The notes beneath the pieces were generated by a model, which saw only the letters and a list, made by a program, of their open reading frames with translations, ran no database searches and was not told the origin of the DNA. The translations under genes were made by a program, and so were the position numbers. Below, one piece after another: positions 1-47,632 of a stretch of 47,632 nt of DNA (position 1 is its first letter; each line of letters starts with the position of its first letter). The DNA comes from a virus. The stretch is from positions 1-47,632 of IMG/VR virus record IMGVR_UViG_3300034418_007362; one strand, written 5' to 3'.

Positions 1-44
1 TCACCTTGACAATCTTGAATTTCAGACCAGAGTTCGTCAAACAT
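1..44 (-). CDS. Partial CDS, N-terminal end only, unknown
   Basis: An ATG at 44 opens a frame that reads MFDELWSEIQDCQG and runs off the window edge. It lies 40 nt downstream of the preceding small gene on the same strand, which fits the spacing in this region. Too little is visible to assign a family. Between the two genes (about 58-81) the 9-mer TTAACACAC is repeated in tandem. Confidence 0.4.
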   Translation of the reverse strand, partial: MFDELWSEIQDCQG

Positions 45-83
45 AATCAAAAAAGAGTGTTAAGTGTGTTAAGTGTGTTAAAG

Positions 84-299
84 TCAGTTTGCTACAAACT
101 GTGCGCGGAGAGTGCTATCAACACGATTGATTTCGTCCTGAATCCATTGCTCTTCGCCCAATAATGCAAGGTGATCAACCTCAATCCAATTGTCAAGGTT
201 TGAATCAAAAGTGCCGTCAATGTCAAGAGGAGTTGCAATCAACACATCGTCTTCAAGAGCATAAACAGAACCGAGGATTTGAGAAATGAATGTGATCAT
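84..299 (-). CDS. Small acidic hypothetical protein (71 aa)
   Basis: This is a 71-aa acidic soluble protein that I do not recognise. It contains a run of Asp/Glu and hydrophobic residues (ALEDDVLIATPLDIDGTF) and no membrane segment. The ATG at 299 is chosen because the repeated early promoter-leader module of this window (TATA-like box, then AGAGTCAAAGGAAC) ends just upstream of it, and the AAGGA inside the leader can act as a ribosome binding site. That placement makes it a real early gene with its own promoter. Confidence 0.7.
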   Translation of the reverse strand: MITFISQILGSVYALEDDVLIATPLDIDGTFDSNLDNWIEVDHLALLGEEQWIQDEINRVDSTLRAQFVAN

Positions 300-337
300 T
301 GGGTGGTGTCGTTCCTTTGACTCTTATACAATACAGG
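300..337 (-). promoter_or_regulatory. Early promoter-leader module, copy 1
   Basis: On the minus strand it reads TTTTCCTGTATTGTATAAG followed by AGTCAAAGGAACGACACC and then the ATG at 299. It shares TTTTCCTGTAT, the TATA-like box and GAGTCAAA with the copies upstream of the genes starting at 1291, 3603, 3934 and 6697. The conservation outside coding sequence is what supports a promoter role. No transcription start is known. Confidence 0.6.
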
Positions 338-373
338 AAAACGAGAGCATTTCAACCGATAGTGGGCAGTTGC

Positions 374-577
374 TCAACTGTCCACCTCCTCTCGCATTTG
401 TTTCACAATTTTACTCAAATCATCTGCAACACTACCCATTGCAGAACGTGAATATCCTGTTGCAAAAGGATAACCTTTATCCTTTTCATCAACTGCTTCA
501 TTGGAAACATTGATCGCATTGTTTAATCGATCAATCAACATTATCAGTTGTTCATCAATGGGAAAAGTGTTCATCAT
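374..577 (-). CDS. Small hypothetical protein (67 aa)
   Basis: A 67-aa protein, charged and helical in look (IDRLNNAINVSNEAVDE, DDLSKIVKQMREEVDS), function unknown. The ATG at 577 overlaps the TGA of the upstream gene (ATGATGA), which indicates translational coupling; a second ATG at 574 is also possible. Its segment FPIDEQ resembles FPIDDTQ of the 58-aa protein two genes upstream, so the two may be distantly related. The stop codon lies inside a hairpin, GTGGACAGTTG...CAACTGCCCAC (about 361-385). Confidence 0.55.
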   Translation of the reverse strand: MMNTFPIDEQLIMLIDRLNNAINVSNEAVDEKDKGYPFATGYSRSAMGSVADDLSKIVKQMREEVDS

Positions 578-723
578 TTTGGGCAATCAGGGTGAAAAGT
601 AAAGGATTCGCAAGTACGGGTTGAGAACATCTTAGCATCACGATCTGCTAGGAAGGTAAGATAACTGCCAAGAGCAAGACAGATACAAATTCCAGTGAGA
701 CCGTATCGTGTGATTTTAGTCAT
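574..723 (-). CDS. Small single-pass membrane protein (49 aa)
   Basis: A 49-aa protein starting MTKITRYGLTGICICLAL, with one hydrophobic segment (about residues 9-27) followed by a charged, Cys-containing tail. The ATG at 723 lies within the last codons and stop of the upstream gene (ATGACTAA), so it is probably translated by coupling. A longer reading with an upstream start would overlap the neighbour heavily and is less likely. Function unknown. Confidence 0.5.
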   Translation of the reverse strand: MTKITRYGLTGICICLALGSYLTFLADRDAKMFSTRTCESFTFHPDCPK

Positions 724-892
724 CAGTAATGTCAGTGTAAAGGAACTTACTATCAATAGAAATACCCATTTCTTCACAACGACACTCATAAGCAATACGC
801 TTCAGGAGTTGAAGATCGTAGTTTTCAATACTTTTGGCAATTGTGCGTCTCAGTTGTGCTGTTTGAGTGTCGTCAATGGGAAAAGTGCACAT
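716..892 (-). CDS. Small hypothetical protein (58 aa)
   Basis: A 58-aa protein beginning MCTFPIDDTQTAQLRRTIAKS. I place the start at the ATG at 892, one base after the stop of the upstream 59-aa gene, rather than at an earlier in-frame ATG (940) that would overlap that gene by 47 nt. The sequence is amphipathic and Cys-containing (YECRCEE). It is one of a chain of abutting tiny genes (1291 down to 374). Function unknown. Confidence 0.55.
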   Translation of the reverse strand: MCTFPIDDTQTAQLRRTIAKSIENYDLQLLKRIAYECRCEEMGISIDSKFLYTDITDD

Positions 893-893
893 T

Positions 894-1073
894 TCAGTAA
901 GAATAAGTTGAAAGATTGCAAGCAGGAACGTGATAACCATTTTTGGGTTGATTTACATCATAAACCCAGATAAGTTCACGATCACTTGCTTTGTAAGTTG
1001 TGAATCCAAACATGGGAACCAACTTAACCATCAGAGCACCCCAGTGATACTCTGTCTCAAAGTCAAAAATCAT
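894..1073 (-). CDS. Small hypothetical protein (59 aa)
   Basis: This 59-aa frame starts MIFDFETEYHWGALMVKLVP and ends CNLSTYSY. Its ATG at 1073 overlaps the TGA of the winged-helix gene upstream (ATGA), and its TGA at 894 is followed after one base by the next ATG. Such exact tiling on both sides supports expression. It has many aromatic residues and no obvious membrane span. Function unknown. Confidence 0.55.
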   Translation of the reverse strand: MIFDFETEYHWGALMVKLVPMFGFTTYKASDRELIWVYDVNQPKNGYHVPACNLSTYSY

Positions 1074-1291
1074 GTGAATGAATAAGTGCCTTTATTGTCA
1101 ACAAAAGTTAAAAAACCTTCATCACGAAGTTGTTGCAAGTTTTCTCGGATTGATGCCCTGATAGTATTATTATTTGGATAATAATAAGACATTGGTCCTT
1201 CAGAAATTTGATAAACTTCGGATAAAGTAAATTGTTTGTTTGTTTCAAACACACAAGAAAGAACTTTAAATAACTTTGATCGAAAATTCAT
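1070..1291 (-). CDS. Stand-alone winged-helix protein like the DpnI C-terminal domain
   Basis: A 73-aa protein that consists almost wholly of a winged helix-turn-helix: FTLSEVYQIS, then YPNNNTIRASIRENLQQLRDEGF, then the wing LTFVDNKGTYSF. This pattern resembles the Dam-replacing/DpnI C-terminal winged helix, which in DpnI binds methylated GATC and is normally fused to a PD-(D/E)XK nuclease. Here no nuclease domain is attached. The start follows the repeated early promoter-leader module (GTATATTAAAAGAGTCAAAC...CACC-ATG). It could be a DNA-binding regulator, a methylation reader or a specificity subunit; the role is inference. The gene overlaps the next one by ATGA. Confidence 0.65.
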   Translation of the reverse strand: MNFRSKLFKVLSCVFETNKQFTLSEVYQISEGPMSYYYPNNNTIRASIRENLQQLRDEGFLTFVDNKGTYSFT

Positions 1292-1323
1292 GGTGTTGTT
1301 TGTTTGACTCTTTTAATATACAC
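1292..1323 (-). promoter_or_regulatory. Early promoter-leader module, copy 2
   Basis: The minus strand reads GTATATTAAAAGAGTCAAA followed by CAAACAACACC and the ATG of the winged-helix gene. It is nearly identical to the copies at 3937-3967 and 6698-6727. Upstream lies a hairpin (about 1336-1372) in which TGTGCC-AGTTGG pairs with CCAA-CCGGCACA, possibly terminating the preceding transcript. Confidence 0.65.
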
Positions 1324-1376
1324 GGAATCGGTGCTTTGTGCCGGTTTGGTGGGCACCTTGCCAACTGGCACACACC

Positions 1377-1529
1377 TCACATAACTGGATGAGTTTCAAT
1401 GTTAAAACATCCCTGAGTTTTGATGTGTCTTTCCCAATGAATTGCGTCCCTTGCATCATAAAAAATTGCTTCCTGTTGAGCATAACCTTTCTTTTTAGGT
1501 TTCTGATACACAACCTTAAATTTTATCAT
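1377..1529 (-). CDS. Small basic hypothetical protein (50 aa)
   Basis: A 50-aa protein starting MIKFKVVYQKPKKKGYAQQE, with a basic first half followed by FYDARDAIHWERHI. The ATG at 1529 lies inside the last codons of the upstream gene (AGTATGATAAAATTTAA read in two frames), so coupled translation is likely. It has the look of a small beta-alpha nucleic-acid-binding fold, but that is only a guess. Function unknown. Confidence 0.5.
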   Translation of the reverse strand: MIKFKVVYQKPKKKGYAQQEAIFYDARDAIHWERHIKTQGCFNIETHPVM

Positions 1530-1752
1530 ACTTTGAATTCCTCTTTTTAACAAAAACGAGTTCATCCCAGTTCATCCGAAAACAACAAACAAGACAATGA
1601 ACTTTGCGGTGAAACTTAACATGATTATCAGGTTTTGGTTTCACTGAAATCTCAATGGTTAGATAAACATTCTTTTCATCAATGTAGTAAATCCAACCTT
1701 CAAGATCTTTCCACTTCACATAATCATCAACCTTTGGTTTGTAAGACATCAC
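1516..1752 (-). CDS. Small hypothetical protein (78 aa)
   Basis: A 78-aa beta-rich protein with a YKPKVDDYVKWKDLEGWIYY start that reads like a small SH3-like barrel (binding-surface aromatics, 'GWIYYIDEKNVYLTIEI'). The start (ATG-ATG at 1752/1749) lies 5 nt after the stop of the preceding 55-aa gene. The pair, together with the next 50-aa gene, forms a small operon behind the sigma-70-like promoter at 1951-1979. Function unknown. Confidence 0.6.
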   Translation of the reverse strand: MMSYKPKVDDYVKWKDLEGWIYYIDEKNVYLTIEISVKPKPDNHVKFHRKVHCLVCCFRMNWDELVFVKKRNSKYDKI

Positions 1753-1757
1753 AACTA

Positions 1758-1925
1758 TCAGAGGTCATGTTCAAATGTTCCACTTTCAAACTTCTCTTGA
1801 AGGTCTTCAAGAATGTCGATTGAAACATAATCATCAACGTCTTTACATGCATCATGATATTTGTCAATCATTTCCCATAGAAGATCATTTTCTTCTTCAT
1901 TGAGATCGACAACAACTCTTTTCAT
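1758..1925 (-). CDS. Small acidic hypothetical protein (55 aa)
   Basis: A 55-aa acidic protein starting MKRVVVDLNEEENDLLWEM and ending FESGTFEHDL. It is probably helical and has no Cys pair or membrane span. It begins 26 nt downstream of a good sigma-70-like promoter and is followed after 5 nt by the next gene, so it is the first gene of a three-gene unit. Function unknown. Confidence 0.55.
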   Translation of the reverse strand: MKRVVVDLNEEENDLLWEMIDKYHDACKDVDDYVSIDILEDLQEKFESGTFEHDL

Positions 1926-1950
1926 TGGTTCATTCAGTGTTTACTTTGTT

Positions 1951-1979
1951 ATTTTATACAAGTTGAGCATTTAAGTCAA
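1951..1979 (-). promoter_or_regulatory. Sigma-70-like promoter
   Basis: On the minus strand a TTGACT -35 box (1979-1974) is separated by 17 nt from a TAAAAT -10 box (1956-1951). It lies 26 nt upstream of the ATG at 1925. The form fits host sigma-70 recognition as used by early phage genes. Confidence 0.5.
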
Positions 1980-1990
1980 CCAGGAGATTT

Positions 1991-2080
1991 TCAGGAAACT
2001 GGGGGAGATCGGTCAGTCTCAACGGTCTCATCGATGAGATCCCTTGGTATCACTAGAGCAGAAACCTGTTTTTCTTGCAT
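1991..2080 (-). CDS. Possible 29-aa peptide
   Basis: An ATG at 2080 opens a 29-codon frame, MQEKQVSALVIPRDLIDETV..., ending at 1991. It occupies an otherwise gene-free gap between the 95-aa gene and the promoter at 1951-1979. It also contains the 12-bp palindrome CTCATCGATGAG (2028-2039). There is no clear ribosome binding site, so it may be chance. Nothing else is seen in the gap. Confidence 0.25.
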   Translation of the reverse strand: MQEKQVSALVIPRDLIDETVETDRSPPVS

Positions 2081-2137
2081 TTTTATCCGTCAGACCCTAT
2101 TGGGCATGATCCCAGACAAAAGCATGGAAAAACCAGT

Positions 2138-2425
2138 TTATCTAAACAACTGCATCTCTAGTGGGTTTAGATTTAATTGCATTGCAGTATATGGAGTTGT
2201 ATTCTCTACGTTCACCTTATTTCCGCACTTGGTGGCATTGATAGGCGCATAATACTCTCCTTTCTTTCCATTGAAGAAACCCCAGATTGACTTTGGAGTC
2301 TCACTTGTATAAGAAAAGATGCCATGATTGCAGATCCAGATAGAAATGCAATTACGCTTGAACTGTCTAACTTCATAGGAGAAACCTTTGGGTGGTTGAT
2401 GAGGGAAATCAGGTGGAAGTTCCAT
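2138..2425 (-). CDS. Hypothetical protein (95 aa)
   Basis: A 95-aa protein with a Pro-rich start (ELPPDFPHQPPKGF) and aromatic, beta-looking segments (SIWICNHGIFSYTSE, SIWGFFNGKKGEYYAPIN). Its ATG at 2425 lies inside the 3' end of the 55-aa gene upstream, a 17-nt overlap suggesting coupling. I do not recognise the family. Confidence 0.6.
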   Translation of the reverse strand: MELPPDFPHQPPKGFSYEVRQFKRNCISIWICNHGIFSYTSETPKSIWGFFNGKKGEYYAPINATKCGNKVNVENTTPYTAMQLNLNPLEMQLFR

Positions 2426-2576
2426 TTACATTTAACTTATTAAGTTCTCTTTCTAATTCACATTTCACTGTGATGAGTTTGTTGTAGATATAATCCCTAT
2501 ATTCGAGGTTTTCAGTGAGTTCGGTAATTCCGTCAACATGTTGCAAAGCAAGGGTAAGTTGCTGTCGTTTGTCCAT
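2409..2576 (-). CDS. Small helical hypothetical protein (55 aa)
   Basis: A 55-aa protein, MDKRQQLTLALQHVDGITEL..., with heptad-like spacing of Leu/Ile and charged residues (ELTENLEYRDYIYNKLITVK), so a short coiled coil is likely. It overlaps the start of the 95-aa gene downstream by 17 nt. Function unknown. Confidence 0.5.
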   Translation of the reverse strand: MDKRQQLTLALQHVDGITELTENLEYRDYIYNKLITVKCELERELNKLNVNGTST

Positions 2577-2618
2577 TGATAATACTCCAAGACATCTTGA
2601 TAAGAACAGGGTGGATTA

Positions 2619-2966
2619 CTAATCATTTTCAGTCACTACCTTATAAATCCAATAAATCAACCCAATAATACCCAATATGAGAATAATGGGCCAAAAAGTT
2701 ACAAAAATCCATGCACCAAGAATAAACAAACAAAGAGCAGCAATTCCACCTAAGTCATAATCTCCACCACCACCATCTTGAGAATTAAATGATGATGAAG
2801 AAGAAGAACTTTCTTCATTGATTAGAAAAACACGTTGAACTTCATGCTCTTCAACACCTTCACGTCGCGCAATGATCTCTTTTGCAGCAAATACATTTGC
2901 CGCATTAGTTTCAACTTGATAAGGATGTTCTCCAGAAACCCAGACTTGTGCTTCAAAACGTGGCAT
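2619..2966 (-). CDS. Membrane protein with C-terminal hydrophobic hairpin (115 aa)
   Basis: The first half is soluble (MPRFEAQVWVSGEHPYQVET..., AKEIIARREGVEEHEVQ). A Ser-rich and Gly-rich linker (SSSSSSSFN, DGGGGDYD) follows, then two adjacent hydrophobic segments at about residues 73-90 and 92-109. The topology suggests an inner-membrane protein with a cytoplasmic N-terminal domain. It may alter the host envelope or sense infection, but nothing in the sequence fixes a role. Confidence 0.65.
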   Translation of the reverse strand: MPRFEAQVWVSGEHPYQVETNAANVFAAKEIIARREGVEEHEVQRVFLINEESSSSSSSFNSQDGGGGDYDLGGIAALCLFILGAWIFVTFWPIILILGIIGLIYWIYKVVTEND

Positions 2967-2997
2967 AATGAAAGTAATTGAGAATCAGTAGTCAGTG

Positions 2998-3192
2998 TCA
3001 ATTGAGATTTGCTCCGTTTTCTTTCGCTTTCTCTTTGATGAAAGAAAAGAGCATGTCTTCATTCATCTCAAATTGTTCAACATACATACAAATTTCATCA
3101 AATGACATTCCAACATCATCAGCATCAATCATGAATGTGTTGTAGAGATCCTGAAGAATGTCGGCAAGGTATTCGAGTTGAATAGGTTCCAT
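2998..3192 (-). CDS. Small acidic hypothetical protein (64 aa)
   Basis: A 64-aa, strongly acidic, all-helical-looking protein (EYLADILQDLYNTFMIDADDVGMSFDEIC). The spacing of acidic residues in DADDVGMSFDE is faintly EF-hand-like but does not match the canonical loop, so I do not call calcium binding. It lies 31 nt upstream of the membrane-protein gene. Function unknown. Confidence 0.6.
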   Translation of the reverse strand: MEPIQLEYLADILQDLYNTFMIDADDVGMSFDEICMYVEQFEMNEDMLFSFIKEKAKENGANLN

Positions 3193-3231
3193 CAGAAAAT
3201 GTGGGTGAAATGTTTGTGTGTTGTTTTTGAT

Positions 3232-3603
3232 TCAGTTGAGATAGAGATAACCGCCTGCCCAATCTGCACGCTCAAAGCATTCTTCACGGGATTCAATGAT
3301 TAACAGGTTGAAACGTTCATGCTTAGCAGGTGCCTTGAAACTGGCAGGTTTATACACAGAACCAGTTTTCTTATCAACAAAGGCATGAACACTACGAGAA
3401 CCACCACCAGTTTCCATGATGATTTTGTGATACTTACGACCAGATTCAATATAGAACTTGTAAGGATCAGAGTCAGGATACTGTGATGTATAGTCAAGCA
3501 CAAGTGCATCACAAAGCATCAGACAATACTTACGGATGTTGAGTTGAATGTCATTGCGTGCATCTTGAGTTGCAACGTAATCAGAGAAAGTTTGAGTGGT
3601 CAT
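3232..3603 (-). CDS. Hypothetical protein (123 aa)
   Basis: A 123-aa protein beginning MTTQTFSDYVATQDARNDIQ, with a central part (SGRKYHKIIMETGGGSRSVHAFVDKKTGSVYKP) that reads as a small beta-sheet with a Lys-rich loop. I choose the ATG at 3603 because the repeated early promoter-leader module ends there; the frame is open further upstream but that would run through the promoter and a terminator. Function unknown. Confidence 0.65.
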   Translation of the reverse strand: MTTQTFSDYVATQDARNDIQLNIRKYCLMLCDALVLDYTSQYPDSDPYKFYIESGRKYHKIIMETGGGSRSVHAFVDKKTGSVYKPASFKAPAKHERFNLLIIESREECFERADWAGGYLYLN

Positions 3604-3637
3604 GAGTGGTGTTCCTTTGACTTTTATAGAATACATG
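3604..3637 (-). promoter_or_regulatory. Early promoter-leader module, copy 3
   Basis: The minus strand reads ATGTATTCTATAAAAGTC then AAAGGAACACCACTC and the ATG at 3603. It is a slightly diverged copy (one GA lost before GTCAAA) of the module upstream of five other genes. Confidence 0.55.
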
Positions 3638-3661
3638 AAAACAGGGTCAGGAGATGCCCTG
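3638..3661 (-). terminator. Possible intrinsic terminator
   Basis: A CAGGG...CCCTG stem (3661-3657 with 3646-3642) with a 10-nt loop is followed on the minus strand by TTTTC. It overlaps the stop codon of the 95-aa gene and directly precedes the promoter of the next gene. The stem is short, so efficiency is uncertain. Confidence 0.45.
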
Positions 3662-3934
3662 CTGTGCCAGTTCTTCATCTGTAACAAGACCTACATCACG
3701 CAGGTATTCTTTCTTATCAAATAGGATACCATTTGTTTCCATTTTACCATAAGTTTCGTCAAACTCTTTGGACATGCGAACACAACGAAGATTCAAAAGT
3801 GTATTGTAACAAAGTTTGTTCATGTCTTTTGTTTCATCAGCAGGCAACCATGCTTGTGCAACTTCATTAAACTTTTCACCTACAAGTTGTTCCATCAGTG
3901 AGAGTTGTCGTTCAGTCAGATTGACGGTGATCAT
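3647..3934 (-). CDS. Hypothetical protein (95 aa)
   Basis: A 95-aa helical protein beginning MITVNLTERQLSLMEQLVGE, with LRCVRMSKEFDETYGKMET and an acidic tail. It has its own early promoter-leader module and the stop lies in a small terminator-like hairpin, so it appears to be a monocistronic early unit downstream of the methyltransferase. Function unknown. Confidence 0.65.
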   Translation of the reverse strand: MITVNLTERQLSLMEQLVGEKFNEVAQAWLPADETKDMNKLCYNTLLNLRCVRMSKEFDETYGKMETNGILFDKKEYLRDVGLVTDEELAQQGIS

Positions 3935-3936
3935 GA

Positions 3937-3967
3937 TGTCGTTTGCTTTGACTCTTTTAATATACAG
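3937..3967 (-). promoter_or_regulatory. Early promoter-leader module, copy 4
   Basis: The minus strand reads CCTGTATATTAAAAGAGTC then AAAGCAAACGACATC and the ATG at 3934. The stretch CTGACCCTGTTTTC just upstream is shared with copy 3, so the repeat unit extends beyond the promoter itself. Confidence 0.65.
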
Positions 3968-4012
3968 GAAAACAGGGTCAGTGGGGAGGGGGGTGTGCCA
4001 GTTCCTTATTTG

Positions 4013-4867
4013 TCACATAAGTGAGATTCTATTTGTCTTGTAAAGTAGGATTTCTTTTGCTTTTTTAGCAGCAAATCCTTCCTCTGTTTTCTTCCTACGA
4101 CCAGCAGTGTAGGTAATATCAAAGTAATGCACATTCATGGACCTTGATTGATCCTCAAACCAGTCATCATCAGCACGGTTAGCAACAAAAACTAAATTTT
4201 GTGCATCGGCAAAGTCCAGCAGGTCCGTCAGTGCATCATCCCCAAAACCGTTGCCATAATCTGCGAAACTATCACGATACGGAGGATCAAAGAAGAAGAA
4301 ACCGTTAGGATCATTGTTCACAGAATCTTTCCAATCTCCTGTCTTGATAGTTACATTCTGAAGTGCATTGTGCCACCAGTTCAATACATCACGATCATAA
4401 ACTTTGTCCTTTTGATTCAACAATCCAGCAGGAGTTCCATACCTTCCGTTGGTATTCTTATTCAGTTGGTAGATACCATTGAACCCAGTCTTCATCAAAA
4501 AGTATAATGTTGCTGCCTCAAATGTTTTGCTCCATTCTTGATAGTTCCAGGCATGAAGATGACGGGTATCAAAGTAGAACTTTTTACGGTCATCTTTACT
4601 CAGTGGTAGATATTGAGATTCAAGACTATCCAGACGTTGTTGAAACTCAGTCAGATCAGTCTTGATTGCTTTGTAGATATTCACGACATCGGAGTTGATG
4701 TCATTGATCACCACATTCTTTGGTTGATAGGTGTTCATCACATGGACAAACATTGCCCCACCACCAAAGAATGGTTCATAATAAGTTTCGAAGGCAGTGG
4801 GCATAAAAGGTGCATAATGTTTCAGCACCTTTGTCTTACCACCTGCCCAGATAAAGAGAGGTTTCAT
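4013..4867 (-). CDS. D12-class (Dam-like) DNA adenine N6-methyltransferase
   Basis: A 284-aa protein with the order of motifs of the alpha-class Dam family: WAGGK at residues 7-11 (AdoMet side), YYEPFFGGGAMF at 29-40 (motif I), NDIN at 55-58, TGFNGIYQLN around 127-136, and the catalytic DPPY at 194-197. It transfers a methyl group from AdoMet to adenine N6. Dam-family enzymes often act on GATC, but the target here cannot be read from sequence. The ATG overlaps the stop of the ParB-like gene (ATGA), so the two are translationally coupled. An EcoRI-like nuclease gene lies just upstream. It may protect phage DNA from host or phage endonucleases. Confidence 0.9.
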   Translation of the reverse strand: MKPLFIWAGGKTKVLKHYAPFMPTAFETYYEPFFGGGAMFVHVMNTYQPKNVVINDINSDVVNIYKAIKTDLTEFQQRLDSLESQYLPLSKDDRKKFYFDTRHLHAWNYQEWSKTFEAATLYFLMKTGFNGIYQLNKNTNGRYGTPAGLLNQKDKVYDRDVLNWWHNALQNVTIKTGDWKDSVNNDPNGFFFFDPPYRDSFADYGNGFGDDALTDLLDFADAQNLVFVANRADDDWFEDQSRSMNVHYFDITYTAGRRKKTEEGFAAKKAKEILLYKTNRISLM

Positions 4868-5883
4868 TCAGAATCTTCTTCTATTTTATTGTCTGCAGTT
4901 TTAACTTTAGATGGATCTCCTAAACCATAGTTAGCGAGTGTATCTTCTCCTATTGTAGCACCTTCAATCGCACCATATGCAAGAGCAGAACGATACTCAT
5001 TAATAAAACGACGAGCAATCAACACAAACTGAGTATTTCCTGCGGTTTTATCTGCAAGTTCTTTAGGTGATAGTTTATTTGCAATAAGTTCTGATTCGAT
5101 AAAGTTCACTAACCCAGTGCGTCTTAATGTACCTCTATTCAATGAATTTTTGAGATAGATGACAGCAGAGAGACCTCCAATCATTGAACCTTGAAGATCA
5201 ACACTCTTTTTAGTTTTCCACTTACTTTCTGATTTAGTGGAAGTAAGAAGTTGATTGTAATAATCGATTGCTTCTTTTACTGTTGAAAGTTCATAAGTAT
5301 TCACTGCTTGCATCAGTTTAGCATAACCTTTTACAGAAAATCCTTCTGGATGACCAATTTTTTCAACATGAACACCCAGTTCAACTAAAGTATTATGAAC
5401 TTCTAGTGCTTCCTTAACACCAGCAGCAATATCTGTGCGAAGTTGTGCAACTTGACTTACTGCTGTTCGGTTGACATTAACTTCTTTGAATAGTTTTGCC
5501 TCTACTTCTACACATTCTCCGTTATCAGCATTTGGATCATGCTCAAATATTTGTGCTTGCAGTGTCATTGTCTCTGGATTCATGCAGTAAATTGCTGCTA
5601 ATACACTCTCATGTTGTCCATCAACAATAGCATATTTTCCGTCTGGACGACGATAAAGACGTAAAGGACTATAAAGATCAGGATTAAAATGTCCTGCCCC
5701 TTTAATCATACTTTCATTAAGAAGTCGTTGATATTTCTCATCAATATAGAGTTGACTTAACATCACATCTTCGATGTTGGGAAAATCATCTGATTTTATT
5801 TCTTTTCTTATTCCAGCAATACCAAGATTATTTGCAAAGTCCAGCAAGTTTACTAGACAATCATTCTGGGAATCGTAATTCAT
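4864..5883 (-). CDS. ParB/Srx-like domain protein (DGQH motif)
   Basis: A 339-aa protein. Residues about 35-130 fit a ParB N-terminal-like fold: SQLYIDEKYQRLL, then SPLRLYRRPDGKYAIVDGQH (DGQH at 88-91), the position of the DGQHR-type motif of ParB, DndB and related proteins. The rest is helical (SVKGYAKLMQAVNTY, FVLIARRFINEYRSALAYGA) and could bind DNA. Phage ParB-like genes often lie beside methyltransferases, as here, where the stop overlaps the methyltransferase start. A leader hairpin and a TATAAT box lie upstream. Whether it acts as a CTP-binding clamp, nuclease or methylation partner is not known; the arginine usual after DGQH is replaced by Glu. Confidence 0.7.
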   Translation of the reverse strand: MNYDSQNDCLVNLLDFANNLGIAGIRKEIKSDDFPNIEDVMLSQLYIDEKYQRLLNESMIKGAGHFNPDLYSPLRLYRRPDGKYAIVDGQHESVLAAIYCMNPETMTLQAQIFEHDPNADNGECVEVEAKLFKEVNVNRTAVSQVAQLRTDIAAGVKEALEVHNTLVELGVHVEKIGHPEGFSVKGYAKLMQAVNTYELSTVKEAIDYYNQLLTSTKSESKWKTKKSVDLQGSMIGGLSAVIYLKNSLNRGTLRRTGLVNFIESELIANKLSPKELADKTAGNTQFVLIARRFINEYRSALAYGAIEGATIGEDTLANYGLGDPSKVKTADNKIEEDSE

Positions 5884-5902
5884 TTTGTTCTCATTTGTTT
5901 AG

Positions 5903-5945
5903 TGTTGGCAAATGCCATTGCGGCACCAACATACGAATAATTATA
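5903..5945 (-). promoter_or_regulatory. Promoter (-10 TATAAT) and leader hairpin of the ParB-methyltransferase operon
   Basis: TATAAT lies at 5945-5940 on the minus strand. Between it and the ATG at 5883 is an inverted repeat, TGTTGG...CCAACA (5931-5926 with 5908-5903), with a GCC/GGC inner stem. The hairpin could stabilise the transcript or serve as a binding site for autoregulation; this is inference. Confidence 0.45.
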
Positions 5946-5958
5946 CAACTAGTTTGGG

Positions 5959-6135
5959 TCAGTTGTCAACTCTTTCAGTATAAACACGAAGGTTAGTGTG
6001 ACCTTGATCATCAACACCAAGCATTTCAGTTTTGATTGTCCACCCAGGTTTATGTGTGAAAGTTACATCAAGTCCTTTCATTCCTACATGATAATCTTTG
6101 CCATTTGAAACAGTGGTTTCATACAGAGGATTGAG
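5959..6135 (-). pseudogene. C-terminal part of the EcoRI-like endonuclease in the +1 frame
   Basis: This frame has no convincing start of its own: its only ATG (6081) has AGGA immediately against it, and the first part overlaps the nuclease gene. Read as a continuation across the A5 tract (6137-6141), it adds 58 residues, for a total of about 245 aa against 277 in EcoRI. The tail aligns with the EcoRI C-terminus as I recall it: W, K three later, D at +11, T at +15 and LRV at +17 to +19 are shared without gaps. I therefore read it as the lost C-terminus, reached by frameshifting, broken by mutation, or separated by a homopolymer sequencing error. Confidence 0.6.
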
Positions 6136-6697
6136 GAAAAAGAGTATTGATACGTTCACAAATAACTTCAATCATTGTAGCATTGAGAAACTCTTTTGTA
6201 AAGCAATCTGTGTTAAGAAATGCACTGTTGCTACCCGGATTGTACTGGTCGAAACCTTCCAGGTGAGCAACATTCAATGCTTTCACAATTTGTCCATAGG
6301 TAAGTCGTCCCAGAAGTTTATCCCAGAAACGATATGCACCTTCTCCGGTACAAAAAGTGACATAGGAAACGTTGGGATTGATAAGACGGCAGATAAAGTT
6401 ATTCTTAAACCAACGTTCGATAGCATTACCTGCGTCTTGCTGTTTCTTACCTTCAAATACTGCAATCAGCACACCATTGTAGAACCATGCACCACCATCA
6501 GGTTCACATGCACCAATCCCACCAGGAATCTGTTCCTTAGTAAGTTTCTTTTGCAGAGTAAGTTCTGGGTAGATTTTCTTCAGTTCAGCAAAAACACTCT
6601 CTTTCTGATGCTTACATTGCTCATCAAGTTTGCGAGCACGGGCATCAGTTGCAACTGTACCATTCTGGATTCCACCCTTGAACTGATAGTTTTGCAT
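6119..6697 (-). CDS. EcoRI-family type II restriction endonuclease, main part
   Basis: A 192-aa protein with the signature of EcoRI: PDGG (catalytic Asp about 67), VLIAVFEGK (Glu 82, Lys 84; the E-x-K of PD-(D/E)XK) and AGNAIER at 89-95. In EcoRI the AGNAIER segment (Asn141, Glu144, Arg145) contacts the AATT bases of GAATTC. Later parts (SYVTFCTG; CFTKEFLN) also follow EcoRI. Compared with EcoRI, about 24 residues between the E-x-K and AGNAIER are missing and the C-terminus lies in another frame (5959-6135). I choose the ATG at 6697, not 6709, because it sits where the other leader modules place the start. It could restrict competing phages or digest host DNA. Activity is uncertain because of the frame break. 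Confidence 0.8.
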   Translation of the reverse strand: MQNYQFKGGIQNGTVATDARARKLDEQCKHQKESVFAELKKIYPELTLQKKLTKEQIPGGIGACEPDGGAWFYNGVLIAVFEGKKQQDAGNAIERWFKNNFICRLINPNVSYVTFCTGEGAYRFWDKLLGRLTYGQIVKALNVAHLEGFDQYNPGSNSAFLNTDCFTKEFLNATMIEVICERINTLFPQSSV

Positions 6698-6727
6698 GGT
6701 GCTGTTCATTTGACTCTTTTAATATAC
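6698..6727 (-). promoter_or_regulatory. Early promoter-leader module, copy 5
   Basis: The minus strand reads CCTGTATATTAAAAGAGTC then AAATGAACAGCACC and the ATG at 6697 of the EcoRI-like gene. It is almost identical to copies 2 and 4, which indicates co-regulation with the DpnI-C-like winged-helix gene. The ATG within AAATGAAC lies in the conserved leader and is probably not the start. Confidence 0.65.
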
Positions 6728-6730
6728 AGG

Positions 6731-6755
6731 AAAACCATCCCCTGTGGGGGGATGG
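6731..6755 (-). terminator. Intrinsic terminator
   Basis: CCATCCCC (6755-6748) pairs with GGGGATGG (6742-6735) around a 5-nt loop and is followed by TTTT on the minus strand. It ends the transcript of the 66-aa gene and is directly followed by the promoter of the EcoRI-like gene, so the nuclease is set up as a separate unit. Confidence 0.7.
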
Positions 6756-6783
6756 TGGACAGTTTGACCAACTGGCACAATGG

Positions 6784-6984
6784 TTATTTTACCATTGTCC
6801 AGTTATCGTCTCCATTTTCTAACATCCAAAACCAGTAACGTCCAGAGATTGATGAAAGAAATACCTTATCATCTTCTCTCTTCTCAACAACACAGGCATG
6901 TAAAGAGTCCATTTGATTACAGAATCTGTTTCGGGCGCGTTTTGATTTGGGGACAACGTTGATGAGTTCCTTTTTAGTTTTCAT
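6784..6984 (-). CDS. Small basic hypothetical protein (66 aa)
   Basis: A 66-aa protein: a basic N-terminus (MKTKKELINVVPKSKRARNRF) and an aromatic C-terminus (ISGRYWFWMLENGDDNWTMVK). Basic plus Trp-rich composition suggests nucleic-acid binding but no family is recognised. Upstream is a diverged copy of the promoter-leader module (TATTATTGAGTCAATC), and downstream a good terminator, so it is a monocistronic unit. Confidence 0.6.
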   Translation of the reverse strand: MKTKKELINVVPKSKRARNRFCNQMDSLHACVVEKREDDKVFLSSISGRYWFWMLENGDDNWTMVK

Positions 6985-7008
6985 CGGTTTTTGATTGACT
7001 CAATAATA
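6985..7008 (-). promoter_or_regulatory. Diverged early promoter-leader module, copy 6
   Basis: The minus strand reads ACTATTATTGAGTCAATC then AAAAACCG and the ATG at 6984. It keeps the AT-rich box, GAGTCAA and the leader length but lacks the TTTTCCTGTAT flank of the other copies. Confidence 0.4.
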
Positions 7009-7038
7009 GTAGCATGGATTTTTGTCCTTGTCGGGTTG

Positions 7039-7638
7039 CTAGGACACTTCTTTAAGTGGTTTAACTACATTGTGATAATACCATTTGCTATACTCATTTC
7101 TTTTTTCTTTATTTTGTTCCCTGTGCATTTTCCATAAGTCTTTCAGATGTTCTTTGTTTTCCTCTTTGTATTTTTTAATTTTATCTTGATTATTTGCTCT
7201 CCATTCTTTCATATATTCTTTCCGTCTCCCCTTTATTTTTCTTTGATGCTCTCTTTGTCTTTTTCTTTTTGCTTCTCTCTTTTCATCTTCAGTAAAGTAT
7301 TTTTTATTGTGTGGCGGTTTAACTCTATTTTTAGCAGCAATACTTTGTTTCTTTCGTGTTTCATCGGACGTTACATAACCACTAACACCTTCTCCACCAT
7401 CTGTTCGATTATGTAATAAACCCCCGTTTATTTTTTTACCCAGAACATGTATCATATAGATTTCGTGTCTAAAGCTATCCTCCTCGGACATTCTATCTTT
7501 AAGTATTATAATTCTACTCTTATCTTTCGGTCTATTGATACTTCTATTATAGGAATATAAACGGTTTCCACTACCCTTACCAATGTAGTAAGGTGTTCCG
7601 TCCTCACGCAAATAAGCGTAGGTGTAATATTTTTGCAT
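7039..7638 (-). CDS. GIY-YIG homing endonuclease
   Basis: A 199-aa protein. Residues 5-95 form a GIY-YIG domain: YTYAYL at 5-10, YYIGKGSGNR at 17-26 (with the conserved Arg), a Glu in RHEIYMIHVLG and NRTDGGEG as the closing motif. The C-terminal half is very basic and rich in Lys, Glu and Arg (about 105-190) and would bind DNA as a helical segment. Such free-standing enzymes cut a related phage's genome and spread by repair. It lies between two unrelated small genes with no intron visible. A late promoter in the loop of a hairpin that covers the start suggests late-only translation, as in T4 I-TevI. Confidence 0.85.
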   Translation of the reverse strand: MQKYYTYAYLREDGTPYYIGKGSGNRLYSYNRSINRPKDKSRIIILKDRMSEEDSFRHEIYMIHVLGKKINGGLLHNRTDGGEGVSGYVTSDETRKKQSIAAKNRVKPPHNKKYFTEDEKREAKRKRQREHQRKIKGRRKEYMKEWRANNQDKIKKYKEENKEHLKDLWKMHREQNKEKRNEYSKWYYHNVVKPLKEVS

Positions 7639-7639
7639 T

Positions 7640-7713
7640 GTAGTCTGGGGATGACAGTATTATTTATTATAGAATATATGTGGGACTTACGCAACATAAT
7701 CTCCCCAGACTAC
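7640..7713 (-). promoter_or_regulatory. Hairpin enclosing a late promoter, start-site sequestration of the GIY-YIG gene
   Basis: GTAGTCTGGGGA (7713-7702 on the minus strand) is perfectly complementary to TCCCCAGACTAC (7651-7640), one base before the ATG at 7638. The 50-nt loop holds the late promoter AATAAATA (7668-7661). Read-through mRNA would fold the start region into a 12-bp stem, while late transcripts starting in the loop would lack the 5' arm and be free. This is the arrangement known for T4 I-TevI, soc and e; here it is inferred from sequence. Confidence 0.65.
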
Positions 7714-7737
7714 TGTTGCTGCCCACAATATCACCTT

Positions 7738-7932
7738 TCATGAGATTGGTCCTTTCTTTTGTTTCTGTTTGAGAGTTTTACTTAACTTTTGAAAGTATGA
7801 TTCAGCAGTGCTCCACTTGGCAAAGGTTTTGCACTGCTTTCCACCATGAATCAGAACATATTTCTGACTCTTACCCTTGGAAATTAATGGTACTATTGCA
7901 ATACCAAGTTTCCAATCAACTAATTCATTCAT
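7738..7932 (-). CDS. Small basic hypothetical protein (64 aa)
   Basis: A 64-aa protein, MNELVDWKLGIAIVPLISKG..., with VLIHGGKQCKTFAKWSTAESYFQKLSKTLK and a Lys/Gln-rich tail. The beta-beta-alpha look resembles small nucleic-acid-binding proteins but the family is not recognised. The ATG at 7932 overlaps the stop of the HNH gene, so the two are co-expressed. Read-through beyond it would produce the sequestered leader of the GIY-YIG gene. Confidence 0.6.
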   Translation of the reverse strand: MNELVDWKLGIAIVPLISKGKSQKYVLIHGGKQCKTFAKWSTAESYFQKLSKTLKQKQKKGPIS

Positions 7933-8360
7933 TGTGTGGGGTCTGTGTGCCTCTGTAAGGTTACCACAACCTTATCACCGATAGATTCCACCTGTGACAC
8001 TCTGTAACCGTCTGCAAGACGATGATAATCGTTGTAACAAACACCTTTAAGTTGGTGGCAAGTTTTACATAAAAGTTGACATTTGTTTGCTTCTTCAATC
8101 AAGACTTCCATATGTTTGTGCATACATTGTCCGATTGTAAAGGACTTATCTGCTCTTACAATATGGTCAAATTGTAAGTCTTCAGTGGTCCCGCATCCGA
8201 CACATTTGCCCCCTAAGTGTTCTATCAGTTGTTGCTTCTTCCTTACTCTAAGTTCTTTAGTAGCAGCATTAATTTTATCCTTATTCTTATTCCTGTATCT
8301 GGTAGATGCTTCTACTGCTCCTCTCCTTGCTGCTTCAGAGGTTTTATCTTTATAGGGCAT
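7929..8360 (-). CDS. HNH endonuclease
   Basis: A 143-aa protein with a basic helical N-terminus (about 1-45, YRNKNKDKINAATKELRVRKK) and an HNH domain: Cys53-x2-Cys56, FDHI with the catalytic His at 66, then LLCKTCH (Cys98, Cys101, His102). The two Cys pairs bind zinc. It is a free-standing nicking or cutting enzyme of the homing type. It sits just downstream of the helicase with its own TATAAT promoter and is coupled to the 64-aa gene. Confidence 0.85.
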   Translation of the reverse strand: MPYKDKTSEAARRGAVEASTRYRNKNKDKINAATKELRVRKKQQLIEHLGGKCVGCGTTEDLQFDHIVRADKSFTIGQCMHKHMEVLIEEANKCQLLCKTCHQLKGVCYNDYHRLADGYRVSQVESIGDKVVVTLQRHTDPTQ

Positions 8361-8375
8361 AATGTGTGCTCGTCT

Positions 8376-8418
8376 GTATTATATAGGGTATCAACATTTT
8401 TAAGTTGATGTTGATACC
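8376..8418 (-). promoter_or_regulatory. Dyad GGTATCAACAT/ATGTTGATACC and HNH-gene promoter
   Basis: An 11-bp perfect inverted repeat (8418-8408 and 8397-8387) with a 10-nt spacer begins one base after the helicase stop codon. It is followed on the minus strand by CTATATAATAC, a -10-like box 15-20 nt upstream of the HNH start. No T-run follows the stem, so a simple terminator is unlikely. It may be an operator in the -35 region or a 3' mRNA-stabilising hairpin. Confidence 0.5.
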
Positions 8419-9612
8419 TTACCTTCTGATCTCTGAAATTGCAGGTTGACCTTGCTCGAACACAATGTCAACAACTGCTTGAACTTTTTTAGCAGTGCTG
8501 ATACCAACCTTATCATAAGTAGGGATGCAAACAAGACCGAAAGTCTTTTCAGATCCACCGAGTCTAATCACCCGTCCGATTGACTGGGAAATACCTACAT
8601 AATCCATGTTCCGCATGAAGATTACCGCCTCCAAACCTGAAACATTAATACCTTCAGACAGAATAGAGTGATGTAAAACCACAAACTTTTTGGAAGGATC
8701 TTTACCCCATGCATTGAGAGTATCAAAGAACTGCTCACGATTGACCTTCTGACCGTCAATAATTGCACCAGTCTTAGATGTGATCGTCATCCAAGAATAA
8801 CCACGTTTTGAAAGTTGAAGGCAGAAATCAGATTGTGTAATCAGATTGATAATCTGCTTGGTTGTACGAGCACAAATCAGAGTCTTGTCAATGTTGTTGT
8901 CATCAATAGTTTCCAGCAGATTGTCACAATCATCAGCAAATACAACCTTGCGACCTTGAATCATAGGTAGTTGCTTGACAACAACTTTAGGGGGAAGAAT
9001 GAACCCACCTTCAACCAACTCAGGAGCAGGAACATTTGCAAGAACCTGACCATAAACATGACCCCAATTCATGCCTGGTTTCGAGACAGTCAGGGAATGT
9101 TTTGGAGTTGCAGTGAAGAAATAGCAACGATCTGCTTTCTCAGAAAAGAACTCAGTTGCAGGGAAAAAGTTACGCTTGACGGAGTTATGTGCCTCGTCAA
9201 AGTAAATCGTATTCACCTCAACATCTGCCTGCTGAATACGCTCCAAAGAGTTGTATGTGGTGAAAATAATCACATTCTCACCAACACTACGAGCACAATC
9301 AACAAACAATGAAATCTTATCGTGCTTTGTAGTGCTGAAGTGATGTGTTTCTCCACTATGAACGTGCATAATGTGAGTGTGAGTGGTATCAATCACCTCA
9401 AGAAATTCACTGCAAAGTTGCTCACTCAAAAGGATTCTTGGAGCAACAACAACAGTTGTGGTTCCAGACTGATTGTTTTTGAGTGTACGCTGGAGATCCA
9501 TAATCATGGTGAGTGTTTTGCCGCCACCAGTCGTGACATTTACTTGCCCACGATCATACTTTGCCAGACGCTCTACAATACGCTTTTGATGTGGGCGAAG
9601 AGTGATGGTCAA
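8419..9612 (-). CDS. SF2 DEAH-box DNA/RNA helicase, UvsW-like
   Basis: A 397-aa helicase: VTTGGGKT Walker A at about 26-33, YFDEAH at 137-142, TATP at 167-170 and QSIGRVIR (motif VI) at 343-350. The motif order and RPHQKRIVERL at the start fit the UvsW/RAD25-like SF2 helicases that T4-like phages use for branch migration and recombination-dependent replication. T4 UvsW has about 500 residues; here the N-terminal domain is missing. There is no ATG at the start: I prefer TTG at 9612, preceded by AAGGA, over a GTG at 9657 that lies in a terminator stem. TATA-like sequences lie between the two. Confidence 0.8.
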   Translation of the reverse strand: MTITLRPHQKRIVERLAKYDRGQVNVTTGGGKTLTMIMDLQRTLKNNQSGTTTVVVAPRILLSEQLCSEFLEVIDTTHTHIMHVHSGETHHFSTTKHDKISLFVDCARSVGENVIIFTTYNSLERIQQADVEVNTIYFDEAHNSVKRNFFPATEFFSEKADRCYFFTATPKHSLTVSKPGMNWGHVYGQVLANVPAPELVEGGFILPPKVVVKQLPMIQGRKVVFADDCDNLLETIDDNNIDKTLICARTTKQIINLITQSDFCLQLSKRGYSWMTITSKTGAIIDGQKVNREQFFDTLNAWGKDPSKKFVVLHHSILSEGINVSGLEAVIFMRNMDYVGISQSIGRVIRLGGSEKTFGLVCIPTYDKVGISTAKKVQAVVDIVFEQGQPAISEIRR

Positions 9613-9645
9613 GGCGTTTCCTTGTCGATGAACATAATATAAAGC

Positions 9646-9668
9646 AAAAAACCCCACAGTGGGGGTTT
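9646..9668 (-). terminator. Intrinsic terminator
   Basis: AAACCCC pairs with GGGGTTT around a 6-nt loop and runs into TTTTTT on the minus strand. It ends the three-gene unit 10315-9694 just before the helicase. Confidence 0.8.
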
Positions 9669-9693
9669 AGTGTACACTTCGGCAACTGGCACA

Positions 9694-9885
9694 CTATCTT
9701 TCGTGATACTTTTCCAATCCGATTTTTCTTGTGTAAATTCTAATAAATCTCTTATTCTTCGGTGCAATTAACACCCAAGTTAAACGATTTCTTTTCCAAG
9801 TCCAATCAAGACGGACTCTTCTATCATTTTTGTAGATAATACAATTAGTATATCTTAAAAAGAGATTTACAATGAGTATCCACAT
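9694..9885 (-). CDS. Small basic hypothetical protein (63 aa)
   Basis: A 63-aa protein with a hydrophobic start (MWILIVNLFLRYTNCIIY) and a basic, Trp/Arg-rich remainder (WKRNRLTWVLIAPKNKRFIRIY). It could be a single-pass membrane protein with a basic cytoplasmic tail or a small nucleic-acid binder. It starts 2 nt after the stop of the upstream gene and is followed by a terminator. Confidence 0.5.
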   Translation of the reverse strand: MWILIVNLFLRYTNCIIYKNDRRVRLDWTWKRNRLTWVLIAPKNKRFIRIYTRKIGLEKYHER

Positions 9886-9887
9886 TG

Positions 9888-10112
9888 TTAATCATTAGAG
9901 AAATTATCAAATGATCCACTACTTCCATCTTTACGACTTTCTAGCATGTCAATGATATTTTCATACCTTTTAAGTGAATCTAATTCAAGAAGAATCTTAC
10001 CAAGACTACTCACAACCGTTGGATTCTCATTCACTGCTGCACACTTAATTGCAGAACGTAAATGTGATTCAACTTCTAAAAGATGATCAAGTGTTTGTTT
10101 AGATAATGCCAT
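9888..10112 (-). CDS. Small helical hypothetical protein (74 aa)
   Basis: A 74-aa protein, nearly all helix (SKQTLDHLLEVESHLRSAIK, LGKILLELDSLKRYENIIDML) with a Gly/Ser-rich acidic tail. A coiled-coil dimer is plausible. It lies 2 nt downstream of the 66-aa gene, as second gene of a three-gene unit. Function unknown. Confidence 0.6.
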   Translation of the reverse strand: MALSKQTLDHLLEVESHLRSAIKCAAVNENPTVVSSLGKILLELDSLKRYENIIDMLESRKDGSSGSFDNFSND

Positions 10113-10114
10113 GT

Positions 10115-10315
10115 TTAATCATTAAATCCTTTCTTTGTTTTCTTTGTTTTGATATCCAGAACCTCAACATGTTTTCTAAACATCTCAGGTGTATTATACC
10201 ATTCAAGTCTTAATTCTTCGTAATTGTCAAAGATTACTGACTGATCATTAGTATAAACTAATTTATAGTGATGTCTATCATAAGGTTTATCACTTGTTTG
10301 CTTAAATGTCTTCAT
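10115..10315 (-). CDS. Small hypothetical protein (66 aa)
   Basis: A 66-aa protein beginning MKTFKQTSDKPYDRHHYKLV, then FDNYEELRLEWYNTPEMFRKHVEVLDI and a Lys-rich tail. It is compact, charged and aromatic. I choose the ATG at 10315; an earlier TTG at 10390 would add 25 residues. It is the first gene after the terminator of the fibre region. I do not know its function. Confidence 0.6.
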   Translation of the reverse strand: MKTFKQTSDKPYDRHHYKLVYTNDQSVIFDNYEELRLEWYNTPEMFRKHVEVLDIKTKKTKKGFND

Positions 10316-10396
10316 AGTACTCAAAGATACATAAAATTTCTCTATCAACCTTAACAAAGATATTCTACAGAGATATTCAATATCTGTCAAGACATT

Positions 10397-10419
10397 AAAA
10401 AACCCCTTCGAGAGGGGTT
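10397..10419 (-). terminator. Intrinsic terminator of the fibre block
   Basis: AACCCCT pairs with AGGGGTT around CTCGA and is followed by TTTTTT on the minus strand, 26 nt after the stop of the 904-aa fibre gene. It marks the end of late transcription of the fibre block. Confidence 0.85.
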
Positions 10420-10444
10420 AAAGAACTTATTAACCTATGATTTC

Positions 10445-13159
10445 TTATGCTACAATAATAGCACCAGTATTTCCAATTGTATTGAATGGAGGTGATGGTG
10501 CAGTTGCATTACCACTAAAAGTTGTAGTGTTATTATGTGTTGCTCTGAAATCAATCGAAGAGTTAATTGATGCTTTTAGTGGTGCTTTTGGTTTTGCTGG
10601 ATTATCAAAACCGTTATTTGTAACGGTAGAGTTTTTTATTAGAACACTACCACTGTTTTCTATTGAAACTCCCTCTAGTCCATTATTGTCAATAGTACAT
10701 TTTTCAGCACGTGTAGAAGAAATTTCACGAGATTCAATTCCTCTTCCTTTATTATTTGCAATCAGGCAAGAGTTAATGCGTTCTGCACCACTTCTAAGTG
10801 TAATTAACCCGCTACCATCACAATTAGAAATCGTTAAAGGTGGTTGAGACTGAGCACCTAAAGCAGAATCACTTTGATCTCCTAGAATAACTCCAGATGC
10901 GTTAAGAATACCTCCCCCACAATTAGTGATTGTTACATTTGTTAGATTGGCAAATCCACCAAATAAAAGATAAACTCCAGCATTTCCAAAATTATGAATT
11001 GCACAGTTACTCAAAGAAACCGTGCCTCCTGATCCTTTAAATGCTCCAGAATCACTTCTCAAGAGAACACCATGTTTCTCACCTTTCGCAAAGTTCCCAC
11101 GAAGCAGAATATTTTGAAGGCAAACACTAGCGTTTGGACCAATTACAATACCACTACAAGAATTGAATTGCAATGTAGTATTGTAATATGCTTGTAATAA
11201 ACCATTATTATATAATTGAGATGCTGCAGTATAACCTCTAATCGCAGTTCCACTAGATCCTTTTAATGCATTTCCTACTGGTTTAGTTCCTGATGGTGTA
11301 GCACCTTTATAAACAATTGATTCACCCTGTGGGTGATCTAGATTAAGTGGGACTGAAGAAGTATAAGTTCCAGCAGCAATTAAAACTGTGCATCTAACAC
11401 CATTCTTGATGCGTCTTACAGACAAATAATCTGCTGCTTTTTGTATTGTTTCCCATTGAGAACTTGAACTTAATCCATCGTTATTATCATCACCCACAGT
11501 ATTTGAAACGTAGAAAGTGGTATTTGTAGAAATGATTTGTGTCGAATTATCTGCAAGTGCTCCCTGTGCAGCAGTTGCATAATCGGTAGAGTTTGTTGCA
11601 GCAGCAGTACCTAATGTTGGTTTATTCTGAATGAAAGAATCACCAGAAGTAGCAGTCCAATTTGCTTGAACATTAACTTCAGCACCTTGAGCAATACCAT
11701 CTAGTTTGGTTTTATCTTCATGAGATAAGAGACCGTCTTGATTATTACCTGTTCCTGCTAAAGGTAATGTTACATTAGTACCTGTAGACTGTTGCAGTTG
11801 ATTTGTTGCCTGATCGTAAGAAAAGAGAGAACCACTAACAGATATAGTTGAAATGCCAAGAGATGCAGGAGATGCAGTTAGATTGCTTCCAAAGTTAATT
11901 GTTCCCGCAGTACCAACTGAAACATCATTGTCATGAATGATTACTTCTCCAATATTACTTACTCCCGTAGTCATTGTGACTGTGGAGACATTACTAATTC
12001 TTCCATCTGCTACAGTAATTTGTAGCGCAGCACTACTACTACCATAAGTTCCATCTGGGGCATCAATTGTTCCAGTTAAACCAATACCAGAACCAGTTAT
12101 AGAATTACCAGTAGATATAGTTACATCACTCTCAAAATCTCCATTAACAACAAAATCACCGAAAACAGTTACTGTTGTAATTCCGGGTGAACTACCACCA
12201 TTACCGCGTATCGTAAGAGCAGTGGTGACACCAGTTGCATTTCCAACTTCTTCAAAACTTCCAGAACCAAGAGTATTAGGTATTAATTGGAAATCATGTG
12301 ATCCAGATAGATAACGGATTCTATCTGTGCCGAATTGATTGTGGGCATTGTCATTACCCTTATAGATGAGTAATTCTGCGTTTTCTCCAAGAGGATCTGG
12401 AAATTCACCAGATGTAAAAATCCTTTCTCCAAGAAAAGTATTTGTGTATCTTGTTCTAGATGCAGATTGATCTACTCCTGGTGATGATGCTCCATCCCAC
12501 CATGTGCCGTGAAATGCAATATAGTTTGATGTTGTAGAGAAACCAACTCTTACATTTCCATCTGCTTGAAGAGCAATGTCAGTATTTTCATTAGATCCAA
12601 TATGTACTTTTCCAGAAATATAAGTATCACCTTGAACCTGTAGAATATTACTAGGTCCATTAGCAGAAATTTCTAGTGCGGAATCTTGAGCAGAACCTTG
12701 AGTTGAACCTATTAATACATTCCCTCCCGTTCCAACAAATAATCTATTTTTAACTCTTCCCGGAAATCTATCTCGAAGTGCCATTCCATAATAACCACCA
12801 TATATGTCCCAATATGAGGTATTCAATGTTATATCAGAGTTCCAAGTTTGAAACTCAACAGCAGAATCATTACCTAAATTATCAGTGACTCTTGCAATTT
12901 TAACAGTTGCTGAAGTATCAATGAAGTTAATAGGTCTAAATGCAGTGATTCCTGTTTCTGCATTAAAATCTAGAAGATTATCAAAGTTTAAGTTTAGATG
13001 ATTTCTATTACCAGCAATAATTTTACCTACCAAAGATAGGTTACCATAAACTTCTAACTTTTGTGAAGGATCTGTAATTCCAATACCAATAAATTGCGAT
13101 GTATCAGCCACTGATACATTTCTTGCAAGTTGTGATATTTCGACGTTATAGTTTCCCAT
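10445..13159 (-). CDS. Tail-fibre/adhesin with C-terminal right-handed beta-helix (904 aa)
   Basis: A 904-aa virion protein. The N-terminal tag NYNVEISQLARNVSVADT is shared with the 393-aa protein at 13810-14991 and probably attaches to the baseplate or another fibre. Residues 25-540 are beta-rich fibre (repeats such as FGSNLTASPASLGISTISV). From about 550 (TFYVSNTVGDDNNDGLSSS) to the end is a pectate-lyase-like parallel beta-helix with recurring turns 'N.TITNCGGG', the type of fold that binds or cleaves surface polysaccharide. A CATAAATA late promoter precedes it and a strong terminator follows. The catalytic state of the beta-helix is unknown. Confidence 0.75.
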   Translation of the reverse strand: MGNYNVEISQLARNVSVADTSQFIGIGITDPSQKLEVYGNLSLVGKIIAGNRNHLNLNFDNLLDFNAETGITAFRPINFIDTSATVKIARVTDNLGNDSAVEFQTWNSDITLNTSYWDIYGGYYGMALRDRFPGRVKNRLFVGTGGNVLIGSTQGSAQDSALEISANGPSNILQVQGDTYISGKVHIGSNENTDIALQADGNVRVGFSTTSNYIAFHGTWWDGASSPGVDQSASRTRYTNTFLGERIFTSGEFPDPLGENAELLIYKGNDNAHNQFGTDRIRYLSGSHDFQLIPNTLGSGSFEEVGNATGVTTALTIRGNGGSSPGITTVTVFGDFVVNGDFESDVTISTGNSITGSGIGLTGTIDAPDGTYGSSSAALQITVADGRISNVSTVTMTTGVSNIGEVIIHDNDVSVGTAGTINFGSNLTASPASLGISTISVSGSLFSYDQATNQLQQSTGTNVTLPLAGTGNNQDGLLSHEDKTKLDGIAQGAEVNVQANWTATSGDSFIQNKPTLGTAAATNSTDYATAAQGALADNSTQIISTNTTFYVSNTVGDDNNDGLSSSSQWETIQKAADYLSVRRIKNGVRCTVLIAAGTYTSSVPLNLDHPQGESIVYKGATPSGTKPVGNALKGSSGTAIRGYTAASQLYNNGLLQAYYNTTLQFNSCSGIVIGPNASVCLQNILLRGNFAKGEKHGVLLRSDSGAFKGSGGTVSLSNCAIHNFGNAGVYLLFGGFANLTNVTITNCGGGILNASGVILGDQSDSALGAQSQPPLTISNCDGSGLITLRSGAERINSCLIANNKGRGIESREISSTRAEKCTIDNNGLEGVSIENSGSVLIKNSTVTNNGFDNPAKPKAPLKASINSSIDFRATHNNTTTFSGNATAPSPPFNTIGNTGAIIVA

Positions 13160-13185
13160 TCTTTGATAAACTTTTTGTGTATGTT

Positions 13186-13193
13186 TATTTATG
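13186..13193 (-). promoter_or_regulatory. Late promoter CATAAATA
   Basis: Minus-strand CATAAATA lies about 27 nt upstream of the 904-aa fibre gene, overlapping the end of the 88-aa gene. It matches the NATAAATA late-promoter form of T4-like cyanophages. Confidence 0.6.
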
Positions 13194-13455
13194 CTGGAAT
13201 ATCAAAACTAGATCCAATAGCAACAGCAGCAACCTGATTATGTGTCATTGGTTCTACACCATCAGTCGAAGTTATACCTGTGACAACATCATAGGTTGAT
13301 GATATCCCAAGAATATTATGAGTATTCATCACATTATTCGGTACAGTATAACCCACACCAGCAAATCCACTGCCGTGCATCATTCCAGTCGCATCTGAAA
13401 ACTCTGAATCAGTGAAATACATTACTGCTTCGTCATTTCTAACTATAATTACCAT
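13189..13455 (-). CDS. Small virion-associated protein, 88 aa, copy B
   Basis: An 88-aa protein starting MVIIVRNDEAVMYFTDSEFS. It shares with the next gene the start MVIIVRN, EAVM, the centre VMNTHNILGISS and the end MTHN..A...G.SF.I, so the two are tandem paralogues. Both are acidic and beta-looking, and lie between two beta-helix fibre genes. They may be fibre tips, assembly chaperones or accessory adhesins; nothing in the sequence decides. Confidence 0.65.
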   Translation of the reverse strand: MVIIVRNDEAVMYFTDSEFSDATGMMHGSGFAGVGYTVPNNVMNTHNILGISSTYDVVTGITSTDGVEPMTHNQVAAVAIGSSFDIPA

Positions 13456-13493
13456 TGATTTTACTCGATAGGGTGAAAAAATATAATGATTTT

Positions 13494-13760
13494 TTATGCA
13501 GCGATATTAAAACTGTTTCCAATCTTAACAGCAATAACCTCATTATGTGTCATTGGAGGAATTTCAGTTGATGCTACACCTGTGACTGGATCTGTTTCTG
13601 ATGATATTCCGAGAATGTTATGAGTATTCATAACAGTATCTGCTACGGTGTAACCAATACCAGCACCATGTTGCATATTAATAGCATGAGTCCACTCTGG
13701 TGTAGTGTACATCATTACTGCTTCTTCTATTGTTCCAGTGTTTCTAACTATAATTACCAT
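13494..13760 (-). CDS. Small virion-associated protein, 88 aa, copy A
   Basis: An 88-aa paralogue of the preceding downstream gene, starting MVIIVRNTGTIEEAVMMYTT. Both genes are preceded by the same short leader (GTAAAATCA-ATG), so the duplicated unit included part of the 5' region. The copies differ mostly around residues 8-35, the part most likely exposed. Position between fibre genes suggests a role in the fibre complex. Confidence 0.65.
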   Translation of the reverse strand: MVIIVRNTGTIEEAVMMYTTPEWTHAINMQHGAGIGYTVADTVMNTHNILGISSETDPVTGVASTEIPPMTHNEVIAVKIGNSFNIAA

Positions 13761-13809
13761 TGATTTTACCTGATAGTGTGAGATGTGAGAAAAGAAATGA
13801 TTTTATGTA

Positions 13810-14991
13810 TTAGTTTTGAATAAATGACCCGTTATTCCCTGTTGTATTAAAGAAAGGAGATACTTTATTTGCAGTTGCTGTGCCAGCGAAAGACCGGAAA
13901 TCTATATATGAATTTGAAAGTGCGAATAGATCTTGTTGTACATTACCAGTTACTGTGGCAGCACCAAGTTGAACTGAACCACTTTGTTGTACTACAACTC
14001 CTTTTTTGCCATTATTAGTGATTGTTGATTTTGACGCACGACAAGAAGAACTCTCAACCAAATCTATTCCACTTCCGCCATTATTAGCAATATATGAACC
14101 TTTGTAGCGACCTGTAGCATTTCTTGTATGAGTGATTCCATTATTCATGTTATTAGATATTGTCAAATTTGAAACTTGGTCGGGTGCTGTACCCAAGTCA
14201 CCAAGAATAACCCCAGAAGAATTACCAATACCTCCTCCACAATTAGTGATAGATACGTCACGCAATGTTGCATAACCACCAAAGACAAGAGCAATTCCTC
14301 TATTAGCAAAGTTATGAATTGCACAATCAATTAGTTCAATAGAACCACCTAAACCACCTTCTCTTCCATTCTGAACTCTGATTGCATCTGTAGAATCTGG
14401 ATCATTTGCAACATAATTTCCACGAATAAGAATATTTTGCAGAACAAGAGTGGACTCTGGACCAACTAAGATTCCCGTAGTGGAATTAAACTGCCATATT
14501 ACCGTGTAATAATTTCTTAGAGTAACATCATTAGTTGCTTCAGTTCCTACAGTGTAACCTCTAGTTCCACCACCATTCAGTGTAGCACCTCTTGGTTTTG
14601 TTGTTGTTGGTGCTGTACCAACATATTTAATTTGTGAACCTTGTGGGTGATCCAATCTAATTGGAGAAGTGAATAGGTAAGTTCCGCTATTAATTGAAAC
14701 TGTAACTGTTACACCACTCTTAATACGTCTTTGTGATAAGTATTCTGCTGCCTCAGTTGGTGAATTCCATGGTTTTGATAAAGTACCATCTCTTTCAGTG
14801 AGATTATTCACAGTAACATAATAAGTTGTTGATTCACTAATAACACTAGCAGCAGGATCACCATCAACGGTCAGTGCCGAATTTTTCACGTTCAAACTGG
14901 ATACCGTTGAACCAAAACTAATGTGTTGGTTTGTATCATCAATAGTTACATATCTTGCAAGTTGCGATAACTCTACGTTATAGTTTGACAT
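13810..14991 (-). CDS. Short tail-fibre/adhesin with right-handed beta-helix (393 aa)
   Basis: A 393-aa protein. It carries the same N-terminal tag (NYNVELSQLARYVTIDDT) as the 904-aa protein and, from about residue 55, the same beta-helix domain: TTYYVTVNN, AAEYLSQRRIKSGVTVTVSI, LDHPQGS, LQNILIRGNYV, CAIHNF, TITNNG. The long central stalk of the 904-aa protein is absent. The two look like a duplicated receptor-binding module on different stalks. An AATAAATA late promoter lies upstream. Confidence 0.75.
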   Translation of the reverse strand: MSNYNVELSQLARYVTIDDTNQHISFGSTVSSLNVKNSALTVDGDPAASVISESTTYYVTVNNLTERDGTLSKPWNSPTEAAEYLSQRRIKSGVTVTVSINSGTYLFTSPIRLDHPQGSQIKYVGTAPTTTKPRGATLNGGGTRGYTVGTEATNDVTLRNYYTVIWQFNSTTGILVGPESTLVLQNILIRGNYVANDPDSTDAIRVQNGREGGLGGSIELIDCAIHNFANRGIALVFGGYATLRDVSITNCGGGIGNSSGVILGDLGTAPDQVSNLTISNNMNNGITHTRNATGRYKGSYIANNGGSGIDLVESSSCRASKSTITNNGKKGVVVQQSGSVQLGAATVTGNVQQDLFALSNSYIDFRSFAGTATANKVSPFFNTTGNNGSFIQN

Positions 14992-15014
14992 TCTTAAAAT
15001 AATTTTTTTACGTG

Positions 15015-15027
15015 TATTTATTTATTG
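15015..15027 (-). promoter_or_regulatory. Late promoter AATAAATAAATAC
   Basis: Two overlapping NATAAATA matches lie about 25-35 nt upstream of the 393-aa fibre gene. Confidence 0.6.
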
Positions 15028-15044
15028 TTTTTTTATTGATACAA

Positions 15045-18000
15045 TTAATAGAGGTCATTCCAAGAAGAACCATCGTAACCCTGATGCTTATTGGTTGTTG
15101 TATTGAATACAATTGAACCAGCAGTTGTTGATGCAACTCCATCTCTTTGTGCTGTGGTCATTCTAGTTACAATCAAGAATTGATCAGTAGATTGTAACTC
15201 TAGAGATGATGCAGTGACAATTCCAGTAAATGTACCACCACCAGTTACACTTACACCAGCACCAGTAAACACTGCTCTATCAATTGTACCATCCTCGTTA
15301 GTAATTCTAACTTCTGGACCAGCACCAAGAACAAGATCACCAGTCCCACCAGGGACTTTTACAGAGAATGTATCATCAGAATTTGTGTATGTAATACGTC
15401 CATCTGAAGAATTGCCAAAGTTTGCTTCTATATTGTCTAGGAAGTTAACACTAGTAACAAAGTTTGTAACAGATACGGTAGCAGTTCCATTGGAGAATGA
15501 AGCAGCAATATTATCTCCGAAGTTAATTGTTCCAGCAGTTCCAACATTAGTAGCATCATCCTGAATAATGACTCCACTACCAGAACCAACAACACCTGTT
15601 AGTGCAGAACCATCAAGTGAAGGTAATGCTCCAGTAAGTTGACTTGCTTGAAGATCTGTAAGTCCGACACCAGAACCAGTAAATGAAGCAGCAGTAATAA
15701 TTCCAGTAGTGTTTACACTAGCATCTTCTGTAAGTGCTATAGCAACCTGTGCAACATCCGAAGCAAACAATCTTCCATCAGAATGAACAAATGAAGTTGC
15801 ACGAATCGTTCCTATAACATCAAGTTCTTGTTGTGGTTGAGTGCTGCCAATACCTACGCTATAACCAGTTCCAATACCAAGAATATTGTTATCACCAACG
15901 AGTGTAACATCACCATTGGATACAAACGACTCAGCAGTAATAATTCCAACTGTATTGATAGAGGAATCAGTAGCAAATCCAATCGCAAGTGTTGCTGTTG
16001 ATGCTGTTCCAGTTACGTTTCCTGTTAGATCTCCAGTAAATGAAGCAGCAGTAATAATACCTGAAGTATTAATTGAACCATCTCCTGTAAATCCAAGAGC
16101 AAGTGTTGCTGTTGATGCTGTTCCAGTTACATTTCCTGTTACATTACCAGTTAAGTCTCCAGTAAATGAAGCAGCAGTAATAATACCAGAAGTGTTAATA
16201 GAACCATCTCCGGTGAATCCTAGAGCAACTGTTGCTTCGGTTGCAGTTCCAATAAATGAACCAGCAGTTATAGAAAATGCTGTAATAATACCAGAAGTGT
16301 TAATAGAACCATCTCCAGTGAATCCAAGAGCAAGTGTTGCTGTTGATGCTGTTCCAGTAACATTTCCTGTTAGATCTCCAGTAAATGAAGCAGCAGTAAT
16401 AATACCTGAAGTATTGATGGAGGAATCAGTAGCAAATCCAATCGCAAGTGTTGCTGTTGATGCTGTTCCTGTTAAGTCTCCCGTAAAACTAGTTGCTGTA
16501 ATAACACCCGAAGTATTAATAGAACCATCTCCAGTGAATCCAAGAGCAACTGTTGCTACATCTGCTCTTCCTGTTAAATTTCCAGTAACATTACCAGTTA
16601 AGTCTCCGGTGAAAGAAGTAGCAGTAATGATACCAGAGGTGTTTACACTAGAATTAGATGCTAATGTCGTTGCAGTTGTTGCTGCATCTGCTGTTCCTGT
16701 TACATTTCCAGTAACATTGCCAGTTAAGTCTCCCGTAAAACTAGTTGCTGTAATAACACCTGAAGTATTAATAGAACCATCTCCAGTAAATCCTAGAGCA
16801 ACTGTTGCTTCACTTGCATTGGATGCAGTACCGGTTAAGTTACCAACAAAACCACTAGTTGCAGAAATAGCAGATGCTCCAATAATACCTGTAGTGTTGA
16901 TATTAATATCACCAGGTAAACTAGTTGCAGTTGTTGCTGTAGTTGCCGTTCCTGTTACATTACCGGTTAAGTTTCCGGTAAAGGTTGTAGCAGTTACTGA
17001 AGCAGCAGTGATGATACCAGAGGTGTTTACACTCGAATTAGATGCTAATGTCGTTGCAGTTGTTGCTGTAGTTGCTGTTCCTGTTACGTTACCAGTTAGA
17101 TTACCAGTAAAACTAGATGCCGTAATAGCTCCTGAAGTATTAATAGAACCATCTCCAGTGAATCCAAGAGCAACTGTTGCTACATTCGCGTTAGTTGCTG
17201 TAGATATTGTTCCATCAAAACTGGAAGCAGTAACGACTCCAGTTGCTAGGTTAAGTCCTGAACTGTTAAAAGTATTGCTTCCGACAAAGAAACCAGAGTC
17301 AGTAACACTTACCCCAGATCCTACATGAATAGCACCACTTTCAATCGTGGTTCCAGTTCCAACATTAACAACACCTGTTGTTGTTACATCACCATTTACA
17401 TATAATGATGTTCCCGAAGAACCTACAGAACCAACAGTTAATTGATAATCTATTGATTCCGTTCCAATTCCAACACCAGTTGCTAAATTATAGAGACCAT
17501 TCTCAACCTTTATAAAATCAGTAAATCTGATTGGGGTATAGGAAATCAATTCAAGGTGATCTGTGCTTGATAATGTATAGTTAAGGAAGTCAATTTCAGT
17601 CTGAGATTCACTGTTATAGTCGTGACTTATAACTTTAAATCCATTTCTGAATACGTCAACAAGATCTGTAGTATAGAGGAATGGGAATACTGACTGCCCA
17701 TCGAATGGAGTAATGCTAGTAGATGTTCTTGCTCTCTGATTACCTAGATGATTATATTGTACGACTTCAACATGTTCCGAAACACTGAAAGCAGCAGTAA
17801 TTAAGATTCTAAATTCATTATCTGCAGTATACCCATCACTATCTGGAGTATAATCCGCATCGTTTAGAAGAACACCATTTTCAAATACTTCAAGTGCTCC
17901 AGCAGAATTTGCAACAGGAATGAGATTTTGATGTCCTGGTACAAAACTGCTGTTAGAATAGTTGGTTGCAAGTCCAGTTCTTGCAGTCGTTGCAAAACCA

Positions 18001-19637
18001 ACAACTGTAACGACTTCATTGAGAAGTGTTCCAGAAGTAAGTTGAATTGTATTTCCTAGTCCAATAACATTAAACTCTGCGCTACTTAATCTAATACCAG
18101 AGATATAAACGTCATTATCTGTTGCTGCACTTGATGCTCCAACTGTGAACTCAGTTTGTCCTGCACCTGCTGTAATCGTTGTGACTCCAGTTCTTGCCCA
18201 TGGCGTATATTCAAAGATTTGAACATGATCATCCGCATAAGCACCAGCAGTCAGTGTAATTTGTGATGCTCCAGAAACAGTATAGTCTTCGTCACGTAAA
18301 CGAATACCATTTATAAAGACATCAACGTTACTTGCAGTAAAAGTAGATGGTGTTGTAAATACTGTTTGACCTGCAGTTGCAGTTGATGTTGATATGCCAA
18401 GTCTTGAACCATCATTAATACCAAAGATTTCATAATGATCTGTGCTATCTGCCCCAGTTACAATAATAACGTCACCAAATGATGAATTATACTCTGTACC
18501 ATCCTTTAATTTTCTAGATCCAGTACCAGAAGAACCATAATAGTAGACATCAAATGGTTTTGTTGATACGTCTTCACCAATACTAGATTGTAGTCTTACA
18601 ATTCCAGTAGCATCTAATGTATCGCCAATAGATACTCTTGCAGTTTCTGGATATGTAAAAACTTCTACTGTGCTTCCTGCTGATACTGCTGGTATTTGAA
18701 CAAATGATGATGATGAGTAATCAATATTTTCTGGTTTTATTTTTACACCATCAACAAATACATCCGTAGTATTTCTATTGTTTATCCCTGTTGCAATTCC
18801 AGTAAATGGGAAATTGGTTGTCCCACCACCAACGTTGCTATATTTAATCGACAATCTTGTATCTGATGTGTCTATAAATCCTTGTCTTGGTGGAATAGTA
18901 ACCTTTGCACTTACACCAGCTCCAGTTACAACTATATCTTCTCCAACAAAATCAACAACCTTGATTCCACCAAGATTTCCTTTAACTGTGCCACCATTTT
19001 TGACGGTTAAACTTCCAAATGTTCCCGAGTTTGCAGAAACACCATATCCGACCAAATGAATTATATCTCCGCCAGATGCACCAGATGTGAGAGTAACTAC
19101 AGTTCCACCATCAGAATTATATGCAGAGTCTGCTAATTTTAGACCGTTTTTGAATACATCAAGACCTGCTGGATCGTGATCGAAAGTAAATAAAGTTTGT
19201 CCTGGAGTAGCAGTAAACTCCTGATCCGTCCTAATTTGAATAGGATCAATCCATGTTACTCCAATGCCTGTAGAAATTACATATTGACCGTGATTTCCTT
19301 CACTATTACCAACACTAAGAGTACCACCTATCGTCGTGATTCCAGTCAGAGTGGTGTGATTTAGAGTTAGATTATCAACCGTACTTCCAACAGAAAGTTG
19401 ATTGATAGTTGCGATTCCAGTTATGTTTAGACTATCAAATGTCTGGTCACTATCACTAGGGAGTACAATTCCCGTCAAATTGGAACCATCACCATAGTAT
19501 GAGGTTGCAGAGACTGCACCAGATACTTGAATTTTTGCACCAATATCAGTCGTACCCAAACCAACTTGCGATCGGGTGTCATCTTGATTGAACAGATTTG
19601 GTGTTACTAGCGCCGCTAGATCTCTTGCTCTTGACAT
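15045..19637 (-). CDS. Long repetitive virion fibre protein (1530 aa)
   Basis: A 1530-aa structural protein. It opens MSRARDLAALVTPNLFNQDD, followed by fibre motifs (DGSNLTGI). Residues about 155-720 hold at least six copies of a domain of about 65-100 aa with the pattern VF.NG..L...DY...... and a closing 'hV.h..Y'. Residues about 770-1260 hold some 12 copies of GDGSINTSGIITAASFTGDLTGNVTG-like units, a beta-fibre repeat common in cyanophage virion proteins. The end (TTAGSIVFNTTTNKHQGYDG) looks like a fibre C-terminal domain. An AATAAATA late promoter lies 17 nt upstream. Likely a trimeric fibre; receptor unknown. Confidence 0.8.
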   Translation of the reverse strand: MSRARDLAALVTPNLFNQDDTRSQVGLGTTDIGAKIQVSGAVSATSYYGDGSNLTGIVLPSDSDQTFDSLNITGIATINQLSVGSTVDNLTLNHTTLTGITTIGGTLSVGNSEGNHGQYVISTGIGVTWIDPIQIRTDQEFTATPGQTLFTFDHDPAGLDVFKNGLKLADSAYNSDGGTVVTLTSGASGGDIIHLVGYGVSANSGTFGSLTVKNGGTVKGNLGGIKVVDFVGEDIVVTGAGVSAKVTIPPRQGFIDTSDTRLSIKYSNVGGGTTNFPFTGIATGINNRNTTDVFVDGVKIKPENIDYSSSSFVQIPAVSAGSTVEVFTYPETARVSIGDTLDATGIVRLQSSIGEDVSTKPFDVYYYGSSGTGSRKLKDGTEYNSSFGDVIIVTGADSTDHYEIFGINDGSRLGISTSTATAGQTVFTTPSTFTASNVDVFINGIRLRDEDYTVSGASQITLTAGAYADDHVQIFEYTPWARTGVTTITAGAGQTEFTVGASSAATDNDVYISGIRLSSAEFNVIGLGNTIQLTSGTLLNEVVTVVGFATTARTGLATNYSNSSFVPGHQNLIPVANSAGALEVFENGVLLNDADYTPDSDGYTADNEFRILITAAFSVSEHVEVVQYNHLGNQRARTSTSITPFDGQSVFPFLYTTDLVDVFRNGFKVISHDYNSESQTEIDFLNYTLSSTDHLELISYTPIRFTDFIKVENGLYNLATGVGIGTESIDYQLTVGSVGSSGTSLYVNGDVTTTGVVNVGTGTTIESGAIHVGSGVSVTDSGFFVGSNTFNSSGLNLATGVVTASSFDGTISTATNANVATVALGFTGDGSINTSGAITASSFTGNLTGNVTGTATTATTATTLASNSSVNTSGIITAASVTATTFTGNLTGNVTGTATTATTATSLPGDININTTGIIGASAISATSGFVGNLTGTASNASEATVALGFTGDGSINTSGVITATSFTGDLTGNVTGNVTGTADAATTATTLASNSSVNTSGIITATSFTGDLTGNVTGNLTGRADVATVALGFTGDGSINTSGVITATSFTGDLTGTASTATLAIGFATDSSINTSGIITAASFTGDLTGNVTGTASTATLALGFTGDGSINTSGIITAFSITAGSFIGTATEATVALGFTGDGSINTSGIITAASFTGDLTGNVTGNVTGTASTATLALGFTGDGSINTSGIITAASFTGDLTGNVTGTASTATLAIGFATDSSINTVGIITAESFVSNGDVTLVGDNNILGIGTGYSVGIGSTQPQQELDVIGTIRATSFVHSDGRLFASDVAQVAIALTEDASVNTTGIITAASFTGSGVGLTDLQASQLTGALPSLDGSALTGVVGSGSGVIIQDDATNVGTAGTINFGDNIAASFSNGTATVSVTNFVTSVNFLDNIEANFGNSSDGRITYTNSDDTFSVKVPGGTGDLVLGAGPEVRITNEDGTIDRAVFTGAGVSVTGGGTFTGIVTASSLELQSTDQFLIVTRMTTAQRDGVASTTAGSIVFNTTTNKHQGYDGSSWNDLY
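15880..17230 (-). repeat. Degenerate coding repeats of about 90-130 bp in the 1530-aa gene
   Basis: About a dozen units encode (A/G)FTGDGSINTSGIITA-SFTGDLTGNVTGTA variants, with unit length changed by insertion or loss of NVTG and TATTAT blocks. Neighbouring units are nearly identical in DNA, so recombination between copies can change fibre length. The repeats also leave a long open frame on the plus strand. Confidence 0.85.
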
Positions 19638-19653
19638 GGTGTAAGTTTTTAGT

Positions 19654-19661
19654 TATTTATT
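19654..19661 (-). promoter_or_regulatory. Late promoter AATAAATA
   Basis: Minus-strand AATAAATA lies 17 nt upstream of the 1530-aa fibre gene. Confidence 0.6.
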
Positions 19662-19692
19662 GGTGAATATAGTTCTGATATATATGTGAGTT

Positions 19693-21525
19693 TTAAGACT
19701 CTAATTCAGTTTTTAGAGTCCCGTCGTTTTCAACATACAAACGATAATTAGTTCCATTTGCTGATGTAAGGACGACTCCTGCCGAAGTATTAACACCAAC
19801 CTTAACATTTGATGTTGTAGAAATACCGGAAGCATAACTGGACCAGAATGATCTGTCGAGAGATGCTATAGTATTTGTAAATGTTATAATTTCAACAGTG
19901 TCTCCAGACACTGCATCAAAAGTTAATTGAATAACACTTCCATCAGTTGCGGCATAGTCAGTTCCACCAACTAATTTTGAACCATTATAATATACTTCAG
20001 TTGCACCGGGATTGTAATCAAAATTGAATTCTGAAGTTGCAACACTTACAATATTGACTTGCTTTTCATAGATGACGGTTGAGATTCCAATAAAGACCTC
20101 TGCTACATTATCAGCAATAGTGACCGAAGTAACACCAGACCCCACAAAGTTTAAAGTTGTTGCAGTTCCAATAGTAACTCCACCAGATTGAATTCCAGCA
20201 GCAGCAACAAATTCGGTAGATATACCAGATGCTAAGTTACTAATGGTAGTTATACCCGTTAGATTTGAATCAACAGATTCTAGATGATTTGTAGTTGTAA
20301 TACCACTGAATACTGAATTCACAGATGTTAAACTAGTTGTAGTTGTAACACCACTGAATAGTGCATCACCAACAGAGTTTAACGTATGTGCTGTTAAGAT
20401 TCCTGTAAATGTTGCATTACCTGAGGAATTTAATGTATTGATACTAGTAATACCAGTAAATGATGCATCTCCAACAGAGTTTAACGTATGTGCTGTTAAG
20501 ATTCCTGTAAATACTGCGTCACCAGAAGAACTTAGACGTGCTATAGTGGTATCACCAAGGATCGATACATCTCCTGAGGAGTTTAAACTAGTTACTGTTG
20601 CAATACCAAGTGTTGAAACGCCAGCAACAATATTACCTCCCGAAGAATATAAAGTATTAATAGTTCCAATACCAGATACTAAAGCATCTCCAGAGACTGT
20701 TACATCCCCAGAAGAGTTTAAATCAGTTAGTGTTGTAATACCAGATATTGTTACATTACCAGAGGCATCTAAACTACTTAAAGATGCACTACCTACTACC
20801 GATGTATCACCAAGGATTGATACATCTCCTGAGGAGTTTAAACTAGTTACTGTTGCAATACCAAGCGTTGAAACGCCAGCAACAATATTACCTCCCGAGG
20901 AATATAATGTGGTTACTGTTGCAATACCTGCAACGATATTACCACCAGAAGTATATAAAGTATTTACAGTTGCAACACCAGAAACTGATACATCACCAGA
21001 AACTGATGCATCGCCATTAACATCCAGTTCACTAGAAACTGTTACAATACCAGCAACAATAGATCCTCCTGAGGATTCGAGTTTGGTTATTGTAGCAACT
21101 CCTGCAATTATATTACCACCTAGGGAATATAGAGTGTTAATTGTTGTAATGCCGGAGAATGATGCTCCACCACTTACAATGATTTGATCGGTAACAGTTG
21201 CAAAACCGGCAACAACATTACCACCAGAAGTATATAAAGTATTGATTGTTGCAATACCTGTTATATTTGCATTCGCAACGTCAGCAAGATTTCCAGTGAT
21301 GTTTAGGTCATTTACAGTTGTAAATCCAGAAACATTAACACTATCTAAGAAACTTGCTGACCCAGTGAGTGTTAAATTAGTAGCACCTATTCCGCCTCTT
21401 ACCTCTAAATCATACTCTGGAATAGTTGAACCAATACCAACCTTACGAGTTTCTGCACTCGCATAGATTAAATCAGTGTTTACTTCTATTCCGTTCTTGA
21501 CGGTAAAGTTCTTGTTAATTCCCAT
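19693..21525 (-). CDS. Repetitive virion fibre protein (610 aa)
   Basis: A 610-aa protein starting MGINKNFTVKNGIEVNTDLI, a start seen in cyanophage fibre-like proteins. Residues about 60-440 are repeats of about 20 aa of the type (G)IATINTLYTSGGNIVAGVATVT and NSSGDVSILGDTSV, which suggest a triple beta-helix stalk. Near the C-terminus is one copy of the VYYNGSKLVGGTDY domain found six times in the 1530-aa protein. A perfect TATAAATA lies 36 nt upstream and AGGAG close to the start. It is probably a tail or whisker fibre. Confidence 0.8.
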   Translation of the reverse strand: MGINKNFTVKNGIEVNTDLIYASAETRKVGIGSTIPEYDLEVRGGIGATNLTLTGSASFLDSVNVSGFTTVNDLNITGNLADVANANITGIATINTLYTSGGNVVAGFATVTDQIIVSGGASFSGITTINTLYSLGGNIIAGVATITKLESSGGSIVAGIVTVSSELDVNGDASVSGDVSVSGVATVNTLYTSGGNIVAGIATVTTLYSSGGNIVAGVSTLGIATVTSLNSSGDVSILGDTSVVGSASLSSLDASGNVTISGITTLTDLNSSGDVTVSGDALVSGIGTINTLYSSGGNIVAGVSTLGIATVTSLNSSGDVSILGDTTIARLSSSGDAVFTGILTAHTLNSVGDASFTGITSINTLNSSGNATFTGILTAHTLNSVGDALFSGVTTTTSLTSVNSVFSGITTTNHLESVDSNLTGITTISNLASGISTEFVAAAGIQSGGVTIGTATTLNFVGSGVTSVTIADNVAEVFIGISTVIYEKQVNIVSVATSEFNFDYNPGATEVYYNGSKLVGGTDYAATDGSVIQLTFDAVSGDTVEIITFTNTIASLDRSFWSSYASGISTTSNVKVGVNTSAGVVLTSANGTNYRLYVENDGTLKTELES

Positions 21526-21560
21526 TGGTTCTCCTGAGGTTCACTTTCCCCTCCATGGTT

Positions 21561-21568
21561 TATTTATA
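21561..21568 (-). promoter_or_regulatory. Late promoter TATAAATA
   Basis: A perfect T4 late-promoter octamer, 36 nt upstream of the 610-aa fibre gene. Confidence 0.75.
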
Positions 21569-21577
21569 AAATTTTAA

Positions 21578-24500
21578 TCAATGAGAGATATTACCAAAAG
21601 ATTTCCATTCGTTTCCTGTGGTATAGACCCATCCAATAGTACCACCATTTTCTGGAGTTACATTAAAGACGACATCTCCAACTGTTCCAGCATTTGTTGG
21701 GGTAGCAATACCAACCGTATACTTTCTAGAGATAGTCTGCTCACCTTGAATTAACAAGGAGGAAACCTGAACACCTTTCATTGATGTTGAAGTAATCTTT
21801 TCATTGAATAGGACTGGACCATCAAATTCCGAGACAATATCATTACTTGGTCCACCCTCAACACGAATTGAACGAGTAATATTTGCTTGTAGTGGAGTCA
21901 GAACATCAAATCCAGTGTTAATATCATCCTGACCTACATCTTGACCAGTGATTGTTGGGATTGGTGCATCAACAACCTCTTCCTTACCAGTCGCAGAACT
22001 TACTCTCTTGTTTCCAATGTAAAATTCACCAGCATCATTCATACCAGTATAGACAACCAATCCACCATTTTCTTTGGATGATTGTGCCAAGAACTTCTCT
22101 CTTACATTCAGAGATCTATTTTGCTTTGATGGAATTGAAGTCGAATAGTTTCCTGGACCAAAACCAACATACTCAAAAGTATGACCAGATGCTCTAATAA
22201 ATGAGTTTCTTCTAAGTTCAATTGGAAGAACACGGATTCTCTTAACAACAGATCCATTAACGTGCATTTTTCTTCTAGTTCCAAGAACTCCACGGAATAC
22301 TCTGAGAGAATCGCCAGGAATAACTGAACGCTTAATTCTTACAATTTCATCATCAATCAGCAAGTAATCACCTATCTGGAAGTTGATATTGTCAGAGTTA
22401 GTTACGCTTATATTGTCATCCGTCATGTTTCCAATTGAAACAGATAGAGTGGTTCGAATATCTCCATATGGTGGAGTAAGTCTTCCACCAATATTCTCAT
22501 TTTCTTCTGTAAGATTTCCACCATTTGCACGGATGTTAAGAGCATCAGTTACTGCATATACCTCTCCAGTCAATGGAGGAGCATAATTTCCAATTCCAAG
22601 ATTAACACTGAAGGTATTTAAGCTTTTAATTTCTCCAATTGGAACTCTTTGATTATAAACAGATTCATTTGCACCAGCAATTTCAATACCATTTCCTACC
22701 TGATAACCATGAGAAATTGTTGTTGTTACTGTTGCTATTCCAACAGATGGATCATATTCAATGCTACTTACTGGAATTGCTTGATCGTTTACATAAGCAG
22801 AAGCAAATGCTGTTGCTGCTGGTCCAAGTCCAGTTGGATTAAGTGCTGCTGCTGGAATATCTTCAAATGATTTTACATCAACTCTTGTAGTATCGCCAGT
22901 TGTAACTCCAACAACACGATAGTTATTATTGTATCCGTCAAATGCCTTTATAGGAATACCTGCCAGACTTACGAGACTATTCTCATTGCTATAAATCGAT
23001 GTTACACTTACAACACCAACGACATGATTGGCAGAGGTTGTAACACCAACAATTGCAAGAGTATTACCAATTCCATATGCACTTCCTCCGTCCATAATCT
23101 CGACAGAAGCAATTGTGCCACCAGTTCCAACTTTAATCTTTGCTGTTGCGTGTTTGCCTGTAACTGAATTTCCAATAGCAACTAGTTTTGCATTATAGAA
23201 ATATTCAGTTCCTCCACCACTACCATAGTTTGCACCAGCACTAACAATACCAACCTTTTCAACTCTATTCAGTCTGTGCTCATTCTTATAGTAAATTGTA
23301 TGTGAAGTTGTTGAAGTAGATACGATATCAGTGATACCAGCACCAACACCAATTGCCTGCAATCCTTTATCAAGTGCTTCTCTACTTACACTATCTCTTG
23401 GATCACTTATAACAACCTCTCCAATTGGATTTGGGAGTGCAAATGAAACAGATGATTTTGGATCTGAGTTTGCATTGTCCTTATCAAGTTGTGGATAGAA
23501 ATTGATAATTGGTTGAGAGAATTTCAATCCAGTAAATGGAGCAGCTTTTGGTCTATTTGAATTGTTGATTAGTAGGATGTGGTACACACCATCCTGTTGT
23601 CCCTCAATATATTCTTTAAATTGTTTTGAACGATAGATTGAGAATGTTTCTTTATAGTCTTTTTGAATAAATCTTGGAAGATTTGTGTCTCTTTGTGATG
23701 TGTTGTTGGTAAATGTTCCTGGATCTGTTGTAATACCAACAGAGAAGTGTTTTGCACTCGAAATACCAACGACAGGATAGATGCCGTTAAATCCACTTGC
23801 ACCAGCACCAACTGTGTTGTTAGTACTCTTAATGTTCTTCAGTTCAACATATGCTCCTATTTGAAGATAATGTGGAATTTCGGTTTCAATATTTGCAGTC
23901 CCTAAACTCCAATCAGCACCTGCAATAAAGTTGAACTTACGAATCTCGGTTGGATCAGAAAGTGTTGCTGTTGTATCTGGGAAATACTTTTGAATAATTG
24001 ATGTAGTAAATCCAGAAGTGTTGCTGCTATCTTGAAGAACAAAACCATCAATAGGAGGTCTTGCATTTACAGCCTCTTTTGGAATTACGTAACGAATTCT
24101 GTAGACACTATCGATTGCATTTCTATTATCTTGTATCCTAGTGAAGAAAGTTCTTGGAGTTGCTGCACCAATGCCAGATACACCAGCACTTGCAATTCTA
24201 GGATATAGAGTATCTGATTCTTCAGTTGATGTGTTTATGTACCACTGGTTGAAAGTTGTATCAAACTGGACTGGATGTCCAAGTTCTCCAGGTCTCTTAT
24301 CAACAACTCTACTAACAATTTCGATAGTTCCTCCAGAATTGTTATATGTAACTGAAGCACCCGCAAATGCATCATTAAGGTTTGCTGCAAGTTTAATCTG
24401 CGATGTACTTGTAATTCCAGATCCACTAGCAATTACATGGTAAATTTTATTGTTTTTCAATCCATCTGGAATCTGACCAGTGTTAGAATAAACTCTTACA

Positions 24501-26455
24501 GATTCTCCATCGAAGAAATTATGATCTTCTGTGAGTGTAATTATATTATTAGTAATGCTATTGATTCCCGTAGGACTTTGACCAACTACGGATACTTTAT
24601 TTGCAGTTATATCAGACGTTGAGTGTGAAGGGACCGGCATTGTAATACGTGCCGAAAACTCACTTGTAATTCCTGAAACTGTTAGAAGTGCTTTGAGTCT
24701 ATCGCTAGCATTTGAACCAATAGAAAATCCCTGAATGATATTTTCTGGTGCAACGTCTGGATTTGTTTCGTTGAACAGATATAAGTGTCCAGATAAACCT
24801 ACACCAACAGTTCTAGATACGTCAATCGATGTAAACTCAATATTGATTGGATTATTAGGTTCAATAAACTTTGGCGGAATGATGTGAGTAATATTTCCGA
24901 GGTCATCTTGTGGGAATGCTGTGTTCCTATAACCTCTTGAAATCAGTGCTTTTGCACCAAAGTTAGAGTTTGAGTTTGTAACTGATTGGTCTCCACCAGA
25001 TTCTGCAACGAAGTGCTCGGCATATCCAATCGCAAAGACAGAAACTAGTTGAAGGATTGCATTATTACTACATCTGATGTGGAAGTTTTCAAATTCTGGT
25101 TTGTAAACTGCTCTGGAATCTGTGTGGAGATTTTCATTTCCAGGAACATTTCTATCTTCGTATTGTCCAGTTATAGAGTTATACTTTACAAAAGCATCAT
25201 CATCTTTTTGAAGACCAATTCCAGTGAATTGAGCTACAACCATGGATTTAAATCCACTTGCTCTTCCTCCATCAGCATCAAGTCCACACATACCAAAGAC
25301 AGATCTCAATGAGATATTAAAGATATATGGTGACGCAGAAGTAACAGTATCAACGCTAATGTTTAAAGTTGCACCAGAAACTGATGGAAGTGGATTGATT
25401 GGAGCACTCTGAACACGATATTTAATTTCAGTTGAACTAACTACATCTCTAACAACAAATTGACCATCATATCCAGTTGAACCAACTCCTTCAATGCGAA
25501 TTGGAGTATCAACATCAAGACTAGAAACACTTCTAGCAAGAGTTGCAGTAATTTCATTGCTGGTGATAACACCATCACCTGCCTTAATACTTGTAATTCC
25601 AACTTCTTCACCAAGAGATCCAACGATTCTAAATTCGTCAACCTTTGCTTGAATGTCTACCTGAGATGATGGGAAATCTGGAGAAATGGGACGACCACTT
25701 GCTATACCATATGCAACACCAACCTTCTCATAATACATATCAAGATCAGTTCTTTCACTAGAATATGTTAAGAAGGTATCTTTAATATCAACAGCATTTA
25801 CACCATCAGCATACTCAAAGCATGTTAATTTGTGGTGGGAATAGTTTGGAACGAACTCATTTGACGCATAATCACCATACACAAGTCCATTTGGATCGCC
25901 ATCAAATATAGAAAACTGCCAGAGATAGGTTGTTCCGGTCAGACGGAAGATTGCAGTTCTTTTAATATTAGAATTATTTGATTTTGGAACATATAATGGT
26001 CTAATTCTTGTCTTTCTTAAATCATAACCAACAATGGATGTTCCCCTTGGAACAATAACTCCACCATGTATGCTATTGAATTTATAAAGAATATTATCTT
26101 TTGAATTTAAACTAAGTTTACTCTTATTATCTAACTCTAATGACTCATTTTTCTGCAAACCAGATCTTTCAAAGTATTGATTTGCTCCCGTAGGAATGTA
26201 TCCAGGACGATTATCTACGTAATGGTCTCCTGGATACAAGAAAATGGTGGTCTTACTAAACCTATCATTTTCTTCACCAGATTGATAAGAGAATCTTGCT
26301 GCTTCAAGCAATGCTCTCTGAATCGTTCTAAAAGGTTTTGCAAGTGAATTACCTTGGTTCTCTATGCTATCTGTTGCATCTCTATCGCTAGGATTAACAT
26401 AAAGAATGACACCACGATTATTCTTAAGAAAATTATCCAGTCTACTAAGACCCAT
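21578..26455 (-). CDS. Very large virion structural protein (1625 aa)
   Basis: A 1625-aa protein that starts MGLSRLDNFLKNNRGVILYV. Residues 17-130 (NPSDRDATDS..G.SLAKPFRTIQRALLEAA) look like the N-terminal cap and first turns of a pectate-lyase-like beta-helix. The long middle is made of small beta domains (repeats of the kind FDGESVRVYSNTGQIPDGL, SVGTGG). The C-terminus (GTVGDVVFNVTPENGGTIGWVY) ends like a fibre tip. Similar proteins occur in cyanophage virions, but their exact place is not known. A CATAAATA late promoter lies upstream. Confidence 0.75.
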   Translation of the reverse strand: MGLSRLDNFLKNNRGVILYVNPSDRDATDSIENQGNSLAKPFRTIQRALLEAARFSYQSGEENDRFSKTTIFLYPGDHYVDNRPGYIPTGANQYFERSGLQKNESLELDNKSKLSLNSKDNILYKFNSIHGGVIVPRGTSIVGYDLRKTRIRPLYVPKSNNSNIKRTAIFRLTGTTYLWQFSIFDGDPNGLVYGDYASNEFVPNYSHHKLTCFEYADGVNAVDIKDTFLTYSSERTDLDMYYEKVGVAYGIASGRPISPDFPSSQVDIQAKVDEFRIVGSLGEEVGITSIKAGDGVITSNEITATLARSVSSLDVDTPIRIEGVGSTGYDGQFVVRDVVSSTEIKYRVQSAPINPLPSVSGATLNISVDTVTSASPYIFNISLRSVFGMCGLDADGGRASGFKSMVVAQFTGIGLQKDDDAFVKYNSITGQYEDRNVPGNENLHTDSRAVYKPEFENFHIRCSNNAILQLVSVFAIGYAEHFVAESGGDQSVTNSNSNFGAKALISRGYRNTAFPQDDLGNITHIIPPKFIEPNNPINIEFTSIDVSRTVGVGLSGHLYLFNETNPDVAPENIIQGFSIGSNASDRLKALLTVSGITSEFSARITMPVPSHSTSDITANKVSVVGQSPTGINSITNNIITLTEDHNFFDGESVRVYSNTGQIPDGLKNNKIYHVIASGSGITSTSQIKLAANLNDAFAGASVTYNNSGGTIEIVSRVVDKRPGELGHPVQFDTTFNQWYINTSTEESDTLYPRIASAGVSGIGAATPRTFFTRIQDNRNAIDSVYRIRYVIPKEAVNARPPIDGFVLQDSSNTSGFTTSIIQKYFPDTTATLSDPTEIRKFNFIAGADWSLGTANIETEIPHYLQIGAYVELKNIKSTNNTVGAGASGFNGIYPVVGISSAKHFSVGITTDPGTFTNNTSQRDTNLPRFIQKDYKETFSIYRSKQFKEYIEGQQDGVYHILLINNSNRPKAAPFTGLKFSQPIINFYPQLDKDNANSDPKSSVSFALPNPIGEVVISDPRDSVSREALDKGLQAIGVGAGITDIVSTSTTSHTIYYKNEHRLNRVEKVGIVSAGANYGSGGGTEYFYNAKLVAIGNSVTGKHATAKIKVGTGGTIASVEIMDGGSAYGIGNTLAIVGVTTSANHVVGVVSVTSIYSNENSLVSLAGIPIKAFDGYNNNYRVVGVTTGDTTRVDVKSFEDIPAAALNPTGLGPAATAFASAYVNDQAIPVSSIEYDPSVGIATVTTTISHGYQVGNGIEIAGANESVYNQRVPIGEIKSLNTFSVNLGIGNYAPPLTGEVYAVTDALNIRANGGNLTEENENIGGRLTPPYGDIRTTLSVSIGNMTDDNISVTNSDNINFQIGDYLLIDDEIVRIKRSVIPGDSLRVFRGVLGTRRKMHVNGSVVKRIRVLPIELRRNSFIRASGHTFEYVGFGPGNYSTSIPSKQNRSLNVREKFLAQSSKENGGLVVYTGMNDAGEFYIGNKRVSSATGKEEVVDAPIPTITGQDVGQDDINTGFDVLTPLQANITRSIRVEGGPSNDIVSEFDGPVLFNEKITSTSMKGVQVSSLLIQGEQTISRKYTVGIATPTNAGTVGDVVFNVTPENGGTIGWVYTTGNEWKSFGNISH

Positions 26456-26483
26456 GATACTTTAACACTACATTCCGTTGGAT

Positions 26484-26491
26484 TATTTATG
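26484..26491 (-). promoter_or_regulatory. Late promoter CATAAATA
   Basis: Minus-strand CATAAATA lies about 28 nt upstream of the 1625-aa virion gene. Confidence 0.65.
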
Positions 26492-26494
26492 TTC

Positions 26495-26584
26495 TTAATG
26501 AATCGTGGATAAAATAATCTCGGTATAAACTTCAACCGTAGAAATAGCAGTTAGAGTAACAAGGAATAGAATAAAATTTTTCAT
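26495..26584 (-). CDS. Possible 29-aa membrane peptide
   Basis: A 29-codon frame, MKNFILFLVTLTAISTVEVY..., that is a single hydrophobic segment with one Lys ahead of it. Its ATG overlaps the TGA of another tiny hydrophobic frame (ATGA). It is short enough to be chance, but the coupling and the shared membrane character make it worth recording. It could be a membrane-active peptide. Confidence 0.3.
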   Translation of the reverse strand: MKNFILFLVTLTAISTVEVYTEIILSTIH

Positions 26585-26667
26585 TCTAGATCAGTGGATA
26601 GTGAATGTATAATGAATACAATAAACATGATAAAAGCTATGAACAGAGTTGTGTTAGAACATCTCAT
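26581..26667 (-). CDS. Possible 28-aa membrane peptide
   Basis: A 28-codon frame, MRCSNTTLFIAFIMFIVFII..., almost wholly a membrane segment. A TATAAT box (26687-26682) lies 14 nt upstream of the ATG, so the transcript would be nearly leaderless. The ATG lies within the imperfect dyad AGAACA-atgaga-TGTTCT, which could hide the start. It overlaps the next tiny frame by ATGA. Confidence 0.3.
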   Translation of the reverse strand: MRCSNTTLFIAFIMFIVFIIHSLSTDLE

Positions 26668-26681
26668 TGTTCTACTTGTAG

Positions 26682-26687
26682 ATTATA
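26682..26687 (-). promoter_or_regulatory. Putative -10 box TATAAT
   Basis: Minus-strand TATAAT in an AT-rich context (GTGTATAATC), without a clear -35. It lies just upstream of the two tiny membrane-peptide frames. Confidence 0.35.
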
Positions 26688-26726
26688 CACTATCTATAAA
26701 AAAATAAGTAAAACTACCTATAAATG

Positions 26727-26900
26727 TTAGCATTTACTCATAAGATATTCTACCGTATTTGCGATATCTTCCATTGCTGGACGAAGTTCTTCTCTCTGCC
26801 CAGAATGTTGTTCTAGTTTTGTTTTTCCATTATCAAATTGTTCACAGAGAGTCCATCTCCACTGACCCATATTTTTAGAGTACCAAAGATTAATTTTCAT
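26727..26900 (-). CDS. Small hypothetical protein (57 aa)
   Basis: A 57-aa protein, MKINLWYSKNMGQWRWTLCE..., with an aromatic first half and a helical second half (GQREELRPAMEDIANTVEYL). The ATG overlaps the stop of the 64-aa gene upstream (ATGA), which supports coupled expression. It resembles small single-domain proteins with a beta-hairpin plus helix. Function unknown. Confidence 0.55.
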   Translation of the reverse strand: MKINLWYSKNMGQWRWTLCEQFDNGKTKLEQHSGQREELRPAMEDIANTVEYLMSKC

Positions 26901-27091
26901 TTAATACCCAACTCCTTATAGATCTCCCCTTTAACTTGATCTTTCAACTTGCTAGACATTTGTTTGAGTTTTGCCTGCTGGGTTACGTTATCTCGGTCTT
27001 GAACTTCCATCGCCCTTTTCTTATCACCAACAGCAGCAATCTGCTCTCTTCTTTTATCGATGTCTTCTTTAAAATGATTGAAAGTTTTCAT
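26897..27091 (-). CDS. Small coiled-coil protein (64 aa)
   Basis: A 64-aa highly charged protein (MKTFNHFKEDIDKRREQIAA..., QAKLKQMSSKLKDQVKGEIYKEL), predicted to be a continuous helix. An AATAAATA late promoter lies 14 nt upstream, so it is expressed late, possibly as a virion or assembly component. It is coupled to the next 57-aa gene. Confidence 0.6.
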   Translation of the reverse strand: MKTFNHFKEDIDKRREQIAAVGDKKRAMEVQDRDNVTQQAKLKQMSSKLKDQVKGEIYKELGIK

Positions 27092-27104
27092 AATACTTTC
27101 TGAC

Positions 27105-27112
27105 TATTTATT
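27105..27112 (-). promoter_or_regulatory. Late promoter AATAAATA
   Basis: Minus-strand AATAAATA lies between the tRNA-Thr gene and the 64-aa coiled-coil gene. Confidence 0.5.
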
Positions 27113-27119
27113 TTTTTAA

Positions 27120-27193
27120 AGCCCCCAGCGAGGATTTGCACCCGCGACTGCCGCTTACAAGGCGGCTGTTTTAACTACTACAACTATGGGGGC
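27120..27193 (-). tRNA. tRNA-Thr (anticodon UGU)
   Basis: The 7-bp acceptor stem GCCCCCA/TGGGGGC closes a cloverleaf with the anticodon stem GCCGC/GCGGC and the loop CTTGTAA, giving anticodon TGT. The T arm (GCGGG/CTCGC) contains a G-U pair and appears to have an 8-nt loop, slightly irregular. CCA is not encoded. It reads ACA, a codon favoured by AT-rich phage genes over a more GC-rich host. Confidence 0.85.
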
Positions 27194-27201
27194 GGTAGAT
27201 T

Positions 27202-27209
27202 TATTTATT
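27202..27209 (-). promoter_or_regulatory. Late-promoter-like AATAAATA upstream of tRNA-Thr
   Basis: Minus-strand TATAATAAATAAATC immediately precedes the tRNA; it contains both a TATAAT and an AATAAATA, so either early or late transcription is possible. Confidence 0.4.
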
Positions 27210-27223
27210 ATAACATAAACAAA

Positions 27224-27820
27224 TTATTTGTCAATAGACCTGTAATAATCTTGTTTTGCCTTCTCTCTTCTTGCTACCCTACCATTCCCCTTATTTTTTG
27301 CTTTATATGTGGGGGTTTGAGAATGGCAATTTGGACATAGGAGAGAAAGATTGTCTTCTTGATTATTATATGCATTACCATCAATGTGTTCTAGTTCCAG
27401 AACTATTGGTTTATTCATCCAATCAACTATACCGCAGTTCCAACATCCACTCTTCTTTTCTGATAGATATCTTTTAACTAAGGATTTTCCCGGATATATT
27501 CCAGTCTCTTTCCATAAAGATAAATTAACTTCATTTTTATGTGCGTGCTGACACTTTGTGCTACAATATGTAGATTTTTTTGATTTGCATTCTACTCCAC
27601 AGACTATACAATTCGGTTTTGCTGCTGCTCTTCTTTTATTGCTATAAGATACAGAGCAACTTGAACTACAAAAAACATTTGTATTTCTTTTTTCGTAAGG
27701 AATCGGACTACCACACTCTTTACAATGCTTTGGGGAAGTTAAATACTTTTTAATATTTTTTTGTCTTTCATTTCTTCCCCACTCCTCCATTGCCTCTTTA
27801 TGACTATTAGATGTGCCCAT
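27224..27820 (-). CDS. HNH endonuclease with two N-terminal zinc ribbons
   Basis: A 198-aa protein. Residues about 32-58 (CKECG...CSSSC) and 70-92 (CIVCG...CSTKC) are two Cys4 zinc fingers for DNA binding. Residues about 125-175 form the HNH domain: CWNCG, then LELEHIDGNAYNN, then LLCPNCHSQT, with catalytic His in LEHID. The tail is basic. I choose the ATG at 27820, not the TTG four codons upstream. A perfect TATAAATA lies 23 nt upstream. It is a free-standing homing-type enzyme inserted next to tRNA-Thr, a common landing site for mobile genes. Confidence 0.85.
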   Translation of the reverse strand: MGTSNSHKEAMEEWGRNERQKNIKKYLTSPKHCKECGSPIPYEKRNTNVFCSSSCSVSYSNKRRAAAKPNCIVCGVECKSKKSTYCSTKCQHAHKNEVNLSLWKETGIYPGKSLVKRYLSEKKSGCWNCGIVDWMNKPIVLELEHIDGNAYNNQEDNLSLLCPNCHSQTPTYKAKNKGNGRVARREKAKQDYYRSIDK

Positions 27821-27843
27821 TGTATATATCAAGTGCTTATTAT

Positions 27844-27851
27844 TATTTATA
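27844..27851 (-). promoter_or_regulatory. Late promoter TATAAATA
   Basis: A perfect late-promoter octamer, 23 nt upstream of the HNH gene. It suggests that this endonuclease is made late, as are several T4 homing enzymes. Confidence 0.65.
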
Positions 27852-27859
27852 ATACAGCT

Positions 27860-28138
27860 CTAATCTTTTGGCAACAGTTCTGGATTCTCTAAATCTAATT
27901 CGTTAAAGCAGGGGTGACAGTCCTCTAGCATTAAGTAAACTGATGAGTGGTATATGTCTTCATCAGTCCATATTTTCTTATGTTCCGCGATCTCTTGAAT
28001 TATATCGGGTTCAAGTTCATCCTCTGGAGGTAGGGTATCGAATGTATAAGGATACCCATTGATTGCATACATTAAAACTGGAAATTGAATCCCTTCGGAT
28101 TGGTAGAGGCAATAGAATTGTTCTAGTCTGAACTTCAT
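27860..28138 (-). CDS. Acidic hypothetical protein (92 aa)
   Basis: A 92-aa acidic protein, MKFRLEQFYCLYQSEGIQFP..., with PPEDELEPDIIQEIAEHKK and three Cys. A strong ribosome binding site (AAAGGAG) lies 5 nt upstream of the ATG at 28138. It sits between the tRNA-Leu and the HNH gene. I do not recognise it. Confidence 0.65.
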   Translation of the reverse strand: MKFRLEQFYCLYQSEGIQFPVLMYAINGYPYTFDTLPPEDELEPDIIQEIAEHKKIWTDEDIYHSSVYLMLEDCHPCFNELDLENPELLPKD

Positions 28139-28201
28139 CGCTCCTTTCCATTTTTAGTTATTTAGATTTGTTTTTACCACAATAAGTTTGAACCCGTAAG
28201 G

Positions 28202-28282
28202 TGCCGGTGAAAGGACTCGAACCTTCACTCCGTACGGAATATGTTCCTAAGACATACGTGGCTACCATTACACCACACCGGC
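28202..28282 (-). tRNA. tRNA-Leu (anticodon UAG)
   Basis: Acceptor GCCGGTG/CACCGGC with discriminator A; D arm containing GTAATGGTAG; anticodon stem TATGT/ACATA with loop CTTAGGA, so anticodon TAG; a long variable arm (TCCGTACGGA hairpin) typical of class II leucine tRNAs; T loop TTCGAGT. CCA is not encoded. It reads CUA and related Leu codons. All parts fit a functional tRNA. Confidence 0.93.
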
Positions 28283-28315
28283 ATACAGATACTATACTAA
28301 GTATCTGCCTTTATG

Positions 28316-28720
28316 TCAACCTCCATCAACCTGACAACCGACCAATGCACCACCAACAATACCTAGAGGAATTGCCCAGATACGACCATCTCCACGGGAA
28401 AGTGCAGCACCAGCACCACCACCAGCAATACCTCCGAGAATACTACCTTCAATGCATGAGTTATCATCTACATTGGATGAGTTTGTTCTGGGATGATATG
28501 TTGGTTGATTATACTTTTTATTTGGTCTTTGGCAGGGAATTTCTTTTTTCTTTGTAAACCTGCGAACATAACCAGGACTTTCTCTCGTGCCTGGAATATA
28601 TTCTTCTCGATATACATCTTTGTAACATTTCACGTCTCTGGAATAACCAGAACGTCCTTTAGCAATAGCATTGCCTGGAAGTAGAAGAATAGCCAGTAGT
28701 AGTAGGACTGATGTTTTCAT
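28316..28720 (-). CDS. Secreted glycine-zipper protein (134 aa)
   Basis: A 134-aa protein with a clear signal peptide (MKTSVLLLLAILLLPGNAIA, cleavage after AIA about 20). A basic, Tyr/Cys-containing middle follows (DVKCYKDVYREEYIPG...CQRP). The C-terminal domain (about 88-134) is a glycine zipper: GSILGGIAGGGAGAAL...GIVGGALVGCQ, as in the 17-kDa-antigen/2TM family of outer-membrane-associated proteins. It would be exported to the periplasm or outer membrane of the host, perhaps altering the envelope for lysis or superinfection exclusion. The start overlaps the stop of the upstream gene (ATGA). Confidence 0.75.
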   Translation of the reverse strand: MKTSVLLLLAILLLPGNAIAKGRSGYSRDVKCYKDVYREEYIPGTRESPGYVRRFTKKKEIPCQRPNKKYNQPTYHPRTNSSNVDDNSCIEGSILGGIAGGGAGAALSRGDGRIWAIPLGIVGGALVGCQVDGG

Positions 28721-28947
28721 TTTTCAGAAACGATAGGGTTTGCATAGACTAGTTCATCTGTAAGGTAATCTCTACAGATCGTCAGCAGTTCCATAAAATG
28801 ATCCACTGATTCACAATCTACGATTTGTTCTGTTCCCTCATTAGAGTACAAATAAAACCGACGAGATGATGTATCTACAACACATCTGGTCAAGTACTCT
28901 TCATCTTCGGATTGAATGTGGAGGAATTTTTTGTCTTTGTTGGACAT
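28717..28947 (-). CDS. Hypothetical protein (76 aa)
   Basis: A 76-aa protein, MSNKDKKFLHIQSEDEEYLT..., with beta strands (RRFYLYSNEGTEQIVDCES) followed by a helix (VDHFMELLTICRDYLTDEL). It is coupled by ATGA to the secreted glycine-zipper gene. Upstream a small CCCA..TGGG hairpin precedes a TATAATAAT box (about 28965-28985), probably its promoter. Function unknown. Confidence 0.6.
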   Translation of the reverse strand: MSNKDKKFLHIQSEDEEYLTRCVVDTSSRRFYLYSNEGTEQIVDCESVDHFMELLTICRDYLTDELVYANPIVSEK

Positions 28948-29014
28948 TTTGTTTTTGCTACCTGATTATTATAACCCACAAATGGGTGGAATGGGGAGTC
29001 AGTGTGCCAGTTCC

Positions 29015-29878
29015 TTAATAGGACCCACCATCAAAGTCTCCCTCAATAGTGATATCACCGATAAAGTTGGAAACATTAGCTGAGACACCTTCACCAATGA
29101 AGTTAATGGTTGAGACAAAACCAACTGGTGCATCTTCATATTGTACCAATATTGTATTGCCAGAACCAAAACCAGCACTGTCAGGATCATTGTCATCAGC
29201 ACTTGGAGGATCAGTGAAGAATCCACCATCGAAGTGTTCATCATATTCATCAACAATAATCTCTGCAATTTCATTGGCAACAACTACTGTGAGTCCTGTG
29301 CCCGTGAAGTTCATAGTTGTCACAATTCCAAGAGGTTCATCTTGGTGTTCAATAAACAGTGTACTGCCGCCACCAATAATATTATTCGTAATATTGGTTA
29401 TTGATGTTATCTCATCAACGGTGATCGTTCCAATTTTATCAGTGACAGATGCTGAAATTCCATCACCTGTAAAGTTCAGTGTTGTAACAATCCCGATAGG
29501 AATATTGTCATCTCGAATAAACAGTGAACTACCACCACCAACAGGATCACCACCACTACCTTCATTAGAAGGAAGAACTGTAAAGTCATAAGAATCAAAT
29601 GGACCTTCAGCAGTCTCACTAAAAATGTTTGTTACTGATGCTGAGATTGTATATGTTTCTGCGTCTACTAAATTGTCAAAGAATGTTGATGCAATACCAA
29701 CTACAGCAATATTGTCATTCATTTTCTCAGTAAAAGTAAATCCCGCAAAGGAAACTATTACTGATTGAGTATTTTCAATAAGCGTGCTTTTGACATTTAT
29801 TACTTGATCTGTGACTCTTTCATCAAACGATAAAACACGACCGAAACTTGGAGTAATAGTAATTGTTGGTTCGGCCAT
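29015..29878 (-). CDS. Virion structural protein with three beta repeats (287 aa)
   Basis: A 287-aa protein. Residues 1-105 form an Ig-like or beta-sandwich domain (MAEPTITITPSFGRVLSFDE...FTVLPSN). Three repeats of about 60 aa follow: (S/T)LFI..D..P.GIVTT.NFTG.G....V....G.I.VDE. The same unit appears near the end of the 1530-aa and 904-aa fibre proteins (QDDATNVGTAGTINFGDNI), so it belongs to the same fibre system. A late promoter AATAAATA (29910-29917) overlaps the end of the upstream gene. Probably a small fibre or decoration protein. Confidence 0.7.
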   Translation of the reverse strand: MAEPTITITPSFGRVLSFDERVTDQVINVKSTLIENTQSVIVSFAGFTFTEKMNDNIAVVGIASTFFDNLVDAETYTISASVTNIFSETAEGPFDSYDFTVLPSNEGSGGDPVGGGSSLFIRDDNIPIGIVTTLNFTGDGISASVTDKIGTITVDEITSITNITNNIIGGGSTLFIEHQDEPLGIVTTMNFTGTGLTVVVANEIAEIIVDEYDEHFDGGFFTDPPSADDNDPDSAGFGSGNTILVQYEDAPVGFVSTINFIGEGVSANVSNFIGDITIEGDFDGGSY

Positions 29879-29909
29879 GTTTTAACCAGAGATAGTCTGC
29901 ACTTAACTT

Positions 29910-29917
29910 TATTTATT
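29910..29917 (-). promoter_or_regulatory. Late promoter AATAAATA
   Basis: Minus-strand AATAAATA lies 32 nt upstream of the 287-aa gene and overlaps the stop of the 253-aa gene. Confidence 0.55.
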
Positions 29918-30674
29918 TTGATTCCATGTTTTCTTTCACAGATTCTCTCACAGTTTCTTTGATAAGATTTTCCACATAATTATGCTCATAATTGAAACTG
30001 AAACCTTCATTATCACCAGGATAATCTAGGTGTGATTTACCTTCATACTCTACTATCAAGTCATCATCATATCTTGAAGCATGAATGACATAGTTATATT
30101 CGATTTCGTTTATCTTATCTTTAAAAATAGTATCTACGTTTGATCCAATATAAACTTTATTATCTTCTATCTTTTGTATATAGAGAACATAAGGATTACC
30201 AATTGGTGTTAAAACTACACTGATAGTCTCTTTCTTCACTAATCCTTTCCAGTAATCTGGAAGATTAATAACATTTCCTTTATTTTTTCCGTGCAAATAG
30301 ACACCAATCTCTGGACCTTCAAGACAAACATGACGTAATCTCCATCCTGGTTTAGTGGGATGAATCATATCAAAAGGCAAATCCTTCTTTTTAGCAAGAA
30401 TATTTCCAAAATCATCTTTAACGATTGGAGCACTGACCAGCTGATTGGATCTTACCGCACCACCAGCCACTACTGCTTCACCAGCAGTAAGAGATCCACT
30501 ACAATTTATGTTTCCAGAAAAAGGACCACAAGATACAATATTATAGTTACCTCTTCCAGTAAAAATACCACAATCTGAAAATCCGGGTACAAAAGCATCT
30601 GGTGGTTCTTTCCCATCACGTTGCTTACCCTCTTCTCCGTTTGGAATTGCATTAACAAATGGATTTTCTGCCAT
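29913..30674 (-). CDS. Virion structural protein with GWRLRH.C.EGPE domain, paralogue 3 (253 aa)
   Basis: A 253-aa protein. After a variable N-terminal part (about 1-90) comes the conserved domain: FDMIHPTKPGWRLRHVCLEG (about 101-120), then LPDYWKGLV, ISVVLTPIG, and RYDDDLIVEYEGKSHLDYPG. This signature recurs in structural proteins of marine T4-like phages, but its fold and role are not established. The last third is almost identical to that of the 251-aa neighbour (FSFNYEHNYVENLIKETV). GAGGAG precedes the start. It belongs to the late tail-tip operon. Confidence 0.7.
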   Translation of the reverse strand: MAENPFVNAIPNGEEGKQRDGKEPPDAFVPGFSDCGIFTGRGNYNIVSCGPFSGNINCSGSLTAGEAVVAGGAVRSNQLVSAPIVKDDFGNILAKKKDLPFDMIHPTKPGWRLRHVCLEGPEIGVYLHGKNKGNVINLPDYWKGLVKKETISVVLTPIGNPYVLYIQKIEDNKVYIGSNVDTIFKDKINEIEYNYVIHASRYDDDLIVEYEGKSHLDYPGDNEGFSFNYEHNYVENLIKETVRESVKENMESK

Positions 30675-30675
30675 C

Positions 30676-31431
30676 TCAATTACTCCTCATTTCATTCTTT
30701 ACAGTTTCTTTGATAAGATTTTCCACATAATTGTGCTCATAGTTGAAGGAATAACCTTCATTACCTCCAGGATAATCTGTATAGTTTTCTCCTTCATACT
30801 CAACGATTAGATCATCATCCAATCTACGAGCAATGATGTGATAATCTGCTTTGATTGATCCACCTGCATTGTTCTTTACAACAACTTGCCTACCCCATCG
30901 GACTTCTTGAACAAAAAGTTCTTGCCAATGTCCTCTTGGAGTAAGGTTGATTGTCATATCTTCTGTATTAACAAGACCACCCCAATAACTTGGAAGATCA
31001 ATAACTCCGTTTGCAGGAACTTCTCCTCTACAATAGACTGCAATCTCTGGACCTTCAATACAAACATGGCGAAGTCTCCACCCCTTTTTGTTTGGGTGGG
31101 GCATATCAAATGGTAGATTCTTTTTACCAGATAAAGTATGGGGACCACCCGTTCCAACACATGAAATTTCACCGGTAGTGAAGATATTTCCTTCACCAAT
31201 AATAGATTCTTCAAACCAGACGTTACCTACCCTCATATTAAAATAATACCAGGGTACACACTCTTCGAGAGGTAGAATTTTTCTCAGATCCTCGTCAAAG
31301 TTGACATCTTCATTGTGATGCTTTGGTACATAATCATAAAATACACCTGGTCTACCAACAATAGTTGGTTCCGAACAATCTTTTTTGCCTACTCTCCGGT
31401 TAATGAATAACTGTGGATTTTCTTCTGCCAT
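30676..31431 (-). CDS. Virion structural protein with GWRLRH.C.EGPE domain, paralogue 2 (251 aa)
   Basis: A 251-aa paralogue of its two neighbours: FDMPHPNKKGWRLRHVCIEG, LPSYWGGLV, INLTPRGHWQELFVQEV, RRLDDDLIVEYEGENYTDYPG and the same helical end (YVENLIKETVKNEM). The N-terminal 95 residues differ from both, so the paralogues probably share a docking or folding domain and carry different heads. Its stop is 1 nt from the next start. Confidence 0.7.
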   Translation of the reverse strand: MAEENPQLFINRRVGKKDCSEPTIVGRPGVFYDYVPKHHNEDVNFDEDLRKILPLEECVPWYYFNMRVGNVWFEESIIGEGNIFTTGEISCVGTGGPHTLSGKKNLPFDMPHPNKKGWRLRHVCIEGPEIAVYCRGEVPANGVIDLPSYWGGLVNTEDMTINLTPRGHWQELFVQEVRWGRQVVVKNNAGGSIKADYHIIARRLDDDLIVEYEGENYTDYPGGNEGYSFNYEHNYVENLIKETVKNEMRSN

Positions 31432-31439
31432 AATTAAAT

Positions 31440-32228
31440 TTATCTCCTTTTATCATAATTATACCCTACAACAGAGTATTCGTCATTATTTCCAGGATAA
31501 TCCTCTGGAGTTTTTCCTGGATACTCTGATATAAGTTTCTCTCCATCTTTTCTTTCAGCAAAGATGTGATAATAACAATCAATAGGCATGTTTCCTTTTG
31601 ATTGCAGATGAATCTTTTTCTCGTCGATTCTCTTGATAATCACATCTTGATGTGCTCCGACTGGAGTTAAGTTTACTGTGATTGAAGTTGTATCAACAAA
31701 ATTTTTCCAATAAGAAGGTAGATTGATGTGATTCTCACCAGTAACTCTACCACGTATATATACATCATTCGATGGACCTTCTGGACATGTATGTCTTAGT
31801 CTCCAATCTGCTTTTGATGGGTGTGGAATATCAAAGTTCTTTTTAAGTGAAAGAATATGCTGTCCACCAAGAACTCTTGCAATAACCTCACCCTGTGCAA
31901 TTACATTAGTTCCTACCTCAATTTGCCCATTAACTGTCAGGTTATCAAAAACCGCAGCATCTCCAACAACAGATAGTGAATATGGAGACCGATTGAATAA
32001 AGCAATCGTGCCGGGAATAATTGGCGCTGGAGACTCTGAATTGGTAACAGGACCAATCATAGTTGCTGCACTTACAAATGGAAATAAAGGAGCACTGCCC
32101 AACACTAAAGGACCCTCAATGTATGCAGACCCTCTAATTTCAGCTGGACCAATACCCAGTGAAAATGGTGTTCCCTCACCTACAAAGAGTCTCTTTCCAA
32201 TTGCAATATCATCAAATTCCATTGACAT
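31440..32228 (-). CDS. Virion structural protein with GWRLRH.C.EGPE domain, paralogue 1 (262 aa)
   Basis: A 262-aa protein with the same conserved domain (FDIPHPSKADWRLRHTCPEG, LPSYWKNFV, VNLTPVGAHQDVIIKRI, KTPEDYPGNNDEYSVVGYNY), but lacking the helical C-terminus of the other two. The N-terminal half is beta-rich (GEGTPFSLGIGPAEIRG, LSVVGDAAVFDNLTVNGQI), similar to short fibre shafts. It begins directly after the stop of the spike-like protein, which places it near the tail tip. The order of divergence suggests two rounds of tandem duplication. Confidence 0.7.
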   Translation of the reverse strand: MSMEFDDIAIGKRLFVGEGTPFSLGIGPAEIRGSAYIEGPLVLGSAPLFPFVSAATMIGPVTNSESPAPIIPGTIALFNRSPYSLSVVGDAAVFDNLTVNGQIEVGTNVIAQGEVIARVLGGQHILSLKKNFDIPHPSKADWRLRHTCPEGPSNDVYIRGRVTGENHINLPSYWKNFVDTTSITVNLTPVGAHQDVIIKRIDEKKIHLQSKGNMPIDCYYHIFAERKDGEKLISEYPGKTPEDYPGNNDEYSVVGYNYDKRR

Positions 32229-32843
32229 TTATGTAAGTCCCTCCGTTTCCTTAACAACTTTCGTAGTACTTTTTCCACCAAGTTTAGATGGATTTGTCGC
32301 AGATGCTGATGTTACACATTTAGTAAATCCAGCATACATTTCCATTGTAGTTTTACAACTAATTCTACCAATACCAGATGAAAGAAACTTCCAGGCATTT
32401 TCTGCATCGAGATTAATGACTTTGGCGTTTAAATTAATCTGTTCATTTGCAGTAATATTGACATTTCCTACGTCATTACTACCTGCTGCTTGACCACCAA
32501 TGATTTCGACATTTCTTCCAATGATTCTAACATCACCATTTTCAGCATTTAATACAATATCACCCTGTTTTGTGACAACAATGAATGCATTTTCTGATCC
32601 TGGTCCATCAAAAAACTCACCAGAAGTGATTGAAAATGCTCCAGGACATCTGGCAACAGTCCAACCTTCTCTTGGTCCATCCTTACATAAAGAAATATAG
32701 TGACCCTCATATGATGCTTGTAATTTTACATCAGAGATGACCTCACCAGCAATATCATTTAGTTGAGTTTCAAGAGTTCCAAATCGAATTGAAGCATCAC
32801 TATTTCCATATTCTAGGCAATAATAGTTTATCTTTTCTGTCAT
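32229..32843 (-). CDS. Beta-helical spike-like baseplate protein (204 aa)
   Basis: A 204-aa protein. The second half is a beta-helix of alternating short strands (GDIVLNAENGDVRIIGRNVE, GNVNITANEQINLNAKVINL), the pattern of the membrane-piercing needle of gp5/VgrG spikes. The N-terminal part (SLCKDGPREGWTVARCPGAF) is probably globular. The ATG at 32843 overlaps the stop of the gp5-like gene (ATGA), as expected for a partner of that spike. It may form or extend the needle, or be a tip protein. The assignment rests on fold pattern and position. Confidence 0.6.
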   Translation of the reverse strand: MTEKINYYCLEYGNSDASIRFGTLETQLNDIAGEVISDVKLQASYEGHYISLCKDGPREGWTVARCPGAFSITSGEFFDGPGSENAFIVVTKQGDIVLNAENGDVRIIGRNVEIIGGQAAGSNDVGNVNITANEQINLNAKVINLDAENAWKFLSSGIGRISCKTTMEMYAGFTKCVTSASATNPSKLGGKSTTKVVKETEGLT

Positions 32844-35800
32844 GTGACTTGACCCACACAATCAATTACTTTAACAGTTGGAGTTCCTGCTGGAACATTG
32901 AGGGATTCTTCCACATCTTCTCCTAATCTAATAACATCAAATACAGGAACTATTTTAGCATTAATTCCCGTTTTTGACTTAACTATTACTTTTGGCATTT
33001 CCTTAAATCCAAGACCACCATCAATTACATTCACATCAATTAACTTACCAAAATCATCAAGTATTGGTTCAAGTTTAGCACCATTATCAGGAGTAACTAC
33101 AATCTCATCAATATCACTATAGTTGATGCCATTATTTAGAACTGCTACATCTTTTATTGCTAAGACTGCAGGATATCTACCCAGTCCATCTGATGGTTCT
33201 TCTCCAATAGTTATCTTATTAGACTCGACTGTTAAAGGTGTTCCTCCAGATCCACCAACAGTTACAGGAACTCCATTCGAATCAGTTACAGGAACTCCCC
33301 CAGTAGTCACAGGTGTTCCTCCAGTTCCACCAACAGTTACAGGAACTCCATTGGAATCAGTTACAAGTGTTCCTCCAGTTCCACTAACAGTTACAGGAAC
33401 TCCATTCGAATCGGTTACAGGAGCTCCTCCGGTTCCACCAACAGTTACAGGAACTCCATTAGAATCAGTTAGAGGAACTCCTCCAATTCCACCAACAGTT
33501 ACAGGAACTCCATTAGAATCAGTTAGAGGAACTCCTCCAATAGTCACAGGTGTTCCGCCAGAACCACCAGCAGTTATAGATAACCCACTAAAATCGGTAG
33601 TTTCTGTTATTGGTTTTGGAGTTGTGTAATTTCCAAAACTTTTGACTGTGATTGGAACAGTTTGTCCTTTACCAATAATGGTATCAATAACATTTCCAAG
33701 ATTATCTACAATCTCTGATGTAGTTCCAAACGGTGCAGATATTTGGTCACCTGGTTTTACTCTAACTGTTTTGTTTGGAGAGTAAGCAGTGTATCCAAAT
33801 TCCAAAAGACCCTCAACATCTCCAGCCTCAAGAGAATTTGAAAATGGTTCTGCTTGAATCGCATCAATAAGTTGCTTAGGAAGATCTAAAATTGTGGTCA
33901 ATTCAATATCAAATGGAATTGTAGTTCCAGAACTAATGATAGATCCTTCTGGAATAGTATTATCAAATGAAACTACTAGGTCTTCAGTCAAAGTTGTTCC
34001 TTCTGTAAGAAATACTTCCTTTCTAGCAACTGCAAGAGTTGCTCCTCCAGAACTTAACACTCTTCCTCCAGAACCACCAACAGTTATGGGTGACCTATTA
34101 ATAGACACTGGATCGCCACCATCTGATCCAACAGTTAAAGGTAATCCACCAGTTCCACCAACAGTTATAGGTGTTTCATCTGTAACTTCAAATTCTCCTG
34201 TCTCTGGATTTATCGTAGGTATAGTAGGTACTGCTACATTTTTTCTGCTATTAGTTCTAGTTGCAGAAGATATTGGTGTTCCTCCTGTTGCTCCAACAGT
34301 CACAGATTGTCTATCTGCGGTTACCGGAGTTCCCCCTGTTGCTCCAACATTAATAGGTGTTCCCCCTGCTGCACCAAGAGTTACAGGCAATCTACCTACC
34401 GTTACAGGTATTCCTCCTGGTCCACCGACAGATAATATAGTTCCACCTTGTCCACCAACAGATAGTGGGGAACCATTAATAGTTGCTGGTCTGCCTCCAG
34501 TTCCGCCAGCAGTCAACCTAGTTCCACCAGTTCCACCAACAGTTATTGTATTCTGAGTTGAACGTCTGCGAATTGCATTAGTTCTTCTAGGTCTAGTTGT
34601 AGTAAGTGTTGTAGATGCACTAACACTTGCTCCAACACGTAAAGGACCAGCACTAGAATTTATAGGAGTAATGTTAGTAGTTGCATTTGTTCCTCCAGTT
34701 GCCCCAGCAGTTCCTCCAGTTGCCCCAGCAGTTCCTCCAGTTGCCCCAGCAGTTGCATTTGTTCCTCCAGTTCCACCAGCAATTACAGGTGTTCCTCCAG
34801 TTCCACCAGCAATTACAGGTGTTCCTCCAGTTGCCCCAGAAGTTACAGGAACTCCATTGGAATCAGTTACAGGAACTCCTCCAATAGTCACAGGTGTTCC
34901 GCCAGAACCACCAGAAGTTACAAGTTCTCCCCCATTTCCACCAGCATTTACAGGAACACCACCAGCAGTTAGTGGAACTGAATCAACAAGTACTGGTGTT
35001 CCTCCCGTAGAACCAGCTCTCAATTCAGTTCCACCAGAAAAAACATCCTCAGAGATAGCAGATGATTCTTCAATATTATCAAGTGTTTGTGGTGGAGTTA
35101 CATCTTGTTCGACATCTAATACAAGTTCGCCATTTAAAGAATTGAATATTCCACTAAGTCCACCAGAAATTGGTGTTCCACTTCCACCTAGGAATGCGGG
35201 TTGCCCATTTAAATTTACTGCATCTCCACCAACACCACCAGCAAGTAATCTTAAACCCGCAGTACCTTCAAGGACCACAGGAGTTCCACCAGATCCTTCT
35301 GAGAGAATTAAGTCTGTAGGAAGAGTTGTTCCTGAAGGTATAATTGTTCCTGAAGGTATAGATGCACCTCTAGGGACTGAGAAACTGCTATTCAAAGTTG
35401 TACCACCAGGAATTCTTGGTCCTGGAGGTTTGGAAAAGACAACTGTTTGTCCAGGAGTGCTGAAAACTACATTTCCTGCACCAACTGTTGTTCCGTTAGA
35501 TGCTGGTAGAAAACCAGATCCAGATTCTTTTACAACAACATCTGTTACTGCTCCATTTTGGACAACTGGTTGAAGAACTGCTCCCCCGCCAATAACTCCC
35601 CGATCATTCGTTGCTGTTACTACAATCGTTGGTGCTGCTTGATAACCAACACCAGGATTCACAATGTCCACAGCAATAATTTCGCCAGATGCACTTACGA
35701 TCGGATTAAATACAGCATCGATAAGTGCATTACCACCAATTGCAACTAATGCTGGTGGAGCAGCAAGAGAAGGTCCTGTGTTACATGCTGGTGCTGCACC

Positions 35801-37102
35801 ACCCAAGTTTACACCTGCAATTAAATTAGAGAGAGGACTTGATAATGGAGTGGTTCCCTTAATGCCTGCCCAAGGACTCCACTCTTTAATTTTTGGATGT
35901 TGTTGAGTCTCATCACAAGACAAAAATTGTAGAACTGCTGCTATTTGGTCAATAATTCCACCAACACTAAGACCTCCACCAATATTAGCAGCACCACCAA
36001 TTCCAGCAAACACACCTTGAATAGGACCAAGAACAGAGCTCAATGCGTCTGCAACATCTACTAATCCATTATTTAAAAGTTTTCCTACTGCACCTTCAAC
36101 TGCACATAAAGGAGCATTGACGTTATTTTGAATAAATTCCTCTAAAAATCCTTTTACAAGAGTAATCAGACCATCAATAATCTTATTGAATACACACCCT
36201 ATGGTATCAGTTGCCTGGACTTGAATTTCTTCTAGTACTGGTCTCTGGTTTGGAAATAGAAAATAAACAAAATCCTTTACAGCATTATTAAGTGCAGTAA
36301 TGACTGTTCCACGTATTTTTTGAATTAATGATTTGATAAAACTTGCAACTAGATTTATAACCTTATTGATTTCTGATTTTATAATTCTAGTAGGAGCGGT
36401 TGATGCTCCAAAAAATGATGCTGAAGAAGCTCTAACTCTATTAATGACTGCTAGTAAATTTTTAATAATGATTTGAACAGTGTCCAATTCATTTTCTTTA
36501 TTTTTATCAGCAACTTTAAGTGCTGTCGTTTCATTTCCAGCAAATGCTTGCATTGGATCAGAAATCGCAGCAATACTCACTGATGTTCCTTCTCTTACTG
36601 GTTTATCACTACCATTAGAAGAAAGTAATTGATCTTTTGCAGCAACTGGAATTGGACCAGAAAGACCATCGGTTCCAGTCCGTGCCATAAATCCTTCTTC
36701 TGGATCAGCACCTTCCAACACAATGTTGTCATTAGTTCCAATAGCACCCATAATGACGGGTTGCTGTGAATCTAGACCATCCTTATAAAATCCAAGTACA
36801 AAGTTTCCTTGTCTTAAATTGGGGGTTTGTCTACTTCCTGCTTGTCCAGATCCAGCAGTAACTGGATACAGAACTTCTGCCGTAGCAAGCAGTTCATCAG
36901 GAACTTCATCGTCGGTTTTAATTTTTGTTTGATTACCAAAAATTCTTACCTTATAACGATAACCCCATCCTTTGATGTCTGCTGGATCTTCATGCAGTTT
37001 GGGGTTAACGTTATCTCTCCAAGTTGAATCGTCAACAACTTGACCGATCCAAAAGTTAGCTCCTCCTGAACCAAATGATTGCTGATCAAAAAGTCTTGTC
37101 AT
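32840..37102 (-). CDS. gp5/VgrG-like OB-fold baseplate spike protein with Gly-Gly-Thr expansion (1420 aa)
   Basis: A 1420-aa protein. Residues 1-125 carry the OB-fold of T4 gp5/VgrG (WGYRYKVRIFGNQTK, LLATAEVLYPVTAGSG, NFVLGFYKDGLDSQQPVIMG). Residues about 190-400 are helical and hydrophobic (RASSASFFGASTAPTRII, VISFIKSLIQKIRG-like segments). Two or three small beta units (VGYQAAPTIVVTATNDRG; GLGFKEMPKVIVKSKTG) frame a low-complexity stretch at about 560-1310 built of GGTPVT, GGTGGTPVTDSNGVPVTV and AGATGGT blocks. T4 gp5 carries a lysozyme domain between OB-fold and needle; I see none here. It is coupled to the CP12-like gene upstream and the needle-like gene downstream. The length is more than twice that of T4 gp5. 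Confidence 0.7.
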   Translation of the reverse strand: MTRLFDQQSFGSGGANFWIGQVVDDSTWRDNVNPKLHEDPADIKGWGYRYKVRIFGNQTKIKTDDEVPDELLATAEVLYPVTAGSGQAGSRQTPNLRQGNFVLGFYKDGLDSQQPVIMGAIGTNDNIVLEGADPEEGFMARTGTDGLSGPIPVAAKDQLLSSNGSDKPVREGTSVSIAAISDPMQAFAGNETTALKVADKNKENELDTVQIIIKNLLAVINRVRASSASFFGASTAPTRIIKSEINKVINLVASFIKSLIQKIRGTVITALNNAVKDFVYFLFPNQRPVLEEIQVQATDTIGCVFNKIIDGLITLVKGFLEEFIQNNVNAPLCAVEGAVGKLLNNGLVDVADALSSVLGPIQGVFAGIGGAANIGGGLSVGGIIDQIAAVLQFLSCDETQQHPKIKEWSPWAGIKGTTPLSSPLSNLIAGVNLGGAAPACNTGPSLAAPPALVAIGGNALIDAVFNPIVSASGEIIAVDIVNPGVGYQAAPTIVVTATNDRGVIGGGAVLQPVVQNGAVTDVVVKESGSGFLPASNGTTVGAGNVVFSTPGQTVVFSKPPGPRIPGGTTLNSSFSVPRGASIPSGTIIPSGTTLPTDLILSEGSGGTPVVLEGTAGLRLLAGGVGGDAVNLNGQPAFLGGSGTPISGGLSGIFNSLNGELVLDVEQDVTPPQTLDNIEESSAISEDVFSGGTELRAGSTGGTPVLVDSVPLTAGGVPVNAGGNGGELVTSGGSGGTPVTIGGVPVTDSNGVPVTSGATGGTPVIAGGTGGTPVIAGGTGGTNATAGATGGTAGATGGTAGATGGTNATTNITPINSSAGPLRVGASVSASTTLTTTRPRRTNAIRRRSTQNTITVGGTGGTRLTAGGTGGRPATINGSPLSVGGQGGTILSVGGPGGIPVTVGRLPVTLGAAGGTPINVGATGGTPVTADRQSVTVGATGGTPISSATRTNSRKNVAVPTIPTINPETGEFEVTDETPITVGGTGGLPLTVGSDGGDPVSINRSPITVGGSGGRVLSSGGATLAVARKEVFLTEGTTLTEDLVVSFDNTIPEGSIISSGTTIPFDIELTTILDLPKQLIDAIQAEPFSNSLEAGDVEGLLEFGYTAYSPNKTVRVKPGDQISAPFGTTSEIVDNLGNVIDTIIGKGQTVPITVKSFGNYTTPKPITETTDFSGLSITAGGSGGTPVTIGGVPLTDSNGVPVTVGGIGGVPLTDSNGVPVTVGGTGGAPVTDSNGVPVTVSGTGGTLVTDSNGVPVTVGGTGGTPVTTGGVPVTDSNGVPVTVGGSGGTPLTVESNKITIGEEPSDGLGRYPAVLAIKDVAVLNNGINYSDIDEIVVTPDNGAKLEPILDDFGKLIDVNVIDGGLGFKEMPKVIVKSKTGINAKIVPVFDVIRLGEDVEESLNVPAGTPTVKVIDCVGQVT
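33240..35050 (-). repeat. Gly-Gly-Thr/Pro-Val-Thr coding repeats in the spike gene
   Basis: Dozens of short units such as GGTGGTPVT, DSNGVPVTVGG and AGATGGT, encoded by near-identical DNA blocks of about 27-60 bp. The density of repeats opens long spurious frames on the plus strand. The protein product is likely an extended or triple-stranded beta or polyglycine-like shaft. Confidence 0.8.
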
Positions 37103-37329
37103 CAGTCCTCGTAGATTCTACACTCGTCTGCTTCTGGGTTTGAATCACAATAAAGTTCAAGTGGAGTGGGATCGTGATGATCTCCTGCCTCAATATCTTC
37201 TTTATGATTCTTAACGTATGTTTCTAGTTCTTCTAGTTCACTCTCAATATGCCGACGTTGTTGCGGGGAAGTTTGAGGGTTATCAAGGATCTTTCTGTCC
37301 TTTTCAATATGGGATTCGATGTTTTCCAT
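37102..37329 (-). CDS. cp12: CP12-like Calvin-cycle inhibitor protein
   Basis: A 75-aa protein with a helical N-terminal half (MENIESHIEKDRKILDNPQT, ELEELETYVKNHKEDIEAGD) and the CP12 C-terminal signature LELYCDSNPEADECRIYED, with the two Cys eight residues apart that form the redox loop. CP12 bridges GAPDH and phosphoribulokinase and shuts down the Calvin cycle; cyanophages carry it to divert carbon and reductant to nucleotide synthesis. The N-terminal Cys pair of plant CP12 is missing. Oddly it lies inside the baseplate operon, 4 nt after the hub gene and overlapping the spike gene start by one base, so it would be expressed late and in step with them. Confidence 0.75.
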   Translation of the reverse strand: MENIESHIEKDRKILDNPQTSPQQRRHIESELEELETYVKNHKEDIEAGDHHDPTPLELYCDSNPEADECRIYED

Positions 37330-37333
37330 GTTT

Positions 37334-38605
37334 TTACCTATCGTAAGAGTCTCTTATAAGTACAAGTTTAGTTGCCGATCTTCTCGGTGTCAACTTATGA
37401 CATAACTCTGATATCATATATAGTCCACTATTTGTATTCTCAGGTTTTGGTTTAGATGTCGAGGAAACTTCTGGGATATCTGCAAAGATTATATCACCGA
37501 CGTTAAGACCAAGATTTGCAGCAATTGTAATCGTTACTTGAATAGTACATGCTTGTTGATATCTCATTGCTGCCTGTGTAGCAACATCATCCAATTCAAG
37601 ATTTGGTTCTTTTGATTTTTTAAGTTGCTCCTCTAAGTGTGACCCTGGAGGTAAAGTACCAATATCCTGTGGATAATCTAAAAATCTTGATGGACTTTCT
37701 ATAAAGATTGGATTGATTCTCTCGGCAATTCTTGTTTTTGCTACTGGTACAATTGCTCCTTCTTGTTCCCGAAATGTAAATGGATTTTCTTTATACCTTT
37801 GATCATATGGATTAAAATCAAATCTCTCTGTGTTGTAGGTTCCAAGTTTTAATTCATTCTGAAAATTTATATTATTATCAAATGTATAATCTAGTATCTT
37901 TGCATCATATCCACCGGGAATTCTATCAGTTGTTTCATTATAAATGCAACTAAATTTTGGATCTTGTGCAAAAAGTTCATCAAGTGCTTTAAACTGGTAT
38001 CCAAAGTAATTTTCATAGAAAAAATAACCAGCAACCTGTCCTTTCTTAAATGGAACAGATTTTTTAGCAAGAGATATACACCAATAAAATGGTTTTTTAT
38101 TCACTCCAAGAAAACTATAGTTATTTATCGTCTCATCTACAAATATATCTTTTCCGGTTTGTAAGTCTTCCCGTAAAATTTTTACAAGACTATCAGATAT
38201 TTTTCCTTCATGTTTTTTTCTAACCCTTTTAGATTCATTCATCAAATATTCCATTGATACCATACTAATGCGGTATGTCTGAGTCTTAGTAGTATTACCC
38301 AATTCATCAAGAGTATCGATGTACATTTCTAATTCATATTCATTACCATAATTATCTGTAAATCCAACCTCAACTTTCTCACCACCTGCAAGTTTTAGGT
38401 CATCAAAGGTACTAGATATAGGAGCAAAATTTGGAAGGGCAGCAGCATCTACAACAGTTACAGACATTCTGATACTGACATCAAAGACGCTTTCTTCATA
38501 GTTCATTTCAGTAAGAAGTAATCTAATATCTGTTTCACCAGCAGTATTAGAAAAAACTAAAAATTTTGTTATGTTTGCACTTGATAGTGCATGATTGACT
38601 CCCAT
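37334..38605 (-). CDS. Probable baseplate hub protein (423 aa)
   Basis: A 423-aa protein of about the size of T4 gp27 (391 aa), next to the gp5-like spike gene as gp27 is its partner. The N-terminal region (NHALSSANITKFLVFSNTAG, LTEMNYEESVFDVSIRMSVT, YELEMYIDTLDELGNTTKT) is beta-rich like the tube-like domains of hub proteins. The C-terminus (NLGLNVGDIIFADIPEVSST...SGLYMISELCHKLTP) resembles the end of hub proteins that close the barrel and position the spike. I do not see a sequence signature that proves gp27, so the name rests on context, length and fold pattern. Confidence 0.6.
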   Translation of the reverse strand: MGVNHALSSANITKFLVFSNTAGETDIRLLLTEMNYEESVFDVSIRMSVTVVDAAALPNFAPISSTFDDLKLAGGEKVEVGFTDNYGNEYELEMYIDTLDELGNTTKTQTYRISMVSMEYLMNESKRVRKKHEGKISDSLVKILREDLQTGKDIFVDETINNYSFLGVNKKPFYWCISLAKKSVPFKKGQVAGYFFYENYFGYQFKALDELFAQDPKFSCIYNETTDRIPGGYDAKILDYTFDNNINFQNELKLGTYNTERFDFNPYDQRYKENPFTFREQEGAIVPVAKTRIAERINPIFIESPSRFLDYPQDIGTLPPGSHLEEQLKKSKEPNLELDDVATQAAMRYQQACTIQVTITIAANLGLNVGDIIFADIPEVSSTSKPKPENTNSGLYMISELCHKLTPRRSATKLVLIRDSYDR

Positions 38606-38607
38606 TT

Positions 38608-41600
38608 TTATCCTGCAAAAAGACTATCAGATACATTATTTACTCCACCACCACCAGCAGAACTCGTAGACCTAATAGGAATTGGTTTTGTCTTTGTTAT
38701 AGTTCTCTCTGTAATTACTGGTTGAATTAGAACTCTAGTAGATTTTTTATCATAAGACATTTTTGTTTGAAGAGATCTGGAAATATTATTTTCATTCTTT
38801 TGAATAAGTCCACCACCCTGATAAGCAACGTGAACGTGATTCCAGTGTCCACTTGGTTCATTTACTTCGTGAAACAATTCTACCGGAGTTGCACCCTTAC
38901 TTGAATTAAATTCTGAAATTGCAGCAAGAATTTGAGTTTGGTCATCAGTTCCAGTATAACCGTTTTTTCTATATGCATTTGGACCAAAACCACCAATATC
39001 AAGTGCCCTTGCTCCTTGAGATTCATAGTGTAGAGAATTTGGGGCATGACCACTCTCTTTTGGCCAAGGTGGATGTTCTGGGTGTTGGTGTGTTCCAGAA
39101 CCCCAATCACCAAGACCCTTAAGGTCTAAGAATCTTCCAAGTTCACCAGCAAGTTTAGATCCATCACTTTTTGGTCTTGAAGAAGGATCTGCTGTCTGCA
39201 TATTAGGAGCAGAACTTTGCGGTTGCTGTTGTGCCATCTGTGCCTGTTGTGCTTCTTCTTTCCTAGCACCTACTGCAGAGTTAAAAGTTTGACGAAGACT
39301 TTCAGCACTCTTTACTGGTTGACCATAGAAACTCTTACCACCTTTCTCGGAGGATGGTAAAGAAGCAAATTCTCGAGCAAGTTTATCAAGAACATTTGTA
39401 CTTAACCCTTCTGCTGCCAAAAGTTCTGGAGTAACTCCTCTGAAACTAGCAATTCTATCCAAAATCATCTTATCTTGCATTTCTGGAGTGAATAAAGTGT
39501 CTCCAGAAAGTCCCATATTTCTTTGTATATCTCTCAATGTATCTGGCATAAACTGATATCTACCAGTCGCAGCAGATTCCCACCGACCACCTGTTGCATA
39601 TCCAACATTTTTACCATTGAGTTTACCACTCATCATCATGGCATGAACTTGGTCAATAGTTAATTCACCTTTTTCCAACTCTGGAACAACTTTTCCTCCA
39701 AAAATAGTTCCATAACTCTTTGTTGTTCCCTCTGCAAAAGATATTGTGTCCAGAAGTGCCATTTGCTCAGGTGTCCCTACACCAGCTCCGCCACTACTTC
39801 CTGTAAAGGAACCAGATGCACCGGGACTGGTAGGATTAGTTGGATTTTCATTGTTTGATTTGGGTTTAAATAGACCAAATAATTTATCAAATATACTTTC
39901 TTGTTTTTTCCCCTCCTCTTCTTCTACTGCCGTTAAATCTAATCTTTGCAATTCTGTCTTTAGGAAATTACCCATATTGATTGCCTTGGCAGAATTATCT
40001 AAAGATTCTACGTCTGATATAAAGTCAACTTCACCGCCAGTTTCCATTTTTGTTGCAACTTGTGCAAGTTCTCCAGGAGAGGAAGCAATGCCGTCTATAT
40101 TATCAAGAGTTGCAAAATTAATAAGATTTGCACCAATTGCATTAAATGTCCTGGAATCTGGTTTAATACCAAGTGCAATCCTAACAGCAGTTGCCATTGA
40201 CTCACCAACAATAGGAATTTTTCTGAATTCATTTCCCAATTTAGTAAGTGCAATAATACCTGAAGGTTTGTAGAGTGATTTTATCTTTTCTCCAGTTTTA
40301 CCACTACCCTTCAATGTAGCACCAACATCTTTAATAGAAAGTTCTGGAGATTTAATTGTTGGAATAATTTTATCAGATTTTAATTTCTTTTCTTTCTCTT
40401 CCGCAGTTAATCCAACAGTACCACCCTCTTCTTTCTTTTCTACTTCATTTTTCTTATCAAAATCAAATACATTAAATGTCAGCGCATCAGCAATACCACG
40501 TCCTACTCTCTGTGTTACTTTTGCTACATTGGTGACAGTATTAGTAACACCTTCGGTAATATTTTTTACTGCATCGGTTGAACCTTTCCAAACATCACCA
40601 AGTCCACTTGGCATACTATCAAAGAAAGATCCTGGGAACATTGATTTGCCCAGATGTGCTGTGAAGAATGGAAGTCCAAGACCAGGAATAAACATTGACA
40701 GGTCTGGGAATGCTGTCAACCTTCCATCTTCCATATAAGGTTGAAGGAAAGGAATCCATCCTAAAAGTTTACCAAGAGTTGTTTGAATTCCAAACCCCTT
40801 TGGAATTCCTATGCTTGGGAAGTTTCCTATAAATCTTGAGAAGATACCACCAATAAAGTCCTTGATGAACTGAACCGAACTACCAATCGCATTTATTGCA
40901 AAATTAAATATTGACTTTGCAACATTACCACCCATCTTTAGGAGATCCCAAAGAAGACCACCAGGATTTAAAAGGTAAGTTACAAATTTCAGTGCGCCGC
41001 CGCCTATAGTCTTGATAAGATTAAACAATCCACCAACTATAAACTTAATTGCACCCGCTCCGCCTTTCAATGCATCAAATAATAGTCCACCGGGATTTAG
41101 AAGGTAAGTTACAAATTTCAGTGTACCACCACCTATACTCTTGATAAGATTAAACAATCCACCAACTATAAACTTAATTGCACCCGCTCCGCCTTTCAAT
41201 GCATCAAATAATAGTCCACCGGGATTTAGAAGGTAACCAACAAACTTTAATAAACCGCCACCCACATTTTTCAGTAAGGTAAATAATCCTCCACCAAATA
41301 TCCAGTCAAAGATTGCCTTGGCACCTTTACCCACTCCAGTGAATATTCCCAGAATATCTTTTCCGAGTTTAGCACCAGCAGCTCCAATACCTCCACCAAA
41401 GAATAACGTTCCTAGTAAATCACCAACATACTCACCAATAAAACCACCAAGAATTGTTCCCACAACAGGAACAGGAATAAGTGATCCAAGAGCACCACCA
41501 AGAACAGTTCCGATTCCACTGAATATTGCTTTTCCAGGCGATTCTCCACTCATTAATGAGATAACCGCACTAATAATACCACCAATAACAGGAACTTTGA

Positions 41601-42708
41601 TAAACTTACCAATCTTTCCTAATGTTGCAAGTGCTTTGATTCCACCTTTTCCACCGATCTTATCAGCAACAGCAGTAGCACCTTTTCTGAAAGTATTTGT
41701 AACTCCAGACCTACCATACTTGCCGCCAAGACTCTTTACAGCATCCTTTCCAAATCTCTTTTCTGCAGCATCTCTTCCAAATCTATCAAAATATTTTCTT
41801 GCCGAACGAGAAGTAGTTGTTCTTTGTCTTCCCTTACCTCTACCAGAGATTGGTGTGGGTCCTTTACGACCTTTTCCAATACCAGTTTTTCTACCTTCAC
41901 CAAAGTCTGGACCATCTCCTGCACGAGCAGCAGCTAGACCAGCAACAATTGCTAAGTTTGCAAAAAGAGTAAATGCGCCACTGAACTTATCAAAAACCTT
42001 AGCAGCATCTTCGCCACCAATATTCTTAATAAACCCTGCGGTTGCATCATATGCCTTGTATCCCCAGTCAATGAATGTTACAAGACCGTTCAGTATAACA
42101 CCAGCAAAATCAGTAATAAAGTTTACTACAGGAGCGATGAATTTTGCTAACTCAATTAATTTTGGTAATAGTGGAATAAGTCTAACTGCAATAAATCCCA
42201 GTACGATAGATGTTAGATAATTCTTAATACCTTCAAATATATTACTAAAAGGTGCTTTTACTTTTTCTTTTGCCTTTCCAAGTATTCCACTACTGCCACC
42301 CTTTTCATACCCCTCTTCCTTTTTACTTCTTCTTGCATTTTCTCTTGATTTTCTTAACTTTGCTGCTTCTTTCTTTCTTTGTGCAAAAGAACTTTTAAGA
42401 AGTTTGTCTATTTCAAGAGTTTTGTTCTTGATATACTCTACATCTTCTTCGAGAGTACTCTTTCCAGATACAGGAGTAGATTGTGGTTCAGTCGTTGATT
42501 GACTATCAGAAACGTTAATCGTTGCAGGAATGAGAGTTGTTGATGGACGAACAATAATTGCAGATGGTTCGTTATCTTCAACCCGAGTTTCTTTATTTTT
42601 CTTTCCTTTTATTCCTAATAATTTACGACCAACATTAGCAGTTCTAGCAAGTCTAGAACCTCCACTAAGTAATTTTGATCCGCCTGATAGTATTGCTGGT
42701 AATGCCAT
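38608..42708 (-). CDS. Giant tail protein with muramidase-like and M15-like peptidase domains (1366 aa)
   Basis: A 1366-aa protein. Residues about 85-135 are a charged coiled coil. Hydrophobic segments follow at about 155-225 (IKNYLTSIVLGFIAVRLIPL) and, with Gly-rich repeats, at about 370-620, like a tape-measure or pore-forming part. Residues about 985-1145 are lysozyme-like: LLDTISFAEGT with the catalytic Glu and SAATGRYQFMPDTL. Residues about 1195-1300 carry an M15-type zinc peptidase pattern: SLHYESQGARALDIGG and HWNHVHVAY. Together these could cut both glycan and peptide bonds of the cell wall during injection. It is a paralogue of the upstream giant gene. Confidence 0.65.
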   Translation of the reverse strand: MALPAILSGGSKLLSGGSRLARTANVGRKLLGIKGKKNKETRVEDNEPSAIIVRPSTTLIPATINVSDSQSTTEPQSTPVSGKSTLEEDVEYIKNKTLEIDKLLKSSFAQRKKEAAKLRKSRENARRSKKEEGYEKGGSSGILGKAKEKVKAPFSNIFEGIKNYLTSIVLGFIAVRLIPLLPKLIELAKFIAPVVNFITDFAGVILNGLVTFIDWGYKAYDATAGFIKNIGGEDAAKVFDKFSGAFTLFANLAIVAGLAAARAGDGPDFGEGRKTGIGKGRKGPTPISGRGKGRQRTTTSRSARKYFDRFGRDAAEKRFGKDAVKSLGGKYGRSGVTNTFRKGATAVADKIGGKGGIKALATLGKIGKFIKVPVIGGIISAVISLMSGESPGKAIFSGIGTVLGGALGSLIPVPVVGTILGGFIGEYVGDLLGTLFFGGGIGAAGAKLGKDILGIFTGVGKGAKAIFDWIFGGGLFTLLKNVGGGLLKFVGYLLNPGGLLFDALKGGAGAIKFIVGGLFNLIKSIGGGTLKFVTYLLNPGGLLFDALKGGAGAIKFIVGGLFNLIKTIGGGALKFVTYLLNPGGLLWDLLKMGGNVAKSIFNFAINAIGSSVQFIKDFIGGIFSRFIGNFPSIGIPKGFGIQTTLGKLLGWIPFLQPYMEDGRLTAFPDLSMFIPGLGLPFFTAHLGKSMFPGSFFDSMPSGLGDVWKGSTDAVKNITEGVTNTVTNVAKVTQRVGRGIADALTFNVFDFDKKNEVEKKEEGGTVGLTAEEKEKKLKSDKIIPTIKSPELSIKDVGATLKGSGKTGEKIKSLYKPSGIIALTKLGNEFRKIPIVGESMATAVRIALGIKPDSRTFNAIGANLINFATLDNIDGIASSPGELAQVATKMETGGEVDFISDVESLDNSAKAINMGNFLKTELQRLDLTAVEEEEGKKQESIFDKLFGLFKPKSNNENPTNPTSPGASGSFTGSSGGAGVGTPEQMALLDTISFAEGTTKSYGTIFGGKVVPELEKGELTIDQVHAMMMSGKLNGKNVGYATGGRWESAATGRYQFMPDTLRDIQRNMGLSGDTLFTPEMQDKMILDRIASFRGVTPELLAAEGLSTNVLDKLAREFASLPSSEKGGKSFYGQPVKSAESLRQTFNSAVGARKEEAQQAQMAQQQPQSSAPNMQTADPSSRPKSDGSKLAGELGRFLDLKGLGDWGSGTHQHPEHPPWPKESGHAPNSLHYESQGARALDIGGFGPNAYRKNGYTGTDDQTQILAAISEFNSSKGATPVELFHEVNEPSGHWNHVHVAYQGGGLIQKNENNISRSLQTKMSYDKKSTRVLIQPVITERTITKTKPIPIRSTSSAGGGGVNNVSDSLFAG
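40962..41250 (-). repeat. 129-bp tandem repeat, about 2.3 copies
   Basis: Repeat starts at 40962, 41091 and 41220 give a constant 129-bp period (43 codons: LLFDALKGGAGAIKFIVGGL...KFVTYLLNPGG). The two inner units are almost identical in DNA, pointing to a recent duplication within the hydrophobic part of the giant tail protein. Copy number could alter the length of a membrane-active or tape-measure region. Confidence 0.85.
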
Positions 42709-42711
42709 TTT

Positions 42712-45700
42712 TTAAACTAGTCCGTACATAATTCTTGCTTGTCTTCTTGCAGCATTATCAGAGATTGTTACACCTGGAATATCAGATCCACGTCCTCCCC
42801 CTTGATCACTACCACCACCAGAGGATTGTATAATTGCTGGGAGAGTATCAATCATTGACATATCATCCATTACTGGTTGCTCAACTGCCAATGATGGTTT
42901 TGATATCGCACCAAGTTTTGCTGCGGTGGAGTTGCTATCTGTTCTAGCAACTAAAGAATCAAGTGCTCTAGGACCACCAAGTCTCATTACAGTATCAAAA
43001 GGCAATACATACTCACCAGGTTGTGCCTTAATGAGTTGCCTATCAGCAGTTGCACCTTCTATATCTATCCCAGAATTTTCTTTGACTTCTCCAATTTGGA
43101 ATGGATTCTTCATTCCAGACAAGTCCATTCTTGGTATATTCAAATTTAAATCTTTTCCAGAATTTTCTTTGACTTCTCCAATTTGGAATGGATTCTTCAT
43201 TCCAGACAAGTCCATTCTTGGTATATTCAAATTTAAATCTTTTCCAAGAGGAGATATAGATTTATTTTTTGCATTTCCATATAATTTTGCTGTTACTGCC
43301 GCAACTTGACCTAATCTTTGAACTTCATCTTCAGGAATTCCTTCTGCTCTTGCTTTTTCTTTTGCTGCTTTTGCTGCTGCAAACACGAGAGGGAATGAGG
43401 CACCCGTCTTTGTAGGATCAAGGAAACTATTCAGCGTCTTAATATCCATTTTTTCAATTTCTGCAACAGTTGGTTTTTTAGCATCTTCAGTTTTTTTCTT
43501 GACATCTCCACCTGGAACTAAGCTTTCTGTTGGAGATGACGTAACTTTTGACCCTACTTGAGCAAGAGATGAAGACTGAGGTGAAGATGATTTTTCTTCT
43601 TTTTTCATCGGAGTATCTTTGGCACCTCTAGTTGCCATCATTGCTGCTTTAACTTCTTCCACCGTATGCAATGCTCTATTTCCACTTCCATAATAACTAT
43701 TTCCCGTATTTGGGTCTGGTAAGGAAGCCCACTCTCTTGCCATTTCTAGCATTGCGCCATTCAAATCGTCGTGCTTTCCAGTTAGATATTCATATGCATA
43801 TGGTCTTTTATATTGAATCAATGAAATGCCAAGCTTATCTTGATTTGCTTCATTAAACTTATCATCCTTACTTAAACCTGAAGCCTTTAATGCAAACTTC
43901 ATCGTTTCTGGAATGATTTGGTATCTACCAGCAGCAAATAATCTACCAGACGCTTGATTTTCCATAACTTCTCCAATGGTCATGTCTGGAAGATTCTTTC
44001 CTAAGATTGATGATGAATTATTAGTACTTCCGACAATTCTTCCTCCCCTGGTTCCTTGATTCATAGAATTGTAACCACCTTCACCTTTGGATATAAAATC
44101 TAATAATGGACCAAATTTGCCTCCGCCAGACCCACCACCCGATCCACTGCTAGATCCTCCAGTAGTGGCACTGGCACTTCCAGTGGCACCAGAAGAAGAT
44201 GAACTTGGAACTAAACTTTCCGTGGGTGTTGAAGTAACCTTTGATCCTGTTTGTGCATTTGAAGCACCACCACCTAGTTTTGGTTTTGAAGAAATTTTAG
44301 GTTTAGATGGTGCAGGTGTAGGTGTAGGTATAGAAGAAGTAATGGGGGCAATTGGTTGTACCGTTTGAATTGGAATCGCCTGCCTTGCATCTCCAACTTT
44401 ACCAGCACTAGAACTTGAAGATGTTGATGATACCACATTATCAGAACTTTTTTGTCCAGGAATGCAATTAATAATCTCACATACTCTTTTAACACAAGTA
44501 TCAATAATATAATTGATTGTTTCTTGTGGAATTTGAATGGTATCTTGAGTTTCTTTGTTTGATTTATCCAACCCAAATATGGATCCCAGTCTTCCTATAA
44601 GTTTACCAAAAAATCCTTTTTGTTCTGGTTTGTCATCATCCATACTAGATGCATTTGTTTTTGCTCCGGGAACAATTTGAGTTTTTGGAGCAATTGATGT
44701 TGTTTTTTCAATTTCTTTTTCTTGATATTCTGGTGATGATGTTCTTATATTTTCCCCAGAAGATTCTTTATTAAGATCAGTTTCTCTTTCATCCAATAGT
44801 CTTTTATTTTCTACATTAGATGCACTATCTCCTTCCTTTTTATAATCTTCGCTTGGTTTGCCACCACCAACCATACCACCAGAAGAGAAAGCAGGAAGAA
44901 CATGTCCTCCGCCAGATGCTGCTTGAACCTTTGCAGTCTTTGGTTTGTTTGCACCAGGACCACCAAATAATCTGTTGAGTCCTAGGAAGTGATCTGCACC
45001 AACAGCATTTACAGTTTCTCGATTAACAACAATCTCACCAGGACGTGCAGCAATCATCTGTGTATCAGGACCTGCTCCACTTATCTTCTCACCAGTTCCA
45101 CTACTAATAGTATCAAAGTAGTTTGGACCCATAGCAGTTGCTGCTTCCTTGTTGATGACGACATCTCCAGGTCTTGCAGAAATTAATTGAGTATCAACAC
45201 CAGCACCTTTAACATCAGTTCCACTATTTCCAGTAATATCCCTTGCAGGATCCTTACCAAAATTCATAATATTATCCATACCAAATGCACCCATCTTGAT
45301 AAGAGGATTCATCATTAAGGTATCGGTAATACCTTTATTATCCATAAATCCCTTAATGCCACTAAACATCTTCATGTTTTTGTTTAGCAGTCCACTTGCA
45401 ATTTGCATTCCAGGTTGATTTGCAAGGTAACCACTGATACCCTTTTCATCTAGGAATCCTTTAACATTACCATAAAGACCGCCAGCTGCATCCATTGCAG
45501 TATTACCGAGTCCCTTTTCTTTAATATTTCCTAATACTTCTTCTCCTTTTCCAAGTCCAAAGGCACCCATCTTAGCAAGAGGATGCATCATTGCAACATC
45601 TTTTATAGTGCCACCCAACCCCTTTTCTTTGACTGATGAACCAAAGGACATAGCACCTTTAATTGCCATTCCACTTGGCGTCATACCAAGAAGATTTAAT

Positions 45701-47632
45701 AAAGGATTATCTTTTTTCTTATCTCCTTGCTGTGATTGTTGTACCTTCTGCTCTTTTGGTAAATTTGAATCATCACCTTTAAATGGAACTAAACCACCAG
45801 CAGCAAATCCAAGCATATCTCCACTGATTGGAGCACCTGTTGTTCCACCAAAATCTTGAGTATCTTCTAGTTGCGTCTTTCCTTCCTTTGCTCTCTCTGG
45901 ATCATTTGATGGTGTTTCCGACTGCATCATACCACCAATAGCAGCACCACCAATAATCGCAGTTGCTGCGGCAGCAATCGGATTCTTTCGAATAACCTTG
46001 TATAGTTTTGGTATTGCAAACTTAAGAAGTCTCGCAGTCATCTTAGTGACCGAGAAAACCATACTAGAAATAAATCTACCTAAAGAGTTACCAAAGAGCA
46101 AATATGCACCAATAAGTGCAGGCCAGAAATCTTTTAGGAATCTACCAATACTTTCAACCTTAGACTTATTATCTGGATCACTGAACCAGTTTATCAATTT
46201 AGTAATTGCTCTTCCCAACAGAATAGCAGTCAAATAATTTATGATTCCATCCAGAATATTGCTGAATGGTTTTACTGTTTTTTCAAATGCTTTTTTGAAC
46301 TTTTTATCTTTCTTTGCTTCATATCTGTCTTCTTTCTTACTACGTTTCTGATTTTCAAAAGACTTTCTTTCTTTCTCTACTTGTTTTCCAAGGAACTTGT
46401 TTTGCTCAGTGAGAGTTTTAAAGATAGAATCAACAGTCTTACGAATAATACTTACATTCTTTTCAAGACTACTGTTGACTTTTTTCTCCTTCTTTTTGGA
46501 GTCTTTTGCAACTTTTTCCTTCTGAGTATCAGTTTTTGATTCCGGTTCTGGTTCTACGTTTTGCTTCTGTTCCTCGGGTTTTCTGATAGTAAGAGATGAA
46601 ACTTCCGTTCCAGGAAGCATCCTAGTACTTGGAATAGACGAAGGTGGAGCACCTGACCCACCATTACTTCCAGAACCACCACCAGTCTGAGTTTTTGGTT
46701 TTTCATCTACACCTAAGAAGTTATATACAAAGTTCTTAAATGCAACCTTATTACTTCTAATCTTAAATGCTTTCTTTCTTTGTTCTGGTGTTAATTTCTC
46801 ACCACCAATCGTCCCATCTTCTGTAATTTCTTGACGAATCTCATCAAGATTTTCATCTATATTTTCTTCATTATAATTTACTTGTCCACCAGAAGCAAAA
46901 GAACTTATAAAGTTAATAAATCCACCACCAGATGCTGCTTGTACTTTTGCCTCTTTGGGTTTATTGGAATCAGAACCACCAAATACTTTATTGAGATTTA
47001 AGAAATAATCTGCTCCAACTGAATTAACAGTTTCTTTGTTGATTACAACTTCACCTGGTTGAGCAGCAATGAGTTGAGTATCAACACCTGCACCCGTAAT
47101 GTCCTTACCACTCTCTGTTGTTATTTTACCACCAGAGAAGAATTGCTTTAAATTGATTTTTAAAGAACGATTCTTTGAACTAGAGACACCAGAAGCACCA
47201 TTTACTCCAGATATACCATCTATGCCAGATGCACCAGAGATACCCGAAGTACCATCCACACCAGAGATACCTGAAGTACCATCTACACCAGAGATACCTG
47301 AAATACCATCCACACCAGAAGTGCCAGGAGCACCTAGAAGATCAGAAATACTATAAACACCATCTATAACATCAACACCTGAGGCACCATCTATACCGGA
47401 TGCACCATCTATACCATCAACACCTGAGACACCTGAAGTACCATCAACACCAGAAACACCTGAAGTACCAGAAACACCTGAAGTACCATCAACACCTGAA
47501 ACACCTGAAGTACCAGATATACCATCAACACCAGAAGTACCATCAACACCAGAGGCACCAGGAAGACCTAGAGACTTGATAAAACCAGAAGTACCATCAA
47601 CACCCGAAGTACCAGGAAGACCTAGAGACTTG
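42712..47632 (-). CDS. Giant tail protein with collagen-like N-terminus and muramidase-like domain (partial, >1640 aa)
   Basis: The frame is open to the window edge, so the true start lies outside; a GTG at 47313 is inside the repeat and is unlikely to be the start. Up to 47165 it encodes Gly-X-Y repeats ([12 protein letters not shown]). At least four copies of a tape-measure-like motif follow ([20 protein letters not shown]). A coiled coil leads into [18 protein letters not shown] and other hydrophobic segments. A lysozyme-like domain lies around 44130-43630 ([32 protein letters not shown]). Shared segments make it a paralogue of the 1366-aa protein. It is likely a tape-measure- or tail-tip-associated protein that digests peptidoglycan on entry. 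Confidence 0.65.
43071..43244 (-). repeat. 87-bp perfect tandem duplication
   Basis: Two identical 87-bp units (CAGAATTTTC starts at 43071 and 43158) encode [20 protein letters not shown] plus QIGEVKENS twice. Perfect identity indicates a very recent event, or, in an assembled contig, a possible artefact. Confidence 0.85.
47165..47632 (-). repeat. Collagen-like Gly-X-Y repeat region
   Basis: Glycine occurs at every third residue for most of about 150 codons, with X-Y pairs TS, VD, IS, AS, ID and few prolines. One break ([17 protein letters not shown]) interrupts the run near 47340-47375. Near the edge a 54-bp unit ([15 protein letters not shown]) is repeated. Such repeats form trimeric stalks in phage tail proteins. 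Confidence 0.85.

Follow-up and report, generated by a model that had tools for sequence, protein, structure and literature searches.

In the window, as we call the whole 47,632-nucleotide stretch of viral DNA analysed here, a nuclease gene (6119..6709) and a gene for a Dam-like (D12) adenine methyltransferase (4013..4867) very probably constitute the R and M genes of a phage-encoded Type II restriction-modification (R-M) pair for the palindrome AATT. Both lie on the minus strand, as do the gene of a ParB-like DGQH protein (4864..5883), regarded as an accessory third gene, and that of a stand-alone winged helix of the DpnI_C type (wHTH, 73 aa; 1070..1291). A sequence-only reading had joined these four open frames into one possible R-M or DNA-marking set. 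All four are present at the claimed places, and a phage-borne R-M system that combines an EcoRI-fold nuclease with a D12 methyltransferase looks real. Of the four proposed genes, however, just the nuclease and Dam form the system: these two travel together, whereas no relative of the wHTH was found among cyanophages and the ParB-like gene is optional. The pairing is unusual, the native partner methyltransferase of EcoRI belonging to another family, not D12.

Adjacent and co-inherited nuclease and methyltransferase genes, the arrangement by which Type II R-M systems are recognised, were found in the majority of viral loci that carry the nuclease. Dam is the next gene downstream in 44 of 57 such loci, directly in 29 and with one intervening gene in 14; the last of them, L008, was counted as paired on a contig that ends 71 bases on, inside Dam. 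An ATGA overlap couples the two genes in 16 of the 29 direct cases, and one natural fusion exists (L054), in which nuclease and Dam are joined in frame into a single 472-aa frame. Among phage records, the nuclease was found in 65 and Dam, at 60–80% identity, in 64.

The nuclease is 196 aa long, or 192 aa if translated from 6697, which is probably its start and was also chosen in the sequence-only reading. It matches PHROG 2400 (7.1e-95), and most members of the family measure 172–196 aa. Its earlier description as EcoRI-like is upheld by the fold of the model but not by sequence matches. The score against Pfam EcoRI (E 0.2, 11.2 bits) is below the curated cut-off of 22, this profile is matched at E ≤ 1 by 3 of 33 family members (best 0.029), and sequence searches against PDB gave no significant link to EcoRI. 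The structural model (pLDDT 86.8) was aligned by VIA-align to five EcoRI rows with Z of 15.0–15.5 (167 residues, rmsd 3.5), followed by a non-EcoRI row with Z 9.1, while plain Foldseek with the same model returned nothing at E ≤ 0.001. As modelled, the nuclease has the EcoRI fold. In bacteria, no relatives were detected by tblastn in 113 pattern-matched genome-contig stretches, the pattern scan being one that may miss distant relatives.

Three motifs, P70-D71, E86-x-K88-x-Q90 and G94-N-A-I-E-R99, comprise candidate active-site and recognition residues, all invariant across 41 aligned sequences except for I97, which is nearly so. The EcoRI fold, PD...ExK and the GNAxER-type motif are common to the phage nuclease and the Type IIP group of EcoRI, RsrI, MunI and MluCI. 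In this group the GNAxER-type motif reads the AATT core, and AATT is the entire site of MluCI. We take N95, A96, R99 and Q90 to be the probable equivalents of Asn141, Ala142, Arg145 and Gln115 of EcoRI. In the available part of PMC4081073, where EcoRI, MunI and MluCI are named together, Asn141, Ala142 and Arg145 are described as contacting the AATT core, and the title of a reference ties Gln115 to the inner T. The MunI site is CAATTG according to the available part of PMC5896346. Unlike the enzymes of the EcoRI group, the phage nuclease is short, gives no significant sequence match to them, has an implied 4-bp AATT site and a Dam-type D12 partner, and is carried by phages.

Depletion of AATT is linked with the nuclease. 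The median observed/expected ratio is 0.38 in loci with nuclease and Dam (n = 44) vs 0.78 in controls (n = 77; p = 1e-16), where controls are uvsW-bearing loci without the nuclease within the fetched stretch and loci, which share phylogeny, are treated as units. Thirteen further palindromes could be tested, and the smallest p values among them belong to GTAC (8e-5), which is commoner in carriers, and AGCT (6e-4). At the level of clusters, 16 of 18 with nuclease and Dam fall below the 5th AATT percentile of the controls. The carrier/control ratio pooled over loci is 0.50 for AATT, 0.51 for AGCT and 0.43 for GGCC, the last with too few occurrences for a per-locus test; in whole genomes, AGCT and GGCC are low whether or not the nuclease is carried. 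In S-RIM2, AATT is depleted in each of its ten flank classes, and the site therefore looks 4 bp long. Judged by avoidance, a 6-bp EcoRI or MunI site looks unlikely, with depletion whatever flanks AATT and every AATT missing from G008–G010.

The loss is total in G008 (112 kb examined), G009 and G010, which represent a single nuclease cluster and in which no methylase was detected: AATT is seen 0 times, vs 340, 252 and 233 expected. Synonymous-codon shuffles contain 527 AATT (sd 20) for G008 and 369 (sd 14) for G010. The only 4-mers absent from these three are AATT and CCGG. Observed/expected ratios in the four clusters without detected Dam are 0.00, 0.29, 0.57 and 0.77. No methylase of the PF01555 family was found in 7 records, with a positive control detected, and the search with Dam profile A2, run without a positive control, gave no match. 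A pattern sought for the gene behind the CCGG absence fits 67 of 256 S-M1 ORFs, too many to interpret.

Some carriers are not fully explained by the AATT reading. In the nuclease-only contigs G006 (23 kb) and G013 (60 kb read), fragments in which a D12 methylase was not found, AATT stands at 0.73 and 0.66, without strong loss. The window itself is an incomplete fit, with 392 AATT in 47.6 kb (0.82, not depleted), and the L051/L052 cluster is likewise undepleted (0.82). Since the window keeps its 392 sites, an active nuclease would require their protection.

The candidate for this role, the Dam-like protein (284 aa), carries the DPPY motif and matches Pfam MethyltransfD12 (6.7e-33) and the Dam/D12 profile TIGR00571 (141.4 bits vs a cut-off of 114.85); in the PDB, the DpnII methylase 2dpm is its best match. 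It thus shares family and DPPY with Dam and DpnM, but differs in residues K9, R124 and Y138 of EcoDam, which we take to read GATC. In alignment with EcoDam 2g1p, they correspond to I6, Q134 and L150 of the window Dam. Q134 and L150 are invariant in 27 aligned Dam-like sequences, and the K9 position is occupied by I, M or V, or by T in L054. These replacements make GATC an unlikely target. GATC was also rejected on site counts, with a pooled observed/expected ratio of 0.69 in nuclease and Dam loci vs 0.73 in controls (p 0.11). AATT would be the target by the logic that sites are kept where Dam is present, together with the loss of the GATC residues. Beside bacterial Dam relatives (7 loci, L254–L260), no nuclease was recognised by eye in the ORF list.

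Coupling of the ParB-like gene to Dam via an ATGA overlap, noted in the sequence-only reading, was borne out. The 339-aa product has a DGQH motif and matches PHROG 2558 (3.1e-51) and, weakly, the ParB-like PHROG 1033 (1.1e-5). The low-confidence model (pLDDT 69.4) suggests a ParB/sulfiredoxin fold, with residues 35–141 superposing on domains of ParB, Noc and KorB at Z 7.6–8.9. Among the ParB/Noc/KorB CTPase clamps, the N-terminal part of this model may thus resemble ParB (Z 8.9); the DGQH motif and the location inside an R-M operon set the phage protein apart. No DndB/DGQHR profile was among its NCBIfam matches at E ≤ 0.1, in a library that presumably includes such models. Most likely, the protein would act as a DNA-loading or regulatory factor.

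Of the 57 nuclease loci, 8 have the ParB-like gene between the pair and one, L051, has it behind Dam; it was not detected in the other 48, some of which are incomplete. In 6 loci, another gene without BLAST similarity to it separates the pair. In the window, the nuclease stop codon retains 15 bases, ATGAAACCACTGTTT (6108..6122, minus strand), which are exactly those that open the L008 Dam gene and differ from the start of the window's own Dam in 2 of 15. In L008, with a nuclease 99% identical, ATGAAACCACTGTTTATTTGGGCAGG continues straight into Dam without an insert, whereas in the window ATGAAACCACTGTTT is followed by divergence. Judged from this comparison, the ParB-like gene is a swappable insert and the putative remnant marks the old nuclease-Dam junction. 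In L032, ParB is 90% identical between cassettes with nucleases only 68% identical.

Depletion could instead stem from an AATT restriction enzyme of the host, with the nuclease engaged in repair, homing or resolution and Dam a usual orphan methylase for GATC. Avoidance of host restriction sites is common among phages (available part of PMC6286503), and four WH7803 phages, with or without the nuclease, have no CCGG at all, an instance of strong avoidance that is independent of this nuclease. We nevertheless consider this explanation very unlikely. With WH7803 as the shared listed host, AATT is depleted in nuclease carriers only (S-RIM2 0.31, S-BM1 0.25), compared with 0.78 in S-M1 and 0.88 in S-IOM18, while the four do not differ in their low AGCT, GGCC and CCGG; the S-M1 AATT count is itself below its own codon shuffles (886 vs 1202). 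AATT was predicted from the EcoRI-type motif ahead of site counts, and the Dam residues aligned to EcoDam K9, R124 and Y138 are replaced. Furthermore, L116 (7.3 kb, no nuclease there), which shares its metagenome with L046, shows an AATT ratio of 1.03. The pair could also be a selfish cassette, which spreads because its loss is costly and brings no benefit to the phage. Such behaviour would agree with the L032 identities, insert polymorphism, adjoining homing-type endonuclease genes and the other upstream partner of Dam in L147. It is rather unlikely given how strongly many lineages have lost AATT and that the nuclease is retained where no methylase was detected; both suggest that selection maintains the nuclease itself.

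A marking and reading system of all four genes, with a DndB-like ParB/DGQH protein and the wHTH as methyl reader next to nuclease and Dam, is largely refuted and extremely improbable. It draws on the position of all four within 6 kb, a real DpnI_C match of the wHTH (1.7e-15; 57.4 bits vs a cut-off of 23) and the promoter-leader common to wHTH and nuclease. The wHTH and ParB-like genes nevertheless vary independently among relatives, which the sequence-only reading had named as evidence against the set, whereas nuclease and Dam do not. Relatives of the wHTH were found in 3 of 50,697 phage records at E ≤ 1e-3, none of them cyanophages, and none in an IMG/VR pattern scan; it was rejected as a system component. 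DpnI combines a catalytic domain with a DpnI_C winged helix, and the 73-aa frame corresponds to the C-terminal domain only. The scarcity of the ParB-like gene, its replacement in 6 loci and the missing DndB match also stand against this system. The shared promoter-leader is real and above chance (19-mer; 4 matches at ≤ 3 mismatches vs a shuffle mean of 0.08), but as a specific wHTH-nuclease link it was rejected, since other genes have copies too. Exact copies are at 1304–1322 (before wHTH), 6710–6728 (minus strand, before the nuclease) and 3948–3966, the last preceding a gene whose 95-aa product fits no known family; looser ones, at 317–335 and 3617–3635, each precede a further gene.

In the preferred R-M reading, the nuclease would, during infection, cut AATT wherever it is unmethylated, both in the chromosome of the host and in the DNA of rival phages, and the methylase would mark AATT of the phage's own DNA. 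Imperfect protection is proposed as the reason why long-established carriers would also lose AATT sites, and a lineage without detected methylase would have erased them completely. The ParB-like gene would be a later, exchangeable third component. We lean slightly towards a broader proposal, in which AATT serves as a cyanophage self/non-self code that most known carriers would methylate with a Dam-derived enzyme next to the EcoRI-fold nuclease, while at least one lineage dropped the methylase and purged every AATT. Such a lineage would restrict without modifying, its immunity residing in its own sequence.

Chlorovirus R-M systems (CviAII and others) are comparable in being virus-encoded, with adjacent nuclease and methylase genes and short sites, and are thought to degrade host DNA; they differ in belonging to viruses of green algae, not bacteriophages, and their nucleases are packaged in the virion (available part of PMC7019647). 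In open-licence literature, no work joining cyanophage, restriction endonuclease, methyltransferase and S-RIM2 was found, and no such system recognised. If true, what dozens of cyanophage genomes list as "hypothetical protein" (PHROG 2400) and "DNA adenine methylase" would become an R-M system whose site is predicted. Cyanophage host-DNA breakdown and rival exclusion would become testable, part of cyanophage tetranucleotide bias would be explained, and a compact AATT cutter with an AATT methylase would be the yield. A missing palindrome would also be a cheap lead to other phage-borne nucleases, and G008–G010 are a candidate case of a nuclease made safe through site erasure, not methylation.

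Departures from the common arrangement were also observed. The available part of the S-CREM2 paper names an adenine methylase, and neither the nuclease as a restriction enzyme nor "EcoRI" was found there; in this genome the nuclease is accompanied by a different Dam, with two genes between, and AATT is at 0.64. In L147, the upstream partner of Dam differs.

The 47.6-kb IMG/VR record resembles Synechococcus T4-like phages in its DNA and genes, and the four genes of the sequence-only reading are all present as open frames on the − strand. By profile search, the stand-alone winged helix (1070-1291, −, 73 aa) matched DpnI_C (1.7e-15), the Dam-type methylase (4013-4867, −) MethyltransfD12 (6.7e-33), the ParB-like protein (4864-5883, −) PHROG 2558, and the nuclease (6119-6709, −) PHROG 2400, a family of unknown function. 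The Pfam EcoRI model matched the nuclease at E 0.2 only. An AlphaFold2 model of the nuclease, with 41 nuclease sequences as input (pLDDT 86.8), returned nothing at E ≤ 0.001 in plain Foldseek. When the Foldseek candidates were aligned with VIA-align, EcoRI entries took the top five places (Z 15.0-15.5, 167 residues, rmsd 3.5-3.6), followed by a best Z of 9.1, with MunI at 7.8. Invariant across the 41 nucleases are P70 D71, G73, E86, K88, Q90, G94 N95 A96, E98 R99 and K102 N103, and the motifs EGKKQ/EAKHQ and GNAIERxxKN presumably match EcoRI one-to-one. According to PMC4081073, EcoRI contacts the AATT core through Arg145 and through the main chain of Asn141 and Ala142; works in its reference list give, by title, a critical role to Gln115 at the inner thymidine and an essential one to Glu111, Glu144 and Arg145.

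Among 50,697 phage records, tblastn detected 65 with the nuclease, every one named a Synechococcus phage, and, counted separately, 64 with a Dam of 60-80% identity. Two pattern scans of IMG/VR yielded 57 nuclease loci. Dam follows directly in 29 of them (16 with an ATGA overlap) and after one intervening gene in 14; the contig of locus L008 stops within Dam, 71 bases past the nuclease, and no Dam was seen in 13. A single 472-aa reading frame combines both proteins in L054. The inserted gene is of the PHROG 2558 type in eight loci, of a second kind in five (whose relative in S-RIM2 belongs to PHROG 5778 and is weakly ParB-like), and of a third kind, PHROG 33124, in one; in L051 the order is nuclease, Dam, ParB-like gene. 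Among named phages, the nuclease/Dam overlap is 4 bases in S-BM1 and S-RIM2 isolate KX349259, a ParB-like gene intervenes in S-RIM2 HQ317292 and a different gene in S-RIM2 isolate KX349231. In S-CREM2, a nuclease annotated by the depositors as 'restriction endonuclease EcoRI' is followed by two genes and a different Dam. Neither the phage-record search nor the IMG/VR scan turned up a winged-helix relative in cyanophages or IMG/VR; the matches in the phage collection were a faecal phage that carries no annotation and a haloarchaeal virus. The proposed four-gene set is thus reduced to nuclease and Dam (44/57 loci), with the ParB-like gene as an optional member.

In L008, the nuclease, 99% identical to that of the window, ends ...TCTGTATGAAACCACTGTTTATTTGGGCAGG and runs straight into Dam. 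The window nuclease ends ...TCTGTATGAAACCACTGTTT, diverging from L008 thereafter, and the intact Dam restarts ~1.25 kb beyond this scar, with 2 of the scar's 15 bases changed. Because the scar matches the L008 junction, the older arrangement was most likely nuclease next to Dam, the ParB-like gene having entered later. A 70-aa frame (5959-6171) crosses the scar. The ParB-like model is weaker than that of the nuclease (pLDDT 69.4), and in this low-confidence model residues ~35 to 141 fit ParB, Noc, KorB and sulfiredoxin (Z ~7-9). Coupling to Dam through ATGA, together with exchange for other genes, suggests that the protein acts in loading or control. Two further genes separate uvsW from the nuclease in the window, one of the homing-endonuclease kind (7039-7638; PHROG 10829 and 314) and one for an HNH endonuclease (7929-8360); tblastn found neither in L008 despite the 99%-identical nuclease, and the region has the look of a mobile-gene hot spot.

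AATT was noted as the expected site before any counting. Observed/expected ratios (second-order Markov) were compared with those of 77 control loci, which surround the IMG/VR genes most closely related to uvsW of the window and are nuclease-free within the fetched stretch. The median was 0.38 in the 44 nuclease+Dam loci vs 0.78 (range 0.46-1.07) in controls (Mann-Whitney p 1e-16). Of the other 15 palindromic 4-mers, 13 were tested, counts of CGCG and GGCC being too low; the lowest p values were 8e-5 for GTAC (carriers higher), 6e-4 for AGCT (carriers lower) and 4e-3 for TGCA. Pooled carrier/control ratios were 0.50 for AATT, 0.51 for AGCT and 0.43 for GGCC, although AGCT/GGCC are as low in the non-carrier genomes S-M1 (0.26/0.14) and S-IOM18 (0.29/0.19) as in the carriers S-RIM2 (0.20/0.20) and S-BM1 (0.22/0.14). 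Whole-genome AATT separates these four phages, all with listed host WH7803: 0.31 in S-RIM2 and 0.25 in S-BM1 vs 0.78 in S-M1 and 0.88 in S-IOM18. GATC behaves in the opposite way (0.63 and 0.62 vs 0.20 and 0.35), and is strongly depleted in the related, nuclease-free S-M1 (148/756 expected) and S-IOM18 (268/760). AATT stands at 0.76 in S-H34, without the nuclease, and at 0.64 in S-CREM2; contigs with nuclease and Dam range through 0.12 (G003), 0.25 (G005), 0.62 (G004, G011) and 0.69 (G001).

Sixteen of 18 nuclease+Dam clusters (85% nuclease identity) fall under the controls' 5th percentile (0.57), the others being L013/L023 (0.68) and L051/L052 (0.82). In S-RIM2, depletion of AATT extends to all ten of its flank classes, and the recognition unit therefore looks four bases long. 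The window itself is at background level (0.82). Since site avoidance in bacteria, according to PMC4687349, rises with residence time of a restriction-modification (R-M) system, recent arrival in the window's lineage might explain this value. CCGG is absent from S-RIM2 (0/144 expected), S-BM1, S-M1, S-IOM18, G006 (only 11 expected), G008, G009, G010 and G013, carriers or not, and present in S-CREM2, S-H34, G003 and the window. Possible causes are a CCGG enzyme of the host, listed as WH7803 for all four isolates that lack the site, or a further phage nuclease unaccompanied by methylation.

EcoDam reads GATC through K9, R124 and Y138. In alignment with EcoDam (2g1p), these are replaced by I6, Q134 and L150 in the window Dam, with P134 retained as P146. 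Q134 and L150 are invariant in 27 aligned Dams, and the K9 position holds I, M or V (T in L054). Because of these replacements, GATC is unlikely as the site of the window Dam, judging from the alignment; that Gln reads A, in place of Arg reading G, would fit AATT, speculatively. A stronger argument for AATT is that tens to hundreds of sites are kept in nuclease+Dam genomes vs none in the nuclease-carrying contigs G008 (111.9 kb), G009 (80 of 90 kb counted) and G010 (73.9 kb), which form one nuclease cluster. Bacterial Dam-type methylases 41-43% identical, in L256 (Klebsiella pneumoniae ATCC 13883) and L255, L257 and L258 (Actinomycetaceae and relatives), also have Q at the R124 position, the scan pattern having demanded this Q or DPPYRxSF; no adjoining nuclease gene was recognised by eye, and their specificity may be informative.

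Neither a D12 methylase (control genomes positive) nor a PF01555 methylase was found in the incomplete contigs G008, G009 and G010. Their AATT count is 0 against 340, 252 and 233 expected, and AATT and CCGG are the only absent 4-mers. Synonymous-codon shuffling of six-frame ORFs of at least 150 codons, rather than curated genes, gave expectations of 527 (sd 20) for G008 and 369 (sd 14) for G010, compared with 886 observed vs 1202 in the non-carrier S-M1. As the contigs are incomplete, a methylase elsewhere in this lineage is conceivable, but it would leave the erasure of AATT unexplained; erasure seems to stand in place of methylation. The four clusters with no Dam have AATT at 0.00, 0.29, 0.57 and 0.77. 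AATT is kept despite a nuclease relative in the fragments G006 (0.73, 23 kb) and G013 (0.66, 60 kb counted; nuclease ~43% identical to the window's), covering loci L043 and L055-L062, in which no methylase was found. The catalytic motif is intact in these relatives, and the only mild reduction of AATT may be due to a methylase outside the fragments, an altered specificity or low activity.

In the proposed mechanism, the AATT nuclease would break up the chromosome of the host and the DNA of rival phages, the phage's own DNA being spared by methylation. The pair is alike in structure to a Type II R-M system, and chloroviruses offer a precedent in adjacent, virus-encoded R and M genes. PMC7019647 describes the adjacency of these genes; their nucleases are thought to degrade host DNA and, in one test, were not responsible for mutual exclusion. 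Among the open-licence papers searched, we found none describing this cyanophage system; new to us are the T4-like cyanophage carrier, the pairing of an EcoRI fold with a Dam-type methylase and AATT (4 bp) as the implied site, the exchangeable ParB position and what seems to be an erasure lineage. At L147:6361-8079, a Dam sharing 94% identity with that of the window lies downstream of an unrelated 288-aa gene, without an EcoRI-like nuclease. This gene weakly matches a Type II REase (PADLOC PDLC03428, E 0.0047), AATT is at control level (0.83), and the nuclease partner of Dam has possibly been swapped.

Follow-up and report, generated by a model that had tools for sequence, protein, structure and literature searches.

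The window analysed here, the whole 47,632-nucleotide stretch of viral record IMGVR_UViG_3300034418_007362, encodes a compact EcoRI-like endonuclease (R) and a D12-class adenine methyltransferase (M), and carriage of R among T4-like cyanophages is linked to depletion of AATT from their genomes. We consider it probable that these genes form a phage type II restriction-modification (R-M) system in which R cuts AATT, M protects against it, and host DNA is degraded. Three computed observations lie behind this reading: the relationship of R to EcoRI, the adjacency of the R and M genes together with one fusion of the two, and the link between AATT depletion and R carriage.

The endonuclease gene and its methylase partner

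The features of the locus discussed below are all on the minus strand:

4013–4867, minus strand: M, D12-class N6-adenine DNA methyltransferase gene, the predicted partner of R (PF02086, TIGR00571)
4864–5883, minus strand: ParB-like gene (phrog_2558) between R and M (PHROG match, comparison with locus L002)
5884–6107, minus strand: inserted segment upstream of the ParB-like gene (ORFs, comparison with L002)
5940–5969, minus strand: perfect sigma-70-type promoter, TTGACA-18-TATAAT (12/12, a consensus match only)
6108–6122, minus strand: ATGAAACCACTGTTT, remnant of the original M start (MKPLF) at the R stop (window compared with L002)
6119–6709, minus strand: R, predicted EcoRI-like PD-(D/E)XK endonuclease gene (ORF, PHROG match, alignment, hhalign)
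6734–6756, minus strand: terminator-like hairpin just upstream of R (9 pairs, 6 GC, T-rich tail)

The R open reading frame is 196 aa long, or 192 aa counted from an inner ATG at 6697. A preliminary description had given the gene as 5959–6697, a span of 739 nt, which is not divisible by three; the true ORF is 6119–6709, and its stop coincides with that of its homologues, including those of loci L001 (100% identical) and L002 (99%). Because L001 and L002 share this end, no frameshift is involved, and a frameshifted 245-aa EcoRI protein across 5959–6697 was rejected: relatives stop at the same place and the supposed tail is inserted DNA. What had been taken as the C-terminal part (ORF 5959–6171) is in another frame, mostly within the segment inserted between R and M.

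R belongs to phrog_2400 (E = 7e-95 in a PHROG search), whose function is given in PHROG as unknown. This family is present in 65 of 50,697 phage records, all of them Synechococcus phages, with S-RIM2 isolates, S-BM1 and S-CREM2 as the isolates that carry it, and homologues are found on 57 IMG/VR contigs. The preliminary description did not count the gene among the standard ones of T4-like cyanophages; it is already in the databases as a ‘hypothetical’ cyanophage gene, and S-CREM2 gp11 (WNL50930), 80% identical to the window R, is labelled ‘restriction endonuclease EcoRI’, its function not being discussed in the text of the S-CREM2 paper. Scans of GTDB contigs with short exact patterns and a plasmid search gave no cellular relatives of R. 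In the open-access literature we found no account of a cyanophage module that is EcoRI-like, directed at AATT and paired with a methylase and that leaves a footprint across the genome; such a module appears to be undescribed so far.

The window M matches PF02086 (E = 6.7e-33) and TIGR00571 (E = 4e-41), and its closest solved relative is M.DpnII (2dpm, E = 1.6e-25). That ParB-like and adenine methyltransferase genes adjoin R was noted in the preliminary description and is borne out; the pairing of R and M as overlapping genes had been missed. A D12 methylase gene directly follows R in most loci, often with a 4 bp ATGA overlap of the R stop and the M start. In L002, whose R is nearly identical to that of the window, the M start sits in the R stop codon (ATGA), and in L071 the two form a single stop-free ORF of 470 aa. 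The R-M gene pair is therefore the normal unit, a predicted phage type II R-M arrangement.

Comparison with L002, which is near-identical but has no ParB-like gene between R and M, indicates that the pair in the window has been split by a ParB-like cassette, with M beginning anew at 4867. The ATGAAACCACTGTTT remnant (6122–6108) is still present at the R stop and so marks the point of insertion, and the stop of the ParB-like gene overlaps the M start. The preliminary description had R under its own terminator and promoter; the terminator-like hairpin (6756–6734) does lie upstream, but the sole perfect promoter is downstream of R, and this predicted promoter (5969–5940) would drive the ParB-like gene and M. 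No sigma-70 site of at least 10/12 is present within 220 nt upstream of the window R, and several relatives have a promoter site upstream of R (for example L066 and L071, 12/12). The vicinity also contains an ORF (7039–7638, minus strand) resembling GIY-YIG or homing-type endonucleases (phrog_10829, phrog_314) that is absent from this position in L002, and in S-CREM2 (L043, 5299–7908) a large protein annotated as a Cas9/Csn1-like virion endonuclease is encoded directly upstream of R.

Escherichia coli Dam reads the first G of GATC with K9 and the fourth base pair with R124 (PMC10073500). At these positions the window M has I and Q respectively; the R124 equivalent is Q in 35 of 37 aligned methylases, and the K9 equivalent in other phage methylases is I, V or T, some starts being uncertain, with K kept in S-CREM2. 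A Dam-like specificity is not favoured, as both residues contacting the outer base pairs are replaced, and GATC is an unlikely target for M, which is predicted instead to methylate AATT. D12 methylases are found on carrier contigs G007 and G008, and no match to a D12 or N6/N4 methylase family was obtained on G001 or G003, both of which are incomplete contigs.

Avoidance of AATT and other tetranucleotides

We set AATT counts against second-order Markov expectations (O/E). Three carriers have no AATT at all: G001 (0 of 339 expected), G002 (0 of 281) and G003 (0 of 233). G001 (111,864 bp) and G002, at 99.99% identity, belong to a single species, to which G003 (73,883 bp) is 86.7% identical; neither G001 nor G003 has a visible M. 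Other carriers range from strong to modest depletion (G005 0.12, G004 0.16, S-BM1 0.22, G008 0.25, S-RIM2 0.30, G007 0.62, G006 0.70, S-CREM2 0.77 and the window 0.82), and in the non-carriers depletion is slight or nil, with values of 0.75 (Syn33), 0.77 (S-RIM12), 0.85 (S-RIM50), 0.89 (Syn9), 0.95 (S-SM2), 0.99 (S-PM2) and 1.03 (S-RSM4). By z-score AATT is the most depleted of all 4-mers in G001–G005, G008, S-RIM2 and S-BM1.

In G001–G003 the tetranucleotides TTAA, ATAT and TATA occur about as often as expected and GATC slightly less often (about 0.8), and AATT is gone in every flanking context, which argues for a 4-base site. The preliminary description had entertained GAATTC as the site and reported at least nine copies in the window, where we count 12; GAATTC is not favoured as the specific site, since avoidance covers the AATT core whatever flanks it, and the predicted target of R is AATT rather than GAATTC. 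The AATT-free G003 also encodes a tryptophan halogenase (L126, 99–1652; phrog_2928, E = 1.6e-147).

Because the Markov ratio gives too low a measure of avoidance in genomes that are also poor in AAT and ATT, such as S-CREM2, we added a test at codon junctions. Codons that would make AATT are used at none of 570 junctions in G001 and none of 350 in G003, and the pooled odds ratios are 0–0.35 in 10 carriers versus 0.28–0.69 in 7 non-carriers (Mann-Whitney p = 0.001, a value from few, related phages that ignores phylogeny). AATT depletion is tied to carriage of R.

In an independent sample of 79 contigs picked by a baseplate gene, AATT is entirely absent only from the G001/G003 clade (92–100% identity), and the next relatives, at 77–78% identity, have O/E values of 0.71–1.06. 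None of the 27 baseplate-picked records searched for R contains it; they include four longer than 140 kb (G028, G031, G034 and G038) but are mostly fragments, among them G013 and G014, two short contigs of the purged clade that have no AATT. Some fragment contigs carry R with neither a visible M nor strong avoidance (L037, L039 and L072–L076), and another, L069, has M and little avoidance.

The window itself contains 392 AATT sites, with a codon odds ratio (0.354) inside the non-carrier range, and the shortfall falls mainly near the module (11 observed versus 29 expected at 4–8 kb); with avoidance this weak, protection of the window phage would depend on its methylase. If R had been acquired recently or were poorly expressed in this phage, and were possibly inactive, with M kept for anti-restriction, this would account for a ratio so far from the 0–0.3 of many carriers and for the local character of the depletion, as well as for the cassette separating R from M and the presence of a perfect promoter before the ParB-like gene and M with no good one before R. 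We nonetheless regard this as unlikely, in that the window R is intact with all conserved residues present, M would make purging of AATT unnecessary, and G006 and G007, in which R and M are intact, are likewise only modestly depleted.

A further question is which DNA would be cut. With hundreds of AATT sites in every 50 kb, cyanophages that do not carry R would be sensitive, and carriers would be protected, so that R might chiefly serve to keep out co-infecting phages, with host DNA degradation secondary. Host DNA, being unmethylated, would be cut as well, however, making host damage unavoidable, and in chloroviruses the restriction enzymes were tested and are not behind mutual exclusion but have host DNA degradation attributed to them (PMC7019647); exclusion as the main purpose is in our judgement rather improbable.

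AATT is not the only tetranucleotide to be lost. CCGG is wholly or almost absent from most of the T4-like cyanophages examined, with or without R (L089, L091, L092, L094, L096–L099 and L115–L129; for example 0 of 154 expected in G001 and 0 of 35 in Syn33), and is not purged in the window, G006, G008 or S-CREM2. From 50 kb of S-SM2 (L093), a phage without R, CTAG is missing altogether (0 of 85 expected), as is TTAA from two cyanophage-like IMG/VR contigs (L160, 0 of 39; L203, 0 of 30). These losses without R indicate that purging can occur without it, through host R-M systems or other phage nucleases. Two further tetranucleotides are rare: AGCT is strongly under-represented in the window (positions 1–47,632; 22 versus 99 expected), a bias shared by most of the cyanophages compared, and GATC is strongly depleted in S-RIM50 (L098; 39 versus 201 expected) relative to other cyanophages.

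Phage avoidance of sites cut by host R-M systems is well known (PMC4687349), and together with the purging of CCGG, CTAG and TTAA without R it suggests another explanation, that hosts carry an AATT-cutting system, M is an anti-restriction methylase and R is incidental or has some other target. Against this, AATT depletion tracks carriage of R, and the same host, WH7803, is listed for S-RIM2, S-PM2 and Syn33, whose O/E values are 0.30 versus 0.99 and 0.75. R and M are moreover adjacent or fused, and the GNAIER segment present in R is the one that contacts AATT in EcoRI (PMC4081073). We therefore think host restriction a poor candidate for the source of the pattern.

Relationship of R to EcoRI

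The motifs first noticed in R, PDGG, E-x-K (as EGK) and AGNAIER, are indeed found in the minus-strand reading frame, and they vary little or not at all across 31–36 homologues. The catalytic-motif residues P66, D67, G68 and G69 are followed in order by E82-x-K84 across 25–36 homologues, with a single DAG variant (L075); G90, N91, A92, E94 and R95 are invariant and I93 nearly so, and GNAIER is followed by an invariant WFKNN (31–36 aligned).

Alignment of the R profile to seven plasmid-borne EcoRI-family enzymes using hhalign gives a probability of 95.3% and a score of 59.6 over 157 columns with the motifs in register, the order PDGG, E-x-K, GNAIER and K-N being kept. In 150 column-shuffled controls the mean score is 14.4 and the maximum 24.5, and the reversed profile scores 15.9. 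The probability is 92% without the Paracoccus member and 77% against EcoRI alone. This Paracoccus plasmid enzyme is a bridging one: it matches PF02963 (E = 2.5e-16), and BLASTP aligns it with the window R at 30% identity over 131 aa.

PF02963 itself matches the window R at 11.2 bits (E = 0.19, residues 76–100), below the Pfam gathering cut-off of 22 bits, and among 31 members of the R family the best E value is 0.027, also short of the cut-off. The HMM comparison proposed in the preliminary description thus does not place R in the Pfam family, and its assignment to the EcoRI family is upheld only as a distant relationship, by hhalign with its shuffled controls, by BLASTP and by the motifs. Phmmer and profile searches of PDB sequences with the R family did not return EcoRI. 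Two AlphaFold models have pLDDT values of 81.6 and 87.5, and Foldseek searches of the PDB with them gave no EcoRI among the matches listed and no match of any kind with E ≤ 0.001; the best viral fold match outside the family is a weak one, to the ‘Restriction endonuclease’ of S-CAM7 (E = 1.3e-3, TM 0.35). That R is a PD-(D/E)XK nuclease of another lineage with convergent EcoRI motifs would fit the sub-threshold Pfam scores, the PDB fold searches and the S-CAM7 match, but is very improbable given an alignment score far above the shuffled maximum, the conserved motif order and the Paracoccus enzyme as an intermediate. By sequence profile R is a distant EcoRI relative, and by the curated threshold it is not a PF02963 member.

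Proposed role and comparison with known systems

Cyanomyoviruses were noted in a 2010 review to have no denA, ndd or denB and perhaps to use an undescribed method of degradation (PMC2984593). From the patterns above we infer a cleavage activity, a specificity for M, a timing and a role against host DNA, as follows. The compact R would read the AATT core through GNAIER and cut unmodified DNA there, and M would methylate AATT and so spare the phage DNA. In the infected cell the host chromosome, lacking this methylation, would be broken up by R, which would thereby provide both shut-off and a nucleotide supply and replace the missing T4 nucleases DenA and DenB; competing phages without protection would be cut too. 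The phage would protect itself through M, in most cases aided by the loss of AATT sites, and, in the single clade whose contigs show no M, through the loss of all of them. The earlier suggestion that host or competitor DNA is digested by R is a plausible one that gains support here, and a part in host DNA degradation is likely on this analysis.

We lean towards the view that this clade is a lytic lineage with R and no methylase, immune through an AATT-free genome, and that the CCGG, CTAG and TTAA purges may mark further endonucleases that cut what their carriers lack. A coding-dense stretch of 112 kb free of AATT would offer an exceptionally plain example of self-protection through site loss, and the nuclease specificities of uncultured phages could come to be predicted from the sites that they have purged. 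The module is a concrete candidate for host DNA degradation in T4-like cyanophages, with a predicted cut site, a visible genomic footprint and carriers in S-RIM2, S-BM1 and S-CREM2, and the AATT pattern in carriers suggests how cyanophages may destroy host DNA. If this is so, restriction enzymes, familiar as a defence of bacteria, would be on the attacker's side in abundant marine phages.

Among known systems, the chlorovirus R-M enzymes (CviAII and others) offer a parallel by description: they are virus-encoded with R beside M, have short sites and are thought to degrade host DNA. They differ in belonging to viruses of eukaryotic algae and in packaging R in the virion, and the passages of the source drawn on here make no mention of a complete site purge (PMC7019647). 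MluCI (AATT) and MunI (CAATTG) share the AATT core, a likeness of recognition site; both are bacterial enzymes, unlike the phage R, and they have been named with EcoRI as possible mosaic relatives (PMC4081073).

EcoRI and RsrI (PF02963) have PDGG, E-x-K and GNAIER in the same order as R and an AATT core in their site. In contrast to these 277-residue enzymes, the phage R is 172–196 aa long, falls below the Pfam cut-off, is phage-borne, has a predicted site of AATT rather than GAATTC, and is partnered by a D12 methylase (PF02086) and not one of the M.EcoRI type (PF13651) that accompanies classical EcoRI. The EcoRI-family enzyme of Paracoccus marcusii pCP157_17 (NZ_CP065909) also has GNAIER and adjoins a D12-class adenine methylase, but it is 238 aa long, plasmid-borne, approximately 30% identical to the phage R, and encoded after M rather than before it. 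S-CREM2 gp11 is close to the window R, yet its methylase is divergent (33%) and does not adjoin R. With T4 DenA and DenB the likeness is one of proposed role, the selective destruction of host DNA. T4 spares its own DNA by modified cytosine, whereas carrier DNA would be spared by methylation of AATT or by its absence.
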